From NCBI GenBank assembly GCA_026003175.1, contig BPGT01000002.1, forward strand, positions 1,240,001 through 1,304,000: a stretch of 64,000 bases of DNA. Reading direction: 5' to 3'. Positions 1 through 64,000 of this stretch are shown piece by piece (the stretch's first letter is position 1; every line of letters starts with the position of its first letter). The notes beneath the pieces were generated by a model that did not search any database, had not been told where the DNA came from, and worked only from the letters and a program-made list of their open reading frames with translations. Source of the stretch: Armatimonadota bacterium. GTDB taxonomy: Bacteria; Armatimonadota; HRBIN16. The translations under genes and the position numbers were made by a program.

Positions 1-1120
1 TGTACGACTTGGAGTACTCTTTTGGGTTCTCCGCCTCGCTAACGAAAATTTGCGCTCCCGTCACGGCACACCGCTCGTAGGTGCGGTCGTAGTTTCCGCA
101 GTCGTAGCAGCGGCGCAACACCGTCCAGCACACGCTGCACCGCAAACTACCAATCAGCTCCACACGCCCACACAGCGGGCAGTGAATGTACACCTCGCGG
201 AAACCATACTCCTTGTTCTGCAAAGCGGTGCGCACGCGCTGATTAAACTGCTCCAGTTCGTGCTGCAGTTCGCCCGTAGTCGCCAGCAGCTGGTTCATTT
301 GCTGGGTGTTGATGAACTCGATCACGCGGTCATCCAGCAGGTCGGACACAGCCGAACATGCCTTCTGTAGGTTCTTCAGGTGCTGTTCGGCGGTCTGCGG
401 CTTGTAGGGTCGTTGCCGCTCGCGACGCGCTCCCAGATGCTTCAGCATCTCCTCGGTGACATGCAGCGGCACACGCAGGAACGCCTCTTTCTTGTTAGGA
501 TATTCCTGAATGGCGTTCACGATTTTCTCCAGGTCGCCGATGGAGAGCTTCTCATTACGTACCTTCTCCACCAAGCGCAGCTGCGTGCTCACCTCTTTGT
601 TCAGCGGCAGCAGTACGCGGGCGTGCCCTTCCGTAAACGCACCGCCGTTGCCGCTCGCCGAGGGAGGCTTCATCAGCTCCTGCTGAATCACCTGCGGGAG
701 CTCCAGCAGTTCCAGATGGCGACGCAGGGTAGTTTCGCTCACCCCCAGCGTGCGCGCCACCTGCTCCCAGCTCATCATGGTTAACAGCTTCTGGATGGCT
801 TGCGCGCGCTCGATGGGGTTGAGATCCTCACGCTGGAAGTTCTCTAACAGCGCGTCGGCGGCAGCTTCCTCGTCGCTCAGTTCGCGGATGATAGCGGGGA
901 TTTCGGTCAGCCCAGCCATCTGCGCTGCCCGGTAGCGACGTTCCCCCATCACAATCTCATAAAGCCCATCTGCCACCGGACGAACGACGATGGGCTCCAG
1001 CACTCCACGCTCCTTGATGGACTGCGCGAGCTCCTGCAAGCTCTCCTCGTAAAAAGTCTGGCGAGGTTGGTTCTTGCCGGCGACAATCTGCTCCAGCGGT
1101 ATCATCTGCATATCAGGCAT
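1..1120 (-). CDS. ParB/Spo0J-family protein with C-terminal zinc ribbon (partial, 3' end outside window)
   Basis: A ParB-type CTP/DNA-binding protein; 373 codons are visible and the gene runs off the left edge. The ParB N-terminal domain covers about residues 5-95 with the nucleotide box GERRYR (59-64), followed by NPIERAQA (101-108) and a helix-turn-helix at about 114-140 (SWEQVARTLGVSETTLRRH). Around residues 316-360 the pairs CPLC, CSVC and CYDC plus a further Cys form what looks like a double zinc ribbon, which ordinary chromosomal ParB proteins lack. The ATG start has GGAGGG ten bases upstream. No parA is visible, so a segregation role is inferred from family only; a nucleoid-occlusion or regulatory ParB paralogue is equally possible. 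It is transcribed divergently from the small genes at 1267-2089. Confidence 0.85.
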   Translation of the reverse strand, partial: MPDMQMIPLEQIVAGKNQPRQTFYEESLQELAQSIKERGVLEPIVVRPVADGLYEIVMGERRYRAAQMAGLTEIPAIIRELSDEEAAADALLENFQREDLNPIERAQAIQKLLTMMSWEQVARTLGVSETTLRRHLELLELPQVIQQELMKPPSASGNGGAFTEGHARVLLPLNKEVSTQLRLVEKVRNEKLSIGDLEKIVNAIQEYPNKKEAFLRVPLHVTEEMLKHLGARRERQRPYKPQTAEQHLKNLQKACSAVSDLLDDRVIEFINTQQMNQLLATTGELQHELEQFNQRVRTALQNKEYGFREVYIHCPLCGRVELIGSLRCSVCWTVLRRCYDCGNYDRTYERCAVTGAQIFVSEAENPKEYSKSY

Positions 1121-1179
1121 CTCAGGAAGTCCCTCCCTGTATCTCTTCACAGATTCCTTTCCATACCCTCCACCTGCGA

Positions 1180-1201
1180 AAACCCGTATCGTTGCGGGTT
1201 T
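1180..1201. other. Small inverted repeat in the divergent intergenic region
   Basis: AAACCCG and CGGGTTT form a perfect 7-base inverted repeat with an 8-base spacer, midway between the ParB-like gene and the plus-strand small-gene cluster. It could be an operator or a leader hairpin. It does not resemble the classical parS site. No function can be assigned. Confidence 0.3.
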
Positions 1202-1266
1202 CCTATCACCTCCCCTCTGCTCCACGCTTACTCAAGCCGATAATAAGTGCAGAAGAACATGAGGCG

Positions 1267-1677
1267 ATGCGCATGGAGCAACGTACCCCATTCGATACCC
1301 TGCTTGTCTGCGGGGTACCTGTCTTGCGATGGCAGGGCACAACGAGCCATATCGCCCTGCGTAGCTGCCAGCAGATATTGCAGGCGTTGACACGCAACGG
1401 GTATCGCGAAATCGTGCTGGACCTGCAGCAGGCGATTGCTGATGCTCCGCATGAGTGGCAACGCTTGCTGAGCGCTTTGGAAAAGATGCTACCCGCGCAT
1501 ACCCATGCAGAGATAGTGCTGCCCGCAGGCAGCTTGCCCGCACGCCAGCTGAAGCGAATGCGGATAGCGCCATCGGTAGCCCTTGCGCTCAGCCGTATTA
1601 CCCGACTGCCCGCAGCCAGCTTGCAGGCAGCGCTGACTACCCATGTGCGCTGGCAAGAAATCAGGGATGAGGAGTGA
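1267..1677 (+). CDS. Hypothetical protein, possibly a divergent STAS-like domain
   Basis: A 136-residue protein of unknown function, first of three closely packed small genes. The N-terminal half alternates strands and helices in a way that recalls STAS domains (VPVLRWQG, then IVLDLQQA), but the phosphorylatable Ser that usually follows the LDL strand is absent, so this is a weak resemblance only. ATG at 1267 is preferred; a second ATG two codons later and longer upstream readings are possible. The stop overlaps a GTG of the next gene, so the two are probably translationally coupled. Confidence 0.55.
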   Translation: MRMEQRTPFDTLLVCGVPVLRWQGTTSHIALRSCQQILQALTRNGYREIVLDLQQAIADAPHEWQRLLSALEKMLPAHTHAEIVLPAGSLPARQLKRMRIAPSVALALSRITRLPAASLQAALTTHVRWQEIRDEE

Positions 1678-1682
1678 GACGC

Positions 1683-1898
1683 ATGGAGCAGAAACAACCT
1701 ACCGACCTGAAGGTAGTGCGCATCATCGACCCCTCGCTGTGCGTGGAGTGTCGGTTTGCATATATCGCCACGGTGGAACTAATGGATGGCAGCCTCAAAG
1801 AGATGCTCTATTGTCGCCGTTTAGACTGCGATAACTGGGACTATGCGGATTGGGAAGAGGAAGAATGGAAAGCATTGTGGGGGGAAGAGGCGGCGTAA
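1683..1898 (+). CDS. Small hypothetical protein with CxxC and CRRLDC motifs
   Basis: A 71-residue acidic protein. Residues around 20-23 read CVEC, and a second pair occurs in CRRLDC, an arrangement suited to one zinc or other metal site; the tail is rich in Trp, Asp and Glu. I do not recognise the family. The ATG at 1683 has a GAGGAG about ten bases upstream; a GTG nine bases earlier would overlap the stop of the preceding gene. It lies in a three-gene cluster with two other unknowns, divergent from the ParB-like gene, which also carries a zinc ribbon. Confidence 0.6.
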   Translation: MEQKQPTDLKVVRIIDPSLCVECRFAYIATVELMDGSLKEMLYCRRLDCDNWDYADWEEEEWKALWGEEAA

Positions 1899-1909
1899 TA
1901 TCCGCACAT

Positions 1910-2089
1910 ATGGACAACGGTAGCGCTGCAGCCCTCATCAGCCTCTTTTCCAGCTTGCAACGCGAATCTGCAGAGCAGACCCTGTTCGCGCTGGCGTTGC
2001 TGGACCACTACGAGCAGAAGTTGCTGGACGCTCTGTTGCCAGATGAAACGTTAGGGATGAATCTTTCGGTGGGTCACGCTCCGTCGTGA
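1910..2089 (+). CDS. Small hypothetical protein
   Basis: A 59-residue protein, mostly helical and Leu/Ala-rich in the middle, with no recognisable motif. It starts 12 bases after the preceding stop. The ribosome-binding site is weak (a GAGG about 20 bases upstream), so it may depend on coupling. It could be a spurious call; support comes from its position at the end of a compact gene cluster. Confidence 0.4.
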   Translation: MDNGSAAALISLFSSLQRESAEQTLFALALLDHYEQKLLDALLPDETLGMNLSVGHAPS

Positions 2090-2192
2090 CCGCGACATGC
2101 AGGATGCGACGGAGCGCATCCCTTCAATCGGCACCGGCTAAAGCCCACGGCTACGTTAAGAATCACATTATCACATTGACAACCCGAATCCC
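2090..2192. other. Intergenic region between convergent genes
   Basis: About 100 bases between the end of the small-gene cluster and the end of pyrF. It contains GGCACCGGCTAAAGCCCACG, which resembles the short degenerate repeats found in several other gaps of this window. No terminator with a T-run was recognised. Confidence 0.3.
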
Positions 2193-2900
2193 CTATCGAG
2201 GCTCCATCTCTTCTACCACCTGAAGCACCTTGCGCACCGGGTCGATATCGGCGGTGACCGAACGCCCGACGACCAGATAATCTGCCCCAGACCTCACCGC
2301 TTGAGATGGCGTCGCGACGCGCCTCTGGTCGCCCGCACTGTCCCCTGCAAGGCGGATACCGGGGGTGACAATCAAAAAGCCTTCGCCCAGCCTCCTGCGT
2401 AATGCTCTTGCCTCCTGTACCGACGCCACCACGCCGTCCATGCCCGACTCTTTTGCCATCGACGCCAGATGCACCACCTGATTTACCGCCCCGCGCCGCG
2501 TGCCCACCTGCTCGCGCAATTCTTGCGAGGAGAGACTGGTCAATACGGTGACCGCAATGAGCAAAGGCGGCTCGGATACGGAACGCGCCGCTTCCACTGC
2601 TGCCTGCATCATGGCACGTCCCCCAGAAGCGTGCACGTTCACCATCCACACACCCATTTGCGCGATGGCGCGCACCGCCCGCGCTACCGTGTTGGGGATG
2701 TCGTGCAGTTTGGCATCGTAGAAAATGCGTTCTGCTCCCGCTTCGCGCAGGCGGTCAAAAATGCCGAAGCCTGCCGCGTGTACCAGCTCCAGCCCCACTT
2801 TGAATCCGCCTACGTACGGCGACAGCAAACGCACCCATCGTACTGCCTGCTCGGCGTCGGAGGTGTCCAGCGCGATTAGAATTCGTTGCCGGGCTTGCAT
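2193..2900 (-). CDS. pyrF: Orotidine 5'-phosphate decarboxylase
   Basis: Decarboxylates OMP to UMP, the last step of de novo pyrimidine synthesis, in the cytoplasm. The 235-residue protein has the expected length and the catalytic signature [11 protein letters not shown] (Asp-x-Lys-x-x-Asp), an N-terminal ALD strand and the phosphate-binding TPGIR and VVGRSVT segments near the C-terminus. The ATG at 2900 lies inside the last codons of pyrD (25-base overlap), so the pair is translationally coupled. It is the distal gene of pyrK-pyrD-pyrF. A longer in-frame reading exists upstream but would run through pyrD and lacks family similarity. Confidence 0.95.
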
Positions 2901-3814
2901 CGCTTCACCGTGCCCACGATATGCTTCACGTCCGTCTCGCCCTGCTCGCGCAGGTATTGCTCGATACCCTCCAGCACTTCGATGCTGACGCGCGGGTTCA
3001 CGTAGTTTGCCGTGCCCACCGCCACTGCCGACGCCCCCGCCAGCAGGAACTCCACCGCGTCGGTCGCGTTCATGATACCACCCATGCCAATGATGGGTAC
3101 TTTCACCGCCTGCGCCACCTGCCACACCATGTACAGCGCTAGAGGTTTTATCGCCGGTCCCGATAGACCGCCGGTGATGTTCGCCAGCTTGAAACGGCGC
3201 GTTTTGGCGTCAATCGCCGTGCCCACGAAGGTGTTGACCAGGCTCAGGACGTCCGCCCCTCCGTCCACTGCTGCTCGTGCGTTAACGGTAATATCCGTCA
3301 CGTTGGGCGAGAGCTTCACGATCAACGGCAGGCGCGTGCGCTGGCGTACCCTTCGCACTACCTCGCGCGTAGATTCGGGGTCCACGCCGAAGTGGATGCC
3401 ACCCTTCTCCTGATTGGGACAGGAGATGTTCATCTCCAGCGCGTGCACCCCTTCTACCCCGTCCAGCCGCTCCGCCAGCTGTTCAAACTCCTCGTACGAA
3501 TCGCCTGCGATGTTCACGATGACCGCGCATCGGTACTGGCGCAGGAAGGGCAGCTTTTCGCGGATGAAAGCCTCTACCCCCACGTTCTGCAAGCCGATGG
3601 AATTGAGACACCCCGCCGCCGTTTCCACCATACGGGGCATCGGGTTGCCCGCTCGCGGGTGCAGGGTGGTGCCCTTCACCATGATACCGCCCAGACGGTT
3701 CAGGTCTACCAGGTCGGCGTACTCGCTGCCGTAACCGAACGTGCCCGAAGCCACCAGCACGGGGTTCTGCAGGCGCAGCGGTCCCAGGTGTACCTCCATC
3801 TTCACTTTGCTCAT
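2876..3814 (-). CDS. pyrD: Dihydroorotate dehydrogenase B, catalytic subunit
   Basis: Oxidises dihydroorotate to orotate; class 1B enzymes work as a PyrD-PyrK heterotetramer that passes electrons to NAD+. The 312-residue protein has the FMN-barrel signatures [14 protein letters not shown] and NISCPN with the class-1 catalytic Cys, then IIGMGGI and the VGTANY phosphate-binding end. The ATG at 3814 overlaps the pyrK stop as ATGA; a TTG two codons upstream is less likely. The adjacent pyrK supports the 1B assignment over the quinone-linked class 2. Confidence 0.95.
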
Positions 3815-4626
3815 CCCCAAACCACCTCCGTTGCATCAAAGATGGGACCGTCCACGCACGCCCGCTTGTAATCTGCACCCTCGGCAGTACGCACCTTGAC
3901 CGCGCAGCCCAAACACACACCCAGCCCACACGGCATAAGCGTCTCCATCGACACCTGACAGGGTAATGCGTGTTTTTGCGCGAACTGCGCTACCGCCTCC
4001 AACATCGCGGTGGGTCCGCAGGCATACACCTGGCAACGGTCATGGGGCAGTTCACCGCGCTGGTACAGGCTCTTCAGCACATCGGTCACTTTACCCCGCT
4101 CTCCCAGACTGCCATCTTCTGTGACCGCCCACAGGTGGACGCCCAGCTCTGCAAAATGCTCCTGACACACCAGCAGGTCCTGCCGACGCGCTCCGTTGAC
4201 GACCACAATCCTGTGGCGTGGAATGCCCAGTTGCACCATCTCCTCCGCCAGCAGATACAGCGGCGGCGCGCCCACTCCACCTGCCACCAGCACATGAAGC
4301 ATTTCGTTTGCAGGTTGTCGTACAGAGAAGCGGTTGCCCAGCGGTCCCACCACGAAAACAGTCTCGCCCGGCTTTTTGCCGGCAAGCATTCGGGTAAAGG
4401 TACCTCGTGCCAGATAAACTACCGAGAAGTTCCCCCGATCGGGGAACCTGCGGAACACGCTGAACGGTCGGCTGAACAACGGCTCGTAACCGCTTTGCAC
4501 GCGCATCTGTACAAACTGCCCCGGCTGTGCATGCAGGGCAACGGTTGGGCAATGGATTTCTATTTCAAACTGATTGGTCGCAACCGGTCGGTTCGCAACC
4601 ACCTCGCAATGCTCAGCGCAACGCAT
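3811..4626 (-). CDS. pyrK: Dihydroorotate dehydrogenase electron transfer subunit
   Basis: FAD and 2Fe-2S subunit that carries electrons from PyrD to NAD+. Of 271 residues, the N-terminal half is a ferredoxin-reductase-like FAD barrel (RPFSVFR, PLGNRF), followed by the NAD-binding [11 protein letters not shown] and the YACGPTAML segment. The C-terminus has the cluster ligands CGLGVCLGC followed by a further Cys in RACVDGP. It is the first gene of the pyr operon. A divergent intergenic of about 200 bases separates it from a secreted-protein gene. No pyrimidine attenuator was recognised. Confidence 0.95.
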
Positions 4627-4825
4627 GAAACACCTCGTTCACCATTTCCCTCTGCCGATTCAGTCTACCCCAATCTGAATCCTGCTGACCTGTCATGCTC
4701 ATGCGGACGCCACATAGACCTGCGACGAAAAAATACAGGATTGTTAAGATTTTTTGTTTCAAGTACTTGACACGGGGGGTGGCGGTAAAATGATGACAGA
4801 AACTTTTGAAAAGAAGGATGCAACC

Positions 4826-5452
4826 ATGGTACGCACACTCGTGGTAACTCTGGGCGTTTTTGTCGTCTCTATCACTGCTGGCTTTGCCCAAGTGATAGAG
4901 TGGAACACGCCAACCGTTGACATCACTCGCAGAGAAGAGGGGGCAGAAAGAAGCACCTCTGCGCAGTGGAGTACTACGACCTATGACCTCTGGAGCCAAG
5001 CCAACGCAAACGTGTGGTGGCGCACGAATCCAAACGTCTCCTCATTGGAGGAAACGATTATAACCGTAACCCAGACCGGCAGAATAACCTCAATAGGAGA
5101 CTATAACTCAGTGCGTGTGTACGGCCGCGTGCGTCACTACTCGTACGCGTACCTGACATTCTATTCAGGTTCGCTTACTCAGTACTATAAATCAGAGGGT
5201 ACGGTCGCTGTCACCTCTCACAACGGTAGTTCGCTGCACGCTACAAGAATCAGTGACCGTCCTTGGGGGACAGAATACTCACCCAACTCAGGAATGCACC
5301 TTCTGGTTGACGTGCCTAACTGGAACGGGACCCCTATTTCCCTGTCTCGCATTAGCACCGCCCATGCTCGCGCTTCTCGAGTCGGGATCAACTTGCTTAA
5401 CGAGACCGTTGAGACCACATCAACCATTTCAGTGCAAGGATACAACAGGTAA
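4826..5452 (+). CDS. Secreted protein of unknown function
   Basis: A 208-residue protein with a clear Sec signal peptide (hydrophobic core about residues 4-19, likely cleavage after GFA-Q). The mature part is rich in Ser, Thr, Tyr and Trp and looks all-beta; I do not recognise a family. ATG at 4826 has GAAGGA seven bases upstream; an ATG further upstream would bury the signal peptide. A TTGACA at 4767-4772 with AATGAT 16 bases downstream is a possible promoter. It is followed by a hairpin and two further unknown genes on the same strand. Confidence 0.7.
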   Translation: MVRTLVVTLGVFVVSITAGFAQVIEWNTPTVDITRREEGAERSTSAQWSTTTYDLWSQANANVWWRTNPNVSSLEETIITVTQTGRITSIGDYNSVRVYGRVRHYSYAYLTFYSGSLTQYYKSEGTVAVTSHNGSSLHATRISDRPWGTEYSPNSGMHLLVDVPNWNGTPISLSRISTAHARASRVGINLLNETVETTSTISVQGYNR

Positions 5453-5463
5453 ACGTCAAAGAA

Positions 5464-5492
5464 GGGTATGCCCGGTGTAAACAGGCATACCC
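5464..5492 (+). other. Intergenic mRNA hairpin
   Basis: GGGTATGCC and GGCATACCC form a perfect 9-base inverted repeat with an 11-base loop, ending a few bases before the AAGGAG ribosome-binding site of the next gene. There is no T-run, so it is a poor intrinsic terminator; it could be a processing or stability element or tune translation of the downstream gene. Confidence 0.5.
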
Positions 5493-5504
5493 CTAGAAGG
5501 AGAG

Positions 5505-6623
5505 ATGGAAAAGATGAGAGCTCTGAGATTCCATACCGTTCAAGTTGCCTACGATCCGGAGAACAAATCGCCACACGTCAGGCGCGACTGGATCATTCAC
5601 GTAGCTGATGCGAACCTTCTGCGCGCAGAAGTAAAACAGGCGAAGGTGTTCGCAGGCAAACATACGCTTCCCCCGTATGCCGAAGCACATGACGAGGAAT
5701 ATATCCGCTTTCTCATCGTCATCAACGCTAACCATTTCTGGTTCAAACGGTACAAGAGCCATCTTGCTCCGCAGTGGATATACCACCATAAAACGTCAGA
5801 GTACGTTCCATACACCGACTCCTACTTTACTCCGAATGACTCCGACCTCTTCTACCTCTATTGTGCCAGCGCTAGCTTGCTCGCGCAACAGTTGTCGCTC
5901 GTGAAGCCGGTGAAAGGCACATCGTTCAGGGTATCGCTGAAAACACCTGTACTCTGCCCCTACCCTCATGTTACCCACGCTGTGAAGGGCAGGTGTTCGG
6001 ACAAAGCCCTAGTACCGGCACTCCTGCACGGTCTGGACTATGGCGGTAAGGAGGTTTGGCGCACGCAGATAACCGTTTCCGGCAGATACCCTAAGCAGGC
6101 AGTAACCACTGTCGAGGAAGGCTTTCTGTTTCAACGAGTCATGCAAGGATACGGGGACCCGGCAAAACCGGAAGGTTTTCACTACTTCATCACGCGCACG
6201 AAGCTCCGCCTGCCAGCACGGCGCACTGTGAAGCAGTATACAACGTGGCAAGGCAAACCCTTGTTGAGAGTCGTAGAAGGCTTTGAGAAAGACCGTTTCA
6301 CTCGACTGGAGTTTTCGGATTACGCCACAGTGGATGTGAACAAGGGGTTGTTCCGCCTGGATGAGAAGCCCAACCTCGACGCGGCGAAGGCATCGGCAAT
6401 TACCCCCCGTCCGAAGGCGATTCGTCCACCATACGTGGAACCTCCTCCGGAAGCTTTTCTCAAAGACCCCGGCGAAAGGGAGGGCTTGAAGCGGGTGCGA
6501 AACAACCCGCAGGAGCAAACTTACCGGGCAGCGTTCGAGCGTTTTCAGTTTGAGCAGACGCTGGTGCTGGCGCTGATGGAAAACATCATGTTGTGGCAGC
6601 ACGGGTACTCACTCTTGCCGTAA
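5505..6623 (+). CDS. Hypothetical protein, weak LolA-like resemblance
   Basis: A 372-residue protein without an obvious signal peptide. The segment FTRLEFSDYATVDVNKGLF near residue 275 recalls the end of outer-membrane lipoprotein-sorting (LolA-like) domains, but the match is weak and the N-terminus is not exported. The C-terminal 60 residues are Pro-rich, then helical. ATG at 5505 lies only two bases from the AAGGAG; ATG at 5514 (11 bases away) is the alternative. It sits 10 bases before the next gene, so the two are probably co-transcribed and may work together. Confidence 0.65.
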   Translation: MEKMRALRFHTVQVAYDPENKSPHVRRDWIIHVADANLLRAEVKQAKVFAGKHTLPPYAEAHDEEYIRFLIVINANHFWFKRYKSHLAPQWIYHHKTSEYVPYTDSYFTPNDSDLFYLYCASASLLAQQLSLVKPVKGTSFRVSLKTPVLCPYPHVTHAVKGRCSDKALVPALLHGLDYGGKEVWRTQITVSGRYPKQAVTTVEEGFLFQRVMQGYGDPAKPEGFHYFITRTKLRLPARRTVKQYTTWQGKPLLRVVEGFEKDRFTRLEFSDYATVDVNKGLFRLDEKPNLDAAKASAITPRPKAIRPPYVEPPPEAFLKDPGEREGLKRVRNNPQEQTYRAAFERFQFEQTLVLALMENIMLWQHGYSLLP

Positions 6624-6633
6624 GGAGACGACG

Positions 6634-8466
6634 ATGAAAACCGCACTCTGGACATCTCTGGCGATTATCCTGCTGTGCGCTACCGCCTTTGCCCAGCAGG
6701 CGAACATACTACAGCCTTACTGCCTGCCTCAATTCGCCTCCGACGTGCGGTTGCGCCAGCCGGTCACGTTCACCGCGTTGAGCGTGCCGCTATCCGATGC
6801 CCTGCAAGAGCTCTCTGGGCAGACGGGCGTGGCGCTTCGAGCGGGCAGAGGCGTGGGGCAGTGGCGTCTGGTAGCGCGCGTGCAGAACCTTCCCCTTGCC
6901 GACCTGCTTGCCTCCATCGCCTATGCCTTCGATCTGAGCTGGCGCGTCGCGCCGGGCAAAGAGGGTCAGCCTCCTGGATATGAGATATTCCAATCGCCGG
7001 CACAGGCACAACGCGAGCGAGGAGAGTTCGAAGAGCGTGTTCGGCTGCTCCAACGTATACTGCCGCAGGCGTTGGCGGAGGCACAACGACGCATCGAACG
7101 TGGGGAGACAGGAAAGGAACTGGTACCCACAGACAGAACCGACGGAAATATTATCAGCCATTACGCATACGGGTTCGTCATCCAGCCAAAGCTGCGCGTT
7201 GCCGCGGCGTTACTCACTCCGGAAGCCATCAACCGCCTTGTAGCTGGAGAGGACATCTATGTTCCGGGCAGTGCTTTCACTCCTCAGCAACAACAAATGC
7301 TGCTCAGTCCGATGGCGGGTGTAGAGATCGAGCCACCTGCACGGAAACAGGTCTTACAGGTACGCTGGCAATACGAGCCGTGGCACTCCGAATTGAGTGT
7401 GCGCGTACTCTCCCGCACGGAGAACGGAGGCGGTAGTTCATCCACAGGATTTCCCCTGCCTCCCTTGCCGATTGGAGGCAAATACGCTCTCTACGATACC
7501 ACCGACTTGCGCACCCTGATGTCCTCCGACGAACTGCGTCGCACCCTGCCCGTAGAAGGCACGCCGCCTAAACACCTCACGGTTCCTGAACTGCTTCACC
7601 GCCTGTCGGTGATGGTTCCGGTGAACGTGGTCGCCGAGTATTATCCGTTGTCCATGCAGCTATGGTATCCCTCGGGCGCGGGCAGGAACGCCCAAGAGGT
7701 GCTGCAGATACTGCTGCAACGGAACTTCTACCAACCACAGCGGGCGGGCAATACCCTGCTCTTCTCGGCAAAGAACCGCTACGAGCGACGCCTCTGTGAC
7801 GTGCCTGCCTCTTCTATCCGCCGCTGGCTGAACGCCGACGGATGGTTTGGTCTGCGCGTGCAAAGTCTGCAGGAGATTGCCAAACTAACGCCCTTCCAGC
7901 AACGCGCTCTGGGCATATGGGCATCTGCGGAGGCAGACCGTTTTGGTGGAGAAGGCGATTACCGGGCGGTGGTTTACGATACGTTGTCTTCCCTGACCTA
8001 CGCGGAAGGCACCGCCGAGGGAATATGGAGGCTGTTGACGGCTCTACCTCCAGCAGCACAGTTGCGAGCGTTGTCAGGACAGCAGGTTGTCATTAACGAC
8101 TTCGCTCGGGTAGTCAAATTGCCCCTGGAAGACCTGACCCCTCCCTTCTTCCCGATAGACGTGGCGCAGGCACTACCCTCCGAGAGGATATGGGTACAGG
8201 CAAAGCGAGCCGTCACCCAACGCTGGGCGTGCGAGAAGCCGCGTTTCGAGTCGGTGCGCAGGCTGATCGACCTGTGGCTCAGCACCCCCGGCGAGACTCT
8301 GGCAGATTTCCGTCGTCGGCTACGGGCGGAGCAAAAAGTGGACAGCGACCGATTCGTGCAGGTGGAGGTGGAGACCGTAACCCTTCGACTGGGAGCAGGA
8401 AACAAAGCCCTTGTGGATCCCGAGATCCAGCTGGCACGGTTTAAGCGCGGCTCGGGCACACGATAA
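6634..8466 (+). CDS. Secreted protein with an N-terminal STN-like domain
   Basis: A 610-residue exported protein with a signal peptide at about residues 1-20 (cleavage near TAFAQ-Q). Residues about 42-115 resemble the short N-terminal domain of secretins and TonB receptors (VTFTALSVPLSDALQELSG, then a GVALRAG strand), and a second related stretch appears near residue 315 (LTVPELLHRLSVMVPVNVVA). No secretin barrel or TonB plug follows, so the rest is unassigned. TAAGGAG lies just upstream of the ATG and only 10 bases separate it from the preceding gene. Role unknown; periplasmic or surface location inferred. Confidence 0.65.
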   Translation: MKTALWTSLAIILLCATAFAQQANILQPYCLPQFASDVRLRQPVTFTALSVPLSDALQELSGQTGVALRAGRGVGQWRLVARVQNLPLADLLASIAYAFDLSWRVAPGKEGQPPGYEIFQSPAQAQRERGEFEERVRLLQRILPQALAEAQRRIERGETGKELVPTDRTDGNIISHYAYGFVIQPKLRVAAALLTPEAINRLVAGEDIYVPGSAFTPQQQQMLLSPMAGVEIEPPARKQVLQVRWQYEPWHSELSVRVLSRTENGGGSSSTGFPLPPLPIGGKYALYDTTDLRTLMSSDELRRTLPVEGTPPKHLTVPELLHRLSVMVPVNVVAEYYPLSMQLWYPSGAGRNAQEVLQILLQRNFYQPQRAGNTLLFSAKNRYERRLCDVPASSIRRWLNADGWFGLRVQSLQEIAKLTPFQQRALGIWASAEADRFGGEGDYRAVVYDTLSSLTYAEGTAEGIWRLLTALPPAAQLRALSGQQVVINDFARVVKLPLEDLTPPFFPIDVAQALPSERIWVQAKRAVTQRWACEKPRFESVRRLIDLWLSTPGETLADFRRRLRAEQKVDSDRFVQVEVETVTLRLGAGNKALVDPEIQLARFKRGSGTR

Positions 8467-8566
8467 CGATTCGGCAGGTTTTTAACGCGCCCCTGTAGAA
8501 TCCTCTATCAGCAGCGTGAACAGGGATGTTCGTGCCACACAGATTCACAACAAGGGAGGTGCTGCC

Positions 8567-8861
8567 ATGAGTACCCCCCAATCTCGAAGAAGCGCGACGG
8601 ATATACACCCTCGCCCGCAAGGTGGTGCATCAGCACGGTACATGGGTTTCCCGTTCCGACCTCAGTATGTACTGCGGTGCAAACCTGTACATCGAGCTCA
8701 AAGAAGATACCGGCAAACTGACCATCCTCGCCTTTGACAAGGACGGACAGCCCGCGGAGGAACCTGCTTTTATTGGCTACGCGGACGGCAGGACAGATGC
8801 CTTCCAGCCGGGCGAGTGGCAAACCCAGCTGCAACTGCTGGCGGAAGGGTCTGGAGCGTAG
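8567..8861 (+). CDS. Small hypothetical protein, reading frame broken in a C6 run
   Basis: A strong ribosome-binding site (GGGAGGT, seven bases before ATG at 8567) opens a frame that becomes meaningless after four codons. In the +1 frame an uninterrupted protein continues from codon 5 to the stop at 8861 (NLEEARRIYTLARKVVHQH and onward, including MYCGANLYIELK). Removing one C from the run at 8574-8579 joins them into a coherent 97-residue protein. The family is not recognised. Either the extra C is an assembly error or the gene is switched by slippage; two other genes in the window show the same pattern. Confidence 0.6.
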
Positions 8862-8940
8862 AAGCAGGATTCGGGCTACAACGCGCGAATCGCGGTAAAG
8901 GAAACACATCCTCATTCGAGGAAAGGGAGGGATACAATTG

Positions 8941-10506
8941 ATGTTCCATCTGGTTCCGGTGATTGTATCGGCTTTGCTGTTCGTATTCCTGTCGCTGTCG
9001 GCATCGTGGTCACAGCCGCTGCTGGCAGGGGCGGCGCGTGTGAAAATAACCCCGGACAAACTGCCCTATTTGGCGGGGTACGGCGCAAACCGACGCGCTG
9101 AGGAGGTGCACGATGACGTGTACGCCAGCGCGGTGGTCATTCAGGCTGGTGAGACCAAAATGGCTATCGTCTCCTGCGACCTGATCGGTCTGCTGTATCC
9201 TGCGGTACAGGATATTCGGAGCAAAGTATCCGCTGTGCCTGCAGGCAATATTATCATTGCCGCCACCCATACGCACAGCGGTCCCGACAGCATCGGTCTG
9301 TGGGGACAGCCGGAACAGGGCGTGTCAGGCGTGGATAAAGAGTGGTATGCCCAGATGAAACAGAAGGTGGCAGACGCCATCGAGGAGGCGGCGAAAAACT
9401 TGCAGCCGGCGATGCTGCGCGTCGCCAGCGCGGAAGGGGTGACGGGTGTTTCGCGCAATGTGCGGGTAGCGGAGATTCTGGATACCTCTATCGCTGTGCT
9501 CCAGCTGCGCAACGCTAACGATAACAAAACCATCGCTACCATCGTGAACTACGCGGTACACCCCGAGCTGATGAACACTCGCTCGCTGACCTCCGACATC
9601 GTGCATTACATGCGCCAGACGATTGAGAGCACAGAAGGCGGTATCGCCCTCTTCCTGAACGGCGCACAGGGGGGCATGGTCACGGTGGACTCGCCCGGCA
9701 ACGACTGGAAGGAATGCGAGCGTGTAGGCGACGCACTAGGGCAAGCCGCGCTGAACGCCCTGAAAAACGCCTCTACCCTGCGAGAGGCTCCTCTCGCTAT
9801 CCAGCGGGAGCAGGTAACCATCCCGTTGCAAAACGAGCGGTTCAAGCAGGCGGCGCAAGCGGGACTATTCCCAGAACCGGTGCTACAAACGGATGAGGTC
9901 ACTACCGAAGTGATGCACGCGACGCTCGGACCGGTAGAGATGGTCACTATCCCCGGCGAGGCGTTGCCCAATATCGGCTTCCAGATCAAACGCCACATGA
10001 AAGGTAACCCCAAACTGGTCATCGGTCTGGCAAATGACGAGCTGGGCTACATCCTCACCGAGGCGGACTACGGACTGCAGCTGTACAGCTACGAAACCAG
10101 CATGAGCGTCGGCGAGAAAGCGGGACGGGTGGTGACCGATAAGCTGCTGGCTATGGTACAGCAGTCGCCACCGGTTACCGCATCATCCAAGGTGGCTGCT
10201 TTCTTTGACGCTCTGCCCTCGCGCTTCCGCGCTGAGCGAGCGCAAGGTGCAAAGGTAACGTATCGCTTCAACATCACCGGCGAAGGCGGCGGCGTGTGGG
10301 AGATCGAGATTGCCAACGGCAAGTGCACCATCCGCCGGGGCGCGTCCGGTGTACAGGCAGACGTCACCGTCAACACGAACGCGCAGACCTTCCTTGCCAT
10401 AGTGGAGGGCAGGATGGCAGCCGACCAGGCGTACATGAGCGGACAACTGCTGGTGGACGGCGACCTGTTCCTCGCCCAGCGCATCGCTGACTTCTTTGCG
10501 TTCTGA
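8941..10506 (+). CDS. Secreted neutral ceramidase-like hydrolase fused to an SCP2 domain
   Basis: The N-terminal 415 residues resemble the neutral/alkaline non-lysosomal ceramidase family, zinc amidases that cleave ceramide-like N-acyl lipids: AARVKITPD near the start, the zinc site ATHTHSGPD (His at 110 and 112), NYAVHPELM and LNGAQGGM. Residues about 418-521 look like an SCP2 sterol/lipid-carrier domain (FFDALPSRF, YRFNITG, VTVNTNAQTFLAIVEG, MSGQLLVDGD). A signal peptide occupies residues 1-26, so it acts outside the cytoplasm. GGGAGGG lies upstream; a TTG one codon before the ATG is possible. The lipid substrate is not known; the fusion suggests the SCP2 domain presents or extracts it. Confidence 0.8.
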   Translation: MFHLVPVIVSALLFVFLSLSASWSQPLLAGAARVKITPDKLPYLAGYGANRRAEEVHDDVYASAVVIQAGETKMAIVSCDLIGLLYPAVQDIRSKVSAVPAGNIIIAATHTHSGPDSIGLWGQPEQGVSGVDKEWYAQMKQKVADAIEEAAKNLQPAMLRVASAEGVTGVSRNVRVAEILDTSIAVLQLRNANDNKTIATIVNYAVHPELMNTRSLTSDIVHYMRQTIESTEGGIALFLNGAQGGMVTVDSPGNDWKECERVGDALGQAALNALKNASTLREAPLAIQREQVTIPLQNERFKQAAQAGLFPEPVLQTDEVTTEVMHATLGPVEMVTIPGEALPNIGFQIKRHMKGNPKLVIGLANDELGYILTEADYGLQLYSYETSMSVGEKAGRVVTDKLLAMVQQSPPVTASSKVAAFFDALPSRFRAERAQGAKVTYRFNITGEGGGVWEIEIANGKCTIRRGASGVQADVTVNTNAQTFLAIVEGRMAADQAYMSGQLLVDGDLFLAQRIADFFAF

Positions 10507-10514
10507 GGAAAAAG

Positions 10515-10567
10515 GGGCGGGACGACGGCGCCCGACGTTCTCCACCGGCTCTTCCGTCATCCCGCCC
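10515..10567. terminator. Long inverted repeat after the ceramidase gene
   Basis: GGGCGGGACGACGG (10515-10528) pairs with CCGTCATCCCGCCC (10554-10567) with one mismatch over 14 positions and a 25-base loop. It starts nine bases after the stop. There is no T-run, so Rho-independent termination is uncertain; a repeat element is an alternative. Confidence 0.45.
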
Positions 10568-10622
10568 ACCGCATCGGCTGCGTGGCGCGTAGCCATCTCT
10601 ATCTTAGGATATCTCGCCGGTC

Positions 10623-10650
10623 TTGATAGCTGTGTGAAATACGGTATTTT
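10623..10650 (+). promoter_or_regulatory. Promoter candidate for the NlpC/P60 gene
   Basis: TTGATA and TATTTT separated by 16 bases, ending 14 bases before the TTG start at 10665, with GAGAGGT as ribosome-binding site between them. The implied leader is very short. Confidence 0.4.
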
Positions 10651-10664
10651 GAGAGGTCCCGGAT

Positions 10665-11565
10665 TTGCCCAGAGCAGTGGTCACCCATAACGTTGTAAAG
10701 ATGCACGCACAGCCCGACGGCAACAGTGAGCAGGTATCGCAAACAATGCTCGGGCACACGCTATCACTTGCTACCCCGCCCAACCGCCAGGAAGGCTGGA
10801 TGCAAGTGCAAACCGACGACGGTTACATGGGATGGGTGCGTGCGGGGCAGATACGCCCGCTGGATGAAAATGAAGAGTACCCCGCACGGGCGAAGGCATA
10901 CCGCGTGAACGCACTATGGGCATTCGTGCGCGAGCAGCCAGATGCGCAATCTCCGCACCTCACCATTGCTCCCATGAGCGCATGGCTGGAAGGGCAGGGA
11001 TGGCACGGTGACTGGCTGCATGTGCGCCTGCCCAACAGACGAGAGGGCTGGGTATCGGTACAGGACGTGACCTCGCAGTGGGTAGTGGTCACGCGCATCG
11101 GCTGGCTACGCGTGGAGGGCTTGCTCTTCTCGCGGGGAGAAAGCACCGAGCCGTATGTAGTGCCTCGCCCCGGCTGGCAAAACGCCCTGGTATACACCGC
11201 CAGAAGGCTGCTGGGCGTGCCTTATCTGTGGGGCGGCAGTACACCCTTCGGGCTGGACTGTTCAGGCTTCGTGCAGCTGGTGTACCGCATGTGCGGGCTG
11301 GTAGTACCCCCGCGACGCCGATCTGCAGGCGGAGTTCACGCGCGCCGCTGAGGTGCCGCTGGAAGAAGCGCAATCGGGCGATCTCATCTTCTTCGCAGGT
11401 GGCAATGACCCACACCAGCGCACCGTCACACATGTGGGCATGGTGCTTGACGGTGAGCACTTTATCCACTCCTCCGGTGGCGTGGGCGTCTATATCACCC
11501 GTCTGGACGAGCCGTATTACCGCTCCATCCTGTGGGGCGTTCGCAGAGTTACGGATAAACTATGA
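10665..11565 (+). CDS. SH3b-NlpC/P60 cell-wall peptidase, frameshifted in a C5 run
   Basis: Two bacterial SH3 domains (about residues 5-65 and 75-130) precede an NlpC/P60 domain, the layout of YkfC-type gamma-D-glutamyl-diamino-acid endopeptidases that trim peptidoglycan peptides. The catalytic Cys is in LDCSGFVQLVY (about residue 198); the His of THVGMVLDG and the HFIHSSGG segment lie in a different frame. Removing one C from 11307-11311 restores VPRDADLQAEFTRAAEV and a continuous enzyme. As read, the protein ends at 11351 without its catalytic His. The TTG start is chosen from the GAGAGGT six bases upstream. No signal peptide is evident, consistent with a recycling enzyme. Confidence 0.75.
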
Positions 11566-11687
11566 ACGAAAAGGGACGAAAAGAGGCTCTTCACCAGGGT
11601 GTTATGCAACATCTATTGACCTTGCCTCCATCGCGCTGGTAGTGTGGAGGAGGGGGAAACGTTCCTATCCCTCGCCAGAACCGACTG

Positions 11688-12902
11688 TTACCACTCCTCC
11701 GGTATCGTCGCCACACCAACGTTGGGATTGCCTAGCCTGTAAGAGGTGAAAACCACTCGCTTACTGCGCCTATCCCAGCTTGGTACCGGCCCCGCGCCAG
11801 TGCCATAAGTGCGATGTCCGGTGGTGAGGATATGCATTCGGGTAGTCTTGCCGTTGAAGAGCGCAATAATACCATGCCAATTACCGGCAACAACCCACTT
11901 GCCGTTTTCGTCACCGGCGGTGTACCACCAGTTAACTTTTGCATATTCTGCGGGAGTGCCGCCTTCCCACCATGCGCCTGCGCCGATAATGCGCACCACA
12001 CCTGTAGCGACGTCGATAACCTTCACATGTGACTCGCCATCGCGGTGCCCGCCACAGAACAGAATCTGATCGTTTATCCACCAGTGCTCATGGGTTACCA
12101 GCTCGCCTGGCGACTGGTGGTATATCGCGCGGGGCTTGCCATCACGAATGTCCACCACCATCAGCCGTTCGCGTCGTCCGGCGAAGCTCAGCAGGTGAGG
12201 GGAAGTACGACTCCAGAGTACATGTGTACTGAAGGATTCTACACGACAAACCTCGCGCACCTCTCCTGTTTGTACGCCGATGGTGATAATGCCCATGCCG
12301 CCTTCCTTGAAATTGACACCAAGGCTCAACAGGCTTCCGTCGGCGTTTTCGTTCAATGCGGTGGCAGGGCTCAGATGGTCGGGTAGAGTGCATATCACCC
12401 GTTCTGTGGCGAACACCCGTGAAGGGGTTTTGAGCGGGTCAGAACTCGGCTCAATTTCTACTCCTAATTCAAGCACCTGTTTGCCGCGTAGCGCAAACAC
12501 GCTGTTCCGCGACCTTGCCGCGATAGCACCACCAATATCACCTTCAGGGGTCGTCAAGCGTACTAACTCACCGGTGGCAAAAAGGTAGCCCATGAGCCCG
12601 CCGCGTTCCCTTCCAGACGTGAACAGAAGCAGCGACTCATCGGCGAGGAAGGAGCGATCATGGAAGTATAGACTGAAGTTTCCCGCTGGGTGGGTGGTGA
12701 CAAATAAAAGGTCTACACCAGTTTCGGGGTCCTTCATACGCCGGTGTTCGGGTGGAAAAACCTCCAGCGAGTAGGTACGGGTTTTCGGGACCATGGCGAT
12801 TATCCTCGTATTCCAAAGAGATGTGGTCAACAGCACGCCCGTCCCACGCAGGAACTGGCGACGATTGAGACGCAAAGCAACCAAAGGCGTATCCCTCTGC
12901 AT
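11688..12902 (-). CDS. Tat-exported oligogalacturonate lyase-like beta-propeller protein
   Basis: A 404-residue protein whose N-terminus carries the twin-arginine signal NRRQFLRG followed by a hydrophobic stretch. The rest resembles oligogalacturonide lyase (PL22) seven-bladed propellers: RRMKDPETGVDLLFVTTHP, then SFLADESLLLFTSGRE and later THEHWWINDQILFCGG. Family members cleave unsaturated oligogalacturonides from pectin; the substrate here is an inference. It is convergent with the NlpC/P60 gene and divergent from hypC. It may instead be a non-catalytic propeller of the same fold. Confidence 0.65.
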   Translation of the reverse strand: MQRDTPLVALRLNRRQFLRGTGVLLTTSLWNTRIIAMVPKTRTYSLEVFPPEHRRMKDPETGVDLLFVTTHPAGNFSLYFHDRSFLADESLLLFTSGRERGGLMGYLFATGELVRLTTPEGDIGGAIAARSRNSVFALRGKQVLELGVEIEPSSDPLKTPSRVFATERVICTLPDHLSPATALNENADGSLLSLGVNFKEGGMGIITIGVQTGEVREVCRVESFSTHVLWSRTSPHLLSFAGRRERLMVVDIRDGKPRAIYHQSPGELVTHEHWWINDQILFCGGHRDGESHVKVIDVATGVVRIIGAGAWWEGGTPAEYAKVNWWYTAGDENGKWVVAGNWHGIIALFNGKTTRMHILTTGHRTYGTGAGPVPSWDRRSKRVVFTSYRLGNPNVGVATIPEEW

Positions 12903-13046
12903 CGCTACATCCTTGACCTCATCCTGTTTTTCTTACAAACAAAGCCGCTTTCCTTCACAGAGTCAAAGCCAGTGCGAACTATCTCCGTCTGTAAAGAAAA
13001 CGGCTCCCACCATGAATGCAAAACAGCAGCCCATCCCAGCGCAACA

Positions 13047-13055
13047 TGGTATACT
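13047..13055 (+). promoter_or_regulatory. Extended -10 promoter candidate for hypCD
   Basis: TGGTATACT matches an extended -10 element (TG-n-TATACT) about 33 bases before the hypC start; no convincing -35 was found. Confidence 0.4.
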
Positions 13056-13087
13056 AAGTACCGAAACCACTTCGGAGGACAAATCCC

Positions 13088-13338
13088 ATGTGCCTGGCGA
13101 TACCGGGGCAGATATTGAGCATTGAAGGCGACGACCCGCTGAGCCGTACGGGCAAGGTCAGTTTTGGCGGTATTGTGAAGGATGTGAATCTCGCCTATGT
13201 GCCCGAGGCGAAGGTGGGCGACTATGTGATAGTGCATGTGGGCTTCGCTATCAGCATCGTGGACGAGAAAGAAGCGCAGGAGGTGTTTGAGTACCTGCGC
13301 CAGATGGAAGAACTGGGCGAGCTACAGGAGCAACCCGC

Positions 13339-13342
<4 letters not shown>
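13088..13342 (+). CDS. hypC: [NiFe]-hydrogenase maturation chaperone HypC
   Basis: Small chaperone that, with HypD, assembles the Fe(CN)2CO group and delivers it to the hydrogenase large subunit. The 84-residue protein begins MCLAIPG with the essential Cys2 and continues with the beta-barrel pattern [16 protein letters not shown] and [18 protein letters not shown] lies nine bases upstream. Its stop overlaps the hypD start as ATGA. No hydrogenase structural gene is in the window. Confidence 0.93.
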
Positions 13343-14422
<1,080 letters not shown>

Positions 14423-14442
<20 letters not shown>

Positions 14443-16156
14443 CCGCCAGCACCTCTCGCAGATTGTCCACCAGCTGCCTGCCGCACTGTCGCAGATCCTC
14501 AAGGGTTTCCTCAGCAGGTTGCTGGCGTAAGCGAGCCATCAGTTGATGAAACCGCTCGTGCTGCTCTACCAATGTTTGTAAGCGGAAGGAGGAAAAAGCC
14601 GAGCACTGCGACGCATGTTGCTGCCAGAGGGAGAACCTGCACTCCTCGTTGTGCAAACATCGGCTGGGGTCAGAGGTTTCTACTGCATAGCACGCCCGTC
14701 GCACCGCCTGCAGGTGGTCGTAAATCAGCTGGCTGATGACCTGTTGCGCGGCGTAGCCTCCGCCTTCGCGAATCGCCCTCTGCACACGCTCTTCCCACTC
14801 CTCTGGTGCAATATGGATAATGTGGATGCCTTCTACCGCCGCGTGCGATACACGGTTGCGTCCTTGGCGTTTCGAGACGTACAGCGCCTGGTCCGCTTCC
14901 TCTATCAGACTATCGGGGTTCAGCGTATGCAGGTCGACGGTGGCAACGCCGATGCTGGCGGTAATCTGGCGATAACAGCATGGGGTATCGGCTATCCTCT
15001 CGCGCAGCTGTTCTGCAAACTGGATAGCTGTATCCCCGTCCATCTCGGGAAGGATAGCCACAAACTCCTCGCCGCCGTAGCGTGCAGGAAAAGCCCTGTT
15101 GCCACAGTGCTGCTCCAGTACGTTGGCTACCTTGCGAAGCACCTCATCGCCTGCCTGATGTCCGAAGGTATCGTTGAAGCTCTTGAAGTGGTCTATGTCC
15201 ATCAACAGCAGCGACATCGCCCGGTTGCGTTCCAGCGACCACAGGAACTCGCGCCATAACCGCTCGCGGAACACGCGGTGGTTGGGCAAGCCCGTGAGCC
15301 CGTCAGTCGCCGCCATGTGTTCCATCTGTGCGTTGGCTTCCGCCAGTCGCGCGGTCATCTGGCGCAGGCTCTCGTTTTGCGCCTCCAGCTCGTCGCGCTG
15401 AGCCTCGATAATCTCCTGTTGACGTTTGCGCTCGGTGATATCGATATTTGCGCTGATAGCACCGAGCACGTTGCCCTCCACATCCAAAAAGGGAAAAGTG
15501 CTGGTCAGCATCCAGCGTAATTCGCCATTTTTGGTTACATCCTGCCACTCTAAATCGCGCAGCGACTCACCCGCAAACACCTTTTGAATCACTTGCCTGG
15601 TCGCCTCTATATCTTCAGGACGACAGAACAGCTCATAGATACTCTTGCCAATAGCCTCTTCGGCAGGGAAACCATATACTCGCTCCGCTTCGGTGTTCCA
15701 GTCGCGAATAATTCCCTGCTCATCATAGGTGAAGCAGGCAACAGGCATCCCCTGGAACAGCTGTGCGAAGTAGCGACGTGCTAATTCCTGCTCGCGCAGA
15801 GCGATTTGCAGGTGCTGTGTGCGCTCCTCCACCAGCTGCTCCAGATGCTGGCTATACTGTCTGAGCCTGTTGGTGGTACTCTGCGCCAGCCAGATAGTGA
15901 GTAGCACGAAGACACTGCCAAACAGGAACACGAAAGCGACGACGGAGTGCAACCAGTCCGTATGTTTTGCGAGAAGAGCCCAGATGCTAAACAAGTAGCC
16001 TGCGAAAAAGAAGACCATGAGCGCCATCAAGGTGCGCAACAAGTTGCAGTACCCTGCCTGCTGCACCGAGTGGCGCATACTCCACGCTCTGGCAATTGCC
16101 CAGAGCATCAGCACAGAACCAGTAGCGATAGCGATGACATCAAGCAGAGACTTCAT
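14423..16156 (-). CDS. Membrane PAS-GGDEF diguanylate cyclase with a C-terminal CZB zinc-sensing domain
   Basis: Makes cyclic di-GMP. Of 577 residues, three membrane helices lie at about 5-23, 41-61 and 70-90, a coiled coil at 97-128, a PAS domain at 135-245 ending TERKRQQE, and GGDEF at 275-435 with the active loop RYGGEEF (359-365). The inhibitory RxxD site before the loop is missing (RAFP). The C-terminal 100 residues match a CZB domain: His481 (YDHLQAV), Cys506 (ECRFSLW), His533 and His537 (EQHERFH), the 3His-1Cys zinc set. DgcZ of E. coli uses an N-terminal CZB, so the order is reversed. It sits between hypD and hypE on the opposite strand. Confidence 0.88.
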
Positions 16157-16279
16157 ACACCAGAGATTATCGGATACGGAGGTATACTATCTTAGGGCAG
16201 TTGCAGGTGGTACAGCAGTGATTGGATGAAAGCAAGATACAGTACAGGGTGAACCGACCTGTCAGGAGGTACGGAAGCG

Positions 16280-17341
16280 ATGTCCACTTCATCCGAATCC
16301 GGTTTCCCGCTCACCTGCCCCATCCCTATCCAGCAGTATCCTTCCGTGGTGATGGCGCACGGGGGTGGGGGCAGGTTGATGCATCAACTGATAGAGAAAA
16401 TGTTCGTGGCGACCTTTGGCAGCGGCGCACTGCGCACACGCCACGACAGCGCGCGACTGGAGCTGCCCACCGCACGCCTCGCTTTCACCACCGACTCGTA
16501 CGTGGTGCGTCCACTCTTCTTTCCTGGGGGCGACATCGGTAAGCTGGCGGTGTACGGCACGGTGAACGACCTGGCGATGAGCGGCGCGCGCCCGCTATAC
16601 CTCAGTCTGGGCATGATTTTAGAAGAGGGGTTGCCGATGGAGACGTTGTGGAGGGTGGTGCTCTCCATCCACGAGGCGGCGCAGGCGACAGGCGTGCAGA
16701 TTGTCACTGGTGATACGAAGGTGGTGGACCGGGGTAAGGGCGATGGCGTGTTCCTGAACACCTCTGGCGTGGGGGTAGTAGAGCACGACCTGCTGATTAC
16801 GCCACAGTCGGTGCAGGTAGGCGATGCAGTGGTTCTGAGTGGAGACATCGGCAGGCACGGTATTGCGGTGATGGCAGTGCGCGAGGGGCTGGAGTTTGAA
16901 AGCGCGATTGAAAGCGACTGCGCCCCGCTGGCGGAGCCTGTGCTGGCATTGATAGAGTCAGGCTTGGAGGTGCACTGCCTGCGCGACCTCACGCGGGGCG
17001 GTCTGGCAAGTGCGTGCGTGGAGATCGCCGAGTCGGCAGGAGTGGGTATCCAGCTGGAAGAGGCGCGAATCCCCGTGCGCGAAGATGTGCGCGGCGCGTG
17101 CGAGATTCTGGGCTTTGACCCGCTGTACGTCGCCAACGAGGGCCGGTTTGTGGCATTTGTGCCCGCATCACAGGCGGAGCAGGCGGTAGAGGTGCTGCGG
17201 CGGTTTGAGGTGTGCGCAGGCGCGCAGGTAGTCGGCGAGGTGACCGATTCGCCGAAGGGCACGGTGGTGTTGCGTAGCGTGATTGGCACCTCGCGCGTGG
17301 TGGACATGCTCAGCGGCGAACAGCTGCCCAGGATTTGTTGA
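16280..17341 (+). CDS. hypE: [NiFe]-hydrogenase maturation protein HypE
   Basis: Converts the carbamoyl group on its own C-terminal Cys to a thiocyanate that supplies the cyanide ligands. The 353-residue protein has the AIR-synthase-like fold signatures [31 protein letters not shown] and TGDTKVV, and ends PRIC with the required terminal Cys. AGGAGGT lies about ten bases upstream. It follows hypCD in the same direction but is separated from them by the convergent diguanylate cyclase gene, so it needs its own promoter. Confidence 0.95.
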
Positions 17342-17430
17342 CCGCTTGTGGCAGGGCATGTACTGTAGAGAGCGCGAAGAAGGCTTTTCTGATAAATTGC
17401 CCTGCGCTCCTATGTTGGGTAACATGGGGT

Positions 17431-17474
17431 ATCGGTTTACAAATGATATAAAATATGATATAACTTGAACCGAT
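17431..17474 (+). promoter_or_regulatory. Promoter bracketed by an inverted repeat, upstream of the XRE-ImmA/IrrE gene
   Basis: TTTACA (17436-17441) and TATAAC (17459-17464) with a 17-base spacer form a good promoter. ATCGGTT (17431-17437) and AACCGAT (17468-17474) are a perfect 7-base inverted repeat framing it, and GATATAA occurs twice inside. This is what an autoregulated XRE repressor would be expected to bind; the assignment is inference. Confidence 0.6.
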
Positions 17475-17504
17475 GGTATTCCACAGGATGAAAGGGAAAA
17501 GGCA

Positions 17505-18576
17505 ATGAACCTTGGCGAGCGACTCCGCAGTGCCCGCAAGCGCGCTGGTCTCAGCCTGCACAAGGTGGCTGCTCGTGTAGGTGTCAGTGCACAAGCCATC
17601 TCCAAGTACGAGCGTGGCTTGGACATACCGAGCTCCACCGTATTGATTCGGCTTGCGGGTGAGCTGGGCGTTTCGCTGGAATGGTTGCTGCGTCCGGTGC
17701 AGGTCTCGCTCTCCGCAGTGGCTTACCGTAGTCACCGTAGCCGTTTGCCGAGTCGGGCTATGGCTCAAATAGAAGAACGGGTACGGGAGTGGCTGGAGCG
17801 CTATCTGGCGATAGAAGACATTCTGGGCGAAGGGCAAACGTTCCGGTTACCCTCCATCCCGCGCACGATAGAGCACGAAGAGGATGTGGAACGGGTGGCA
17901 GAGGATTTGCGACGTGCCTGGAACCTTGGCGATGACCCTATTCCGCATCTCATCAGCACCCTTGAGGCTCAGGGGATCCGTGTGGGCGTTATGCCTGCGC
18001 CCGATCATTTCGACGCTCTCACTTTATTCGCCAACAAAGGGGGTACCTGTTATGGTCGTTAAGGAAGGAGTGCCAGGCGACCGCCAGCGGATGAGCCTCG
18101 CTCACGAACTGGGGCATCTGCTGCTGGAGATGCCCTCCTCGTGGGGTCATAAGGCGGTGGAGTCTGCTGCCTTTCGCTTTGCTGGAGCGCTGCTTGCTCC
18201 ACGCTCCACCGTGCTACGTGAACTGGGCGAATCGCGCACGCACTTGGATGTGTACGAGCTGCATCTGCTCAAGCACCGCTACGGGATAAGCATGCAGGCG
18301 TGGATTCATCGCGCCTGTGATGTGGGCATCCTCTCCCCTGCCAGTGCACGGCAACTCTATCGTCAGTTCCGCGTTCGGGGCTGGCACATTCAGGAGCCTG
18401 GCGATCCCTATCCTCCGGAGAGCACCAGTCGCCTGGAGCAACTGGTCATGCGCGCCCTCACAGAAGGGTTGATTACAGAGCGACGCGCCGAGGAGCTATT
18501 AGGTCGTCCAATGGAGGCTTTCTGGAACGAGGTGCGCAGTCAGCATGACAATCTTCCTCTCCTGCTGCGTGCCTGA
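17505..18576 (+). CDS. XRE-ImmA/IrrE family regulator/antitoxin, frameshifted in a G5 run
   Basis: An XRE helix-turn-helix (about residues 1-65, ISKYERGLDIP) is followed by an ImmA/IrrE metallopeptidase domain with AHELGHLLLE (HExxH plus a nearby Glu). Such fusions act as stress-responsive proteases that remove repressors or serve as antitoxins. The frame breaks at 18039-18043: dropping one G gives NKGVPVMVVKEGVPGDRQRM and a continuous protein of about 356 residues. As read, translation stops at 18062, before the zinc site. The last 32 bases overlap the PIN gene, so the two are coupled. Confidence 0.8.
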
Positions 18577-19048
18577 TTCCAACGTGCTGATAGATTTCCA
18601 GCAAGCGGGCATACTGGAGGTTCTCTTCTCGTTACCTTCTCGCTGGTTATTACCCGATCTAACGCTGGCGGAAATGCACACTCCTGACCTGCACAGACTG
18701 CTTGAGTTAGGAGTAGAAGAAGCCCTCTTCAGTCGTGGAGAGGTTCAAGCTATCGTGCAGCTACGAGCGCGCTACCCGGCGCTCTCATTACCTGATTGCG
18801 CGAACCTGTACCTCGCCCATCGGGAACATGCTATCCTGCTCACGGGCGATCGCCTTCTACGCCGAATTGCAGAAAACGACTTTGGGCTACAGGTGAGGGG
18901 CACGCTATGGCTGCTCGACCATTTGCTGACGATGGGCTACCTGAGCAGACAAAGCGCTGCCCATGCTCTGCGCGCTATGCTGGAAGCAGGCAGGCGACTA
19001 CCTCGTGCCGAATGTGAACGACGGCTGGAGCGATGGGAGAGAAGCTGA
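18545..19048 (+). CDS. PIN-domain toxin-like ribonuclease
   Basis: A 167-residue PIN-domain protein. The acidic residues expected for Mg2+-dependent RNA cleavage are seen in PDSNVLIDF, LTLAEM, LPDCANLYLA and LLTGDRLL. It overlaps the XRE-ImmA/IrrE gene, which would be the matching antitoxin; pairs of this general type are known from surveys of toxin-antitoxin loci. ATG at 18545 is used; a GTG eight codons later is possible. If the upstream frameshift is real, the toxin would be left without a complete protease partner, though the DNA-binding half would survive. Confidence 0.75.
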   Translation: MTIFLSCCVPDSNVLIDFQQAGILEVLFSLPSRWLLPDLTLAEMHTPDLHRLLELGVEEALFSRGEVQAIVQLRARYPALSLPDCANLYLAHREHAILLTGDRLLRRIAENDFGLQVRGTLWLLDHLLTMGYLSRQSAAHALRAMLEAGRRLPRAECERRLERWERS

Positions 19049-19074
19049 GTCAGGATCTGACGGCACCCCGCCGG

Positions 19075-19104
19075 TTGACCTTCCTTCCCCAAAAGGGATA
19101 AACT
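19075..19104 (+). promoter_or_regulatory. Promoter candidate for asd
   Basis: TTGACC and TAAACT separated by 18 bases, 33 bases before the asd start codon. Confidence 0.5.
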
Positions 19105-19137
19105 ATTACTGTCCACACACGGAGAGGAAGGAGAAAG

Positions 19138-20157
19138 ATGAGTCCTGGATACCATGTGGCTATTGCCGGGGCGACCGGCGCGGTGGGCACGGAGTTCTTG
19201 CGCGTGCTCGAAAAACACCGATTCCCTATAGCCTCGTTGAGACTTCTCGCCAGCGAGCGTTCCGAAGGCAAAAAGATGACCTTCGCGGGCGAAACCTTCA
19301 CGGTACAACGCCTCACCGAAGTCTCGTTTGACGGCGTGCAGATTGCCTTCTTCTCGGCGGGGGCGTCGCGCAGCAGGCAGTTCGCACCAGCGGCGGTACG
19401 CGCAGGTGCGGTGGTGATCGATAACTCCTCCGCGTTCCGCATGGACCCGCAGGTGCCGCTGGTGGTGCCGGAGATTAACATGGAAGATGCTCGCGAACAC
19501 AAAGGCATCATCGCCAACCCCAACTGTTCTACCATCATCATGCTGATGGCGGTAGCCCCCCTCCATCGGCGGTGGCGTGTGAAACGGGTGGTGGTCAGCA
19601 CCTACCAGGCGGCGAGTGGCGCGGGTGCGCAGGCGATGCAGGAGCTGCTGGACCAGACGACGGCGGTGCTGGAGGGTAAGGAGGTCACGCCGCGCGTACT
19701 GCCTCACCAGATAGCCTTCAACCTCTTCAGCCACAACTCCGCCATCAACGAGTGGGGCTACAACGAAGAGGAATGGAAGATGATCCATGAGAGCCGCAAA
19801 ATCCTGCATGAGCCGGAGCTGGCGATCACCGCCACCTGTGTGCGCGTGCCGGTGCTGCGGGCGCATTCGGAAAGTATCAACATCGAGTTCGCTCAACGTC
19901 GCCCCAGTGTGCAGGAGGCACGAGAGGCACTGAGCGCATTCCCCGGCGTGAAGCTGGTGGACGATCGCGAGCGCAATCACTTCCCCATGCCCATCGAGGC
20001 GAGCGAGCGAGAAGAGGTGCTGGTGGGGCGCATCCGTGAGGATATCTCCAACCCGATGGCGTTAGAACTGTTCGTGAGCGGCGACCAGCTGCTCAAAGGT
20101 GCAGCTCTCAACGCTGTGCAGATTGCGGAAGGGATGATCGCCCGAGGCTGGTTATAG
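19138..20157 (+). CDS. asd: Aspartate-semialdehyde dehydrogenase
   Basis: Reduces aspartyl phosphate to aspartate semialdehyde with NADPH, the branch point to lysine/diaminopimelate, threonine and methionine. The 339-residue protein has the nucleotide-binding GATGAVGTE, the NPNCST motif with the catalytic Cys and the RVPVLRAHSESINIEF segment with the acid/base His. GGAAGGAG lies just before the ATG. It precedes dapA, the next enzyme towards diaminopimelate. Confidence 0.96.
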   Translation: MSPGYHVAIAGATGAVGTEFLRVLEKHRFPIASLRLLASERSEGKKMTFAGETFTVQRLTEVSFDGVQIAFFSAGASRSRQFAPAAVRAGAVVIDNSSAFRMDPQVPLVVPEINMEDAREHKGIIANPNCSTIIMLMAVAPLHRRWRVKRVVVSTYQAASGAGAQAMQELLDQTTAVLEGKEVTPRVLPHQIAFNLFSHNSAINEWGYNEEEWKMIHESRKILHEPELAITATCVRVPVLRAHSESINIEFAQRRPSVQEAREALSAFPGVKLVDDRERNHFPMPIEASEREEVLVGRIREDISNPMALELFVSGDQLLKGAALNAVQIAEGMIARGWL

Positions 20158-20282
20158 AGGAATATACTGCAGGGAGCGCGGAGGACGCGGAGGGGGACGT
20201 CAAAACGAACATCTCTGCGCTCTCTGCGTGCTTAGCGGTGAGATGCCTACCACAGAAGGTGTAGAATAGACAGGAGGCAACG
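20158..20282. repeat. Degenerate inverted intergenic repeat between asd and dapA
   Basis: GCGCGGAGGACGCGGAGG and, 20 bases on, CTCTGCGCTCTCTGCGTGC are imperfect reverse complements. The pair recalls the 'cgcagaggacgcagagg' type of intergenic repeat seen in many bacteria. It lies between asd and dapA without an evident terminator. An AGGAGG ribosome-binding site for dapA is at its end. Confidence 0.45.
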
Positions 20283-21170
20283 ATGCAGGTGAATTGGGGA
20301 CCCGTGGTGACTGCAATGGTCACCCCATTTGATGAGAATCTGGAGGTCAACATCGACGCGGCGCAGGCGCTGGCGGAGTTGCTGGTGCAGACCGGCTCCA
20401 CCGGGCTGGTGGTGAGCGGAACTACCGGCGAGTCGCCAACCCTCACCCACGAGGAGAAAGTGACCTTGTTCCGCAAGGTGAAGGAGGCGGTGGGCAACCG
20501 CGCAGCAGTGCTGGCGGGCACCAGCACCTACGATACCGCCGAGTCGGTGCGCCTGAGTCAGGAGGCGGAACGCGCGGGCGTGGACGGTCTGCTGCTGGTT
20601 GCGCCGTACTACAACCGCCCTTCGCAGGAAGGGCTGTACCAGCACTTCAAAACCATCGCACACGCTGTGGACCTGCCGGTCATGATTTACAACATCCCGG
20701 GGCGCACCGGAGTAAATGTGGAACCTGCCACCCTGCTGCGCCTGGCGGAGATAAACAACATCGTGGCGGTGAAGGAAGCCAGCGGCAACCTCAACCAGAT
20801 GTCCGAGATTTGCGCCAACGCACCCGAAGGTTTTCTGGTGTATAGCGGTGACGACTCGCTCACGCTTCCCCTGCTGGCGGTCGGCGGAGTGGGCGTGGTC
20901 AGCGTGGCGTCGCATGTGGTCGGGCGCGACATCCGGCGCATGTGCGAAGCCTTCTTCGCAGGACAGGTGCAGGAAGCGAAGAGGCTACATCACCGGATGC
21001 TCCCGCTGTTTAAGGCATTGTTTTGCACCACGAATCCCGTGCCCGTGAAAGCGGCTCTGAATATGCTGGGGGCGAATGTGGGAGGTGTACGTCTTCCGCT
21101 GGTAGAAGCGAATGAGAAAGAGAAGGAGATCGTCCGAAAAGCATTGAGAGACTACGGGTTACTGCAGTGA
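20283..21170 (+). CDS. dapA: 4-hydroxy-tetrahydrodipicolinate synthase
   Basis: Condenses pyruvate and aspartate semialdehyde in the diaminopimelate/lysine pathway. The 295-residue TIM barrel shows GTTGESPTL, the Tyr of MIYNIPGRTGV and the Schiff-base Lys in VAVKEASGN. It follows asd and its stop overlaps the GTG of the RNase J gene. The order asd-dapA-RNase J matches that known in Bacillus and relatives. Confidence 0.96.
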   Translation: MQVNWGPVVTAMVTPFDENLEVNIDAAQALAELLVQTGSTGLVVSGTTGESPTLTHEEKVTLFRKVKEAVGNRAAVLAGTSTYDTAESVRLSQEAERAGVDGLLLVAPYYNRPSQEGLYQHFKTIAHAVDLPVMIYNIPGRTGVNVEPATLLRLAEINNIVAVKEASGNLNQMSEICANAPEGFLVYSGDDSLTLPLLAVGGVGVVSVASHVVGRDIRRMCEAFFAGQVQEAKRLHHRMLPLFKALFCTTNPVPVKAALNMLGANVGGVRLPLVEANEKEKEIVRKALRDYGLLQ

Positions 21171-22849
21171 ACGAAGACACCTTTCCCTACGAAGAGAGTA
21201 TTGCGCTGATACCGCTGGGTGGCACCGGCGAAATCGGCAAGAACCTCACCGTGGTGCAGTTCGGTGGGGAGATACTGGTGGTGGACTGCGGTCTGGCGTT
21301 CCCGTTTGACGATGTGTATGGCGTGGATATCGTGATACCCGACATCACCTACCTGCGCGAGAACGCCGACCGCGTGCGCGGCATCGTGCTCACGCATGGA
21401 CACGAAGACCACGTGGGCGCGTTACCTTACGTGCTGTCCGAAATCAACGTGCCGGTGTGGGGCACTCGTCTGACAATCGGGCTGGTGCGTGCTAAGCTGA
21501 GCGAGCGACTGCCCCTCTCGCAGCTGGACCTGCGAGAATACGCTCCTGGTGATCGCGTCCCGATAGGTCCTTTCATCGTGGAGCCGGTGCGCGTCACGCA
21601 CAGCATCCCCGAAACGGTCGCGCTAAACATCGAAACACCCATCGGGCGGTTGGTGTTCGTCAGCGATTTCAAGATAGACCATACGCCCATCGACGAATGG
21701 CGTTTCGACGCGGCGCGGTTCGGTCAGCTGGGCGAAGAGGGCGTGCTCGCGCTAGTATCGGACAGCACCAACGCCGAGAAACCGGGAGTTACCCCCTCCG
21801 AGCGTGTGGTGGGCGCGGCGTACGACCGCATCTTCAGCGAGGCGCCGGGGCGAATCATTGTTACCATGTTCGCCTCCAACATCCACCGGATGCAACAGGT
21901 GCTGGATACCGCCGCTCGCTATGGTAAAAAGGTGGCGGTGTTAGGACGCAGTATGCAGCAGAATCTGGAAATCGCCATCGAGATGGGCTACGTGTGGCTA
22001 CCGCCCGACACGCTTATCCGAACCGACCAGATTGGGCAATACGAGGGTCGCGAGCTGGTTATCCTTGCTACCGGCGCACAGGGGGAACCGCTTTCTGCCC
22101 TCACCCGTATCTCGCGCGACGAGTACAAGGCGGTGCAGATCGAGCCCGGCGACACGGTGATTCTCTCCGCGACGCCCATCCCGGGCAACGAAAGCCTGGT
22201 ATGGCGCACGGTGAACCGTCTCATCCGCAAGGGTGCTCACGTTATCTACCCGCCGATGCAACCTGTGCATGTATCGGGACACGCCTACCAGGAAGAGCTG
22301 AAGATGATGCTCGCACTGGTGCGTCCAAAATATGTTATCCCTATGCACGGCGAACCCCGAATGGCGGTACAATATGCACGGATGGCAAGGGAGATGAACA
22401 TCCCGGCGGAGAATATCTTTCTGATGGATTTGGGCGACACGCTCTACTTGCATCCTGAAGGCGCGAGGTTCGGCGAAAAAGTTCCCGTAGGCAGGGTGCT
22501 GGTGGATAGCGGGGGCAACAGCGGTATCAGCGATGTAGTGTTGCGTGATCGCAAGCATCTGGCACAGGACGGGCTGGTGCTGGTGGTCGTGAGCATCGAC
22601 AAGGAGACCGGCGAGATACTGGCTGGTCCCGACGTGACCATTCGCGGCATGGCGGTCAGCGAAGAAGAGGAGCCGCAGTTTACCGAGTATCTGCGCCAGC
22701 AGGTGCTGATGGAGCTGGAGGACCTGGAACTATCCGAAGTGACTGACTGGGACGCGGTTCGTGCGGATGTGCGTAGCGCGGTGACGCGGGCGGTGAAACA
22801 GCGATTGAAGCGTCGCCCGGTGGTGATTCCGGTTGTGATGGAGATTTAG
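21167..22849 (+). CDS. rnj: Ribonuclease J
   Basis: 5'-3' exo- and endoribonuclease of the metallo-beta-lactamase/beta-CASP family, involved in rRNA maturation and mRNA decay. The 560-residue protein has LTHGHEDHVGALP (HxHxDH zinc motif), the distal His in VSDFKIDHTP-type and MHGEPRM segments, and the C-terminal dimerisation domain. GTG at 21167 overlaps the dapA stop (GTGA). The adjoining dapA mirrors the B. subtilis dapA-rnjB arrangement. Confidence 0.94.
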   Translation: MNEDTFPYEESIALIPLGGTGEIGKNLTVVQFGGEILVVDCGLAFPFDDVYGVDIVIPDITYLRENADRVRGIVLTHGHEDHVGALPYVLSEINVPVWGTRLTIGLVRAKLSERLPLSQLDLREYAPGDRVPIGPFIVEPVRVTHSIPETVALNIETPIGRLVFVSDFKIDHTPIDEWRFDAARFGQLGEEGVLALVSDSTNAEKPGVTPSERVVGAAYDRIFSEAPGRIIVTMFASNIHRMQQVLDTAARYGKKVAVLGRSMQQNLEIAIEMGYVWLPPDTLIRTDQIGQYEGRELVILATGAQGEPLSALTRISRDEYKAVQIEPGDTVILSATPIPGNESLVWRTVNRLIRKGAHVIYPPMQPVHVSGHAYQEELKMMLALVRPKYVIPMHGEPRMAVQYARMAREMNIPAENIFLMDLGDTLYLHPEGARFGEKVPVGRVLVDSGGNSGISDVVLRDRKHLAQDGLVLVVVSIDKETGEILAGPDVTIRGMAVSEEEEPQFTEYLRQQVLMELEDLELSEVTDWDAVRADVRSAVTRAVKQRLKRRPVVIPVVMEI

Positions 22850-22886
22850 CGCGCCTCCGGTCAGCCAGAAGGGAGGGCTAACAATC

Positions 22887-23486
22887 ATGGATAACGCCAT
22901 GAGGCGTGCTGTGGTGCTGGCAGTACTGGGTGCAGTGATCATCGTCGGTGTGCTTGGGCTGCGCCAGACAGGGGTTCTGCGCAGTGCCCAGGCACGTGCC
23001 AACGATGAGTTCGCTCTGAGTGAACAGGCGCACCATGAGGGCGACTTTGAAGCTGCCATGCGCCACATGGAGAATGCGGTGAAGCTAGACCCGCATTTTG
23101 TGGAAGCGCGCGAGGGGCTGGCGGCAATGTATGAGCAGCATCGAGGCATGGATTCTGCCATCGCCGAATACCAGCGTGCCATCCGGGAAGATCCGCAAAA
23201 CGAAGCACGCTACTGTTACCGGATTGCGGAGACCTACTTCGTCAACCGGAAGTGGGAACCCGCGCTGGAATGGCTCAGGCGGGCGGACAGCTTGAAGCCC
23301 GGCGACTGGCACGTGCAGCGCATGATTGGCTTCTGTCTGGAGCGGCAGGGTAAATGGCAGGAGGCAGAGCAACACTGGAGCCGTCTATTGCAGAAAAACG
23401 CCGACGACGCGAACGTGCAACGTGGTCTGGAGCGGGTTCGACGGCATCTGAAAAATACCACACAGAAAGGCAGTCAGGGAGGATAG
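22887..23486 (+). CDS. Membrane-anchored TPR protein
   Basis: A 199-residue protein with one N-terminal membrane helix (about residues 8-25) and about four tetratricopeptide repeats from residue 37 to 185 (for example YQRAIREDPQNEARYCYRIA and ALEWLRRADSLKPGD). The repeats probably face the outside and hold partner proteins. It ends four bases before hsp20, so it likely belongs to the rnj-TPR-hsp20-lon transcript; a link with protein quality control is inferred from position only. Confidence 0.8.
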   Translation: MDNAMRRAVVLAVLGAVIIVGVLGLRQTGVLRSAQARANDEFALSEQAHHEGDFEAAMRHMENAVKLDPHFVEAREGLAAMYEQHRGMDSAIAEYQRAIREDPQNEARYCYRIAETYFVNRKWEPALEWLRRADSLKPGDWHVQRMIGFCLERQGKWQEAEQHWSRLLQKNADDANVQRGLERVRRHLKNTTQKGSQGG

Positions 23487-23489
23487 GCG

Positions 23490-23969
23490 GTGTTTCGCAA
23501 CTATCGTGATATTTTGCGACAAATGGAGATGGAAATGCAAAGGCTATCTGACGATGCGTTGCTCAGCGTGTTCGGAACGCTGGGTGCGACGGAACGCTTC
23601 TGGCAACCGCCCGTCGACCTGTGCGAGACTGAAGACGCGCTGGTGGTGAAAGCGGAGATTGCCGGTGTACAGCCCGATAGAATCAACGTCTCCTTATCGG
23701 CAGACGACAGGATGCTGGTCATCTCCGGCATACGGGCGGAGGACGAGGAAGAACGTCGTGCTCGTGTGCGGTGCTACCAGCTGGAAATTTACTACGGTCC
23801 ATTTGAACGCCACGTTGCTCTTCCGCCCGACATACCCATAGACCGCGAGAACATCTCTGCAACTTATCGTAATGGCGTGTTGACGGTGCGGCTCCCCAAG
23901 CGTACGCAGGAAGAGATACCAGCTACCCGGCGCATCCCCATCACCGAAGGTGAGCGCGAGAACGAGTAG
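23490..23969 (+). CDS. Hsp20/alpha-crystallin small heat-shock protein
   Basis: ATP-independent holdase of 159 residues. The alpha-crystallin domain spans about 37-135 with the conserved PPVDLCETEDALVVKAEIAG opening, the GPFERHVALP strand and NGVLTVRLPK, and a C-terminal IP-I motif (RRIPI) used for oligomer assembly. GTG start at 23490 with GGAGG upstream. It sits directly before lon, consistent with shared heat-shock regulation, although no CIRCE-like operator was recognised. Confidence 0.92.
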   Translation: MFRNYRDILRQMEMEMQRLSDDALLSVFGTLGATERFWQPPVDLCETEDALVVKAEIAGVQPDRINVSLSADDRMLVISGIRAEDEEERRARVRCYQLEIYYGPFERHVALPPDIPIDRENISATYRNGVLTVRLPKRTQEEIPATRRIPITEGERENE

Positions 23970-23991
23970 TGGATGAAAGCGAGGGAGGCAT

Positions 23992-26454
23992 ATGGTAGAC
24001 GAAGGGACTCCGGTCAAGACGAGTAACGATAACGAAAGGGACCTGCGGATGGAAATCCCGGAGGTGCTGAACCTGTTGCCTCTTCGGGATACAGTGGTGT
24101 TTCCGGTGCTGATTGTGCCTATCGCCGTTGGCAGGGAAAGCTCCATTAAGCTCATCGACGATTCGGTGGTAGGGGGCAACCGAATCATCGGCGTGGTGGC
24201 CATGAAAGACCCCACCGTGGAATCGCCTACGATGGACGATATTTATCGTGTGGGCACGGCGGTGGTTATCCGCATGATGGGCAAAATGCCCGATGGCATC
24301 CGCCTGATTGCGCAGGGCATCAGCCGCATTGAGATACTGGAAGCGGTACAGACGCAACCCTACCTGCGGGTGCGGGTGCGGGTCGTCCCGGAGCCTTCCC
24401 AGATTAGCGAAGAGGACAGTCTGGAGATAGAAGCATTACGACGAAACATTGCCGCCTCCTTCCAGAGGGTAGTGCAGCTCTCGCCCAACATGCCCGACGA
24501 GCTGGAAGGCATCGCGCTCAACGTTACCGAACCTCACGTACTCACCGACCTGGTGGCGGCGCATCTGCCCCTCTCCATCGCCGATAAGCAGAAGATTCTG
24601 GAAACCTTCGACCTCAAGGAACGGATGCGCCTGCTGATGCAGATGCTGGCGCGCGAGGTGGAGGTACTGGAACTGGGCAGCAAACTGCAGTCGGAAGTGC
24701 ATTCCGAGCTCAGCAAGACGCAGCGCGAGTATTATCTGCGCGAGCAACTGAAGGCTATTCAGAAAGAGCTCGGCGAGATGGACGAAAATATGGCGCAGAT
24801 CGAGGAACTGCGCCAGAAGATTGCCGAAGCCAAGATGCCTCCCGAGGCAGAGAAAGAGGCTCTGCGCGAGCTGGACAGACTATCGCGTATCCCCTCCGCC
24901 TCGCCAGAGTACACTGTGGCGCGTACTTACATTGAAACGATGGTCGCTCTGCCCTGGAGCATCTCCACCGAAGATAATCTGGATATCTCGCAGGTGCGCC
25001 AGGTTCTGGATGAGGACCATTACGGGCTGGAGAAGGTCAAAGAGCGCATTCTGGAGTACCTGGCGGTACGCAAGTTCAAAACCGAAGGCACTATGCGCCA
25101 ACCCATCCTGTGTCTGGTGGGACCGCCGGGCGTGGGTAAGACCAGTCTGGGACGCTCCATCGCCCGCGCGTTGGGCAGAAAGTTCGTGCGCATCTCGCTG
25201 GGCGGCATCCGCGATGAAGCGGAGATTCGCGGTCACCGGCGCACCTATATCGGCGCACTGCCCGGACAGATTATTCAGGGCATTCGCCGCGCTGGCTCCA
25301 ACAACCCTGTCTTCATGCTGGACGAGATAGACAAAGTAGGCGCGGACTTCCGCGGCGACCCATCCGCCGCCCTGCTGGAAGCACTGGACCCCGAGCAGAA
25401 CAGCCAGTTCCGCGACCACTACCTGGACGTGCCCTTTGATCTCTCAAAGGTGCTGTTCATCACTACCGCCAATGTGCTGGATACTATCCTGCCGCCCCTG
25501 CGCGACCGCATGGAGGTGATTGAAATCCCCGGCTATACCGAGGACGAGAAAGTGGAAATCGCCAAACGCCATCTGATTCCGCGCCAGATGCAGGAACATG
25601 GCTTGAACGAGCAGGAGCATATCGAGTGGACGGAGGAGGGCATCCGTGCCATTATCCGCGGCTACACGCGCGAGGCGGGTGTGCGTAACCTGGAACGGGA
25701 GATCGCCTCGGTATGCCGCAAGGTAGCCCGTCGCTTCGCGGAGGGCGAGACCGAGAAGGTAGTGGTAGACGCAGCGAAAGTAGAAGAGTTTCTCGGTGCA
25801 CCGCGCTTCGAGTTCGAAGAGATCTCCGAGCGCACCTCACAGCCGGGTGTAGCGGTTGGGCTGGTGTGGACGCCTGTCGGCGGCGACATCGTGTTTGTAG
25901 AAGCCACGCTGATGCCCGGCAGTAAGGGATTGCTGTTGACCGGACAGCTGGGCGATGTGATGCGCGAGTCGGCGCAAACTGCCCTCAGCTATATCCGCAG
26001 TCACGCGAAGGAGCTGGGTATAGACCCGAACTTCTTCGAGAAGCACGACGTGCATATCCACGTGCCTGCGGGTGCCATCCCCAAAGACGGACCTTCCGCA
26101 GGAATCACGATGGCGACCGCGCTGGCGTCTCTGCTCACCGGCAGGTGCGTCAAGCCCCGTCTGGCGATGACGGGCGAGATTACCCTTTCCGGGCGCGTGC
26201 TGCCGGTAGGTGGTATCAAGGAGAAGGTGCTGGCGGCGCATCGCGCAGGTATCGAAACGGTGATACTGCCCTCGCGCAACAGGAAAGACCTGATCGAGGA
26301 CGTGCCGCAGCAGGTGCGTGAGCAGATGCACTTCGTGTTCGTGGACACTATCGACGAGGTGCTGAAGGAGGCGCTGGTGGTATCCACCGGCACGGCGAGG
26401 CGTCGCGCCCGCAGGAAAACGGAGGAAAGGGAAGTATCTGTCGTGGCCACGTAG
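23992..26454 (+). CDS. lon: ATP-dependent protease Lon
   Basis: Cytoplasmic AAA+ protease degrading damaged and regulatory proteins. The 820-residue protein has the LAN substrate-binding domain (about 25-215), Walker [10 protein letters not shown], Walker [11 protein letters not shown], and the Ser-Lys protease dyad in [15 protein letters not shown] and [20 protein letters not shown] lies before the ATG. The gene follows hsp20 by 22 bases. The C-terminal tail is short and basic, then acidic. Confidence 0.97.
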
Positions 26455-26484
26455 GGTGATATGGCGGTTTGAGGAGAAAATCGG

Positions 26485-27522
26485 GTGATACAGTTTGTGC
26501 GGGGCGATATTCTGCACTCGCAAGCGGAAGCTCTCGTCAACACGGTGAACACTGTGGGGGTGATGGGAAAGGGCGTTGCTCTGCACTTCAAGAAGCGGTT
26601 TCCTGAAAACTATCGTTTTTACCGTGAGGCTTGTGAGCGAGGAGAAGTCGTGCCCGGTAAGGTACTGGTGTTTCGGACAGAATATCTCCAACCTCGCTAT
26701 ATCATCAACTTCCCCACAAAGCGACACTGGCGGGAAAGGTCGCGTCTAGAAGACATTGAGGCCGGTTTGGAGGACCTGGTGCGACATGTGCGTGAGCTCA
26801 ACATCATGTCTATTGCTCTACCGGCATTGGGATGCGGGCACGGTGGATTGGACTGGAATGAAGTTCGTCCCCTCATTGAAAAGGCGTTCGCCAGCTTACC
26901 GGAGGTGCAGGTAGAGGTCTATGAGCCCAATCCGCCGGAGCGAGTGTCTTTCACCAAACCGGTAAGCCTCAAGCCTTCTCATGCTGCACTCTTGCTAGCG
27001 ATACACCAGTACAACCGAGTAGAACCTGAAGCGACGCTACACGATATCCAGCACATCGCGTATCTGTTATCCAGCGTAGGTGTCTTTTCGCTGAGAAAAC
27101 AGCGCAGTGGCTTTGCGGTCAAGGCAGGCAGGCTCCATGCTCGGGCGATAGAGATGTTAGTGAGGCGTATCCCTTCTGTCTATCTGGAGCGAAAATACGG
27201 TTACAGACGTCAGGTGCTGTTCACTGTTACGGAAGAGGGGGTAGAGCGGGCTCGTTTGGTGCTACAACAGCACCCCAAAATCCAGAAAAGGCTTCAGAGC
27301 GTGAGCCAGATCCTAGAGGGGCACGAGAGCTCTTTTGCCCTGCAGCTACTGGCGTTGGTAATGTACCATCGCAAAAATTCCATCTTCGGACAGCACCTCG
27401 AGCACCTTCTGGAGAACAGGTCGGTGCTCTTTCCGCAGTGTGATCACCCTCGGAACGGCGAGTTGGTGGAGCAGATACGTGCTGTTTGGGAAAGCGTCCA
27501 GCGAGCAGAATCGCCGACATAG
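26485..27522 (+). CDS. DarG-like macrodomain protein without a DarT partner
   Basis: The N-terminal 155 residues are a DarG-type macrodomain ([53 protein letters not shown]). DarG removes ADP-ribose from thymidine or guanosine in DNA and is the antitoxin of the DNA ADP-ribosyltransferase DarT; Lys79 falls where DarG enzymes have a functional Lys. The remaining 190 residues match the position of the DarG C-terminal domain. No DarT gene is next to it: lon lies 30 bases upstream and a convergent RND gene downstream. GTG start with GAGGAG upstream. Confidence 0.82.
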
Positions 27523-27537
27523 TACGCATCCAAGACG

Positions 27538-30500
27538 CTACTCCACCGGCGGCAGCGTTGCCGGGTCGCGCCGACGTACTTTTACCAGCCACCAGCGCAC
27601 GATGTCATCTACAATGGTATGCATGATGGGAATGTCCAGCAGGCTCAGTACCGTACCCACCACCAGCCCGCCGATAACCACCGTGCCCAGAGGCTGGTAG
27701 GCGTCGGTACCCGTGCGCGGGAAGAAGGCAACGGGCGTCATCGCGATAATGGTGATGAGTGAGGTCATCAGGATAGGACGTAGACGCTGAGGACATGCCT
27801 CGATAACCGCTTGATTGCGCGGTACGCCCTGCTCGCGGTAGCGCATGATGAGGTCAATGAGCAGGATAGCGGTGGTGATGTCCATACCAGTCAGGACGAT
27901 GACCGCCATCACCGACACGGTGCTGAACGCTTGCCCCGCTAGCCACAGTGCGATAAACACGCCTGAAAGCTCCAGTGGCAGAGAGAAAATCATCTGCGCC
28001 GGCTGCAAGAAACCGCGGAATTGGGCTACCAACACCAGAAAGATAAACACCACTGCTAACTGAAGACCCTGCAGAAGCCGACGAAAACTGTCCATCATCT
28101 GCGTCATGTCGCCGCGTACCTCGATACCGTAACCCGGCGGCCAGTTTAGCTGCATCTGCGCTCGCATCATCACGTCCATCGCCACATCCATCGATGGACG
28201 GTTCGGCTGGTGGGGTTCATCGGGTGACTTCCACGGAGGGCGATAATCCGCCTTGCGGTAGTAGCCCATCACACTGACCACGCGACGGAAGTTATCGTGT
28301 TCAATCAGCGTGGGTGCTTCGCGATACTCTATTTGCGCCAGCGACTTGAGTGGAACCTGTTTACCGTCTGGCGCGATGATAGGCAGTAGGCCGATGTCTT
28401 CAGGGCTTTGTCGTTCTTTTTCATCAAAGCGAACCAGCACGGTGCTCTGGCGCCTGTTCTCCAGCCGGAAAAACTCGGTGGTGAAACCGCCTTTGAGCGC
28501 GTAGTACGCCTGGTCGGCGATGTCGGCAGGCGTCAACCCCAGCTCCTGCGCCCGACGGGCGTCTATCTTGATCTCGTACGTGGGTTTGGTCATGGACCAG
28601 GACGTGGCTACCTGGTAAATATCAGGCACCTGCTTGCGGGCGATGTCCGCTACTTGCTCGGCGAGCATCGAGACGATTTTGAGGTCGGGACCGTACACCA
28701 GCAGCTGGATGGGTGCGGCGGAGGACGCCATCACATCGGAACCCATCTCCTTAATCTGCAGGCGGCGAATGCCCGGGATGGTGGAGGTAGCTTCGTGCAC
28801 AATGCCGTCTATAATCGTCCACACATCACGCTTGCGGGTGTCTTTATCGGTGAAAGTGAGCATAGCGACCGCGCCGTTGGTAAATCCCATGCTGTAGCCG
28901 TTGAAGTACGCACCGGAGGTATAGCCTGGTCCCCCCTCGAAGCCGATTTCGATGGAGGCGTGCTGAATCTCTGGGTACTTCTCCATGATTTTCTCCAGCT
29001 GGCGCACGGCGCGTTCGGTCGCCGCATACGAGGTGTTGGGTTCCATCTCCAGCGTGAGGTACGCCTGCCCCACGTCCGCCAGCGGCATCATCTCCGAGCC
29101 GATGAAGTAGTAGAAACCAAAGCCGATGATGATGGTGGAAAAGATTCGCGCCAGGTTTGCAAAGCGGTTTTTCAGCATCCAGCGAATCAGGTTTGCATAG
29201 CCCGCTTCCATCCTGTCCAACCCACGCTGAAAGGGCGCGAGCATGGTTCGGTAAAACCAGCCACTGTTCTCGCGTAAGACAGCGGGGTCATCATGAGGCT
29301 TCAGGATGTGCGCAGCCATTAGCGCGGTCAGCGTCAACGAGACGAGAAACGACGCTAGCAACCCGAAGATGATCGGCCACACCAGCCCCACGAACATCAA
29401 CTGCACAATACCGCCGCAGAACAGCAAAGGGCTCAGTGCAAGCACCAACATGAGCGTGGAAGCCGCAACCGCCAGACGCACCTCGGTAATGCCGTCTATC
29501 GCGGCGGTCTTGGGGTCTTTGCCCATGCGCAGGTGACGTTCCACAGCATGGATATCGATAATGGCATCATCCACCAGTCGCCCGATAGAGAGCAGTAGAC
29601 CGATGAGCGTGCTGGAGTTGAGCGTCATACCCATCGGGATGAGCGCGAGCAGTGCCATCGCCATCGAGATGGGGATAGCGGTCATGGCAATCAATGTGCC
29701 ACGCCAGTTACCCAGGAAGAAGAGCACCGCGATGCCGGTCAGCAGGATGGCTAAGCCCAGTTCCTCTACCATATTGCGCATCAGGACGCCGACGAACGCG
29801 CTATTGTCGTAGGCGATGCGGATTTTAATACCGGGGTAGTCGCGCTCGAGGCGTTTCACCTCCTGCATCACCGCGTGAATCACCCGGGGCGAGGAGGCTT
29901 CCGGGCTTTGCAACACGCTGATTTCGATCGCTTCATCCACTCGCGAGGAGTTGCCGACACGGTAGTAGTGATGATACCCGCTTCGTGGTTCGTAATAGGT
30001 GTCCTCCACGCGAGCAACATCTTTGATATACACGGTACGCCCGTCTACACTGGCGATGGGATAGTTGGCAATGGTCTCTGCACTGCGTCCCAGCGTGTCC
30101 ACACGCACAATCTCTTCGTTGTCGCCGGCGGTTAAGACGCCTGCGGGCTTGGCGATGTTGTTTTTATCCAGAGCGTCGCGAACGTGCAGGATGGACAAAC
30201 CGTACGCCGCCAGCTTCTGACGGTCTACAATCACCTGCATCTGTCTGCGGTAACCGCCAAACGCCTGCACGGTGAAGATGTCCGGGCTGACCGCTTTGAG
30301 GCGGTTGGAGATTTCGTTGTCCGCCAGCTCGCGCAGGCGTTTCATATCCCAGCGATCGTCGCCGGTAAGGGCAAGCGAAAGCACCGGCAGGTTCAACGGG
30401 TCAATCTTGAGCACCCAGGAAGGCTTCAGGTTCGCCCCTGTCATCGGCAGGTCTGCCTGAATGACGTTGAGCAGCGCCTGCACCTCCACAAGCTTCTTGT

Positions 30501-30870
30501 CCATGTTGGTACCGTAAGGAAACTCCAGCGAGACGATGCTGAAGCCCTCCTGCGAGGTGGAGCGGATGTAGCGCACACCGGGGATATTAATGAGACGTTC
30601 CTCAATCGGCTTGGAGATGTAGGTCTCCATCTCCTCTGCGCTCAAGCCGGGCATCATAGACACGATGCCGATCATAGGGCTTTCCACATAGGGCATGAAG
30701 CGACGGGGCATGTAGAAACCCAGGGCAATCACCGCCAGTATCACCATCGCGGTATAGAAGGCGATAATGATGTACGGGTGCTCAATAGACCAGCGCGAGA
30801 TGTTGATCGCCCCTTCGGCAACATGTCCCAAGATGCGAGGACGCGTGCGCTCCTCCGGTTGTCTTGCCAT
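27538..30870 (-). CDS. RND efflux transporter, probably heavy-metal type
   Basis: Inner-membrane proton-driven pump of 1110 residues, the length of AcrB/CusA proteins, with two sets of six membrane helices and two large periplasmic loops. The TM4 proton-relay region reads LSIGRLVDDAIIDIHAVERH, with the Asp-Asp pair. Metal export rather than drug export is inferred from the adaptor with two metal-binding tails and the YHS protein in the same operon. The ATG overlaps the adaptor stop as TGATG. No outer-membrane TolC-like gene is nearby. Confidence 0.9.
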   Translation of the reverse strand: MARQPEERTRPRILGHVAEGAINISRWSIEHPYIIIAFYTAMVILAVIALGFYMPRRFMPYVESPMIGIVSMMPGLSAEEMETYISKPIEERLINIPGVRYIRSTSQEGFSIVSLEFPYGTNMDKKLVEVQALLNVIQADLPMTGANLKPSWVLKIDPLNLPVLSLALTGDDRWDMKRLRELADNEISNRLKAVSPDIFTVQAFGGYRRQMQVIVDRQKLAAYGLSILHVRDALDKNNIAKPAGVLTAGDNEEIVRVDTLGRSAETIANYPIASVDGRTVYIKDVARVEDTYYEPRSGYHHYYRVGNSSRVDEAIEISVLQSPEASSPRVIHAVMQEVKRLERDYPGIKIRIAYDNSAFVGVLMRNMVEELGLAILLTGIAVLFFLGNWRGTLIAMTAIPISMAMALLALIPMGMTLNSSTLIGLLLSIGRLVDDAIIDIHAVERHLRMGKDPKTAAIDGITEVRLAVAASTLMLVLALSPLLFCGGIVQLMFVGLVWPIIFGLLASFLVSLTLTALMAAHILKPHDDPAVLRENSGWFYRTMLAPFQRGLDRMEAGYANLIRWMLKNRFANLARIFSTIIIGFGFYYFIGSEMMPLADVGQAYLTLEMEPNTSYAATERAVRQLEKIMEKYPEIQHASIEIGFEGGPGYTSGAYFNGYSMGFTNGAVAMLTFTDKDTRKRDVWTIIDGIVHEATSTIPGIRRLQIKEMGSDVMASSAAPIQLLVYGPDLKIVSMLAEQVADIARKQVPDIYQVATSWSMTKPTYEIKIDARRAQELGLTPADIADQAYYALKGGFTTEFFRLENRRQSTVLVRFDEKERQSPEDIGLLPIIAPDGKQVPLKSLAQIEYREAPTLIEHDNFRRVVSVMGYYRKADYRPPWKSPDEPHQPNRPSMDVAMDVMMRAQMQLNWPPGYGIEVRGDMTQMMDSFRRLLQGLQLAVVFIFLVLVAQFRGFLQPAQMIFSLPLELSGVFIALWLAGQAFSTVSVMAVIVLTGMDITTAILLIDLIMRYREQGVPRNQAVIEACPQRLRPILMTSLITIIAMTPVAFFPRTGTDAYQPLGTVVIGGLVVGTVLSLLDIPIMHTIVDDIVRWWLVKVRRRDPATLPPVE

Positions 30871-32774
30871 CAGTGCTGATGTCCCCCTTCAACCTTCTCC
30901 AACTTCATCCCGCACTTCGGGCAGTCTCCGGGCTTATCAGAACGCACCTCAGGATGCATTGGGCAGGTGTACACTGCCTGATCCGTCGGCTTGTCGGTCG
31001 TGGTGTCTGTATGCTGTGGATGCTGATTTCCGGCTGGCGACGATGGGGTGTGCCCACCATGCTCCATACCGGGCATCGCGGGCATCTCGCCGGAAGGTTC
31101 CGGCAACCTCTTTGGTCCCGAAACTCCCCACTCTACCGGCGTCACCGAGTCGCCCTCCTTCAGGTATTCGTTGCCCTGCGTGATGACCTCATCGCCTTCG
31201 CGCAATCCCGAGAGCACCGCCACGCGCCGCCCGTTGCTTTCACCCAGCATCACATTTACCCTGTGCGCAGTATACTTCCCGCCACGTTTTTCGGGCACCA
31301 GGTCCATGCCGCACTTCGGGCATTTGCCGGGATGGTCGGATTTAACCTCAGGGTGCATGACACAGGTATAGGTGACCTTGCCTTGCGCTTGATTTTGCTG
31401 TACGACCCACACGAAGGGTTTGCCATCCACGTCGCGCTGGATGGCGGACAGGGGCACGGAGATAAGCTTTTGGGGTTTACCCTTTGCGATTTGCATCACC
31501 ACATACTGCCCCGGTAGCAGTTTACCGGTGTGGTTGGGTACCACTGCTTCGATGGTAACCGTGCGGCTCTGCGGGTTCGCAGCGTAGAAGACAGAGGTCA
31601 CCCTGGCGTCCAGCCGAAAGCCCGGGTCGGCGGGAATGGTTACCGTGACAGGGTTGCCCTCGCGAATGCCGAGCGCGTCGCTCTCGGCAACGTTTGCCTG
31701 CAGACGTACGTGGTCTATCGTGCGCAACTTCAAAAGCACCGTACCAGGCATCACCAGCGTGCCCGGGCTGACCAGTCGCTCAGTAATCACACCCGATACA
31801 GGGGCGGTTATCTGCGTGTAGCTGGTAACGATGGCTTCCGCACGTCGTGCGGCTTCGGCTTGTGCCTGCATGGCGGATGCGCGAGCGAGCTTCGCCTGTA
31901 CCGCTTGTAGTGCAGCGGTTGCCCTCTGGACGCCTGCCTGCATGGCTTGCGCCTCGTGCCCCGCCTGCGTTAACTGCGCCTCTGCTGCGCCAAGCATCGC
32001 CTGCGCTTGCTTGACTCGCGCTTCTGCCTTGTTCAGCCGCACCTGCGCCTGATTGAGCTCCGCACGCGCCTTTGCCGCTTCCGCTTGTGTGCGCTGTCGT
32101 TCCTCTTTGGAAATGGCTCCCGCCTTCAGCAAGTTCTCAGCGCGAGAGTCCTCCGCCTGCCAGTAGGCGTTGTTCGCCTCTGCCGCCTGTATCTCCGCCA
32201 GCATCTCCTCGCGCTCGGCGCGAGCCATCTCCAGTTCCCGCTGGGCGGACTCCAGCTCGCGCCGCGCCTTTTCCACCATTGCCTGCGCCGAATCGCGTTT
32301 GCGTCGCGTCTCTTCCAGCTCGGCGCGCATCTGTTCGGCTTCCCGCAACATGGCTTCGCGCTCGTAGCGGGCAGCGGTAGCCCCTGCTCCCGCTTCTTGC
32401 AGCCGCGCGGAACGCTCGCGCGAGTCGAGCCGCACCAGTAGTTGTCCTTGCTGCACTCTGTCGCCCGGATACACCGGCATCGCCACCACCCAGCCCTCCA
32501 CGCGCGCCACGATGTCGGTATCGTTGTAGGCGACCACCGAGCCAGTGTAAGTGACGGTGGGCATGAACATCTGCGCACGCACCTTCTCCGTCGCTACAGG
32601 CACGGAGCCAATCGGCGTGCCCGTCTGGCTCATGTCCATCGCCTGCGCCTCGATCACCGTCATGGAGCCGGGCGGGCGCTTCGTGCGCACCACGTAGCTG
32701 GTGACAGCGAACAGCAGGACGATAAACAGTAAAGTGCCCCAGTGTGCTAGAACGAACCGCGCGAGCGTTCTCAT
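30870..32774 (-). CDS. RND periplasmic adaptor with two C-terminal heavy-metal-binding domains
   Basis: Membrane-fusion protein of 634 residues that links the RND pump to the outer membrane. It has an N-terminal anchor (about 10-30), a biotinyl-lipoyl half motif, an unusually long Ala/Glu/Gln-rich coiled-coil hairpin (about 110-310), a second lipoyl half and beta-barrel, and two copies of a short metal-binding module, YTCVMHPEVKSD...CPKCGMDL near 466 and YTCPMHPEVRSD...CPKCGMKL near 601, ending in HQH. Such modules occur once in CusB/CzcB-like adaptors. It follows the YHS gene by 12 bases. Confidence 0.9.
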   Translation of the reverse strand: MRTLARFVLAHWGTLLFIVLLFAVTSYVVRTKRPPGSMTVIEAQAMDMSQTGTPIGSVPVATEKVRAQMFMPTVTYTGSVVAYNDTDIVARVEGWVVAMPVYPGDRVQQGQLLVRLDSRERSARLQEAGAGATAARYEREAMLREAEQMRAELEETRRKRDSAQAMVEKARRELESAQRELEMARAEREEMLAEIQAAEANNAYWQAEDSRAENLLKAGAISKEERQRTQAEAAKARAELNQAQVRLNKAEARVKQAQAMLGAAEAQLTQAGHEAQAMQAGVQRATAALQAVQAKLARASAMQAQAEAARRAEAIVTSYTQITAPVSGVITERLVSPGTLVMPGTVLLKLRTIDHVRLQANVAESDALGIREGNPVTVTIPADPGFRLDARVTSVFYAANPQSRTVTIEAVVPNHTGKLLPGQYVVMQIAKGKPQKLISVPLSAIQRDVDGKPFVWVVQQNQAQGKVTYTCVMHPEVKSDHPGKCPKCGMDLVPEKRGGKYTAHRVNVMLGESNGRRVAVLSGLREGDEVITQGNEYLKEGDSVTPVEWGVSGPKRLPEPSGEMPAMPGMEHGGHTPSSPAGNQHPQHTDTTTDKPTDQAVYTCPMHPEVRSDKPGDCPKCGMKLEKVEGGHQH

Positions 32775-32786
32775 GGTTACTCCCCT

Positions 32787-33209
32787 CTAATGCATGTGGT
32801 GTTCGCTTTGAGAGGAGGAAGCGGCGTTCTTCTGCTGTTTGACGTACTTCGCCGGTTCTTTATCGAACTGTGGCTTGCACTTCGGACAGCAGAAGTAGTA
32901 CACCTTGCCCTGGTAGGTGGAGGTCTGCGCTTTGGCAGGGTCTTTCACCACATTACCGCTCACAGGGCAACGCACCACCTGCTTTTGCGCATACTTGGCA
33001 GGGTTGCTGTTGAATTCACCGATGCACTTCTTACAGCAGAAGTAGATGGTGCGCCCTTCATACTGCACGCTGGGCGCCTTCTTGAGGTCCTTGATAACCT
33101 CGTTAGACACGGGGCAGGTCAAGCCGCTGTTCGCCGGCGGCTTCTGGGGAGCGGCTATCGCCACCACTGCAAACAGCGCGACCAGCAAGGTGAAACCGAA
33201 CGTTCGCAT
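32787..33209 (-). CDS. Exported double-YHS-domain metal-binding protein
   Basis: A 140-residue protein with a signal peptide (FGFTLLVALFAVVAIAAP) and two YHS-like modules, CPVSNEVIKD...YFCCKKCIGEFNSNPAKY and CPVSGNVVKD...YFCCPKCKPQFDKEPAKY, then a His-rich end (HHMH). YHS domains bind copper or other soft metals; this would be a periplasmic metal scavenger feeding the pump. ATG at 33209 has AAAGGAGGT seven bases upstream and gives the signal peptide; a longer reading through the promoter region is rejected. First gene of the efflux operon. Confidence 0.85.
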   Translation of the reverse strand: MRTFGFTLLVALFAVVAIAAPQKPPANSGLTCPVSNEVIKDLKKAPSVQYEGRTIYFCCKKCIGEFNSNPAKYAQKQVVRCPVSGNVVKDPAKAQTSTYQGKVYYFCCPKCKPQFDKEPAKYVKQQKNAASSSQSEHHMH

Positions 33210-33237
33210 AGTTTGTAACCTCCTTTTGATGTATACG

Positions 33238-33268
33238 CCTTTACTACAGGCTATAGAAGAATACGCAA
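33238..33268 (-). promoter_or_regulatory. Second promoter/operator of the metal-efflux operon
   Basis: On the minus strand TTGCGT (33263-33268) and TAAAGG (33238-33243) are 19 bases apart, and the dyad CTA-n-AG-n-CT-n-TAG (33244-33256) lies in the spacer. The same 13 bases occur in the upstream promoter exactly 63 bp away. A long 19-base spacer is typical of MerR-type control, but the half-site resembles BlaI/CopY operators. Confidence 0.5.
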
Positions 33269-33300
33269 CGAGACCCGCGACAAGTTTCCTGTTCATCTGC

Positions 33301-33329
33301 ATTTTACTACAGGCTATAGAAAAATGCAA
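33301..33329 (-). promoter_or_regulatory. First promoter/operator of the metal-efflux operon
   Basis: On the minus strand TTGCAT (33324-33329), a 17-base spacer and TAAAAT (33301-33306) form a good promoter; the spacer contains the dyad at 33307-33319 identical to that at 33244-33256. A repressor bound there would block polymerase. No regulator gene of the right type is in the window. Confidence 0.6.
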
Positions 33330-33515
33330 GGTATGGAGGGGTTTGCCACAGCGTGGGGCTGACGACCAGGCAGGGGATAGATAGAATAGGCAGAGCGTGG
33401 CGGTTGCCAGTTAAGAACTCGTGATATTCGCGCTACAAGGAGCGTGTTTTGCTGTGATGCCAGGCGTCGGCGAAGCATCTCGGAGAGGGACACCGATGCC
33501 TCTGCTGGCGGGGCG
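33330..33515. other. Intergenic region upstream of the metal operon
   Basis: Between the metal-efflux promoters and the end of the GT4 gene. It contains GATGCCAGGCGTCGGCGAAG, whose reverse complement resembles the repeat at 47390-47425. Nothing else was recognised. Confidence 0.3.
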
Positions 33516-34355
33516 CTACCTTACTCCCGTCATCCGGTCCAGCTTTTGCGCCCAGGGGGTGTTTTCTATCCATTGGCTGAGCGAGACTCGCTCCGCAATG
33601 ATATGCAGCGCTATCAGCAACGCCAGCACCACCGCCTGCGTCCACAGCGGTACACCCGCCACCAGCGACACACCTAGCACCCCACCGAGCAGGTTAGAAC
33701 CCACATCGCCCATCATCGCCTCGCCCGCTGCATCGCGCCGACGCAACAGCACCGCTGCTGCCATCAGGAAGCCCAGCATCGCCGCAGTCAACGCCTGCTC
33801 GGTGCGCAACAGGTAGACCACCGTAACTACCGATAACGCCAAAAACACCGATACCGCCCTGCCCGGACGCATGTCCAGCAGATTCATCATGTTTGCCATC
33901 AGTGCAACGATCAAGCCGCCGGTCAATATCACCCATCCCGTCTGCAGTAGCGAGGCGGTGAACAGCCCCACTGCCAGCCCGCCCACAGCTTTTAGCAAGC
34001 CTGTAGTCACTCTGCCCCCTCGCAGGGCGCGCAGGTGTCCTCGCAAACCCTTGACCTCTGCACCACCCCACAGGTCGTCTACCAACCCCAGCAAGCCGAA
34101 GCCGAACGCCGACACTAGAAAAGCCAGACAGAGCGGACGCACCTCCTCATCCGCCATCCATGCCAGTTCCGCATACAACACGCTGCAAAAAGCCCACCAG
34201 ATAGCCCCGTAGCTGCAGGGTATCATCGCCCCGCGATAGTTTGGTTTCAGCCAGCTCCAGCGACGACACAGTTTGGGGAAGAAGGCAATGCCACCCAGCA
34301 GTACCACAAACGGAGAGGTGACAAACAGCACAAGCGCTATCAGTTGTCCGTCCAT
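33516..34355 (-). CDS. MraY/WecA-like phospho-glycosyltransferase (GT4)
   Basis: A 279-residue integral membrane protein of the polyprenyl-phosphate N-acetylhexosamine-1-phosphate transferase superfamily, with about nine hydrophobic segments. Family landmarks are GLVDDLWG, NMMNLLDMRPGRA and MGDVGSNLLGG, corresponding to the Asp-rich, NLxDG and GDxGS motifs of MraY. It is shorter than MraY and WecA (about 320-360), so it may be a specialised or regulatory relative. Last gene of steA-steB-GT2-GT4; it overlaps the GT2 gene by 16 bases. Confidence 0.8.
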   Translation of the reverse strand: MDGQLIALVLFVTSPFVVLLGGIAFFPKLCRRWSWLKPNYRGAMIPCSYGAIWWAFCSVLYAELAWMADEEVRPLCLAFLVSAFGFGLLGLVDDLWGGAEVKGLRGHLRALRGGRVTTGLLKAVGGLAVGLFTASLLQTGWVILTGGLIVALMANMMNLLDMRPGRAVSVFLALSVVTVVYLLRTEQALTAAMLGFLMAAAVLLRRRDAAGEAMMGDVGSNLLGGVLGVSLVAGVPLWTQAVVLALLIALHIIAERVSLSQWIENTPWAQKLDRMTGVR

Positions 34356-35038
34356 AGTTTCACCTGCCTCCGCCCCACACTGGCGAGCAACACATGCCAG
34401 CCCTGCCTTGACCTATGCAGGAAGCCCCGCCAGCTTCTGCCCGTGTAGCGGTGCGTCATATGTACGTCCACTTCTTGCACTCGTGCCCCCAGACGCACCA
34501 AATCCACAGTCATACCCACTTCTATCCCAAAACCGCCCGCCAGTGCGTCCAGCTGCCGAAGCGGTTGCCACCGTATGGCTCGCTGACCGCTCAGAGGGGC
34601 ACGGAATCGCCTGCCCGTCTGGCGTAACAGCACCCACCGCGCGAACCGGGCTACCAGCCCAAAACCGCCATATCGCCCCGCAGGCGGTAGCACGCCGATA
34701 GCCATATCTGCTTCGTCGCAGGCAACCACCCCCAGCAGGTGCGCCGCTTCGCTCGCGCTGGCTCCTACGTCGGCGTCCACCAGCAGTATCACGTCGTTAT
34801 CGGATGGTTGTTGCTCTCGTACCCAGCGCAAACCCTTTGCCAGCGCGCTTGCTTTGTCCCCTCGCCCACTGCGCTCCAGCACTATTGCTCCAGCCTCGCG
34901 GGCGCGTTTAGCGGTATCGTCCGTGCAGGCGTCGGCGACCACCACCACCTCAGCAGGTAGTGCGATCAACGCACGCACCGTCTCCGCCACCGTCGCTGCC
35001 TCGTTCCTCGCGGGCACCACCGCGAAGACGCGCCTCAT
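34340..35038 (-). CDS. Family 2 glycosyltransferase
   Basis: A 232-residue cytoplasmic enzyme with the GT-A fold: VVPARNEAATVAETV at the N-terminus, VVADACTDDTA for nucleotide-sugar binding, and the metal-binding LVDADVGA. No membrane segments, so it probably works on a lipid carrier at the membrane surface. Its ATG overlaps the steB stop (ATGA) and its end overlaps the GT4 gene. The sugar and acceptor are unknown; the neighbours suggest an envelope polymer. Confidence 0.85.
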   Translation of the reverse strand: MRRVFAVVPARNEAATVAETVRALIALPAEVVVVADACTDDTAKRAREAGAIVLERSGRGDKASALAKGLRWVREQQPSDNDVILLVDADVGASASEAAHLLGVVACDEADMAIGVLPPAGRYGGFGLVARFARWVLLRQTGRRFRAPLSGQRAIRWQPLRQLDALAGGFGIEVGMTVDLVRLGARVQEVDVHMTHRYTGRSWRGFLHRSRQGWHVLLASVGRRQVKLWTDN

Positions 35039-35901
35039 TTTGCCTCCAGAAGCGCACTGGGGATGGTTCGCTCCGCACTATCCTTCATCCCGTACGCCGC
35101 AGCTTCCGAGTCGAACAGGAAAGGTAACACTATCTGTCCCAGGGCGGTGTCGATACAGTCCACGCTGGCGATGTCCATCTCCCGATACACCGCCACATGC
35201 GACCCGGCGCAATCGCGCCGTTCCGTCGCCACCACTTCGATACCGATATCCTGCCACTGTCGGATGAGCGGTCGGTCAATCTCCGCCGCACGAGGGCTTT
35301 CCGGTGTAGAGCTGCCTCCGACCACCACCACATAGCGACACGGCAGCGTGTACTCGCCTGAAGTGCGTACCAGTCCTTCCCGTCGTAGTATCTCCACCGC
35401 CTGGTCATAACCGAACAACGCTACACCGTTCGCTAGCGCCTTGACGATGGCGGTGAAGTCTTCGGGGAGATTGGGCTTCAGGGTGCGCAGGTTGCGGATG
35501 ATGCGCTGCTTCTGCTCATCGTTCAGATCCAGCCAGCGATTGGTCACCACTGTTACCGAAACGGTTTCCGCGCCTGCGTCTCGCAGCGCTTTCAGCGTAT
35601 CCGCCAGAGCGCGGTCGTCATCTCCCGTCTGCACCACCGCTATCCGGCGCGCCTTCAATCGTTGCTTGACAAGGCGTGGCATCAGTTCTTTCAACGCCTG
35701 TTCCATGCGCTCAAAGTCGCGCCGGTTGCGGTCGCTCTCGGCGGTGATGCGGGCAAGGTCTTCTTGAATACGCCGGATCAACCGCTGTTGTGTTTCCGCT
35801 GGCGCGGTGTTCAGGAACAGCCCCCCAATGAGCATCCCCACCGATAGCGCGAGGAACACCGCCGCCAGGCTTACCAGATGGTAGCGAAGGTCTGCAAACA
35901 T
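35035..35901 (-). CDS. SteB/MctB-family protein (copper transporter family)
   Basis: A 288-residue protein with one N-terminal membrane helix (about 8-30), a coiled coil (about 38-85) and a long extracytoplasmic domain. It matches the MctB/DUF3186 family: annotated as copper transport in mycobacteria and as SteB, partner of SteA in cell division, in corynebacteria. Here the partner role is favoured because steA is the upstream gene. It starts 15 bases after the steA stop. Confidence 0.8.
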   Translation of the reverse strand: MFADLRYHLVSLAAVFLALSVGMLIGGLFLNTAPAETQQRLIRRIQEDLARITAESDRNRRDFERMEQALKELMPRLVKQRLKARRIAVVQTGDDDRALADTLKALRDAGAETVSVTVVTNRWLDLNDEQKQRIIRNLRTLKPNLPEDFTAIVKALANGVALFGYDQAVEILRREGLVRTSGEYTLPCRYVVVVGGSSTPESPRAAEIDRPLIRQWQDIGIEVVATERRDCAGSHVAVYREMDIASVDCIDTALGQIVLPFLFDSEAAAYGMKDSAERTIPSALLEAK

Positions 35902-35916
35902 CCCGTGCTTTTCTCC

Positions 35917-37086
35917 CTAAAAGCGCAGACGTAAACGTAGCCACACATACAATAGGCGAACGAGGTCGCGCCCTACCGGCGACAACAAAAACGCCACCAC
36001 CACGGGCATCATCGCTGCCACGAACAACCAGCCGAACTCACGCCAGGCAAACCGCTGAGGATACAAACGGCTAACCCCTTTGGCGTCCACCAGCTTATCA
36101 CCCACGCGCAGGCGCGTCAAAAAGGTGCTGGACATTCCCTGTCGCCCTTTCTCCAGAAACTCCAGCAGGCTAAAGTGCGTGCCGACTGCCACAATGAGCT
36201 GCGCGCCCTTTTCGTACGCCAGCAACATGGCGATATCCTCGCTGGTACCGGGCGCACGCCACACTGTGTACGGTAGCCCCAGCCGCTGTACTCGCTCCAG
36301 ACCGGGCGAGACGCGCTCTGCGCTCGTGTATTGATGCACCACCAACTCTGCACCGCACCGCAACGCCCTGTCGCTCACGCTGTCCATATCGCCCACGATG
36401 ATGTGGGGTTTGAATCCCATCTCTATCAGAGCATCCGCCCCTCCATCCACTCCGATCAGGACGGGGCGCACATCGCGCAGGTAGTTGCGAATAGCGATAA
36501 GGTCTTGTTTGAACCGCTCGCCGCGCACCACCACCACCGCATGGCGTCCGGCTATCGGTGTGCTGATTTCCGGGACATCCAGCACGTCCAGCAAGGCGTC
36601 GCTTTCCTCTTGCAAGTACTCCAGCGTGTTCTGTGCGAAAGCGCGCAATTCGCTTTTCAACCTCTGCTGAGCCAGTATCAGTAGCTGCTGCACGCGCCCT
36701 TCGTCCAGGCGTTCCAGTGGGAAGCAAATATTGGGTAAGCGGCTCAGGCATAGCGTATCATCAGTGATAGTAACTGCGTCCCCCTCCTGTAACACCTCCA
36801 CCAGACGGGAGTCATGACATTCGTACATGGGGATACCGGCACGCAACAGGATATTCGGTCCTGAGTTGGGATATCGCCCCGTGATGAAAGGAGCGAGATT
36901 AACCACCGCCGCTACCTGTCGTGCTACCAGCGCCTCCGCTGCCACTGCGTCTAAGTCAGGATGATCAATAATGGCGATATCGCCCGCGTGCAGCCGCTGC
37001 ACCAGTCGCTTCGTTCGCCGGTCAAAGCGAGCAGCACCCTGAGTGCTCGGGATGGAGCGTTGTATGTGGGTGGTGGCGCGTGACAC
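35917..37086 (-). CDS. SteA-like cytokinetic protein (thiamine-pyrophosphokinase-like)
   Basis: A 389-residue protein of the SteA family. The middle resembles thiamine pyrophosphokinase (VLIGVDGGADALIEMGFKP, HIIVGDMDSVSD), and the C-terminus has one membrane helix (about 350-370) and a basic tail. In corynebacteria SteA works with SteB at the division site. The GTG start at 37086 lies about seven bases after a -10 element, so the mRNA may be leaderless; no ribosome-binding site is visible. It heads the envelope operon. Confidence 0.82.
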   Translation of the reverse strand: MSRATTHIQRSIPSTQGAARFDRRTKRLVQRLHAGDIAIIDHPDLDAVAAEALVARQVAAVVNLAPFITGRYPNSGPNILLRAGIPMYECHDSRLVEVLQEGDAVTITDDTLCLSRLPNICFPLERLDEGRVQQLLILAQQRLKSELRAFAQNTLEYLQEESDALLDVLDVPEISTPIAGRHAVVVVRGERFKQDLIAIRNYLRDVRPVLIGVDGGADALIEMGFKPHIIVGDMDSVSDRALRCGAELVVHQYTSAERVSPGLERVQRLGLPYTVWRAPGTSEDIAMLLAYEKGAQLIVAVGTHFSLLEFLEKGRQGMSSTFLTRLRVGDKLVDAKGVSRLYPQRFAWREFGWLFVAAMMPVVVAFLLSPVGRDLVRLLYVWLRLRLRF

Positions 37087-37092
37087 ACTACA

Positions 37093-37121
37093 TTAGTATC
37101 CGAAACGGGGCAAAAAGTCAA
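37093..37121 (-). promoter_or_regulatory. Promoter candidate for steA, implying a leaderless mRNA
   Basis: On the minus strand TTGACT (37116-37121) and TACTAA (37093-37098) are 17 bases apart. Transcription would begin within a base or two of the GTG at 37086. Confidence 0.5.
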
Positions 37122-37335
37122 GCGGTGCAGAGGGCGTTCGAAATTGCTGGTTGAATGGATAGATAACCTAACCCCCTTGCCCCCTTCCCTGCAAGGGAAG
37201 GGGGAACGCCCATCTCCTCGTAGGAGAGGGGACGGGGGTGAGGTAAGGCAGGGATAGCAAGAACGCCTCTCTCCTTGCGCTACAACCAACTTCTCAACAA
37301 TTCTCGAACACCCTCAGCGGTGCAGAGGGCGTTCG
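37121..37335. repeat. Hairpin cassette flanked by a 20-bp direct repeat
   Basis: The same 20 bases (starting AGCGGTGCAG, ending GGGCGTTCG) occur at 37121-37140 and 37316-37335. Between them lie two perfect hairpins: an 11-bp C/G-rich stem (37180-37190 with 37194-37204, loop GCA) and a 6-bp stem (37213-37218 with 37222-37227). The C-rich part resembles common intergenic repeats of the 'cccccttccctgcaagggaag' type. It may be a small non-coding insertion or a site pair for recombination. Confidence 0.6.
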
Positions 37336-37416
37336 GAAACCCTTACTGCACAAGGAGGTTCGTTTCCTCGTCAAGAACGATTTTTCAGAAACCCTGCGCG
37401 GGAAGGAGCCTTCATT

Positions 37417-40400
37417 ATGCAACGCGACACGCACCAGGCATCCGAGAGCCTGCCTCTGGTCGGGGCAGCATATTTCTACTGGTACGAATGGGACACGCAC
37501 GCTGGTGAATGGGGCAACTGGGTCAACGGCATCCACAATACACCGCTATACGGCTACTACGACAGCCGTAAAGTGGCAGACAATGTGCGCTCGCAACTGC
37601 TCGCCGCCGACTGGGGCATCACGCACCTTTACATGGACTACTGGGGACAGGGCTGGCGCGGTGAAGGTGGAGAGCCTCGTGAAGCCACTGTGCTGAAAGC
37701 CACCGAGCATGTGCACGCGCTGGGCTATCGCCTCTTTATGGGATTATATCAGGACGGCGAAAACTTCGCCATGCGCGAGTTCTGGCGCAATGTCAGCGAA
37801 CAGCGTGACACCGTGTACTGGATGCGCCAGTATGCTCGCTCGCCCGTGTGGACATGGCTGGGCGGAAAGCCTTTCCAGCTGGTCTACTCGCGCAACGGCG
37901 CACCACAGCTCACGGAAGACCATCGGGGATTCCAGCAATGGCTCCGGGAGCGATACCGCACCATCGAACAGCTGAACAGCGAATGGGGTACTCGCTACAG
38001 CGATTTTGGGCAAATCCGCATGGACGTGAACAGTACCGGCTTCCAGCGCGCGCTGAGCATCGAATATCAGTACGAGAAATGGCAGCGCGATTGGCACAAG
38101 CTGGAGGAGCTGATCCGGCAGGAGTTCGGTCTGCCCGGTCTGGCTGCCTCTTTTGACGTAGGCTACGCACCCTTCATGGGCTTCGGCTTCGAGCGGTTTG
38201 CGCGCGTGTTCGATGGGGCGCACTCGTACGCGGGCATTTTCGGTGTGCCGCATGAGCAAGATGCTGAACGTTTCCTGCAGGCGGCGGTCACCCACAGGTG
38301 CGGGGGCGTGTTCTTTGACCACCTGAAGCACCGCTATTTCGATTGGGGCATCCGCGTGCCCGGTACCGCCTACCCGCCCGAACCCCACCATTACGACCGT
38401 TTCTGGGTGGGCAACCTGATGCGCGAGGTAGACGGTGTGCTGCATCTCAGCTGGAACGAGTGGTGGGAAGGCTCCAACCTCGAACCAAGCTTCGAAGGCG
38501 GCAAACGATTCTGCGAGACGAACCTGCTGTACAGCACCCTCTGGCAGCTGACCTATCCACGCTTGCAGAAGGAAGTACCCGTTGCCTTGCTGGTAAACGA
38601 CTGGATTTTCGAGAGCGGCGACGGCGACGCAAACGACCTTTACCATGCGGTGCAGGCTCTTCGGGCGATACAGGCTCCTTTCGAGGTGCTGCCGCAGAGT
38701 GAGATAGGCTCGGAACACCTGCAGAAGTACAGCGTGGTGATTGCGCCATCGGGTGGAGCGGGCTTCGGACTGAACGACAAGCGCGAGCGCATAGCGGATG
38801 TGCTGAAAGAATGGCTCCAGCAGGGCAACCGAACACTTATCATCTCAGCATCATCGGTAGAATGCACCAACGCAATGATGTCCGTTACCCCTTCCTCACA
38901 ACCTGAAACCTCCCGCCAGCGGTTTAACTTCTTTGTAGACGTTGGCGTGCCGGGCGATGAGAGGATACTACAAAATGGCTTCAGCGGGCGTGAGGACTGG
39001 GGCAAGCTGCCTGCTGGTGCTTACGGAGCGGGCAGTCAGGCAACTGTGCGCTGGACGCCCGGATCGGGTACGGTAACCGATCTTCTGCTTCCCGCCCTGC
39101 CGAATACCGACCTGCTCCTGCGCTGGCATGGCAGCGTGATGTGGCAGCACCGGATGAGCGTGCTTGTCAACAACGAACGGGTGGGCGAAGTGGTGCTGGA
39201 ACCCGGCTGGCGCGTTTATGAGGTGCACATTCCCGCCTCCGCCATCGGCGCATCGCGCGTTGCAGAGGTGCGATGGCAGTTCTCGGAGGCGATGATCCCG
39301 CGCGAGAGGGAGCCGCAGCGATTCAAAGACGAAAGCCGAGCCTGCAACCTTGCGCTGGACTGGGTACAAATCTCCACCTCCGACGTGCCCGCAGGCGAAA
39401 GGCAAAGCGTGGAATGGCAACCGACAGACATCGCCCGCTTCGCCGAAGATGAGATGGTCTTCCGCACCCCCCTGCAACGCCGCCGCAGCCGCCTGCCGGA
39501 GGGCGAAGTGCTCAGCCGCTACAGCGACGGCTTGCCGCGCGACGTGCTGACATCTGTCAAGGGCTCCCATCTGCTCACGGTGAACGGCATCTTCACCGAC
39601 GACACACGCTGGTGGGCAAAGGTGCTGGAAGGGATAGCGAACATCCCGTGTGGCAAATACGTCCGTCTCGCTGACGGTAGTCTTCCCGACACTCCCGACC
39701 TGATGAGCGCGGCGTTGTGGGCGGAAAACACCTGCTTCCTGCTGCTGGAAAACCGCACGGGGCAGACGCAACAGGTCACCCTGCATCCACCGGAGAGAAA
39801 CAACCTGCCGCTGGCGGAAGTAACCACTCTGACCATAGACGGCAGGCACTTTCTCCCGCGCAAGGTAGCCTCCCTGCCTTTCGAAGACACCGTACAATAT
39901 GTCTCCGCCTACCAGCTGGTGTACGCGCCGGTGCAGATAGCCACCCCTAAGTGGGCTGTGTTTCCTGGTGGTAAACCGCGCGTGCCGGTGACGGTCCAGA
40001 GCCTCTTGCCTGAGCCGGTAACCGTCACCCTGCAGATAGGCGCGAAGATCGCCAGCATCAGAGGCGAGCCGATGACGCTTCGCCTCGCCCCGGCAGAAAG
40101 TAAGAGAGTAGAGCTGCGCTGCGAGGTCAAGCCCTTTGCCGACTGGGGTGTCAAAACGGTGTATGTGGAAGCAACATGGCAAGGGGGCAACGGACAGCAA
40201 CAGAAGGCGTTCTTCCTGCGCCCACTAACCGTCGGACGCAACGCCAACGTGCGCGTGCTGAATACATCCGCATCCTCTCACGCTCCCTCCGTATCTGTTA
40301 CCAATGCGCCCTTTACCTCTCACGGCAACATGCGCTGGTGGCACCCTGCGCTGGACGTGTCCGGCGAAACCGCCCGGGACGTGGAAATAGTGTTTTCGGG

Positions 40401-42075
40401 CACACGCATCCGTGTCGGCGACTTGCGTGAGGGCGAGCGCAAAGAGGTGCGCCTGCCGATACCGTTCACCTCCCAGTTGCAAACTCGCCAGGCAACCGTC
40501 ACTATCCGCTGGCGCGACAGCGCAGGCATCCGCGAACGCACCGAGCCACTGACCGTCGCCACCGCGCCGCCTCGCCTGCCCAGAACTCGCCCGGAACAGG
40601 TATCCTCCCTGCTCATCACTAGCGCAGACGAGGCGCGAGGGATGCCTCTCTCTGTGCCTCTGCCTGCCGGTTGGCGTGGGCGAGCGTGGCAGTTACGCCT
40701 GCCGAATGGCACTCCCCTGCCCACACACATCGCCGATGGCAGATTGCATTTCATCGTCCCACCGCGCACACCGAGCTGGCGCATCGACATTGGCGCTCCC
40801 GGCGACGAGCAGGTGCTTGTGCGCGGCATGGCTCAGCGCGAGAGGTGGGCGCAGGGCAATACGGTGCGCTGGATACCGGGAGAGGGACGCGAGACGGTGC
40901 TTCGTGTGCCTGTTCCTGCGGAGGGCGCATATCGCCTGCTGCTTCACGGGCAAGCGATGTGGGCAAATCGCGTTGTTATGTTCGCCGATGGACAGAAGGT
41001 GGGTGAGTATGACCTGCGTCCGGGCTGGCAAACTCTGGCGATCAACCTGCCGCCGCGCAAACGCTCATCCACACAACCTGTAGAGATTCGCCTGCTCTTC
41101 GAGCAAGCACACCGTCCGGCTGAGAAAGGCGCGGGCGATGACCGCCGGGTATGCAACCTCGCACTGGACTGGGTTGCGCTGGAGCGGGTGGAGGAAACAG
41201 GTTCGGTGGTGCTGGCGGTGTCTCCTCTGCGAGGTGTGCCTCCATCACCTATCCGAGTGCAAACAGGCAATAGAGCGGTGCGCGTGGACAATGGCATGCT
41301 GGAGCTGGAGTGGCGCGAAGACGCCGGAGGCACACTCACCCGCCTGTATTCGAGACGCACCGGAAGAGACTACGCTGCGCAAAGCTGCGGCACAGGCATT
41401 GGCACGTTCGGCAGGAGTGACCCCAGGCATCCTGCGCAGGACACCGCGCATTTTGTGATAGACGACATCCGGTGGCAGCGCAACGGCAAGGCAAACGTGC
41501 GCGTCATCGAACGCAACCCGGTATGGACGACGGTAGAGGTTACCGCCGGAGGAGGCAACCTACCCCTGCGGGTGACGCAACGCTACCGTGTGTTCGCCGG
41601 ACTGCCGCTGGTGGAGGTGGATGTGCGAGTTCAGCCCCTGTCGGCGGAAGCGGATGAGCTCGTGGCGTTGGAAGCACGCTTCGCCGCCCGCTGGTGGACA
41701 AAGAGCTTCCCCAATTTCGTAGGCGTAGGCGATAACCCGCCGGAGGTGTACGGTGCGAAGGTACACTTCGGCTGGCGGATGGGCGACTGGGTGCCGCCCG
41801 TGCTGACGCTGTTCCACCCCGGCGACCTGAGCGAGAGCTTCTCCCTGCTCATTGCCGAGAACGAAGGATGTAACTGGGTGCGACAGGGCTTCTGGGGTGA
41901 CGTTCGCGGTAAGCCTGCTGAAGCCCGCCGACACGCCATAATGGAGCTGGTCGCCCAGCCGGTGATGCCCGTCCACCTGCGATACTGGCTCTGGCTTCAC
42001 GAGGGGTACCATGTACACGCCCGCCAGATGCGCCAGAGGCTGATGCATCCGGTACGCGTGGTCCCGTTGCCCTGA
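37417..42075 (+). CDS. Giant multidomain protein with glycoside-hydrolase-like barrel and duplicated beta module
   Basis: A 1552-residue protein without signal peptide. Residues about 10-390 look like a glycosidase TIM barrel (GAAYFYWYEWDTHAGEWGNW, LYMDYWGQGW, LNSEWGTRYSDFG, HLSWNEWWEGSNLEP), recalling GH99-like and GH42-like enzymes without a clear family. A domain resembling an amidotransferase/flavodoxin fold follows (about 390-500). A module of about 140 residues occurs twice, near 508-651 and 1123-1258 (PGDERIL/PGDEQVL, ending CNLALDWV in both). The last 270 residues resemble the beta-sandwich end of family 38 mannosidases. GGAAGGAG precedes the ATG. Substrate unknown. Confidence 0.75.
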   Translation: MQRDTHQASESLPLVGAAYFYWYEWDTHAGEWGNWVNGIHNTPLYGYYDSRKVADNVRSQLLAADWGITHLYMDYWGQGWRGEGGEPREATVLKATEHVHALGYRLFMGLYQDGENFAMREFWRNVSEQRDTVYWMRQYARSPVWTWLGGKPFQLVYSRNGAPQLTEDHRGFQQWLRERYRTIEQLNSEWGTRYSDFGQIRMDVNSTGFQRALSIEYQYEKWQRDWHKLEELIRQEFGLPGLAASFDVGYAPFMGFGFERFARVFDGAHSYAGIFGVPHEQDAERFLQAAVTHRCGGVFFDHLKHRYFDWGIRVPGTAYPPEPHHYDRFWVGNLMREVDGVLHLSWNEWWEGSNLEPSFEGGKRFCETNLLYSTLWQLTYPRLQKEVPVALLVNDWIFESGDGDANDLYHAVQALRAIQAPFEVLPQSEIGSEHLQKYSVVIAPSGGAGFGLNDKRERIADVLKEWLQQGNRTLIISASSVECTNAMMSVTPSSQPETSRQRFNFFVDVGVPGDERILQNGFSGREDWGKLPAGAYGAGSQATVRWTPGSGTVTDLLLPALPNTDLLLRWHGSVMWQHRMSVLVNNERVGEVVLEPGWRVYEVHIPASAIGASRVAEVRWQFSEAMIPREREPQRFKDESRACNLALDWVQISTSDVPAGERQSVEWQPTDIARFAEDEMVFRTPLQRRRSRLPEGEVLSRYSDGLPRDVLTSVKGSHLLTVNGIFTDDTRWWAKVLEGIANIPCGKYVRLADGSLPDTPDLMSAALWAENTCFLLLENRTGQTQQVTLHPPERNNLPLAEVTTLTIDGRHFLPRKVASLPFEDTVQYVSAYQLVYAPVQIATPKWAVFPGGKPRVPVTVQSLLPEPVTVTLQIGAKIASIRGEPMTLRLAPAESKRVELRCEVKPFADWGVKTVYVEATWQGGNGQQQKAFFLRPLTVGRNANVRVLNTSASSHAPSVSVTNAPFTSHGNMRWWHPALDVSGETARDVEIVFSGTRIRVGDLREGERKEVRLPIPFTSQLQTRQATVTIRWRDSAGIRERTEPLTVATAPPRLPRTRPEQVSSLLITSADEARGMPLSVPLPAGWRGRAWQLRLPNGTPLPTHIADGRLHFIVPPRTPSWRIDIGAPGDEQVLVRGMAQRERWAQGNTVRWIPGEGRETVLRVPVPAEGAYRLLLHGQAMWANRVVMFADGQKVGEYDLRPGWQTLAINLPPRKRSSTQPVEIRLLFEQAHRPAEKGAGDDRRVCNLALDWVALERVEETGSVVLAVSPLRGVPPSPIRVQTGNRAVRVDNGMLELEWREDAGGTLTRLYSRRTGRDYAAQSCGTGIGTFGRSDPRHPAQDTAHFVIDDIRWQRNGKANVRVIERNPVWTTVEVTAGGGNLPLRVTQRYRVFAGLPLVEVDVRVQPLSAEADELVALEARFAARWWTKSFPNFVGVGDNPPEVYGAKVHFGWRMGDWVPPVLTLFHPGDLSESFSLLIAENEGCNWVRQGFWGDVRGKPAEARRHAIMELVAQPVMPVHLRYWLWLHEGYHVHARQMRQRLMHPVRVVPLP

Positions 42076-42191
42076 CAGGACTGGTCATCTTATTGTCTGG
42101 TGAACCTGATCTTCGCATCGTCAATCTGTTGCTCTTGTATGGGCGTTGCGGAAGGGTAGCAAGTTTTTGCCGTTTTGTCTTTTCAACCCCC

Positions 42192-42220
42192 TTGACTCCT
42201 TTGGCAAGTGGTGTTATAAT
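42192..42220 (+). promoter_or_regulatory. Strong promoter of the LacI-family gene
   Basis: TTGACT (42192-42197) and a perfect TATAAT (42215-42220) with a 17-base spacer; the expected start of transcription falls at or just before the first operator. Confidence 0.8.
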
Positions 42221-42228
42221 GAGGTTGT

Positions 42229-42246
42229 TAGTTGAACGTCAAACTA
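42229..42246. promoter_or_regulatory. LacI-type operator O1
   Basis: TAGTTGAACGTCAAACTA is an 18-bp dyad (TAGTT-nn-ACGT-nn-AACTA) centred on CG, as expected for LacI-family sites. It begins nine bases after the -10 element, where a bound repressor would block transcription. Confidence 0.7.
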
Positions 42247-42260
42247 TTTTTGGTCTTTAT

Positions 42261-42278
42261 TGGTTGAACGTTAGACTA
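42261..42278. promoter_or_regulatory. LacI-type operator O2
   Basis: TGGTTGAACGTTAGACTA matches O1 at 14 of 18 positions, on the same strand and 32 bp downstream (three helical turns). It ends ten bases before the regulator's start codon. Confidence 0.65.
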
Positions 42279-42288
42279 GGAAAGATAA

Positions 42289-43380
42289 ATGCCTGAAGGG
42301 ACCCCAACCATCAAAGACGTCGCCGAACGGGCGGGTGTGTCGGTAACCACCGTAACCAACGTGCTGCACGGGCGAGGTGGTCGCTTCTCGGAGGAGACCA
42401 GAGAGCGCGTGCTGCAGGCGGTGGAAGAGCTGGGCTACCGTCCCAACCAGATTGCACGCAGCCTGGTGCGCCGACGCAGTCACACACTGGGTGTGGTGGT
42501 GGAACATTTTCGTGGCGCGCTATTAGGTAACCCGTACTACTCTACTTTACTGGATGGCATTCTTGCCGAAGCAGTGCAGTCGGGTTACCAGATAAAGATC
42601 ATCGCGCTGGAACGCCCTGACCCAACCCATGCACGTATGAACACGGAGGACGGCTCTATCGACGGCGCGATTCTAGCTGCGCCTCTGCATCAAAGCCCTC
42701 TGTTACAGTGGGTAGAGGACTGCAATATTCCCCGCGTGGTGGCAGGTAGCAGCCCGCGCGACCTGCGCGCCGCCTGCGTGGATGTAGATGACGAGGGATC
42801 TGTGTACGCCGCCGTCAAGTGGCTGGTAGAGATCGGACACCGACGCATCGCCTTCATCGCCGGTCCGGTCAACTACTGGAGCGCGAGGCAGCGCGAACAG
42901 GGCTACCTGCGCGCTCTGCACGATGCGGGTATCACCCCCACCCCACACTGGATACGGCGAGGTAACTACAGCACCCTTTCTGGAAGACAGGCGATGGATC
43001 TGTTGCTGCAGGTGCGTCCAGCGTTCTCGGCGGTGGTATGCTGCAACGACTGGATGGCTCTGGGTGCGCTGGAAGTGCTTCGTCGTAAGGGATTACTGGT
43101 ACCCGATGATATATCGGTGTTGGGCTTTGACGATGTAGAGGCGGCGGCAGTCGCTTCTCCGCCCCTGACTACCATCCGGCAGCCAGTGCGCGAAATCGGC
43201 ATTACCGCCGCCCGACTGCTGATTCAACAGATCGAGAGCGGCAAACCGTCTACCGAGCATGTGATATTCCCGGGCGAGCTGGTGCAGCGAGACAGTGTAG
43301 TCCCCTGTTCACCTGAACCGCCCGACAGCATAAAGCAACAACAGCGCACACGCCCGCGGCGCAGGCGCTACTCACTCTGA
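42289..43380 (+). CDS. LacI-family transcriptional repressor
   Basis: A 363-residue regulator: helix-turn-helix TIKDVAERAGVSVTTVTNVL (7-26), the hinge helix near RPNQIARSLV, and a periplasmic-binding-protein-like sugar domain (LGVVVEHF, FSAVVCCNDWMALGALEVL, DISVLGFDDVEAAA). The C-terminal tail is basic (RPRRRRYSL). AGGA lies seven bases before the ATG. Two operator dyads in its own leader point to autoregulation; the glycosidase-like gene upstream and the membrane protein and prepilin downstream are candidate targets. Ligand unknown. Confidence 0.93.
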   Translation: MPEGTPTIKDVAERAGVSVTTVTNVLHGRGGRFSEETRERVLQAVEELGYRPNQIARSLVRRRSHTLGVVVEHFRGALLGNPYYSTLLDGILAEAVQSGYQIKIIALERPDPTHARMNTEDGSIDGAILAAPLHQSPLLQWVEDCNIPRVVAGSSPRDLRAACVDVDDEGSVYAAVKWLVEIGHRRIAFIAGPVNYWSARQREQGYLRALHDAGITPTPHWIRRGNYSTLSGRQAMDLLLQVRPAFSAVVCCNDWMALGALEVLRRKGLLVPDDISVLGFDDVEAAAVASPPLTTIRQPVREIGITAARLLIQQIESGKPSTEHVIFPGELVQRDSVVPCSPEPPDSIKQQQRTRPRRRRYSL

Positions 43381-43399
43381 ACAGGAGGTGCAGGCTCCT

Positions 43400-43687
43400 A
43401 TGAACATGAAAAAAGAAGTTTCTCCATCCGTGGCGATAGCGGTTATCGTTATTGCCGTGCTCATTGCAGGTTTCTTCCTGTATCGGGCTTTCGTGGGAAA
43501 CCGTCCCAGTACCGCGCCCTCGCAGATGGGCTTGAAGGTGAACGAACTGGTCAACCGCACAGGAGGCGATGCCCGATTGCTCACCCCGGAGGAACGCAAG
43601 CTGGTGATGGAAGCTATCCAGAAACGGATGATACCACCAGGCATCTTTAGAAACCTGGACATGAGCCAGGCAAATCCAACCAACTAA
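43400..43687 (+). CDS. Small single-pass membrane protein
   Basis: A 95-residue protein with one hydrophobic helix near the N-terminus (VAIAVIVIAVLIAGFFLYRA) and a soluble C-terminal part ending in a helical stretch (LTPEERKLVMEAIQKRM). The ATG at 43400 has AGGAGGT ten bases upstream; ATG at 43406 is possible. It lies between the LacI regulator (20 bases) and a prepilin (27 bases), so the three are probably co-transcribed. It may assist prepilin handling; that is inference from position. Confidence 0.7.
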   Translation: MNMKKEVSPSVAIAVIVIAVLIAGFFLYRAFVGNRPSTAPSQMGLKVNELVNRTGGDARLLTPEERKLVMEAIQKRMIPPGIFRNLDMSQANPTN

Positions 43688-43714
43688 TCCCAAAACCAAA
43701 GGAGGTTCGCTGAC

Positions 43715-44578
43715 ATGTCACGCAACAGAGCGTTCACGCTCATCGAACTGCTCGTCGTCATCGCGATTATCGCGATACTGGCGGCGATCCTGTTCCCGGT
43801 GTTCGCTCGCGCCCGGGAGATGGCACGCAAAACCTCGTGCCTTTCCAACATCAAGCAGCTGTCTCTGGCGGTGCTGCAGTATGCGCAGGATTACGATGAG
43901 ACCCTGCCTTACCCCGGCTGGTCGCCTATCGAGACGCCTGCTGGACTGGCGTGCCACGGCTGGCGATACGCCGTGCAACCCTACATCAAGAACACGGGTA
44001 TCTACCTGTGCATGAGCTTCGAGCAGCCGGGCGAGCCGATCTGGAACTGGTCGTGCTACCACGACACCGAGGGTGTGTATCCCCCTGCGCTCATGAGCCG
44101 ATTAAGCGAGACTGGCTATACGATGGAGATGAACATCGGCATCAAGCGCTCCTACGGCGGCGCAGCCAACTGGGCGCAAAAGAACGAGGTAGGCGTGCGC
44201 CTGGGCTGGATTGTGAACCCGCTGCTGCCTAACCCGGTGCAACTGGCAGCCATCCCGCGCCCTGCCACTGTCATCCAGCTGCTGGAATCGCGCGAGTACT
44301 GGAACGACCACGGCCCCTGGGTGCTCAACGGCGACTGGTTCCGAGCCTGGTTCGACCAGAACAAGGGCGTGGTCACCTCGCACAACGGCATCAGCAACTG
44401 GAGCTTCCACGATGGTCATGTGAAAGCCATCAAGCTCTGCGCCACGATGGGCGCGCTGAACTGGACCAACGAACAGGGTCCCACCGACGACTATCTGTGG
44501 GACTGGAAGCCCGCTCAGCAAGTGGAGTGGCTGCGCGACTGGCGTGACCGCTGCCGCACTATCCCCGAGTACCAGTAA
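43715..44578 (+). CDS. Type II secretion/type IV prepilin-like protein (DUF1559-like)
   Basis: A 287-residue protein with a class III prepilin signal: [20 protein letters not shown] following a short basic leader, with Glu at position +5 of the mature protein. The [14 protein letters not shown] and [20 protein letters not shown] stretch and the late [13 protein letters not shown] (H-x-DG end) are typical of the large prepilin-like families of Armatimonadota and Planctomycetes. It would be processed by a prepilin peptidase and sit at the membrane or in a pseudopilus. AAAGGAGG precedes the ATG. Confidence 0.9.
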
Positions 44579-44589
44579 TCCAGCCCAAG

Positions 44590-44621
44590 GGTTCGAGCCT
44601 CCCTGCCCGGAGGCTCGAACC
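44590..44621 (+). terminator. Intrinsic-terminator-like hairpin after the prepilin gene
   Basis: GGTTCGAGCCTCC (44590-44602) and GGAGGCTCGAACC (44609-44621) are a perfect 13-bp inverted repeat with a 6-base loop, 12 bases after the stop. The following AGCTTTCTATCC is only weakly T-rich. Confidence 0.75.
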
Positions 44622-44646
44622 AGCTTTCTATCCCTCAGCCCACACC

Positions 44647-44675
44647 TTGACACCACCTCCCCAAAAGCGTATCCT
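44647..44675 (+). promoter_or_regulatory. Promoter of the HAD-clostripain-like operon
   Basis: A perfect TTGACA (44647-44652) and TATCCT (44670-44675) with a 17-base spacer, 38 bases before the HAD start codon. Confidence 0.6.
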
Positions 44676-44713
44676 TTTAATAGCGGCGTGACTCTCAACA
44701 CGAAAGAGGCAAT

Positions 44714-45544
44714 ATGGGTTCCCTTCCCTTTGAACTGGTAGCGGTAGACCTGGACGGCACATTAGCGGACGAGCATAACCGCTGTTCTCCGGTAGATCTG
44801 CGGGCGATGCACGCGGTGACTGAACAAGGAGCATACGTGGTCATCGCCTCCGGCAGGATGCACGCTGCCACCGAACGCTTCTGGCACGAGGCACGGCTCA
44901 ACGCGCCTATCCTCTCCTACAACGGCGCAATGATCAAACACCCGCGCGATGGCTTCATCTGGTTCCATCTGACCGTGCCCGCTCCTTTTGCGGACGAGAT
45001 AGTAGACTTTTGCGAAGCACACAGCTACCACCTGAACTATTATCTGAACGACCACCTCTACGTGAAGGAAGAAACCCGCTGGTCTCAGCTGTACCACCAG
45101 CGCACGGGGTCGGTCATCGAACCGGTGGGCAGTCTCACGCGCTTCCGGGGGCACTCCCCTACCAAACTCATCCTGATTGACACCCCTGAAACCACCGACA
45201 AGCTTAGGGAGATGTTTCACGACCGCTTCGGCGAGCGGCTGAATATCATCAAGAGCAACGACGAGTACCTAGAGTTTATGCACCCGGGCGCGAACAAGGC
45301 GCGTACCCTGCAGCGGCTGGCGTATCAGCTGGGCGTGCCGCGTGAGCGCGTGCTGGCTATCGGCGACGGCAATAACGACATCCCCATGATGCAATGGGCG
45401 GGCTACGCGGTGGCAATGGGCAACGCCAAACCAGCCGTCAAGGAGCTGGCGCACCAGATTGCTCCGCCAATCGAGCAAAACGGTCTGGCGGTCGCACTCG
45501 TCGATATTTTCAAACTGGATGCAAAGGAGGTCTTCGGCTCTTGA
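44714..45544 (+). CDS. Cof-type HAD-superfamily phosphatase
   Basis: A 276-residue hydrolase with DLDGTLAD (catalytic Asp pair) at residues 12-19, the ASGRM Thr/Ser motif II position, LSYNGAMI, and the metal-binding IGDGNNDIPMMQWAG; the large C2B cap fits the Cof subfamily acting on sugar phosphates or similar small metabolites. The substrate cannot be read from sequence. Its stop overlaps the TTG start of the downstream lipoprotein gene. Confidence 0.9.
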   Translation: MGSLPFELVAVDLDGTLADEHNRCSPVDLRAMHAVTEQGAYVVIASGRMHAATERFWHEARLNAPILSYNGAMIKHPRDGFIWFHLTVPAPFADEIVDFCEAHSYHLNYYLNDHLYVKEETRWSQLYHQRTGSVIEPVGSLTRFRGHSPTKLILIDTPETTDKLREMFHDRFGERLNIIKSNDEYLEFMHPGANKARTLQRLAYQLGVPRERVLAIGDGNNDIPMMQWAGYAVAMGNAKPAVKELAHQIAPPIEQNGLAVALVDIFKLDAKEVFGS

Positions 45545-47325
45545 CGCTATATCGTTTGAAATATGTGATTGCACTGTTCCTGCTGACGGTGGCTCTTTCG
45601 GGTTGCGGAATGTTCCACAGCGAGACCAATCCCCCCGTCAACGGTTCAGGCAGTCTGATGCTCACCATTATCTGGACCGGCAATCGCGGTGACCCGTCGG
45701 CGCCGCACTCGGTGCGGGTGAACCTTTTGCGAGGCGATAAATCGATCCAGGAGCTGGTATTCAGCCGTGCCGATACCCCTTCCACTGCGTGGACCGCCCA
45801 GCTGGAGAGCGGCACCTACCTGTTGCAGATCTCCGTCTATCCCAACGAAAACGCCACAGGCACACCGGTTGCCTCCGGCGAGGTCACCGTACAGATTGTG
45901 CAGGACACCCCTCAACGGCTGAACGTCGCTACCGGCGGCACACCAGCTGCCCTCGCCATCCTGCCGAACGTCGTCATACTCACGCCCGGGCAGATATTGC
46001 CGTTGTCGGTGCTGGGGGTGGATGCTCAGGGACGCTACTTGCTCCTGCCAGCAGGTTCCACAGTGCGATGGAGCGTGAGCGATGGCAACGTGCTGAACCT
46101 CGGCGCAGACGGCGTCGCTCGTGCGCTGGCTCCGGGCAACGTGACGGTGACCGCCAGTGTGGACAGTCTGGGACTGGCTGCAAACGCCTCTGTGGGTGTG
46201 CAGACCGTCACCCGCGAGTGGACGATCCTGGTGTTCATGAACGCCGCCAACAATCTGGAGCCGGACAGTGTGGACGACATGAACGAAATGGAGCAACTCG
46301 GCTCTACCTCCGATGTGAACATCGTAGTGCAGTGGAAGCGCATCGCGGGCTATGACAGCACCAACGGCGACTGGAAGACCACTCGACGCTATTACGTGAC
46401 CAGAGACAGCGACCCCGAAACGGTGAACTCCAACTTGCTGGTGGACATGGGCACGGGGGTGGATATGGGTAGCCCCAACACCCTGCGCGATTTCCTGCAG
46501 TGGGGTGTGCGCAGTTTCCCCGCACGCAAGTATATGGTGGTGATATGGAATCACGGAGCAGGCTGGCGGGCTTATCGTGACAGGTTGAACCTCCTTGCGC
46601 GTGGCGTCTCCTATGACGATAACACCGGCAACCATATCCGCATCTGGGAGCTGCCTCTCGCGTTGAGTGTGGGCGTTAGGTGGGACATCATTGCCTTTGA
46701 TGCCTCACTGATGCAGATGCTGGAGGTAGCTTATGAGATACGCAATCTGGGCGACTACATTGTGGGTTCTGAGGAGAGTCCACCGGCTGCGGGGTATCCC
46801 TATCATCGTATCCTGGCTCCGGTTGTCTCTAATCCGTCTATCTCGGCGCGAGACCTCGCCGCACAAATTGTGACGCAGACCATCAACTACTATAACCCCG
46901 ACAGCACCGACAACATCACGCAGTCCGCACTGGACGCCTCGCAGATAGAGAACGTGGCGCAGAAGGTGGACATCCTGGCGCGGGTTTTGCTCACCGTCGC
47001 TACCAGCAACGGCACTGCGGTCGCCTCCGCGCGGGATAACGCACAGGCTTATGCAGAATACACCTACAAGGACCTGTGGGACTACACCGAGCAACTACGT
47101 GCACGGTTGCCCGGCTCACAGGAGCTGACCGATGCACTCAACGGCGTACAGAACGCCTTGTCGCAAGCAGTGACCGCCGAGGCGCATAGTAACCGTCGCG
47201 TAAATCGCTCCCACGGATTGTCTATCTACGTGCCGACGCCCGGCGGCTTCGAAACGCGCTACGGACTGCTGGCGTTTGCACGGGCGACGCACTGGGAGGA
47301 GTGGTTGCAGAGCCAGCCACAGTAG
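45541..47325 (+). CDS. Clostripain-like (C11) lipoprotein with the catalytic Cys replaced by Ser
   Basis: A 594-residue protein with a lipoprotein signal (LSGC, lipidated Cys22), a Big2-like immunoglobulin domain (about 115-215) and a C11 peptidase domain (about 222-590: TILVFMNAANNLEPDSVDDM, VVIWNHGAGW). His338 of the catalytic pair is present, but the usual DACLM nucleophile motif reads DASLM, with Ser389. It may be a pseudo-peptidase that binds peptides or, less likely, a Ser-dependent enzyme. TTG at 45541, overlapping the HAD stop, has AAAGGAGGT upstream and gives the signal peptide; a longer upstream reading does not. Confidence 0.85.
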   Translation: MTLYRLKYVIALFLLTVALSGCGMFHSETNPPVNGSGSLMLTIIWTGNRGDPSAPHSVRVNLLRGDKSIQELVFSRADTPSTAWTAQLESGTYLLQISVYPNENATGTPVASGEVTVQIVQDTPQRLNVATGGTPAALAILPNVVILTPGQILPLSVLGVDAQGRYLLLPAGSTVRWSVSDGNVLNLGADGVARALAPGNVTVTASVDSLGLAANASVGVQTVTREWTILVFMNAANNLEPDSVDDMNEMEQLGSTSDVNIVVQWKRIAGYDSTNGDWKTTRRYYVTRDSDPETVNSNLLVDMGTGVDMGSPNTLRDFLQWGVRSFPARKYMVVIWNHGAGWRAYRDRLNLLARGVSYDDNTGNHIRIWELPLALSVGVRWDIIAFDASLMQMLEVAYEIRNLGDYIVGSEESPPAAGYPYHRILAPVVSNPSISARDLAAQIVTQTINYYNPDSTDNITQSALDASQIENVAQKVDILARVLLTVATSNGTAVASARDNAQAYAEYTYKDLWDYTEQLRARLPGSQELTDALNGVQNALSQAVTAEAHSNRRVNRSHGLSIYVPTPGGFETRYGLLAFARATHWEEWLQSQPQ

Positions 47326-47483
47326 AACGGCTGTCATCACTGATGCCGTTTTGAACGCAAGCGAAGAATCTCGTGGTATTGCTACACTGCGATGCTTCGA
47401 CGCTGGCGAGGCTCGCCATGACACCGTGCTGAGAACTTGCGCGCACTGAAGTGCGCTACTAAAAACGAACCTGGAGTTGCGCC
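47326..47483. repeat. Intergenic region made of degenerate repeats
   Basis: It contains TGAACGCAAGCGAAGAATC (also, with one base less, near 52724), then GATGCTTCGACGCTGGCGAG followed by CTCGCCATGACACCG (reverse complement of a repeat seen at 49534), then a GCGCACT-GA-AGTGCGC dyad. These look like fragments of one or two families of short non-coding repeats. The ribosome-binding site of the next gene lies at the end. Confidence 0.45.
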
Positions 47484-48707
47484 ATGCACACCGAAATCAT
47501 CACGCTGGAAGGGCATATTATCGACTCGCTCACGCTGTCGAAGGTTCTGGACATCCTTATCTCGTTGGGCGTGGACTACGAGATACGCTCCTTCCGTATC
47601 GGCAAGTCGCATGACGAACCCAGCCATGCGGAGATACTCGTCATCGCGCCCGATGAGCAAAGCCTGCAACGTGCCCTGCATGAGGTGCAGCAACACGGCG
47701 CGGTCATCTCGCAGGAGGATGCGAATCTGCAACCCGCTCCGCAGGACGGTGTGTTCCCCGAAGGGTTCTACTCTACCACCAATTTGGAAACCTTTGTGCG
47801 AATCGAAGGCACGTGGATACCCGTCGAGCGCATCGAGATGGACTGTGGCATCCGTGTCATGCGTACCGAAACGGGCTGGCGGGCGGAGTGCGTGCCTTTG
47901 CACTGGGCACGACAGGGTGACCTGTTCGTGGTGGGGAGTGCTGGCGTGCGCGTGACACCTATGCCACGCCGTGAGGCGGGGAGCGTGTTCCACTTTATGG
48001 GCAGTGAGGTTTCTATCGAGAAACCTAAGACGCGCATTGTGCAGGCGGTGGCGCGCGCTGTGCGCGAGGCCAAACTCAAGGGACAGAAGGTGCTGTTTGT
48101 AGGCGGGCCCGCTATCGTGCATACTGGAGCCGCGCCCTATTTGGAGCGGTTGATTCGCACCGGGTGGATAGATGTGCTGTTTGCGGGCAACGCACTGGCA
48201 ACACACGATATCGAGCGCGTGCTGTACGGCACTTCGCTGGGCGTCGCGCTGGAGACAGGCGTCCCTGAAACGCACGGACACGAACACCACCTGCGGGCGA
48301 TCAACACCATCCGCGCGGCAGGCGGTATCCGTCAGGCGGTGGAGAAAGGCATCCTGAAGAGCGGCATCATGCACGCCTGTGTGGTAGCGGGGGTGAGGGT
48401 GGTGCTGGCGGGAAGCATCCGCGACGACGGTCCCCTGCCCGATGTCATCACTGATACCGTACAGGCGCAGGACGCCATGCGTGAGGCGGTTCAGGGCGTG
48501 GGTGTTACGCTGATGGTGGCAACCACCCTGCACTCCATCGCTACAGGCAACCTGCTACCCGCATGGGTAACCACCTTCTGCATTGACGCCAACGCAGACA
48601 CCGTCATCAAGCTGACCGACCGCGGTTCGCATCAGGCGTTTGGCATCGTTACCGACTGCGCCTTCTTCCTGAAAGAGCTGGCGACGCAGTTGTGTGGAGA
48701 GGAGTAG
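47484..48707 (+). CDS. LOR/SDH-domain ornithine cyclodeaminase-like protein (TIGR00300 family)
   Basis: A 407-residue protein matching the TIGR00300/LOR-SDH family, the archaeal-type ornithine cyclodeaminase that turns ornithine into proline and ammonia using bound NAD. Landmarks are the N-terminal EGHIIDSLTLSKVLDIL, DCGIRV, the nucleotide-binding VLFVGGPAIVHTGA, FAGNALATHDIE, and C-terminal FCIDANADTVIKLTDRGSHQ. In cyanobacterial ArgZ/AgrE this domain is fused behind an arginine dihydrolase; here that partner is the next gene, three bases away. An alternative role as a saccharopine-dehydrogenase-like enzyme is less likely. Confidence 0.82.
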   Translation: MHTEIITLEGHIIDSLTLSKVLDILISLGVDYEIRSFRIGKSHDEPSHAEILVIAPDEQSLQRALHEVQQHGAVISQEDANLQPAPQDGVFPEGFYSTTNLETFVRIEGTWIPVERIEMDCGIRVMRTETGWRAECVPLHWARQGDLFVVGSAGVRVTPMPRREAGSVFHFMGSEVSIEKPKTRIVQAVARAVREAKLKGQKVLFVGGPAIVHTGAAPYLERLIRTGWIDVLFAGNALATHDIERVLYGTSLGVALETGVPETHGHEHHLRAINTIRAAGGIRQAVEKGILKSGIMHACVVAGVRVVLAGSIRDDGPLPDVITDTVQAQDAMREAVQGVGVTLMVATTLHSIATGNLLPAWVTTFCIDANADTVIKLTDRGSHQAFGIVTDCAFFLKELATQLCGEE

Positions 48708-48710
48708 CCC

Positions 48711-49502
48711 ATGACGTGCGTGCTGATGTGCCCACCCGATCACTACGACCTGCGTTATGAGATTAACGCCTGGATGCATCTGGAGAACAAGCCCGACCTG
48801 ACCGCTGCCGTTCAGCAGTGGCAGAGGCTGTACGAACAGTTACAGCGACTGGCGCAGGTGGAGCTGGTCTCCCCTGCCCCCGAGTGCCCCGATATGGTCT
48901 TTACTGCCAATGCGGGACTGATGGTGGGCGAGAAGGCGGTGCTGTTGAGCCGTTTTCGCCACCCTGAGCGTCAGCCCGAGGAACCGCACTTCCGCCGCTG
49001 GTTTAAGGAGCACGGCTACACAGTGTATACGATGCCCGAAGACTGCCCATTTGAAGGAGAGGGCGACATCCTGTGGGCGGGCGAGCGATACCTCGCCGGC
49101 TACCGCAAACGCACGGAGATATGCGCCCACCGTACCGCGGCAGAGTATCTGGGGCGTGAGGTACTCTCACTGGAGCTGGTGGATGATCGCTGGTATCATC
49201 TGGACACCGCACTGTTCGTGCTGGATGAACATACGGTGGTGTACTATCCGGGTGCGTTCGACCCTTACGCGCGCCGCGTGCTCGAAGAGCACTACAACAC
49301 GTTGTATGTGACACAGGAGGAAGCACTGCGCTTTGCCTGTAACAGCGTGGTTATCGGTCGCACTGTGCTCATGCCGGAAGGTTGCCCGCTGGTGGCCAGC
49401 CTGCTGGAGCGCAAGGGTTATGAGGTGGTTTCGATACCGATGAGCGAGTTCATCAAAAGCGGCGGAGCGTGCAAGTGCCTGGTGATGTTTTTAGAGAGGT
49501 AG
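48711..49502 (+). CDS. Arginine dihydrolase-like enzyme (guanidine-modifying family)
   Basis: A 263-residue amidinotransferase/dihydrolase-fold enzyme. Visible active-site elements are DMVFTANAG (the Asn characteristic of arginine dihydrolases such as ArgZ), FEGEGDILW, the His of YHLDTAL and the nucleophilic Cys in GGACKC close to the C-terminus. Family members include dimethylargininase; arginine dihydrolase is favoured because the ornithine-cyclodeaminase-like gene precedes it. Together they would convert arginine to proline with release of ammonia and CO2. Start three bases after the upstream stop, with GGAGAGGAG before it. Confidence 0.82.
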   Translation: MTCVLMCPPDHYDLRYEINAWMHLENKPDLTAAVQQWQRLYEQLQRLAQVELVSPAPECPDMVFTANAGLMVGEKAVLLSRFRHPERQPEEPHFRRWFKEHGYTVYTMPEDCPFEGEGDILWAGERYLAGYRKRTEICAHRTAAEYLGREVLSLELVDDRWYHLDTALFVLDEHTVVYYPGAFDPYARRVLEEHYNTLYVTQEEALRFACNSVVIGRTVLMPEGCPLVASLLERKGYEVVSIPMSEFIKSGGACKCLVMFLER

Positions 49503-49533
49503 GCGGCCCGGCAGGAGCCTCGCCCCCAGCGCG

Positions 49534-49570
49534 GTGTCATGGAGAGCGTTAGCGAAGCAATCTCCGTAGC
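49534..49570 (+). repeat. Intergenic repeat copy
   Basis: GCGGTGTCATGGAGAGCGTT followed by AGCGAAGCAATCTCC resembles the widespread 'gtcattgcgag...gaagcaatctc' type of intergenic element and is a reverse-oriented relative of the copy near 47390-47425. Confidence 0.45.
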
Positions 49571-49612
49571 CAACAAGCAGGAGTTCTGTTCCTAAAGCCG
49601 AAGATTCTTCCC

Positions 49613-51067
49613 ATGAACGCATACGTCAAGCTGGCAACCCTGAAAGGCGTAGACGAGTTCCTCGCCGCGATAGAATCTCTGAATGTGCACATCCCCTGCG
49701 ATCGGCAGGTTCTGTCGGGAGACACATCGCCCCTTGCACAGCCCTTGACGGTGGACGGATTAACCATTGGCAACCGGTTCGCAGTGCAGCCGATGGAAGG
49801 ATGGGATGGCACGCCCGACGGCAGACCTTCCGACTTGACCTTCCGCCGATGGCGACGGTTCGGCAGCAGCGGCGCGAAGCTGATATGGGGCGGAGAGGCG
49901 GTCGCCGTGCAGTACGACGGCAGGGCGAACCCAAACCAGCTGGTGCTGAACGAACAAACACGCGACGACCTTGCCCGCCTGCGCGACGCACTGGTGGAGG
50001 AACATCGCCAATCCGCTGGCTCCACTGATGGGCTGGTCATCGGCTTGCAGCTGACCCATTCCGGTCGTTACAGCCGTCCGAAGGACAAGCCCGAACCGCG
50101 TATCCTGTATCGCCACCCCATTCTGGACAGGCGGCTAAATCTGCCCGACGACTACCCTGTGCTGACCGACGGCGAGATACGGCAGATTATCCACTCGTTC
50201 ATCCGCGCGGCGAAGCTGGCATGGCAGATTGGCTTCCACTTCGTGGACATCAAGCACTGCCACGGCTACCTGGGGCACGAGTTCCTCAGCGCGCACACCC
50301 GCGAGGGCGACTACGGCGGAAGCTTCGAGAACCGCACCCGTTTCCTGCGCGAGGTGGTACAGGGAATTCGTGCCGAAGCGCCCGGGCTACGGATTGGAGT
50401 GCGTCTCTCCGCGTTTGACATGATACCCTTTCGCCCCGCCCCCCAAACATCCCGACCGGGTAAACCGGGCGTAGGCGTGCCGGAGCCATACGGACACCTG
50501 CTACCCTATCGCTGGGGTTTTGGGGTGAACCCACACAACCCGATAGAACCCGACCTGACCGAGCCTGCTGCCTTTCTTGTCCTGCTGCGTGAACTGAACA
50601 TCCGGCTGGTAAACCTCTCTGCAGGCAGTCCGTACTACAATCCGCATATCCAGCGCCCCGCTCTGTATCCTCCTTCCGACGGCTACCAGCCTCCCGAAGA
50701 CCCGCTGGTGGGGGTAGCACGGCAGATGTGGGCGGTACATACCCTCAAAAGTCGGTTTCCGGAGCTGGTATTTGTGGGCACAGCGTATACCTACCTGCAG
50801 GAGTACATCCCGTATGTAGCACAGGCGGCGGTGCGCGAGGGGTGGACGGACCTCGTGGGGCTGGGGCGCATGATGCTGGCGTATCCCGAGCTGCCTCGTG
50901 ACGTGCTGGAAGGTAGACTATTGCAAACCAAACGATTGTGCCGCACCTTCAGCGATTGCACCACCGCCCCACGCAACGGGTTGCCCTCCGGTTGCTACCC
51001 GCTGGATGAGTTCTACAAACGCTCCCCGCTGGCAGAGCAGTTGAAGCGGGTGAAACACGCGGGATAG
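49613..51067 (+). CDS. Old yellow enzyme-family NADH:flavin oxidoreductase
   Basis: An FMN TIM-barrel oxidoreductase of 484 residues, longer than typical OYEs (about 360) because of an N-terminal extension of about 45 residues and insertions. Landmarks are [31 protein letters not shown] (the GxQLxHxGR motif), the [17 protein letters not shown] loop with the substrate-binding His pair, and VGLGRMML for phosphate binding. The end has a Cys set (CRTFSDC, GCYP) reminiscent of the 2,4-dienoyl-CoA reductase type, but not the full cluster motif. Substrate unknown. Confidence 0.85.
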
Positions 51068-51247
51068 CAGCAACATCCCTCTGCACAATTTACCGTCAGT
51101 ATCCTTCGCGGTTTTTGGCGCACCTCGCAGGACGCGCAGGAGCAAATCGCCACTTGAGGTGGAAAGACTTCAGTGAAAGCGAACACGCGAATACCTGAGG
51201 GGTATCCCTTTTACCATATCAGCGCAAGGAAGCGAGGTGTGAACAGG
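51068..51247. other. Intergenic region after the OYE gene
   Basis: It includes TTCGCGGTTTTTGGCGCACC and CGCAGGACGCGCAGG, similar in style to the repeat between asd and dapA, and a GAGGTGTGAACAGG ribosome-binding region for the 27-codon gene that follows. No promoter was convincing. Confidence 0.3.
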
Positions 51248-51331
51248 ATGTCGACCGTTATCGCGCTTTGTGTGGCTATCGCGGCGATTGCACTGGTGAT
51301 ACTCATGATCCGTGAGGGCGCATACCTCTAA
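51248..51331 (+). CDS. 27-residue membrane microprotein
   Basis: An ATG-to-TAA frame encoding a 27-residue peptide that is almost one transmembrane helix (VIALCVAIAAIALVILMI) followed by REGAYL. An AACAGG/GAGGTG region lies upstream. It stands alone in a 360-base gap, followed by the 3' end of the convergent amidohydrolase gene. Its composition resembles known single-helix regulators of membrane complexes; function unknown and a chance frame cannot be excluded. Confidence 0.4.
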   Translation: MSTVIALCVAIAAIALVILMIREGAYL

Positions 51332-51426
51332 CTTGGCTGGCGAAGGACACCAGAGGCATCAGAGAGGAGGGATGCCGAAGCGGTTCATCTGCGCACAGAG
51401 CAGGGCGGCTTTTTGCCGCCCTGTTC

Positions 51427-52593
51427 CTACGTACCGAGCTCTGCCAGCGCAAGCCGAACGAACATCTCCACCCCCGGTGCAAGCGCCTCGTCCGGGAAAT
51501 CGAAGCAGGCGGTATGCCAGTCCGCCACCTCACCCAACCCCAGAAAAAACATCGCCGAAGGGACTGCCTGTGCGAAGCAAGCGAAATCCTCCGCACCCAT
51601 CAGCGGGTGCTCCAGCCATATTACCTTCTCCCTCCCGAAAGCCTCTTCCGCTGCCCGCGCTATCCGGGTGATGACCGTCTGGTCGTTCCACAAAACGGGC
51701 ACACCGTCGTGCCACTCGAATCGCCCCGCCAGATGCCACGCCTGAGCGATGGCATCCACCAACTGCCCTGTACGCTGGCGCACCCTACTCCGGCTCTCTT
51801 CACGCAAACAACGCACCGTCCCCGCCAGATGTATCTCTTCCGGTAGCACGTTATAGGTATTGCCCGCGTGGAACTGCGTGACGCTCAGCACAACGGGGTC
51901 GGAGGGCGCGCTCTCGCGACTTGCCAACAGCTGCAACGCCTGTACTAGCTGCGCCCCGGCGACGATGGGGTCATCGGTGAGGTGTGGTAATGCAGCATGC
52001 CCGCCTCTGCCTTTTAGCCAAATGTCGAACGTGTCTGCTGACGCCATCATCGCGCCTGCACGAACGCCCACGCTCCCCAGCGGCAGCCCGGGGCGCCCAT
52101 GCAAGGCTATCACCCACCGGGGAGGCATCTCCTGCAAAACGCCCTTTGCCAGCATCGCCTTCGCGCCCGAAACGCCTTCTTCCGCTGGCTGGAAATAGAA
52201 GCGTACCGTCCCGCGTAGCTGTGCACGCAATTGCGCCAGCACCGCCGCCGCGCCCAGTAAGATGGTGGTGTGTCCATCATGCCCGCAGGCGTGCATCTTG
52301 CCAGGGTATTGCGAGCGGTAGGGCAGATCGTTCTGTTCCTCGATGGGCAGGGCATCCATGTCGGCGCGAAAACCCACCACCATCCCCTCGCCCGACTCGC
52401 CTCGCAGGGTACCCACCACACCTGTGCCCGCCACCCCTGCGCGCACCTCTAAGCCACACTTCTTCAGCCAATCTGTTACTATGCCCGCTGTGCGGTACTC
52501 CTCGAAGCCCAGCTCGGGATGGGCGTGCAGGTCATGGCGTAGAGCGATCAGATCGGATTGTAGCTGCAGAACGCGTTCGCGTATCTGGTTCAT
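51427..52593 (-). CDS. M20D-family amidohydrolase (hippurate/N-acyl-amino-acid hydrolase type)
   Basis: A 388-residue metallo-amidohydrolase. Metal-binding elements typical of the family are seen: MHACGHDGHT, FQPAEEG with the catalytic Glu, ALHGRPG and EHPLMGAEDFACF. Members remove acyl groups from amino acids (hippurate, indoleacetyl-amino acids, N-acetyl-diaminopimelate). The lysine-pathway role of N-acetyl-diaminopimelate deacetylase is possible but there is no supporting neighbour here. AGGGGAG precedes the ATG. Cytoplasmic. Confidence 0.9.
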   Translation of the reverse strand: MNQIRERVLQLQSDLIALRHDLHAHPELGFEEYRTAGIVTDWLKKCGLEVRAGVAGTGVVGTLRGESGEGMVVGFRADMDALPIEEQNDLPYRSQYPGKMHACGHDGHTTILLGAAAVLAQLRAQLRGTVRFYFQPAEEGVSGAKAMLAKGVLQEMPPRWVIALHGRPGLPLGSVGVRAGAMMASADTFDIWLKGRGGHAALPHLTDDPIVAGAQLVQALQLLASRESAPSDPVVLSVTQFHAGNTYNVLPEEIHLAGTVRCLREESRSRVRQRTGQLVDAIAQAWHLAGRFEWHDGVPVLWNDQTVITRIARAAEEAFGREKVIWLEHPLMGAEDFACFAQAVPSAMFFLGLGEVADWHTACFDFPDEALAPGVEMFVRLALAELGT

Positions 52594-53013
52594 GTTGCTC
52601 CCCTTTCACCGCTGTCCAGTTCCTTTTCACCACAAAACATCTGAAACCCTTGTGCAACACGGGGAAAGAATCTCCCGCCTTTCTGTATAGTCTGTTGTTG
52701 GTACCGCTCTCCTGTGCTATTCTGAACGGAGCGAAGAATCGCATACCACAGGCTGAAGCCTGCACTGCCAGCCTTAGCTGTTCACTACTTATCCGTGGGT
52801 TTACGGTTCGGCGAGAGCCGCGCCCTCCCCGGATGGGGCGTAACAAACCGATCAACGAGACAAGCCTTCGACAGAGTTGCTACCACACTGGGGGTTCGAA
52901 CATAAGGAGCCGTCGCATCGACCGCTAAGATTCTTCGTGGCGCGACTTGCCAATGGCATCGAAGTGACCATCGAATGCGCCCCTGCCTCCCTGCTAATAC
53001 AGTACCGCAAACG
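52594..53013. other. Long intergenic region with degenerate repeat
   Basis: No convincing gene. It contains TGAACGGAGCGAAGAATC (also in the gap at 47326-47483), CACAGGCTGAAGCCTGC with an AGGCT-GA-AGCCT dyad, and an upstream spacer for the FHA operon promoter. Reading frames on the minus strand here lack similarity and codon bias. Confidence 0.4.
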
Positions 53014-53042
53014 TTGACGCGGTACGCATCGCAGGATATAAT
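53014..53042 (+). promoter_or_regulatory. Promoter of the FHA-PP2C-kinase operon
   Basis: TTGACG (53014-53019), a 17-base spacer and a perfect TATAAT (53037-53042). Transcription would start about 28 bases before the GTG at 53077. Confidence 0.8.
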
Positions 53043-53076
53043 CAAAAGCAGTGATTCGCAGGAAGGTGGGAAACGC

Positions 53077-54228
53077 GTGCGCAACCTGTTTGAACGCATC
53101 AATACGCTGTTTGGCAACTGGTATGAGGGGCTTTTCGGCACAGGAGGCGAGCTACACCCGCGCGAGGTGCTACGCCGGCTGGTGACGACGGCGGAAGAAC
53201 ACTGTATTGAGGGGCTGGACGGCGAGCTGTACGTCCCGAACCGCTATAAGCTGGAGATTGCTCTGCAAAACCCCGAAGAGCAGGAAGCATACCTTACCTT
53301 CCTGCAACCGCAGGAGCTGGCGGACGCACTGTGGCAGGAGCTGCAACAGGGAGGCTATCGCCTGCGTGGGGGTATCGTGTGTGAGGTGGTGGCGCAACCT
53401 GTTGCCCCTGCTCATGCTTCCAGGCAAGCACTGCGCATCACGGCGAAGTTTGATCCTTCTGTTCCTCTGCCGCTAGTGATGCGTGCGCCAACCTCCGTTC
53501 CAACCGAAGAAGCCACCAACATCGCCAGCATGCCAGCCGCCTCCATGACCGATGTGGCTACCGACGCTGGCGCGCGAGCGGTGCTCAAAAGTGAGGATGG
53601 GAAACCTCTGCTTCATCTGGCGAACCGACCGGTTATCATCGGGCGGTCGCGCAACGTAGGGTGCGACCTTGTGCTGGATGCCGACCGGCAGGTTTCGCGC
53701 CGACACGCCCGCATCGAATGGGATGCGACAGCAGGCAGCTACGTCATCTACGACCTGCAGAGCACCAACGGGTTGTATGTCAATGAGCAGCGGGTGGATA
53801 ACAGGGTACTACGTTCGGGCGACCACATCCGTGTGGGTAAAACAGTGCTGGTTTTTGAAAGCATCGAACTGCCTGCTGAAAAGCACGAAACACCCCCTAC
53901 GGAGGCACTCTCGTCACGTCCCGCTGCTATACTCACTCTGCACCCAGATACCCCACAAGAGGAGGTCTTTTCTCTACCCAGTGAGGCATTGATAGGACGT
54001 GCGCTCACCGCGAACATCGTGCTAGAGGAGCCGGAAGCAGCAATGCGTCATGCGGTTGTTCGCTGGGATGGCAAAGAGTGGGTGATAGAGGACCTGGGCA
54101 GCGTGTTAGGTACTACTGTCAATGATAAACCCATTCCCCCGCGCAAGCCCGTGAACCTGTGCCCGGGCGACATCATCTGTGTGGGCAAAACAAGAATGCG
54201 CTTCGACATCATCGAGGGATCAGCATGA
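53077..54228 (+). CDS. FhaA-like protein: DUF3662 plus two FHA domains
   Basis: A 383-residue cytoplasmic protein. Residues 1-105 match the DUF3662 domain of actinobacterial FhaA (MRNLFERINTLFGNWYEGLF opening). FHA1 (about 176-257) has all phosphothreonine-binding landmarks: GRS, VSRRHA and STNGLYVN. FHA2 (about 283-382) is degenerate: EAAMRHA replaces the SRRH site and SVLGTTVN replaces STNGT. It would recruit phosphorylated partners of the kinase encoded three genes downstream. GTG start with GGAAGGTGG upstream; an upstream in-frame extension would precede the promoter. Confidence 0.88.
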   Translation: MRNLFERINTLFGNWYEGLFGTGGELHPREVLRRLVTTAEEHCIEGLDGELYVPNRYKLEIALQNPEEQEAYLTFLQPQELADALWQELQQGGYRLRGGIVCEVVAQPVAPAHASRQALRITAKFDPSVPLPLVMRAPTSVPTEEATNIASMPAASMTDVATDAGARAVLKSEDGKPLLHLANRPVIIGRSRNVGCDLVLDADRQVSRRHARIEWDATAGSYVIYDLQSTNGLYVNEQRVDNRVLRSGDHIRVGKTVLVFESIELPAEKHETPPTEALSSRPAAILTLHPDTPQEEVFSLPSEALIGRALTANIVLEEPEAAMRHAVVRWDGKEWVIEDLGSVLGTTVNDKPIPPRKPVNLCPGDIICVGKTRMRFDIIEGSA

Positions 54229-54323
54229 ACGTTCTGGCTGGGCTGCTTCGGTTTGTGTTGCTGGCGGCGCTGGTGTTGTTCGTGCTGTACGTAGCGTGGA
54301 CTATACGACAGGATGTGGAGTAA
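54225..54323 (+). CDS. 32-residue membrane microprotein in the FHA-PP2C operon
   Basis: ATG overlapping the FHA stop (ATGA) opens a 32-residue frame with one membrane helix (LRFVLLAALVLFVLYVAWTI) and a charged end RQDVE. The next gene's ATG follows five bases after its stop. The tight coupling on both sides supports a real gene. It could anchor or tune the kinase/phosphatase complex; this is inference. Confidence 0.6.
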   Translation: MNVLAGLLRFVLLAALVLFVLYVAWTIRQDVE

Positions 54324-54327
54324 CAGA

Positions 54328-55776
54328 ATGGCACGTTTGATGACGGGGAAGAAACCTCTCTGGCAGATAGCCACCGCAACCGATGTCGGTAGAAAGCGGG
54401 CGCACAACGAGGACAGCTACGCCGTGCTCAACACGGCACAGCTGCGAGCAGTTTACGATTTCGCCCTGATCGTGGCTGACGGTATGGGAGGACGCAACGC
54501 CGGAGAGGTCGCCAGCCGTGTGGCAGTGGAGGCGGCATCGCAGGCGATACTGAACAACGTGACACACGCTGACGCCCCTGCCTTGCTGCGTTTCGCGGTA
54601 GAGGCGGCGCATGTCTCCATCCAGCAACGCGCCCAGGAGAACACGGAGTACGAGGGCATGGGCACTACTCTGGTAATCGCCCTGGTGAAGGACACAGAAG
54701 CATGGATCGCCAGCGTAGGCGACAGCCGCGCGTACATCCTGCGAGATAACCAGCTTCTGCCTTTGACGGAAGACCACACCTTCGTCGCCGAGCAGGTGCG
54801 CGCAGGCGGAATGAGCATCGAGCAAGCACGGCATAGTCGCTTCCGACACATGCTGACCCGGGCTGTGGGCACGAACGCCGACTACACTCCTGATATCATC
54901 TCGGCGAACCTGGAACCGGGCGATGCACTGATGCTCTGCACCGACGGGTTAACGAGCATGGTTTGGGAAGAGGAGATTGTGCGCCTTTTGCGCAAGCATC
55001 GTCACGACCCCGAACGTGCCTGCCAAAGCCTTATCGAGGTCGCCAACGCGCAGGGTGGGCAGGACAATATTACCGTGTTACTGGCAGCAGACATGCGCGA
55101 GGTCCCTGCCCAGTATGATGATGAAGAAGAACTGCAGACGGTCTCCGAACTGCCGACGCTTAAGAACCCGCTACGTCAGGTAGCGCGTCTAACGCAACAC
55201 CTTTCCCTCCGACACGTAGTGTCGGGTGCTGTAGCGGCGATAGTGGTAGTGGGTGTGCTGTGGGGAATTTCCTCTGTGCGAAAGCCAAAACCTGCGCCTC
55301 AGCTGCTACCGCCTCCACCTATCGTGGACCTGGCAAGCGTGCGCTATGCAGAGCAGCCGCAGGTGCTGTTGAACAAACCGTTACGTGGTGCACCGCTGGT
55401 TGTGGCGCCAGACGGCAATATCTATGCTATGAGCGAACAGGGAAGGATACTGCGCATCTCGCCGGAGGGGAAAATACTCACCGCATCCGACGTACCCTTC
55501 AGTGCTGCAGCAAATCCCGAAATCAAGCCTGACATGGTATATTTCGCCACTGACCCACAGGGTAATTTCTACGTGTGCGATCGGGCAGCCCGACGTATCC
55601 TCAAATACCGTCCGGATGGAACATTGCTCGGCAACATCGGCGAAGGCAGGTTGAAGCGGCCAGCTGCACTGGCGGTGGCAAAGGACGGTTCGGTATACGT
55701 GATAGATGCGGGCAAACTGACTGTCTTCCGCGCGATACCGGCAGGGATGGACAATGGCGCTCAGCCCCATCGGTAA
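54328..55776 (+). CDS. Membrane PP2C-type Ser/Thr phosphatase with extracellular propeller-like domain
   Basis: A 482-residue protein: PP2C domain at about 10-255 with ATDVGRKRAHNEDS, VADGMGG, GTTLVIA, VGDSRAYI and GGQDNITVLL (metal-binding Asp residues present), a membrane helix at about 296-316, and an outward-facing C-terminus of NHL-like repeats (VVAPDGNIYAMSEQGRILRI, ATDPQGNFYVCDRAARRILK, AVAKDGSVYVID). Usual PstP enzymes lack such a sensor. It should reverse the action of the overlapping kinase. ATG at 54328 has GGAG seven bases upstream. Confidence 0.88.
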   Translation: MARLMTGKKPLWQIATATDVGRKRAHNEDSYAVLNTAQLRAVYDFALIVADGMGGRNAGEVASRVAVEAASQAILNNVTHADAPALLRFAVEAAHVSIQQRAQENTEYEGMGTTLVIALVKDTEAWIASVGDSRAYILRDNQLLPLTEDHTFVAEQVRAGGMSIEQARHSRFRHMLTRAVGTNADYTPDIISANLEPGDALMLCTDGLTSMVWEEEIVRLLRKHRHDPERACQSLIEVANAQGGQDNITVLLAADMREVPAQYDDEEELQTVSELPTLKNPLRQVARLTQHLSLRHVVSGAVAAIVVVGVLWGISSVRKPKPAPQLLPPPPIVDLASVRYAEQPQVLLNKPLRGAPLVVAPDGNIYAMSEQGRILRISPEGKILTASDVPFSAAANPEIKPDMVYFATDPQGNFYVCDRAARRILKYRPDGTLLGNIGEGRLKRPAALAVAKDGSVYVIDAGKLTVFRAIPAGMDNGAQPHR

Positions 55777-57400
55777 ATACGAACGTGTAGACGTACTGGG
55801 TTACGGCGCGACGGGCATTGTGTACCTTGCGTGGGATTCCTTGCTGCGCAAGCAGGTTGCGCTGAAAGAAATCAACATCCAGGCAGGCGACATGGAGCGA
55901 TTCCTGGAAGAGGCTCGTTTGCTGGACCGCCTGAACCACCCCAACATCGTGCGCGTGCACAGCGTAGACCGTGTAGACGGCAAAATCCTTATCGCGATGG
56001 AATATGTGCCCGGCGTCAACCTGCAGGAACTGTTGCGCCAGCAGGGCAAGCTGCCCATCCGACAGGCTCTGGATATCGCCATTCAGGTGCTGGACGCGCT
56101 GGAGTATGCTCACCGCAACCATACCATCCACCGCGACATCAAACCGGGCAACATCCTGATACGCAAAGACGGCGTGGTGAAACTGGTGGACTTTGGGTTG
56201 GCGACCATACTGGGCACAGGCTCGTATGCGGGCGGAGCGGGAACCTACGTGTACATGGCGCCTGAGGATTTCGAAGAGGAAGAGCACTCCGACCATCGCT
56301 CCGACCTGTGGGCAGTAGGTGTGACGCTGTACGAGATGGTCACCGGTCACCGACCGTTCAACGCCGTCAACCCGAAGAACCCCTTCTCGTGGCAGGAGGC
56401 AGTGCAGAAGCAGCAACCGCCGCCCCTGCAGCAGTTTGCGCCCAACGCACCGTCCGCCCTGCAGACGGTGATAGAGCGAGCGCTGGCGAAGCGCAAAGAA
56501 GACCGCTACCCGACAGCGGGGGAGTTTGCCCAGGCGCTGCGTCGCGTGCAGGTGATGCTGCCTGATACAGGAGACGAAACGCTTGCAGTGGTGTCGTCGC
56601 AGGCGTATGGTGCTCAGCAGCGACAGAAACCCTCACTGCGTGTTGCGCCTGAAAGCCCGCGCTCCGCTGCTGCCCATGTGGAACCGCAGGAGGTTTCGCT
56701 CGGTCCGGTACGCCAGGGCGAGCAGTGTACCGCCAGAGTGGTGGTGCGCTCGACGAATCGCAAGCCGCTGGACGCGCGGCTGGTTTCACAACCAGGCTGG
56801 CTGTATGTGCACCCTCCTGTGCTGCAACGCAAACGGCAGATAGTGACCCTCACCGCCGACACGGGTATGGTCTCCACACAGGGTACCCTGTCTGACGTGG
56901 TGCAGTTTGTCAACGGAGAAAGCCGAATCAACATCCCTGTTAAGATCGAGGTATTGCCACCCCGTCCGCAATTCCGACAGGTAGCATACTGGTATGTGCC
57001 TCTATTCGTTGCGTGCCTGGTGCCATTATTCACCGTGATACTCGGCTCCAACCAGTGGACTCACTGGATGCCTATCGGTCTGGAACTTTCGGGCTTGCTG
57101 GGGGCAATGTTGACGCTCATCACCATCGGAGCGGAGCTGCGCTCCGGAGAGCGAACGGCGGCGGTTCTGCTGATGCTCACCGGTTTGTCGGCAACGGGAA
57201 CCTATCTGGGAGTGCTCGGCGACCCCCAGAACCACCCGCAAGGCAGGGTAGCGGTAGACCTGCTGACCATCATGGGAGCAGTGTTGCTGCTTCAGGTGTT
57301 CAGCACACGCCGCTGGAAGTGGTGGGGATGGGTTCTGGTAGGGTTATCGCTGGCTCTGTCGGGAGTGATCGCTTCGATACTGGGAACACGAGTATCATAA
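55754..57400 (+). CDS. PknB-type Ser/Thr protein kinase with C-terminal membrane domain
   Basis: A 548-residue Hanks-type kinase. Kinase domain about 8-265: glycine loop LGYGATGIVY, Lys38 (VALKE), HRDIKPGN (126-133), DFG and MAPED in place of APE. A linker and a beta-rich segment (about 300-400, VSLGPVRQGEQCTARVVVRS) precede about four membrane helices (412-530). No PASTA repeats. It overlaps the phosphatase gene by 23 bases, so the kinase and phosphatase are made together. Targets are unknown; FhaA-like protein and the following DprE-like enzymes are candidates by position. Confidence 0.93.
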   Translation: MALSPIGKYERVDVLGYGATGIVYLAWDSLLRKQVALKEINIQAGDMERFLEEARLLDRLNHPNIVRVHSVDRVDGKILIAMEYVPGVNLQELLRQQGKLPIRQALDIAIQVLDALEYAHRNHTIHRDIKPGNILIRKDGVVKLVDFGLATILGTGSYAGGAGTYVYMAPEDFEEEEHSDHRSDLWAVGVTLYEMVTGHRPFNAVNPKNPFSWQEAVQKQQPPPLQQFAPNAPSALQTVIERALAKRKEDRYPTAGEFAQALRRVQVMLPDTGDETLAVVSSQAYGAQQRQKPSLRVAPESPRSAAAHVEPQEVSLGPVRQGEQCTARVVVRSTNRKPLDARLVSQPGWLYVHPPVLQRKRQIVTLTADTGMVSTQGTLSDVVQFVNGESRINIPVKIEVLPPRPQFRQVAYWYVPLFVACLVPLFTVILGSNQWTHWMPIGLELSGLLGAMLTLITIGAELRSGERTAAVLLMLTGLSATGTYLGVLGDPQNHPQGRVAVDLLTIMGAVLLLQVFSTRRWKWWGWVLVGLSLALSGVIASILGTRVS

Positions 57401-57412
57401 TGTGGGTGAGTG

Positions 57413-57601
57413 ATGATGCGAGAGAACCCGTTTCCGGGCATGAACCCCTATCTGGAAGACCCGCAGCTGTGGCCGGGGGTGTACTACCGGTTCGTCACCT
57501 ATCTGGCTGACGCCATTGCACCGTCCTTGCAGGTCAGCTTGCTTCAATCTGCCCTTGCTGTAGGATATTTGCTGGTACATGGCGAACTGCTTCCACAATG
57601 A
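57413..57601 (+). pseudogene. DUF4058 N-terminal remnant
   Basis: The first 35 residues (RENPFPGMNPYLEDPQLWPG) match the start of DUF4058 proteins, which are normally about 250 residues. After APSLQ the similarity ends and the frame runs into the start of the DprE1-like gene (ATGA overlap). No other frame restores the family sequence. It is probably a deletion remnant whose end now lies at the junction with the dpr genes. Confidence 0.6.
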
Positions 57602-58967
57602 CCTCTTTGACGCTCCACAAACAGATAACCGGCTGGGGACGGTATCCACGCGCCCTGTGCCATCTCTATCGCCCGGAGCGGGTGGGAGGGGTGATAGGCA
57701 CGCTGCAACACGCCGAGCCGAACGGTTTCCTGCCACGCGGGTTGGGGCGGGCGTATGGCGATGCCGCGCTCAACAGCGAGGGCGGGATTATCCTGATGGA
57801 GCGCATCGACCGTTTCCTCGCCTTTGACGAAAGCACAGGTGTGGTGCGGTGCGAGGCGGGTGTGTCGCTGGCGGACATCATCTCCACCTTCCTGCCACGC
57901 GGGTGGTTCCTGCCGGTGACGCCGGGCACCAAGTTCTGCACGGTTGGCGCGTGTGTGGCGTGCGACGTACACGGCAAAAATCACCATCACGATGGCTCCA
58001 TCGGCAATTTCGTGCGCTCGCTTACCTTGCTTCTGCCTTCGGGGGAAACGGTGCGCTGTTCGCGCGAGCAAAACCCTGAACTCTTCTACGCCACCATCGG
58101 CGGGATGGGTTTGACAGGCATCACCTTAGAGGTGGAACTGCAGCTGCGCCGGGTAGATACCGGCTGGATGGTGGTGGATTACGTGCGCACACGCGATCTG
58201 GATGAGACCCTGCGCACTTTCCACGAGCGCGATGAGCATTATCTGTATTCGGTGGCGTGGCTGGATTGCGTGGCGCAGGGCAGGGGTTTCGGCAGGGGGG
58301 TGCTGATGTTCGGCAGGCATGCGACGGTGGACAATCTGCCCCCCGCCAGACGCCAGAACCCGTTCACCATCCCCCGCAAGCGCGACAAAAGCGTGCCGGT
58401 AGACCTGCCGGAGTTCGTGCTGAATCCCCTCTCATTGAAGGCGTTCAATGGGGCTTACTACGCTACGCATCCCAGTCGCGAAGGCGTGTTCGTGGATTAT
58501 AACACCTACTTCTACCCACTGGACAGCATCCTGCAGTGGAACCGCGCGTACGGCAAGCGAGGTTTTGTGCAATGGCAGTGCGTGTTGCCGTACGAGAACG
58601 GGATGGAGAACCTCACGCGCATTTTGGAGACAGCGCAGCGACGGCACGCTTACCCCTTCCTGTCGGTGCTGAAGCGCATGGGCGAGAGCAGTGGTGGCAT
58701 CCTCTCCTTCCCCATGCCGGGCTACACCATCGCGTTGGACTTTCCGATACGCAACGGGCTGTTTGAAGTGCTGAACGAGCTGGATAAAATCGTCATCGAG
58801 GCGGGCGGCAGGCTGTACCTGGCGAAGGACGCGCGCATGTCGGCGGAGACCTTCCACACGACCTATCCGCAACTGCCGCGCTGGCAGGCGGTGAAGACGC
58901 AGGTGGACCCGAAAGGGGTATTGCAGTCCGACCTGGCGCGTCGCCTGCGTCTGATGGAGGTGGCGAA

Positions 58968-58971
<4 letters not shown>
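57598..58971 (+). CDS. dprE1: DprE1-like FAD-dependent oxidoreductase
   Basis: Homologue of decaprenylphosphoryl-beta-D-ribose 2'-oxidase, which with DprE2 makes the arabinose donor of mycobacterial cell walls. The 457-residue protein has the FAD-binding PCMH signatures LPRGLGRAYGDAALN, VTPGTKFCTVGACVACDVHG, KNHHHDGSIGNFVRS and ATIGGMGLTGI, all close to DprE1. Substrate in this organism is unknown; another polyprenyl-phosphate sugar or free sugar is possible. Start overlaps the DUF4058 remnant; stop overlaps the next gene's ATG. Confidence 0.85.
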
Positions 58972-62021
<3,050 letters not shown>

Positions 62022-62092
62022 TGCCCGCAGCCTCCGTGAAACTGGTTTTGTGAGGGAATCATTCGTGAGTGCGTTAGAGGTATCCTGCGAGT

Positions 62093-62623
62093 TTACTCAG
62101 TGTCGATCTCTCCCACCTGACGCATTATCCGGATATATAGGTCATGCTTCATGTGGAAACCTGCTTCAGACAGCTTCTCCAAGAGAGGCCGAAGCGAAGG
62201 CACCACCCCGGTTTCCCTCGCCAGTTTCAGTATTCCCAACGTCCCCAGGACCGGAATGTTGTGCTGTTGCGCCCAGCGACGTGCCAGCAGGTCATCAAGA
62301 AGCACAACGACTCGCTCCCTGCTCCTTGAGGCGCGAAGTGCAATGCTCAGTGCTTCTCGTTCCCCCATGCCCAGTGCGGAAGGAATATCCGCGGGAACCG
62401 GTCCCGACCGCACCAGATCCAACCAGCTACCAGTTACCTGATGTAACTCTGCCGATCCAACGCGCTGCTCTCCCCGGAGTATTTCCTGATAAACAGACTG
62501 TGGCAGGTAAACCTTTGCGAAAAACGGCGGTAGCAAATCCACATGATGAGCGAACGAGAGGGCAATCCACACGCTAGTGTCAACGACGGCTGTAGCCTTC
62601 GAGGTCTCCTTTGTACAGATCAC
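62093..62623 (-). CDS. DUF3368 PIN-domain toxin
   Basis: A 176-residue PIN ribonuclease-like toxin. Acidic residues are in VVDTSVWIAL, LPQSVYQEI, MGEREALSIAL and LLDDLLARR; the LGTLGILKLA end is characteristic of DUF3368. GTG at 62623 overlaps the antitoxin stop as GTGA, as usual for this pair; an ATG at 62668 would give a longer protein inside the antitoxin gene. Its partner is the UPF0175 protein. Confidence 0.85.
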   Translation of the reverse strand: MICTKETSKATAVVDTSVWIALSFAHHVDLLPPFFAKVYLPQSVYQEILRGEQRVGSAELHQVTGSWLDLVRSGPVPADIPSALGMGEREALSIALRASRSRERVVVLLDDLLARRWAQQHNIPVLGTLGILKLARETGVVPSLRPLLEKLSEAGFHMKHDLYIRIMRQVGEIDTE

Positions 62624-62886
62624 TGCTGGTTTCTCAATTCGGCAATAGTAGACTCCTCCATTGCCCAATCGGATTCCGAATAGTCATAGTACACACCACC
62701 CTGTTCTCCCAGCAGCTTCGCAAAGTCGACCAGAGACATCCCAAGCAGCTCGGCACCACGCGATATGCTCATACGGTGCTTTTGCACAAGCGTGAGAACG
62801 TATGTCTGTAACGCGAGTCGCTGTCTTTCCTCTGGTGATAAAAGTTCGGCTACCTCATCGGGTAGTTCTATGGTTATCGCTCGCAT
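62620..62886 (-). CDS. UPF0175-family antitoxin
   Basis: An 88-residue protein typical of UPF0175: ITIELPDEVAELL at the start, a helix-turn-helix-like MSISRGAELLGMSLVDFAKLL, and a tail GVYYDYSESDW. UPF0175 and DUF3368 proteins form a well-known toxin-antitoxin pair. The ATG at 62886 is preferred over an upstream frame extension; GGTGGG precedes it. Confidence 0.85.
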   Translation of the reverse strand: MRAITIELPDEVAELLSPEERQRLALQTYVLTLVQKHRMSISRGAELLGMSLVDFAKLLGEQGGVYYDYSESDWAMEESTIAELRNQQ

Positions 62887-62912
62887 GAGAGACCACCCAC
62901 CTTTTGCCAATA

Positions 62913-63836
62913 CTATCCATCAGACGTTATCATACCAGTACCGCTTACCGGTTGCAACCGGGTTCGAAACGCTGGCAGCTCGGCGGCGAACAGCACGTTG
63001 TGCGCCCAGCCCGCGTATGCGCCGAAACGCGCCCGGAAAAAGTCACCCACCTGCCAGTATACCTTTTCGGTAAGGCTGCGCCCCTGCAGCTCAGGCAGGT
63101 AGTCGCGCCGTGCGATTTGCCATACATGCGTGTCTACCGGTATCGCCTGCGGCTTGTCCAGCGCAAACAGGCACACACAATCGGCGATCTTGTGCCCCAC
63201 GCCGGGCAGGGTCGTCAGCGCGTGATGCGCCTCTTCATACGGAGCGTAGCGCAAGCGGTACAGCCAATCTCTCCCCCGTTCGTGAAGATACCTCGCAGCC
63301 TGCACAACCACTCTTGCCCGATAACCAAAACCGAGGGCAAAGAGATCCTCCTCGCGGGCTTCTGCCAGAGTGTGCACCGGGGGAAAACGATGGTAATCCA
63401 CTCCGTCTACTGCTGCCAGTCTCTTTCCGTAGCGTTGGCAGAGGGAATCAATCATGCGCGTGATGCGCGGGATGTTGTTCGCACTGGAGCACAGAAAACT
63501 GAAAAGACACTCCACGGGGTCTATACGCAGCACGCGCAAGCCAGGAAAAGCAGGAGCAACTTTGGCGAACCGCACATCCGCCTCACACCATTGCCGATAC
63601 AGTGGAGCAAGAGGAATGTGTAGCCGGAAATAGTCGCGGAGCAAGGGGGCAATCTCATCGTTCGGGAAGGATTGATAGAGAACATCATCTGCCGTCTGGC
63701 GCAGGGTGACAATATAAGAGCCAATAACCCCCCTCCACTCGTTTGCAGCAACCGGTTTCCAGCGGAACGACTGCCCGCAAACGAGGGTCACGTCACATCG
63801 CAGCTCTTCCGGCGGCACATCTAGCGAACGCCACAT
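62913..63836 (-). CDS. ogg: OGG1-type 8-oxoguanine DNA glycosylase
   Basis: Removes 8-oxoguanine paired with C and nicks the strand. The 307-residue protein resembles eukaryotic OGG1: CGQSFRWKP, CSSANNIPRI (the Asn pair of the OGG1 pocket), and the helix-hairpin-helix LPGVGHKIADC with Lys216 as nucleophile and Asp235 in VDTHVWQIA. ATG at 63836 overlaps the rex stop as TGATG. It is a rarer alternative to bacterial MutM. Confidence 0.9.
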   Translation of the reverse strand: MWRSLDVPPEELRCDVTLVCGQSFRWKPVAANEWRGVIGSYIVTLRQTADDVLYQSFPNDEIAPLLRDYFRLHIPLAPLYRQWCEADVRFAKVAPAFPGLRVLRIDPVECLFSFLCSSANNIPRITRMIDSLCQRYGKRLAAVDGVDYHRFPPVHTLAEAREEDLFALGFGYRARVVVQAARYLHERGRDWLYRLRYAPYEEAHHALTTLPGVGHKIADCVCLFALDKPQAIPVDTHVWQIARRDYLPELQGRSLTEKVYWQVGDFFRARFGAYAGWAHNVLFAAELPAFRTRLQPVSGTGMITSDG

Positions 63837-64000
63837 CACACGCCGTCAATCTGGTGTGTGGAGGAGACAACCGGGCGGTCCTCTTCATGCTCTAGATGGT
63901 AGGAAAGCACCGCCAGCTCCTGCAGGAAGGAGACGTTGCGCACCACCACGTGTGGCGGAACCCGCAGGATAGTGGGTGCAAAATTGAGGATGGCGGTCAC
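63836..64000 (-). CDS. rex: Redox-sensing repressor Rex (C-terminal part; 5' end outside window)
   Basis: Fifty-four codons plus stop of a gene that begins beyond the right edge. AILNFAPTILRVPPHVVVRN followed by VSFLQELAVLSYHL is the conserved Rex C-terminus (domain-swapped helix). Rex senses NADH/NAD+ and represses fermentation and respiration genes. Coupled to ogg by a TGATG overlap. Confidence 0.8.
   Translation of the reverse strand: MTAILNFAPTILRVPPHVVVRNVSFLQELAVLSYHLEHEEDRPVVSSTHQIDGV

Follow-up and report, generated by a model that had tools for sequence, protein, structure and literature searches.

An operon that encodes both a Ser/Thr kinase and a PP2C-type phosphatase raises the question of which of the two enzymes senses the outside of the cell, and the locus described here raises the further question of what the very short membrane peptide encoded ahead of its phosphatase belongs to. 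The locus lies within the window, i.e. the whole 64,000-nucleotide stretch of DNA that was analyzed (contig C2:1240001-1304000 of a 4.1 Mb genome); the operon features are given below in window positions on the plus strand. The genome is placed, by sequence, in the Armatimonadota and in the same genus as Bacterium HR16, because the nearest named relatives of its FhaA protein are those of Bacterium HR16 (83% identity) and of Armatimonadetes and Chthonomonadia MAGs. The operon of FHA protein, microprotein, PP2C and kinase that the first-pass annotation proposed is borne out, with all four genes in that order: an fhaA-like gene, a 32-residue membrane peptide, a phosphatase with a transmembrane (TM) helix and an NHL domain, and a PknB-like kinase. 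Along the operon, fhaA and the microprotein gene overlap by 4 nt, the microprotein and PP2C genes are separated by 4 nt, and the PP2C and kinase genes overlap by 23 nt. A single promoter-like site is found (53014..53042), a predicted sigma-70-like element (TTGACG-17-TATAAT, 11/12 consensus match) that lies 5' of the fhaA GTG start and 3' of a longer in-frame ATG at 52975. The reading preferred here, to which we give slightly better than even credence, is that the operon is an Armatimonadota form of the FhaA/FhaB/PstP/Pkn envelope module whose FhaB has been split and whose phosphatase carries an outward domain.

The phosphatase gene (54328..55776, with an upstream in-frame ATG at 54313) reaches Stp1/IreP equivalog level in the NF033484 Stp1 model (246.8 bits versus a cut-off of 230), and the structure of its catalytic domain is close to those of tPphA (Z 36) and PstP (Z 33.6, 1txo); the Foldseek and VIA-align matches of the whole models are all filled by catalytic domains rather than by the phosphatase ectodomain or the kinase beta-sandwich described below. 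In the AlphaFold2 model (33 sequences, mean pLDDT 84.7, blades mostly over 90), a TM helix (residues 299-322) is followed by a C-terminal domain (residues 345-472), in which the strands form three four-stranded blades (357-391, 411-442 and 450-472) together with an N-terminal strand (350-353) that, from its position, probably closes the third blade as in other NHL propellers. This half-propeller, with its C-terminal tail, is encoded at 55345..55776, and the predicted topology would place it outside the cytoplasmic membrane. The Pfam NHL model (PF01436) scores 22.8 bits on the PP2C protein (cut-off 20) and 28 bits on the isolated domain, TEN_NHL also matches, and the sequence relatives of the ectodomain are PknD and the designed Pizza proteins. 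Repetition in the tandem designs (Cake, Pizza) inflates their phmmer E-values, and single matches are weak; the NHL assignment is accordingly based on Pfam and the predicted structure. A TM helix and an NHL-type ectodomain occur on 33/33 orthologous phosphatases compared, and in every one the ectodomain spans 123-136 residues and is three blades long, with at most 13 of the 33 passing any one Pfam NHL-type model. The membrane helix and NHL-like domain that had been read from the DNA are thus confirmed, and structure prediction of the C-terminus recovers both, with only three blades and with a topology that is probably outward.

A three-bladed unit is an unusual object, since closed propeller rings contain four to twelve blades and propellers in nature are nearly always built from one chain (PMC6805158). 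Constructs made from PknD blades rebuild a six-bladed ring with lcm(n,6)/n subunits, which gives two subunits for n = 3 (PMC7337062, PMC6805158). Because no closed ring with fewer than four blades is known and the subunit rule gives two, the half-propeller would be expected to close by dimerization. It may be a natural equivalent of the designed Pizza3 protein, and a candidate for a naturally occurring half-propeller, dependent on pairing for its closure, is relevant to the evolution of propellers.

The kinase gene (55754..57400; Pfam Pkinase 6.7e-55) encodes a PknB/PknA-like Ser/Thr kinase, the closest solved kinases to its catalytic domain being PknB and PknA (Z about 33). The model (pLDDT 81.8) comprises the catalytic domain (residues 1-270), a linker, a beta-sandwich (304-401) and five TM helices (407-547), the last two elements being additions by the model to what had been noted from the DNA. 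The beta-sandwich is taken as cytoplasmic because there is no hydrophobic segment between it and the kinase domain; Pfam and PDB sequence searches with it gave nothing reliable, with weak BACON_2 and HYDIN-like matches in a relative only. In the kinases of family f6 (L032, L033, L034, L035, L036, L061, L074) it is replaced by a different conserved juxtamembrane domain (TLDELL...WDE.RRALL.GR...WLR..GE). The model contains no extracytoplasmic domain, no sensor domain was matched in the window kinase with the Pfam and NF domain models, the PASTA kinase model NF033483 scores 240.9 bits and does not reach its cut-off of 450, and PASTA domains are found in 0/27 orthologous operon kinases. The absence of PASTA or any extracellular sensor from this kinase, as first proposed, is therefore upheld. 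In the same phylum, two PASTA domains are present on the kinase in 7/7 one-FHA sister operons tested.

The claim that the sensor was swapped from kinase to phosphatase fares less well as a whole. The operon kinase indeed lacks PASTA and the phosphatase carries NHL blades, but a PASTA kinase is still encoded elsewhere in the same genome, adjacent to rpe (L105:5947-7629, minus strand; genome C5:44000-58000), and kinase-side extracellular sensing has therefore not been given up. Nor is an outward domain on the PP2C of such an operon a novelty, since mycobacterial PstP (Rv0018c) is likewise a cytoplasmic PP2C with a single TM helix and an extracytoplasmic C-terminal domain, of 191 residues (PMC3052367) with two disulphides (PMC12421883) as compared with about 128 residues of NHL blades here. 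The accurate wording is that, in this operon type, the kinase lacks PASTA and the phosphatase carries an NHL unit. The PASTA kinase near rpe reads HGDLRPHN where the HRDxKPxN catalytic motif is usual, and its activity is uncertain. A further FHA, PP2C and kinase cluster of this genome (L106:3980-9145; genome C4:14000-30000) encodes a VWA protein, a DnaJ-FHA-FHA protein, a soluble PP2C and a kinase with a TM helix and a TPR-like C-terminus.

Signaling from outside by way of dephosphorylation is nonetheless a sound proposal. In its fullest form, the outward three-bladed unit would pair with a second copy to form a six-bladed propeller; a ligand from outside or from the wall would set the state of this propeller, which in turn would adjust the activity of the phosphatase. 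Ring closure of the paired half-propellers as the switch by which dephosphorylation of FhaA-bound envelope proteins is controlled from outside, with FhaA held by a detached FhaB anchor, is a tentative extension that we regard as rather doubtful. It competes with a quite conceivable alternative, itself short of even probability, according to which the NHL unit is a fixed scaffold at sites of envelope synthesis or a link to another protein, and sensing falls to the membrane domain of the operon kinase or to the separate PASTA kinase. The existence of that second kinase, the conservation of the operon kinase's own membrane domain, the mostly structural appearance of the conserved ectodomain positions and the dispensability of the PstP ectodomain in mycobacteria (PMC12421883) are all in keeping with a scaffold, against which stands, by analogy only, the reading of the PknD NHL domain as a receptor (PMC1262709). 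The fixed ectodomain length and blade number across families suit sensor and scaffold alike.

The envelope-module reading also depends on the two upstream genes. The fhaA-like gene (53077..54228, GTG start, 383 aa) encodes an FhaA_N domain (PF12401, residues 18-106, 30.3 bits versus a cut-off of 25) and two FHA stretches, a canonical FHA1 (about 166-262) and an FHA2 (about 282-380). In an alignment of 34 two-FHA proteins (the window and 33 relatives), FHA1 keeps the phosphothreonine-binding signature of GR, SxxH and NG. FHA2 keeps the GR in nearly all 34 and the histidine in most, with the serine replaced in most, usually by alanine, and STNG intact in 0/34; the window protein has AAMRH and SVLG at these two motifs. 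Judged from these motifs, the second FHA domain is degenerate and has lost residues that bind phosphothreonine. FHA2 forms one clade (support 97) in the FHA-domain tree, where it groups with FhaB with a support of 75 in the free tree, a grouping with FHA1 being likewise accepted (p-AU 0.773).

Between fhaA and the phosphatase gene lies the single-helix microprotein (54225..54323, MNVLAGLLRFVLLAALVLFVLYVAWTIRQDVE), the start of which overlaps the fhaA stop as ATGA and the C-terminus of which is predicted to be cytoplasmic. Lack of conservation had been named beforehand as grounds for abandoning the claim made for it. In fact, of 43 related loci, 35 encode the peptide from an ATG, GTG or TTG start, and three others (L038, L068, L072) hold the frame with a non-standard start, for a total of 38; among nine genomes of the window's genus, which also carry a Shine-Dalgarno-like sequence upstream of it, its pN/pS is 0.06 at a pS of 0.43. 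Because it recurs so widely and shows so low a ratio within the genus, the microprotein is a selected protein under strong purifying selection. It is absent from five of the 43 loci (L044, L046, L048, L050, L061) although FHA2 is present there, and is therefore not indispensable. The first-pass annotation also described the peptide as translationally coupled on both sides. The 32-residue membrane ORF and the overlap/gap layout stand: the 4-nt overlap with the fhaA stop recurs in 16/34 loci, and in the window the PP2C ATG follows 4 nt past the microprotein stop with a GGAG within the last microprotein codons. Coupling itself is what this gene layout would suggest.

The microprotein resembles the membrane anchor of FhaB. 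Both show a basic residue, often with an aromatic one, opening the helix, and RRD-like charges after it, and the microprotein gene takes the slot directly after fhaA that fhaB takes in sister operons. Profiles were used for the comparison because the microprotein is too short a query for BLASTP, which gave no match to the single FhaB anchor compared. In reciprocal HMM searches, FhaB anchors scored above the 99th percentile of about 480 other TM segments from the same loci in 24/30 cases (p 5.6e-18, or 5e-16 with orientation-matched controls), these p values being guides only, as sequences inside each group share descent. Profile-profile comparison of the microprotein with FhaB N-termini gave 92.9% (P 3.6e-7), and none of the control helices, one from PP2C and five from the kinase, exceeded 3.5%. 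The peptide ends in a stop after the helix, at 32 residues, and has no FHA domain; for this reason it is named anchor-like rather than FhaB. From these sequence comparisons it is best read as a remnant membrane anchor, the surviving domain of a longer protein (FhaB), with the reservation that a helix of some 30 residues cannot prove common descent and that convergence of single-helix anchors is possible.

Such convergence is part of an alternative that we consider unlikely, namely that the microprotein is an independent small regulator or stabilizer of the membrane phosphatase or kinase. Small single-helix regulators of membrane enzymes are common, and the microprotein lies directly 5' of the phosphatase, coupled to it by layout in many loci. 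However, the profile match is specific to the FhaB anchor among the helices tested, the slot is that of fhaB, and in family f7 (L041, L043, L064) the peptide parts company with both enzymes: fhaA, with the microprotein after it, begins 10-17 nt past murJ (identified by Pfam), no phosphatase or kinase adjoins, and the NHL phosphatase and kinase are paired at another place in the same genomes. Because this murJ-fhaA-microprotein group stands apart from phosphatase and kinase, the microprotein belongs with FhaA. The f7 arrangement, with murJ 10-17 nt before fhaA, is also a direct genomic link between FhaA and a lipid II flippase outside the Actinobacteria.

The distribution of the two forms of the operon was followed across the phylum, in which FhaA_N is present in 85/291 genomes; loci from 84 of these 85, including the window's own, were examined and fall into two main architectures. 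Families f1, f6, f7, f8, f9 and f32 have a long two-FHA FhaA, the microprotein and then, in most, PP2C and kinase. In most of the remaining families, fhaA encodes a single FHA domain and the next gene is fhaB, the product of which consists of a membrane helix, a linker and an FHA domain; a kinase gene lies further 3' in those loci that extend far enough to show it. A tree of FhaA_N and FHA1 unites the two-FHA proteins in one clade (support 99). Two further families (L081, 4106-5001; L073, minus strand) combine a one-FHA FhaA with a membrane micro-ORF and no FhaB. In the tree they are neighbors of the two-FHA clade, with weak support for this position (79), and they may represent an intermediate stage at which the FHA domain of FhaB had already been lost and FHA2 had not yet been added to FhaA.

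Taken as a module of cell-envelope synthesis, the operon would work as follows. The FHA domain of FhaB is gone from its usual place and its membrane helix would survive as the 32-residue peptide, which, with its N-terminus out and C-terminus in, may tether FhaA to the membrane, while FhaA itself would carry a second, phosphothreonine-blind FHA domain. FHA1 would bind phosphothreonine on envelope-synthesis targets, possibly including MurJ; mycobacterial FhaA, which has a role in envelope synthesis, binds MurJ (MviN) at its pseudokinase domain when that domain is phosphorylated (PMC11898655). Such targets would be phosphorylated by the membrane kinase, a protein with no ectodomain, and the phosphatase would remove the mark. 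The opposing idea of an anti-phage kinase system can be set aside as highly improbable, since the PADLOC kinase models in which the kinase scores (PD-T4-6, mad6) match Hanks-type kinase domains generally, the neighbors in relatives are MurJ, RodA and PBP, and the operon occurs once in each genome and is conserved along the phylum.

Compared with the fhaA-fhaB-pstP-rodA-pbpA-pknA-pknB operon of Mycobacteriales, the Armatimonadota operon shares an FhaA with FhaA_N and FHA domains, a membrane PP2C with an outward C-terminal domain and a PknA/PknB-like kinase. RodA, PBP or MurJ genes adjoin it in some Armatimonadota relatives, e.g. a RodA-PBP fusion or PBP gene directly upstream in f32 (L057, L059); in the window itself neither rodA nor pbp adjoins the operon. 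It differs in that FhaB is probably reduced to its anchor, FhaA carries an extra, degenerate FHA domain, the operon kinase lacks PASTA and the phosphatase ectodomain is of NHL type. FhaB/FipA (Rv0019c) shares with the microprotein the N-terminal membrane helix, the positive cytoplasmic side and the position directly after fhaA, and differs in having an FHA domain. PknD of M. tuberculosis likewise has outward NHL blades after a TM helix, but as a six-bladed propeller on a kinase, whereas three blades are carried by a phosphatase here; the designed Pizza proteins are alike as sequence relatives.

A literature search found no paper linking Armatimonadetes, an FHA domain and a kinase, and a split FhaB, a degenerate FHA2 and a phosphatase half-propeller were not found described together; by its genes, the operon appears to be a variant of the FhaA/PstP/Pkn module with those three features. 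The phylum offers a clean comparison between families with PASTA on the operon kinase and families with NHL on the phosphatase instead, and, with both architectures in one phylum, which enzyme senses is therefore directly testable. This contrast also bears on the role of PstP-type outward domains; in mycobacteria, that of PstP has been called dispensable, with no function assigned to it (PMC12421883).

Some neighboring genes vary between relatives. In genus g28 (L044, L046, L048), the two-FHA FhaA stands beside a RelA/SpoT-like gene without a microprotein, and an acetyltransferase gene also adjoins in two of the three loci. A membrane-anchored HEAT-repeat protein is encoded directly 3' of the kinase at L039:6677-8239, with equivalents in L031, L036, L045, L050, L053, L057, L059 and L063; the best homologue in the window genome is encoded away from the operon, at C2:179181-180602.
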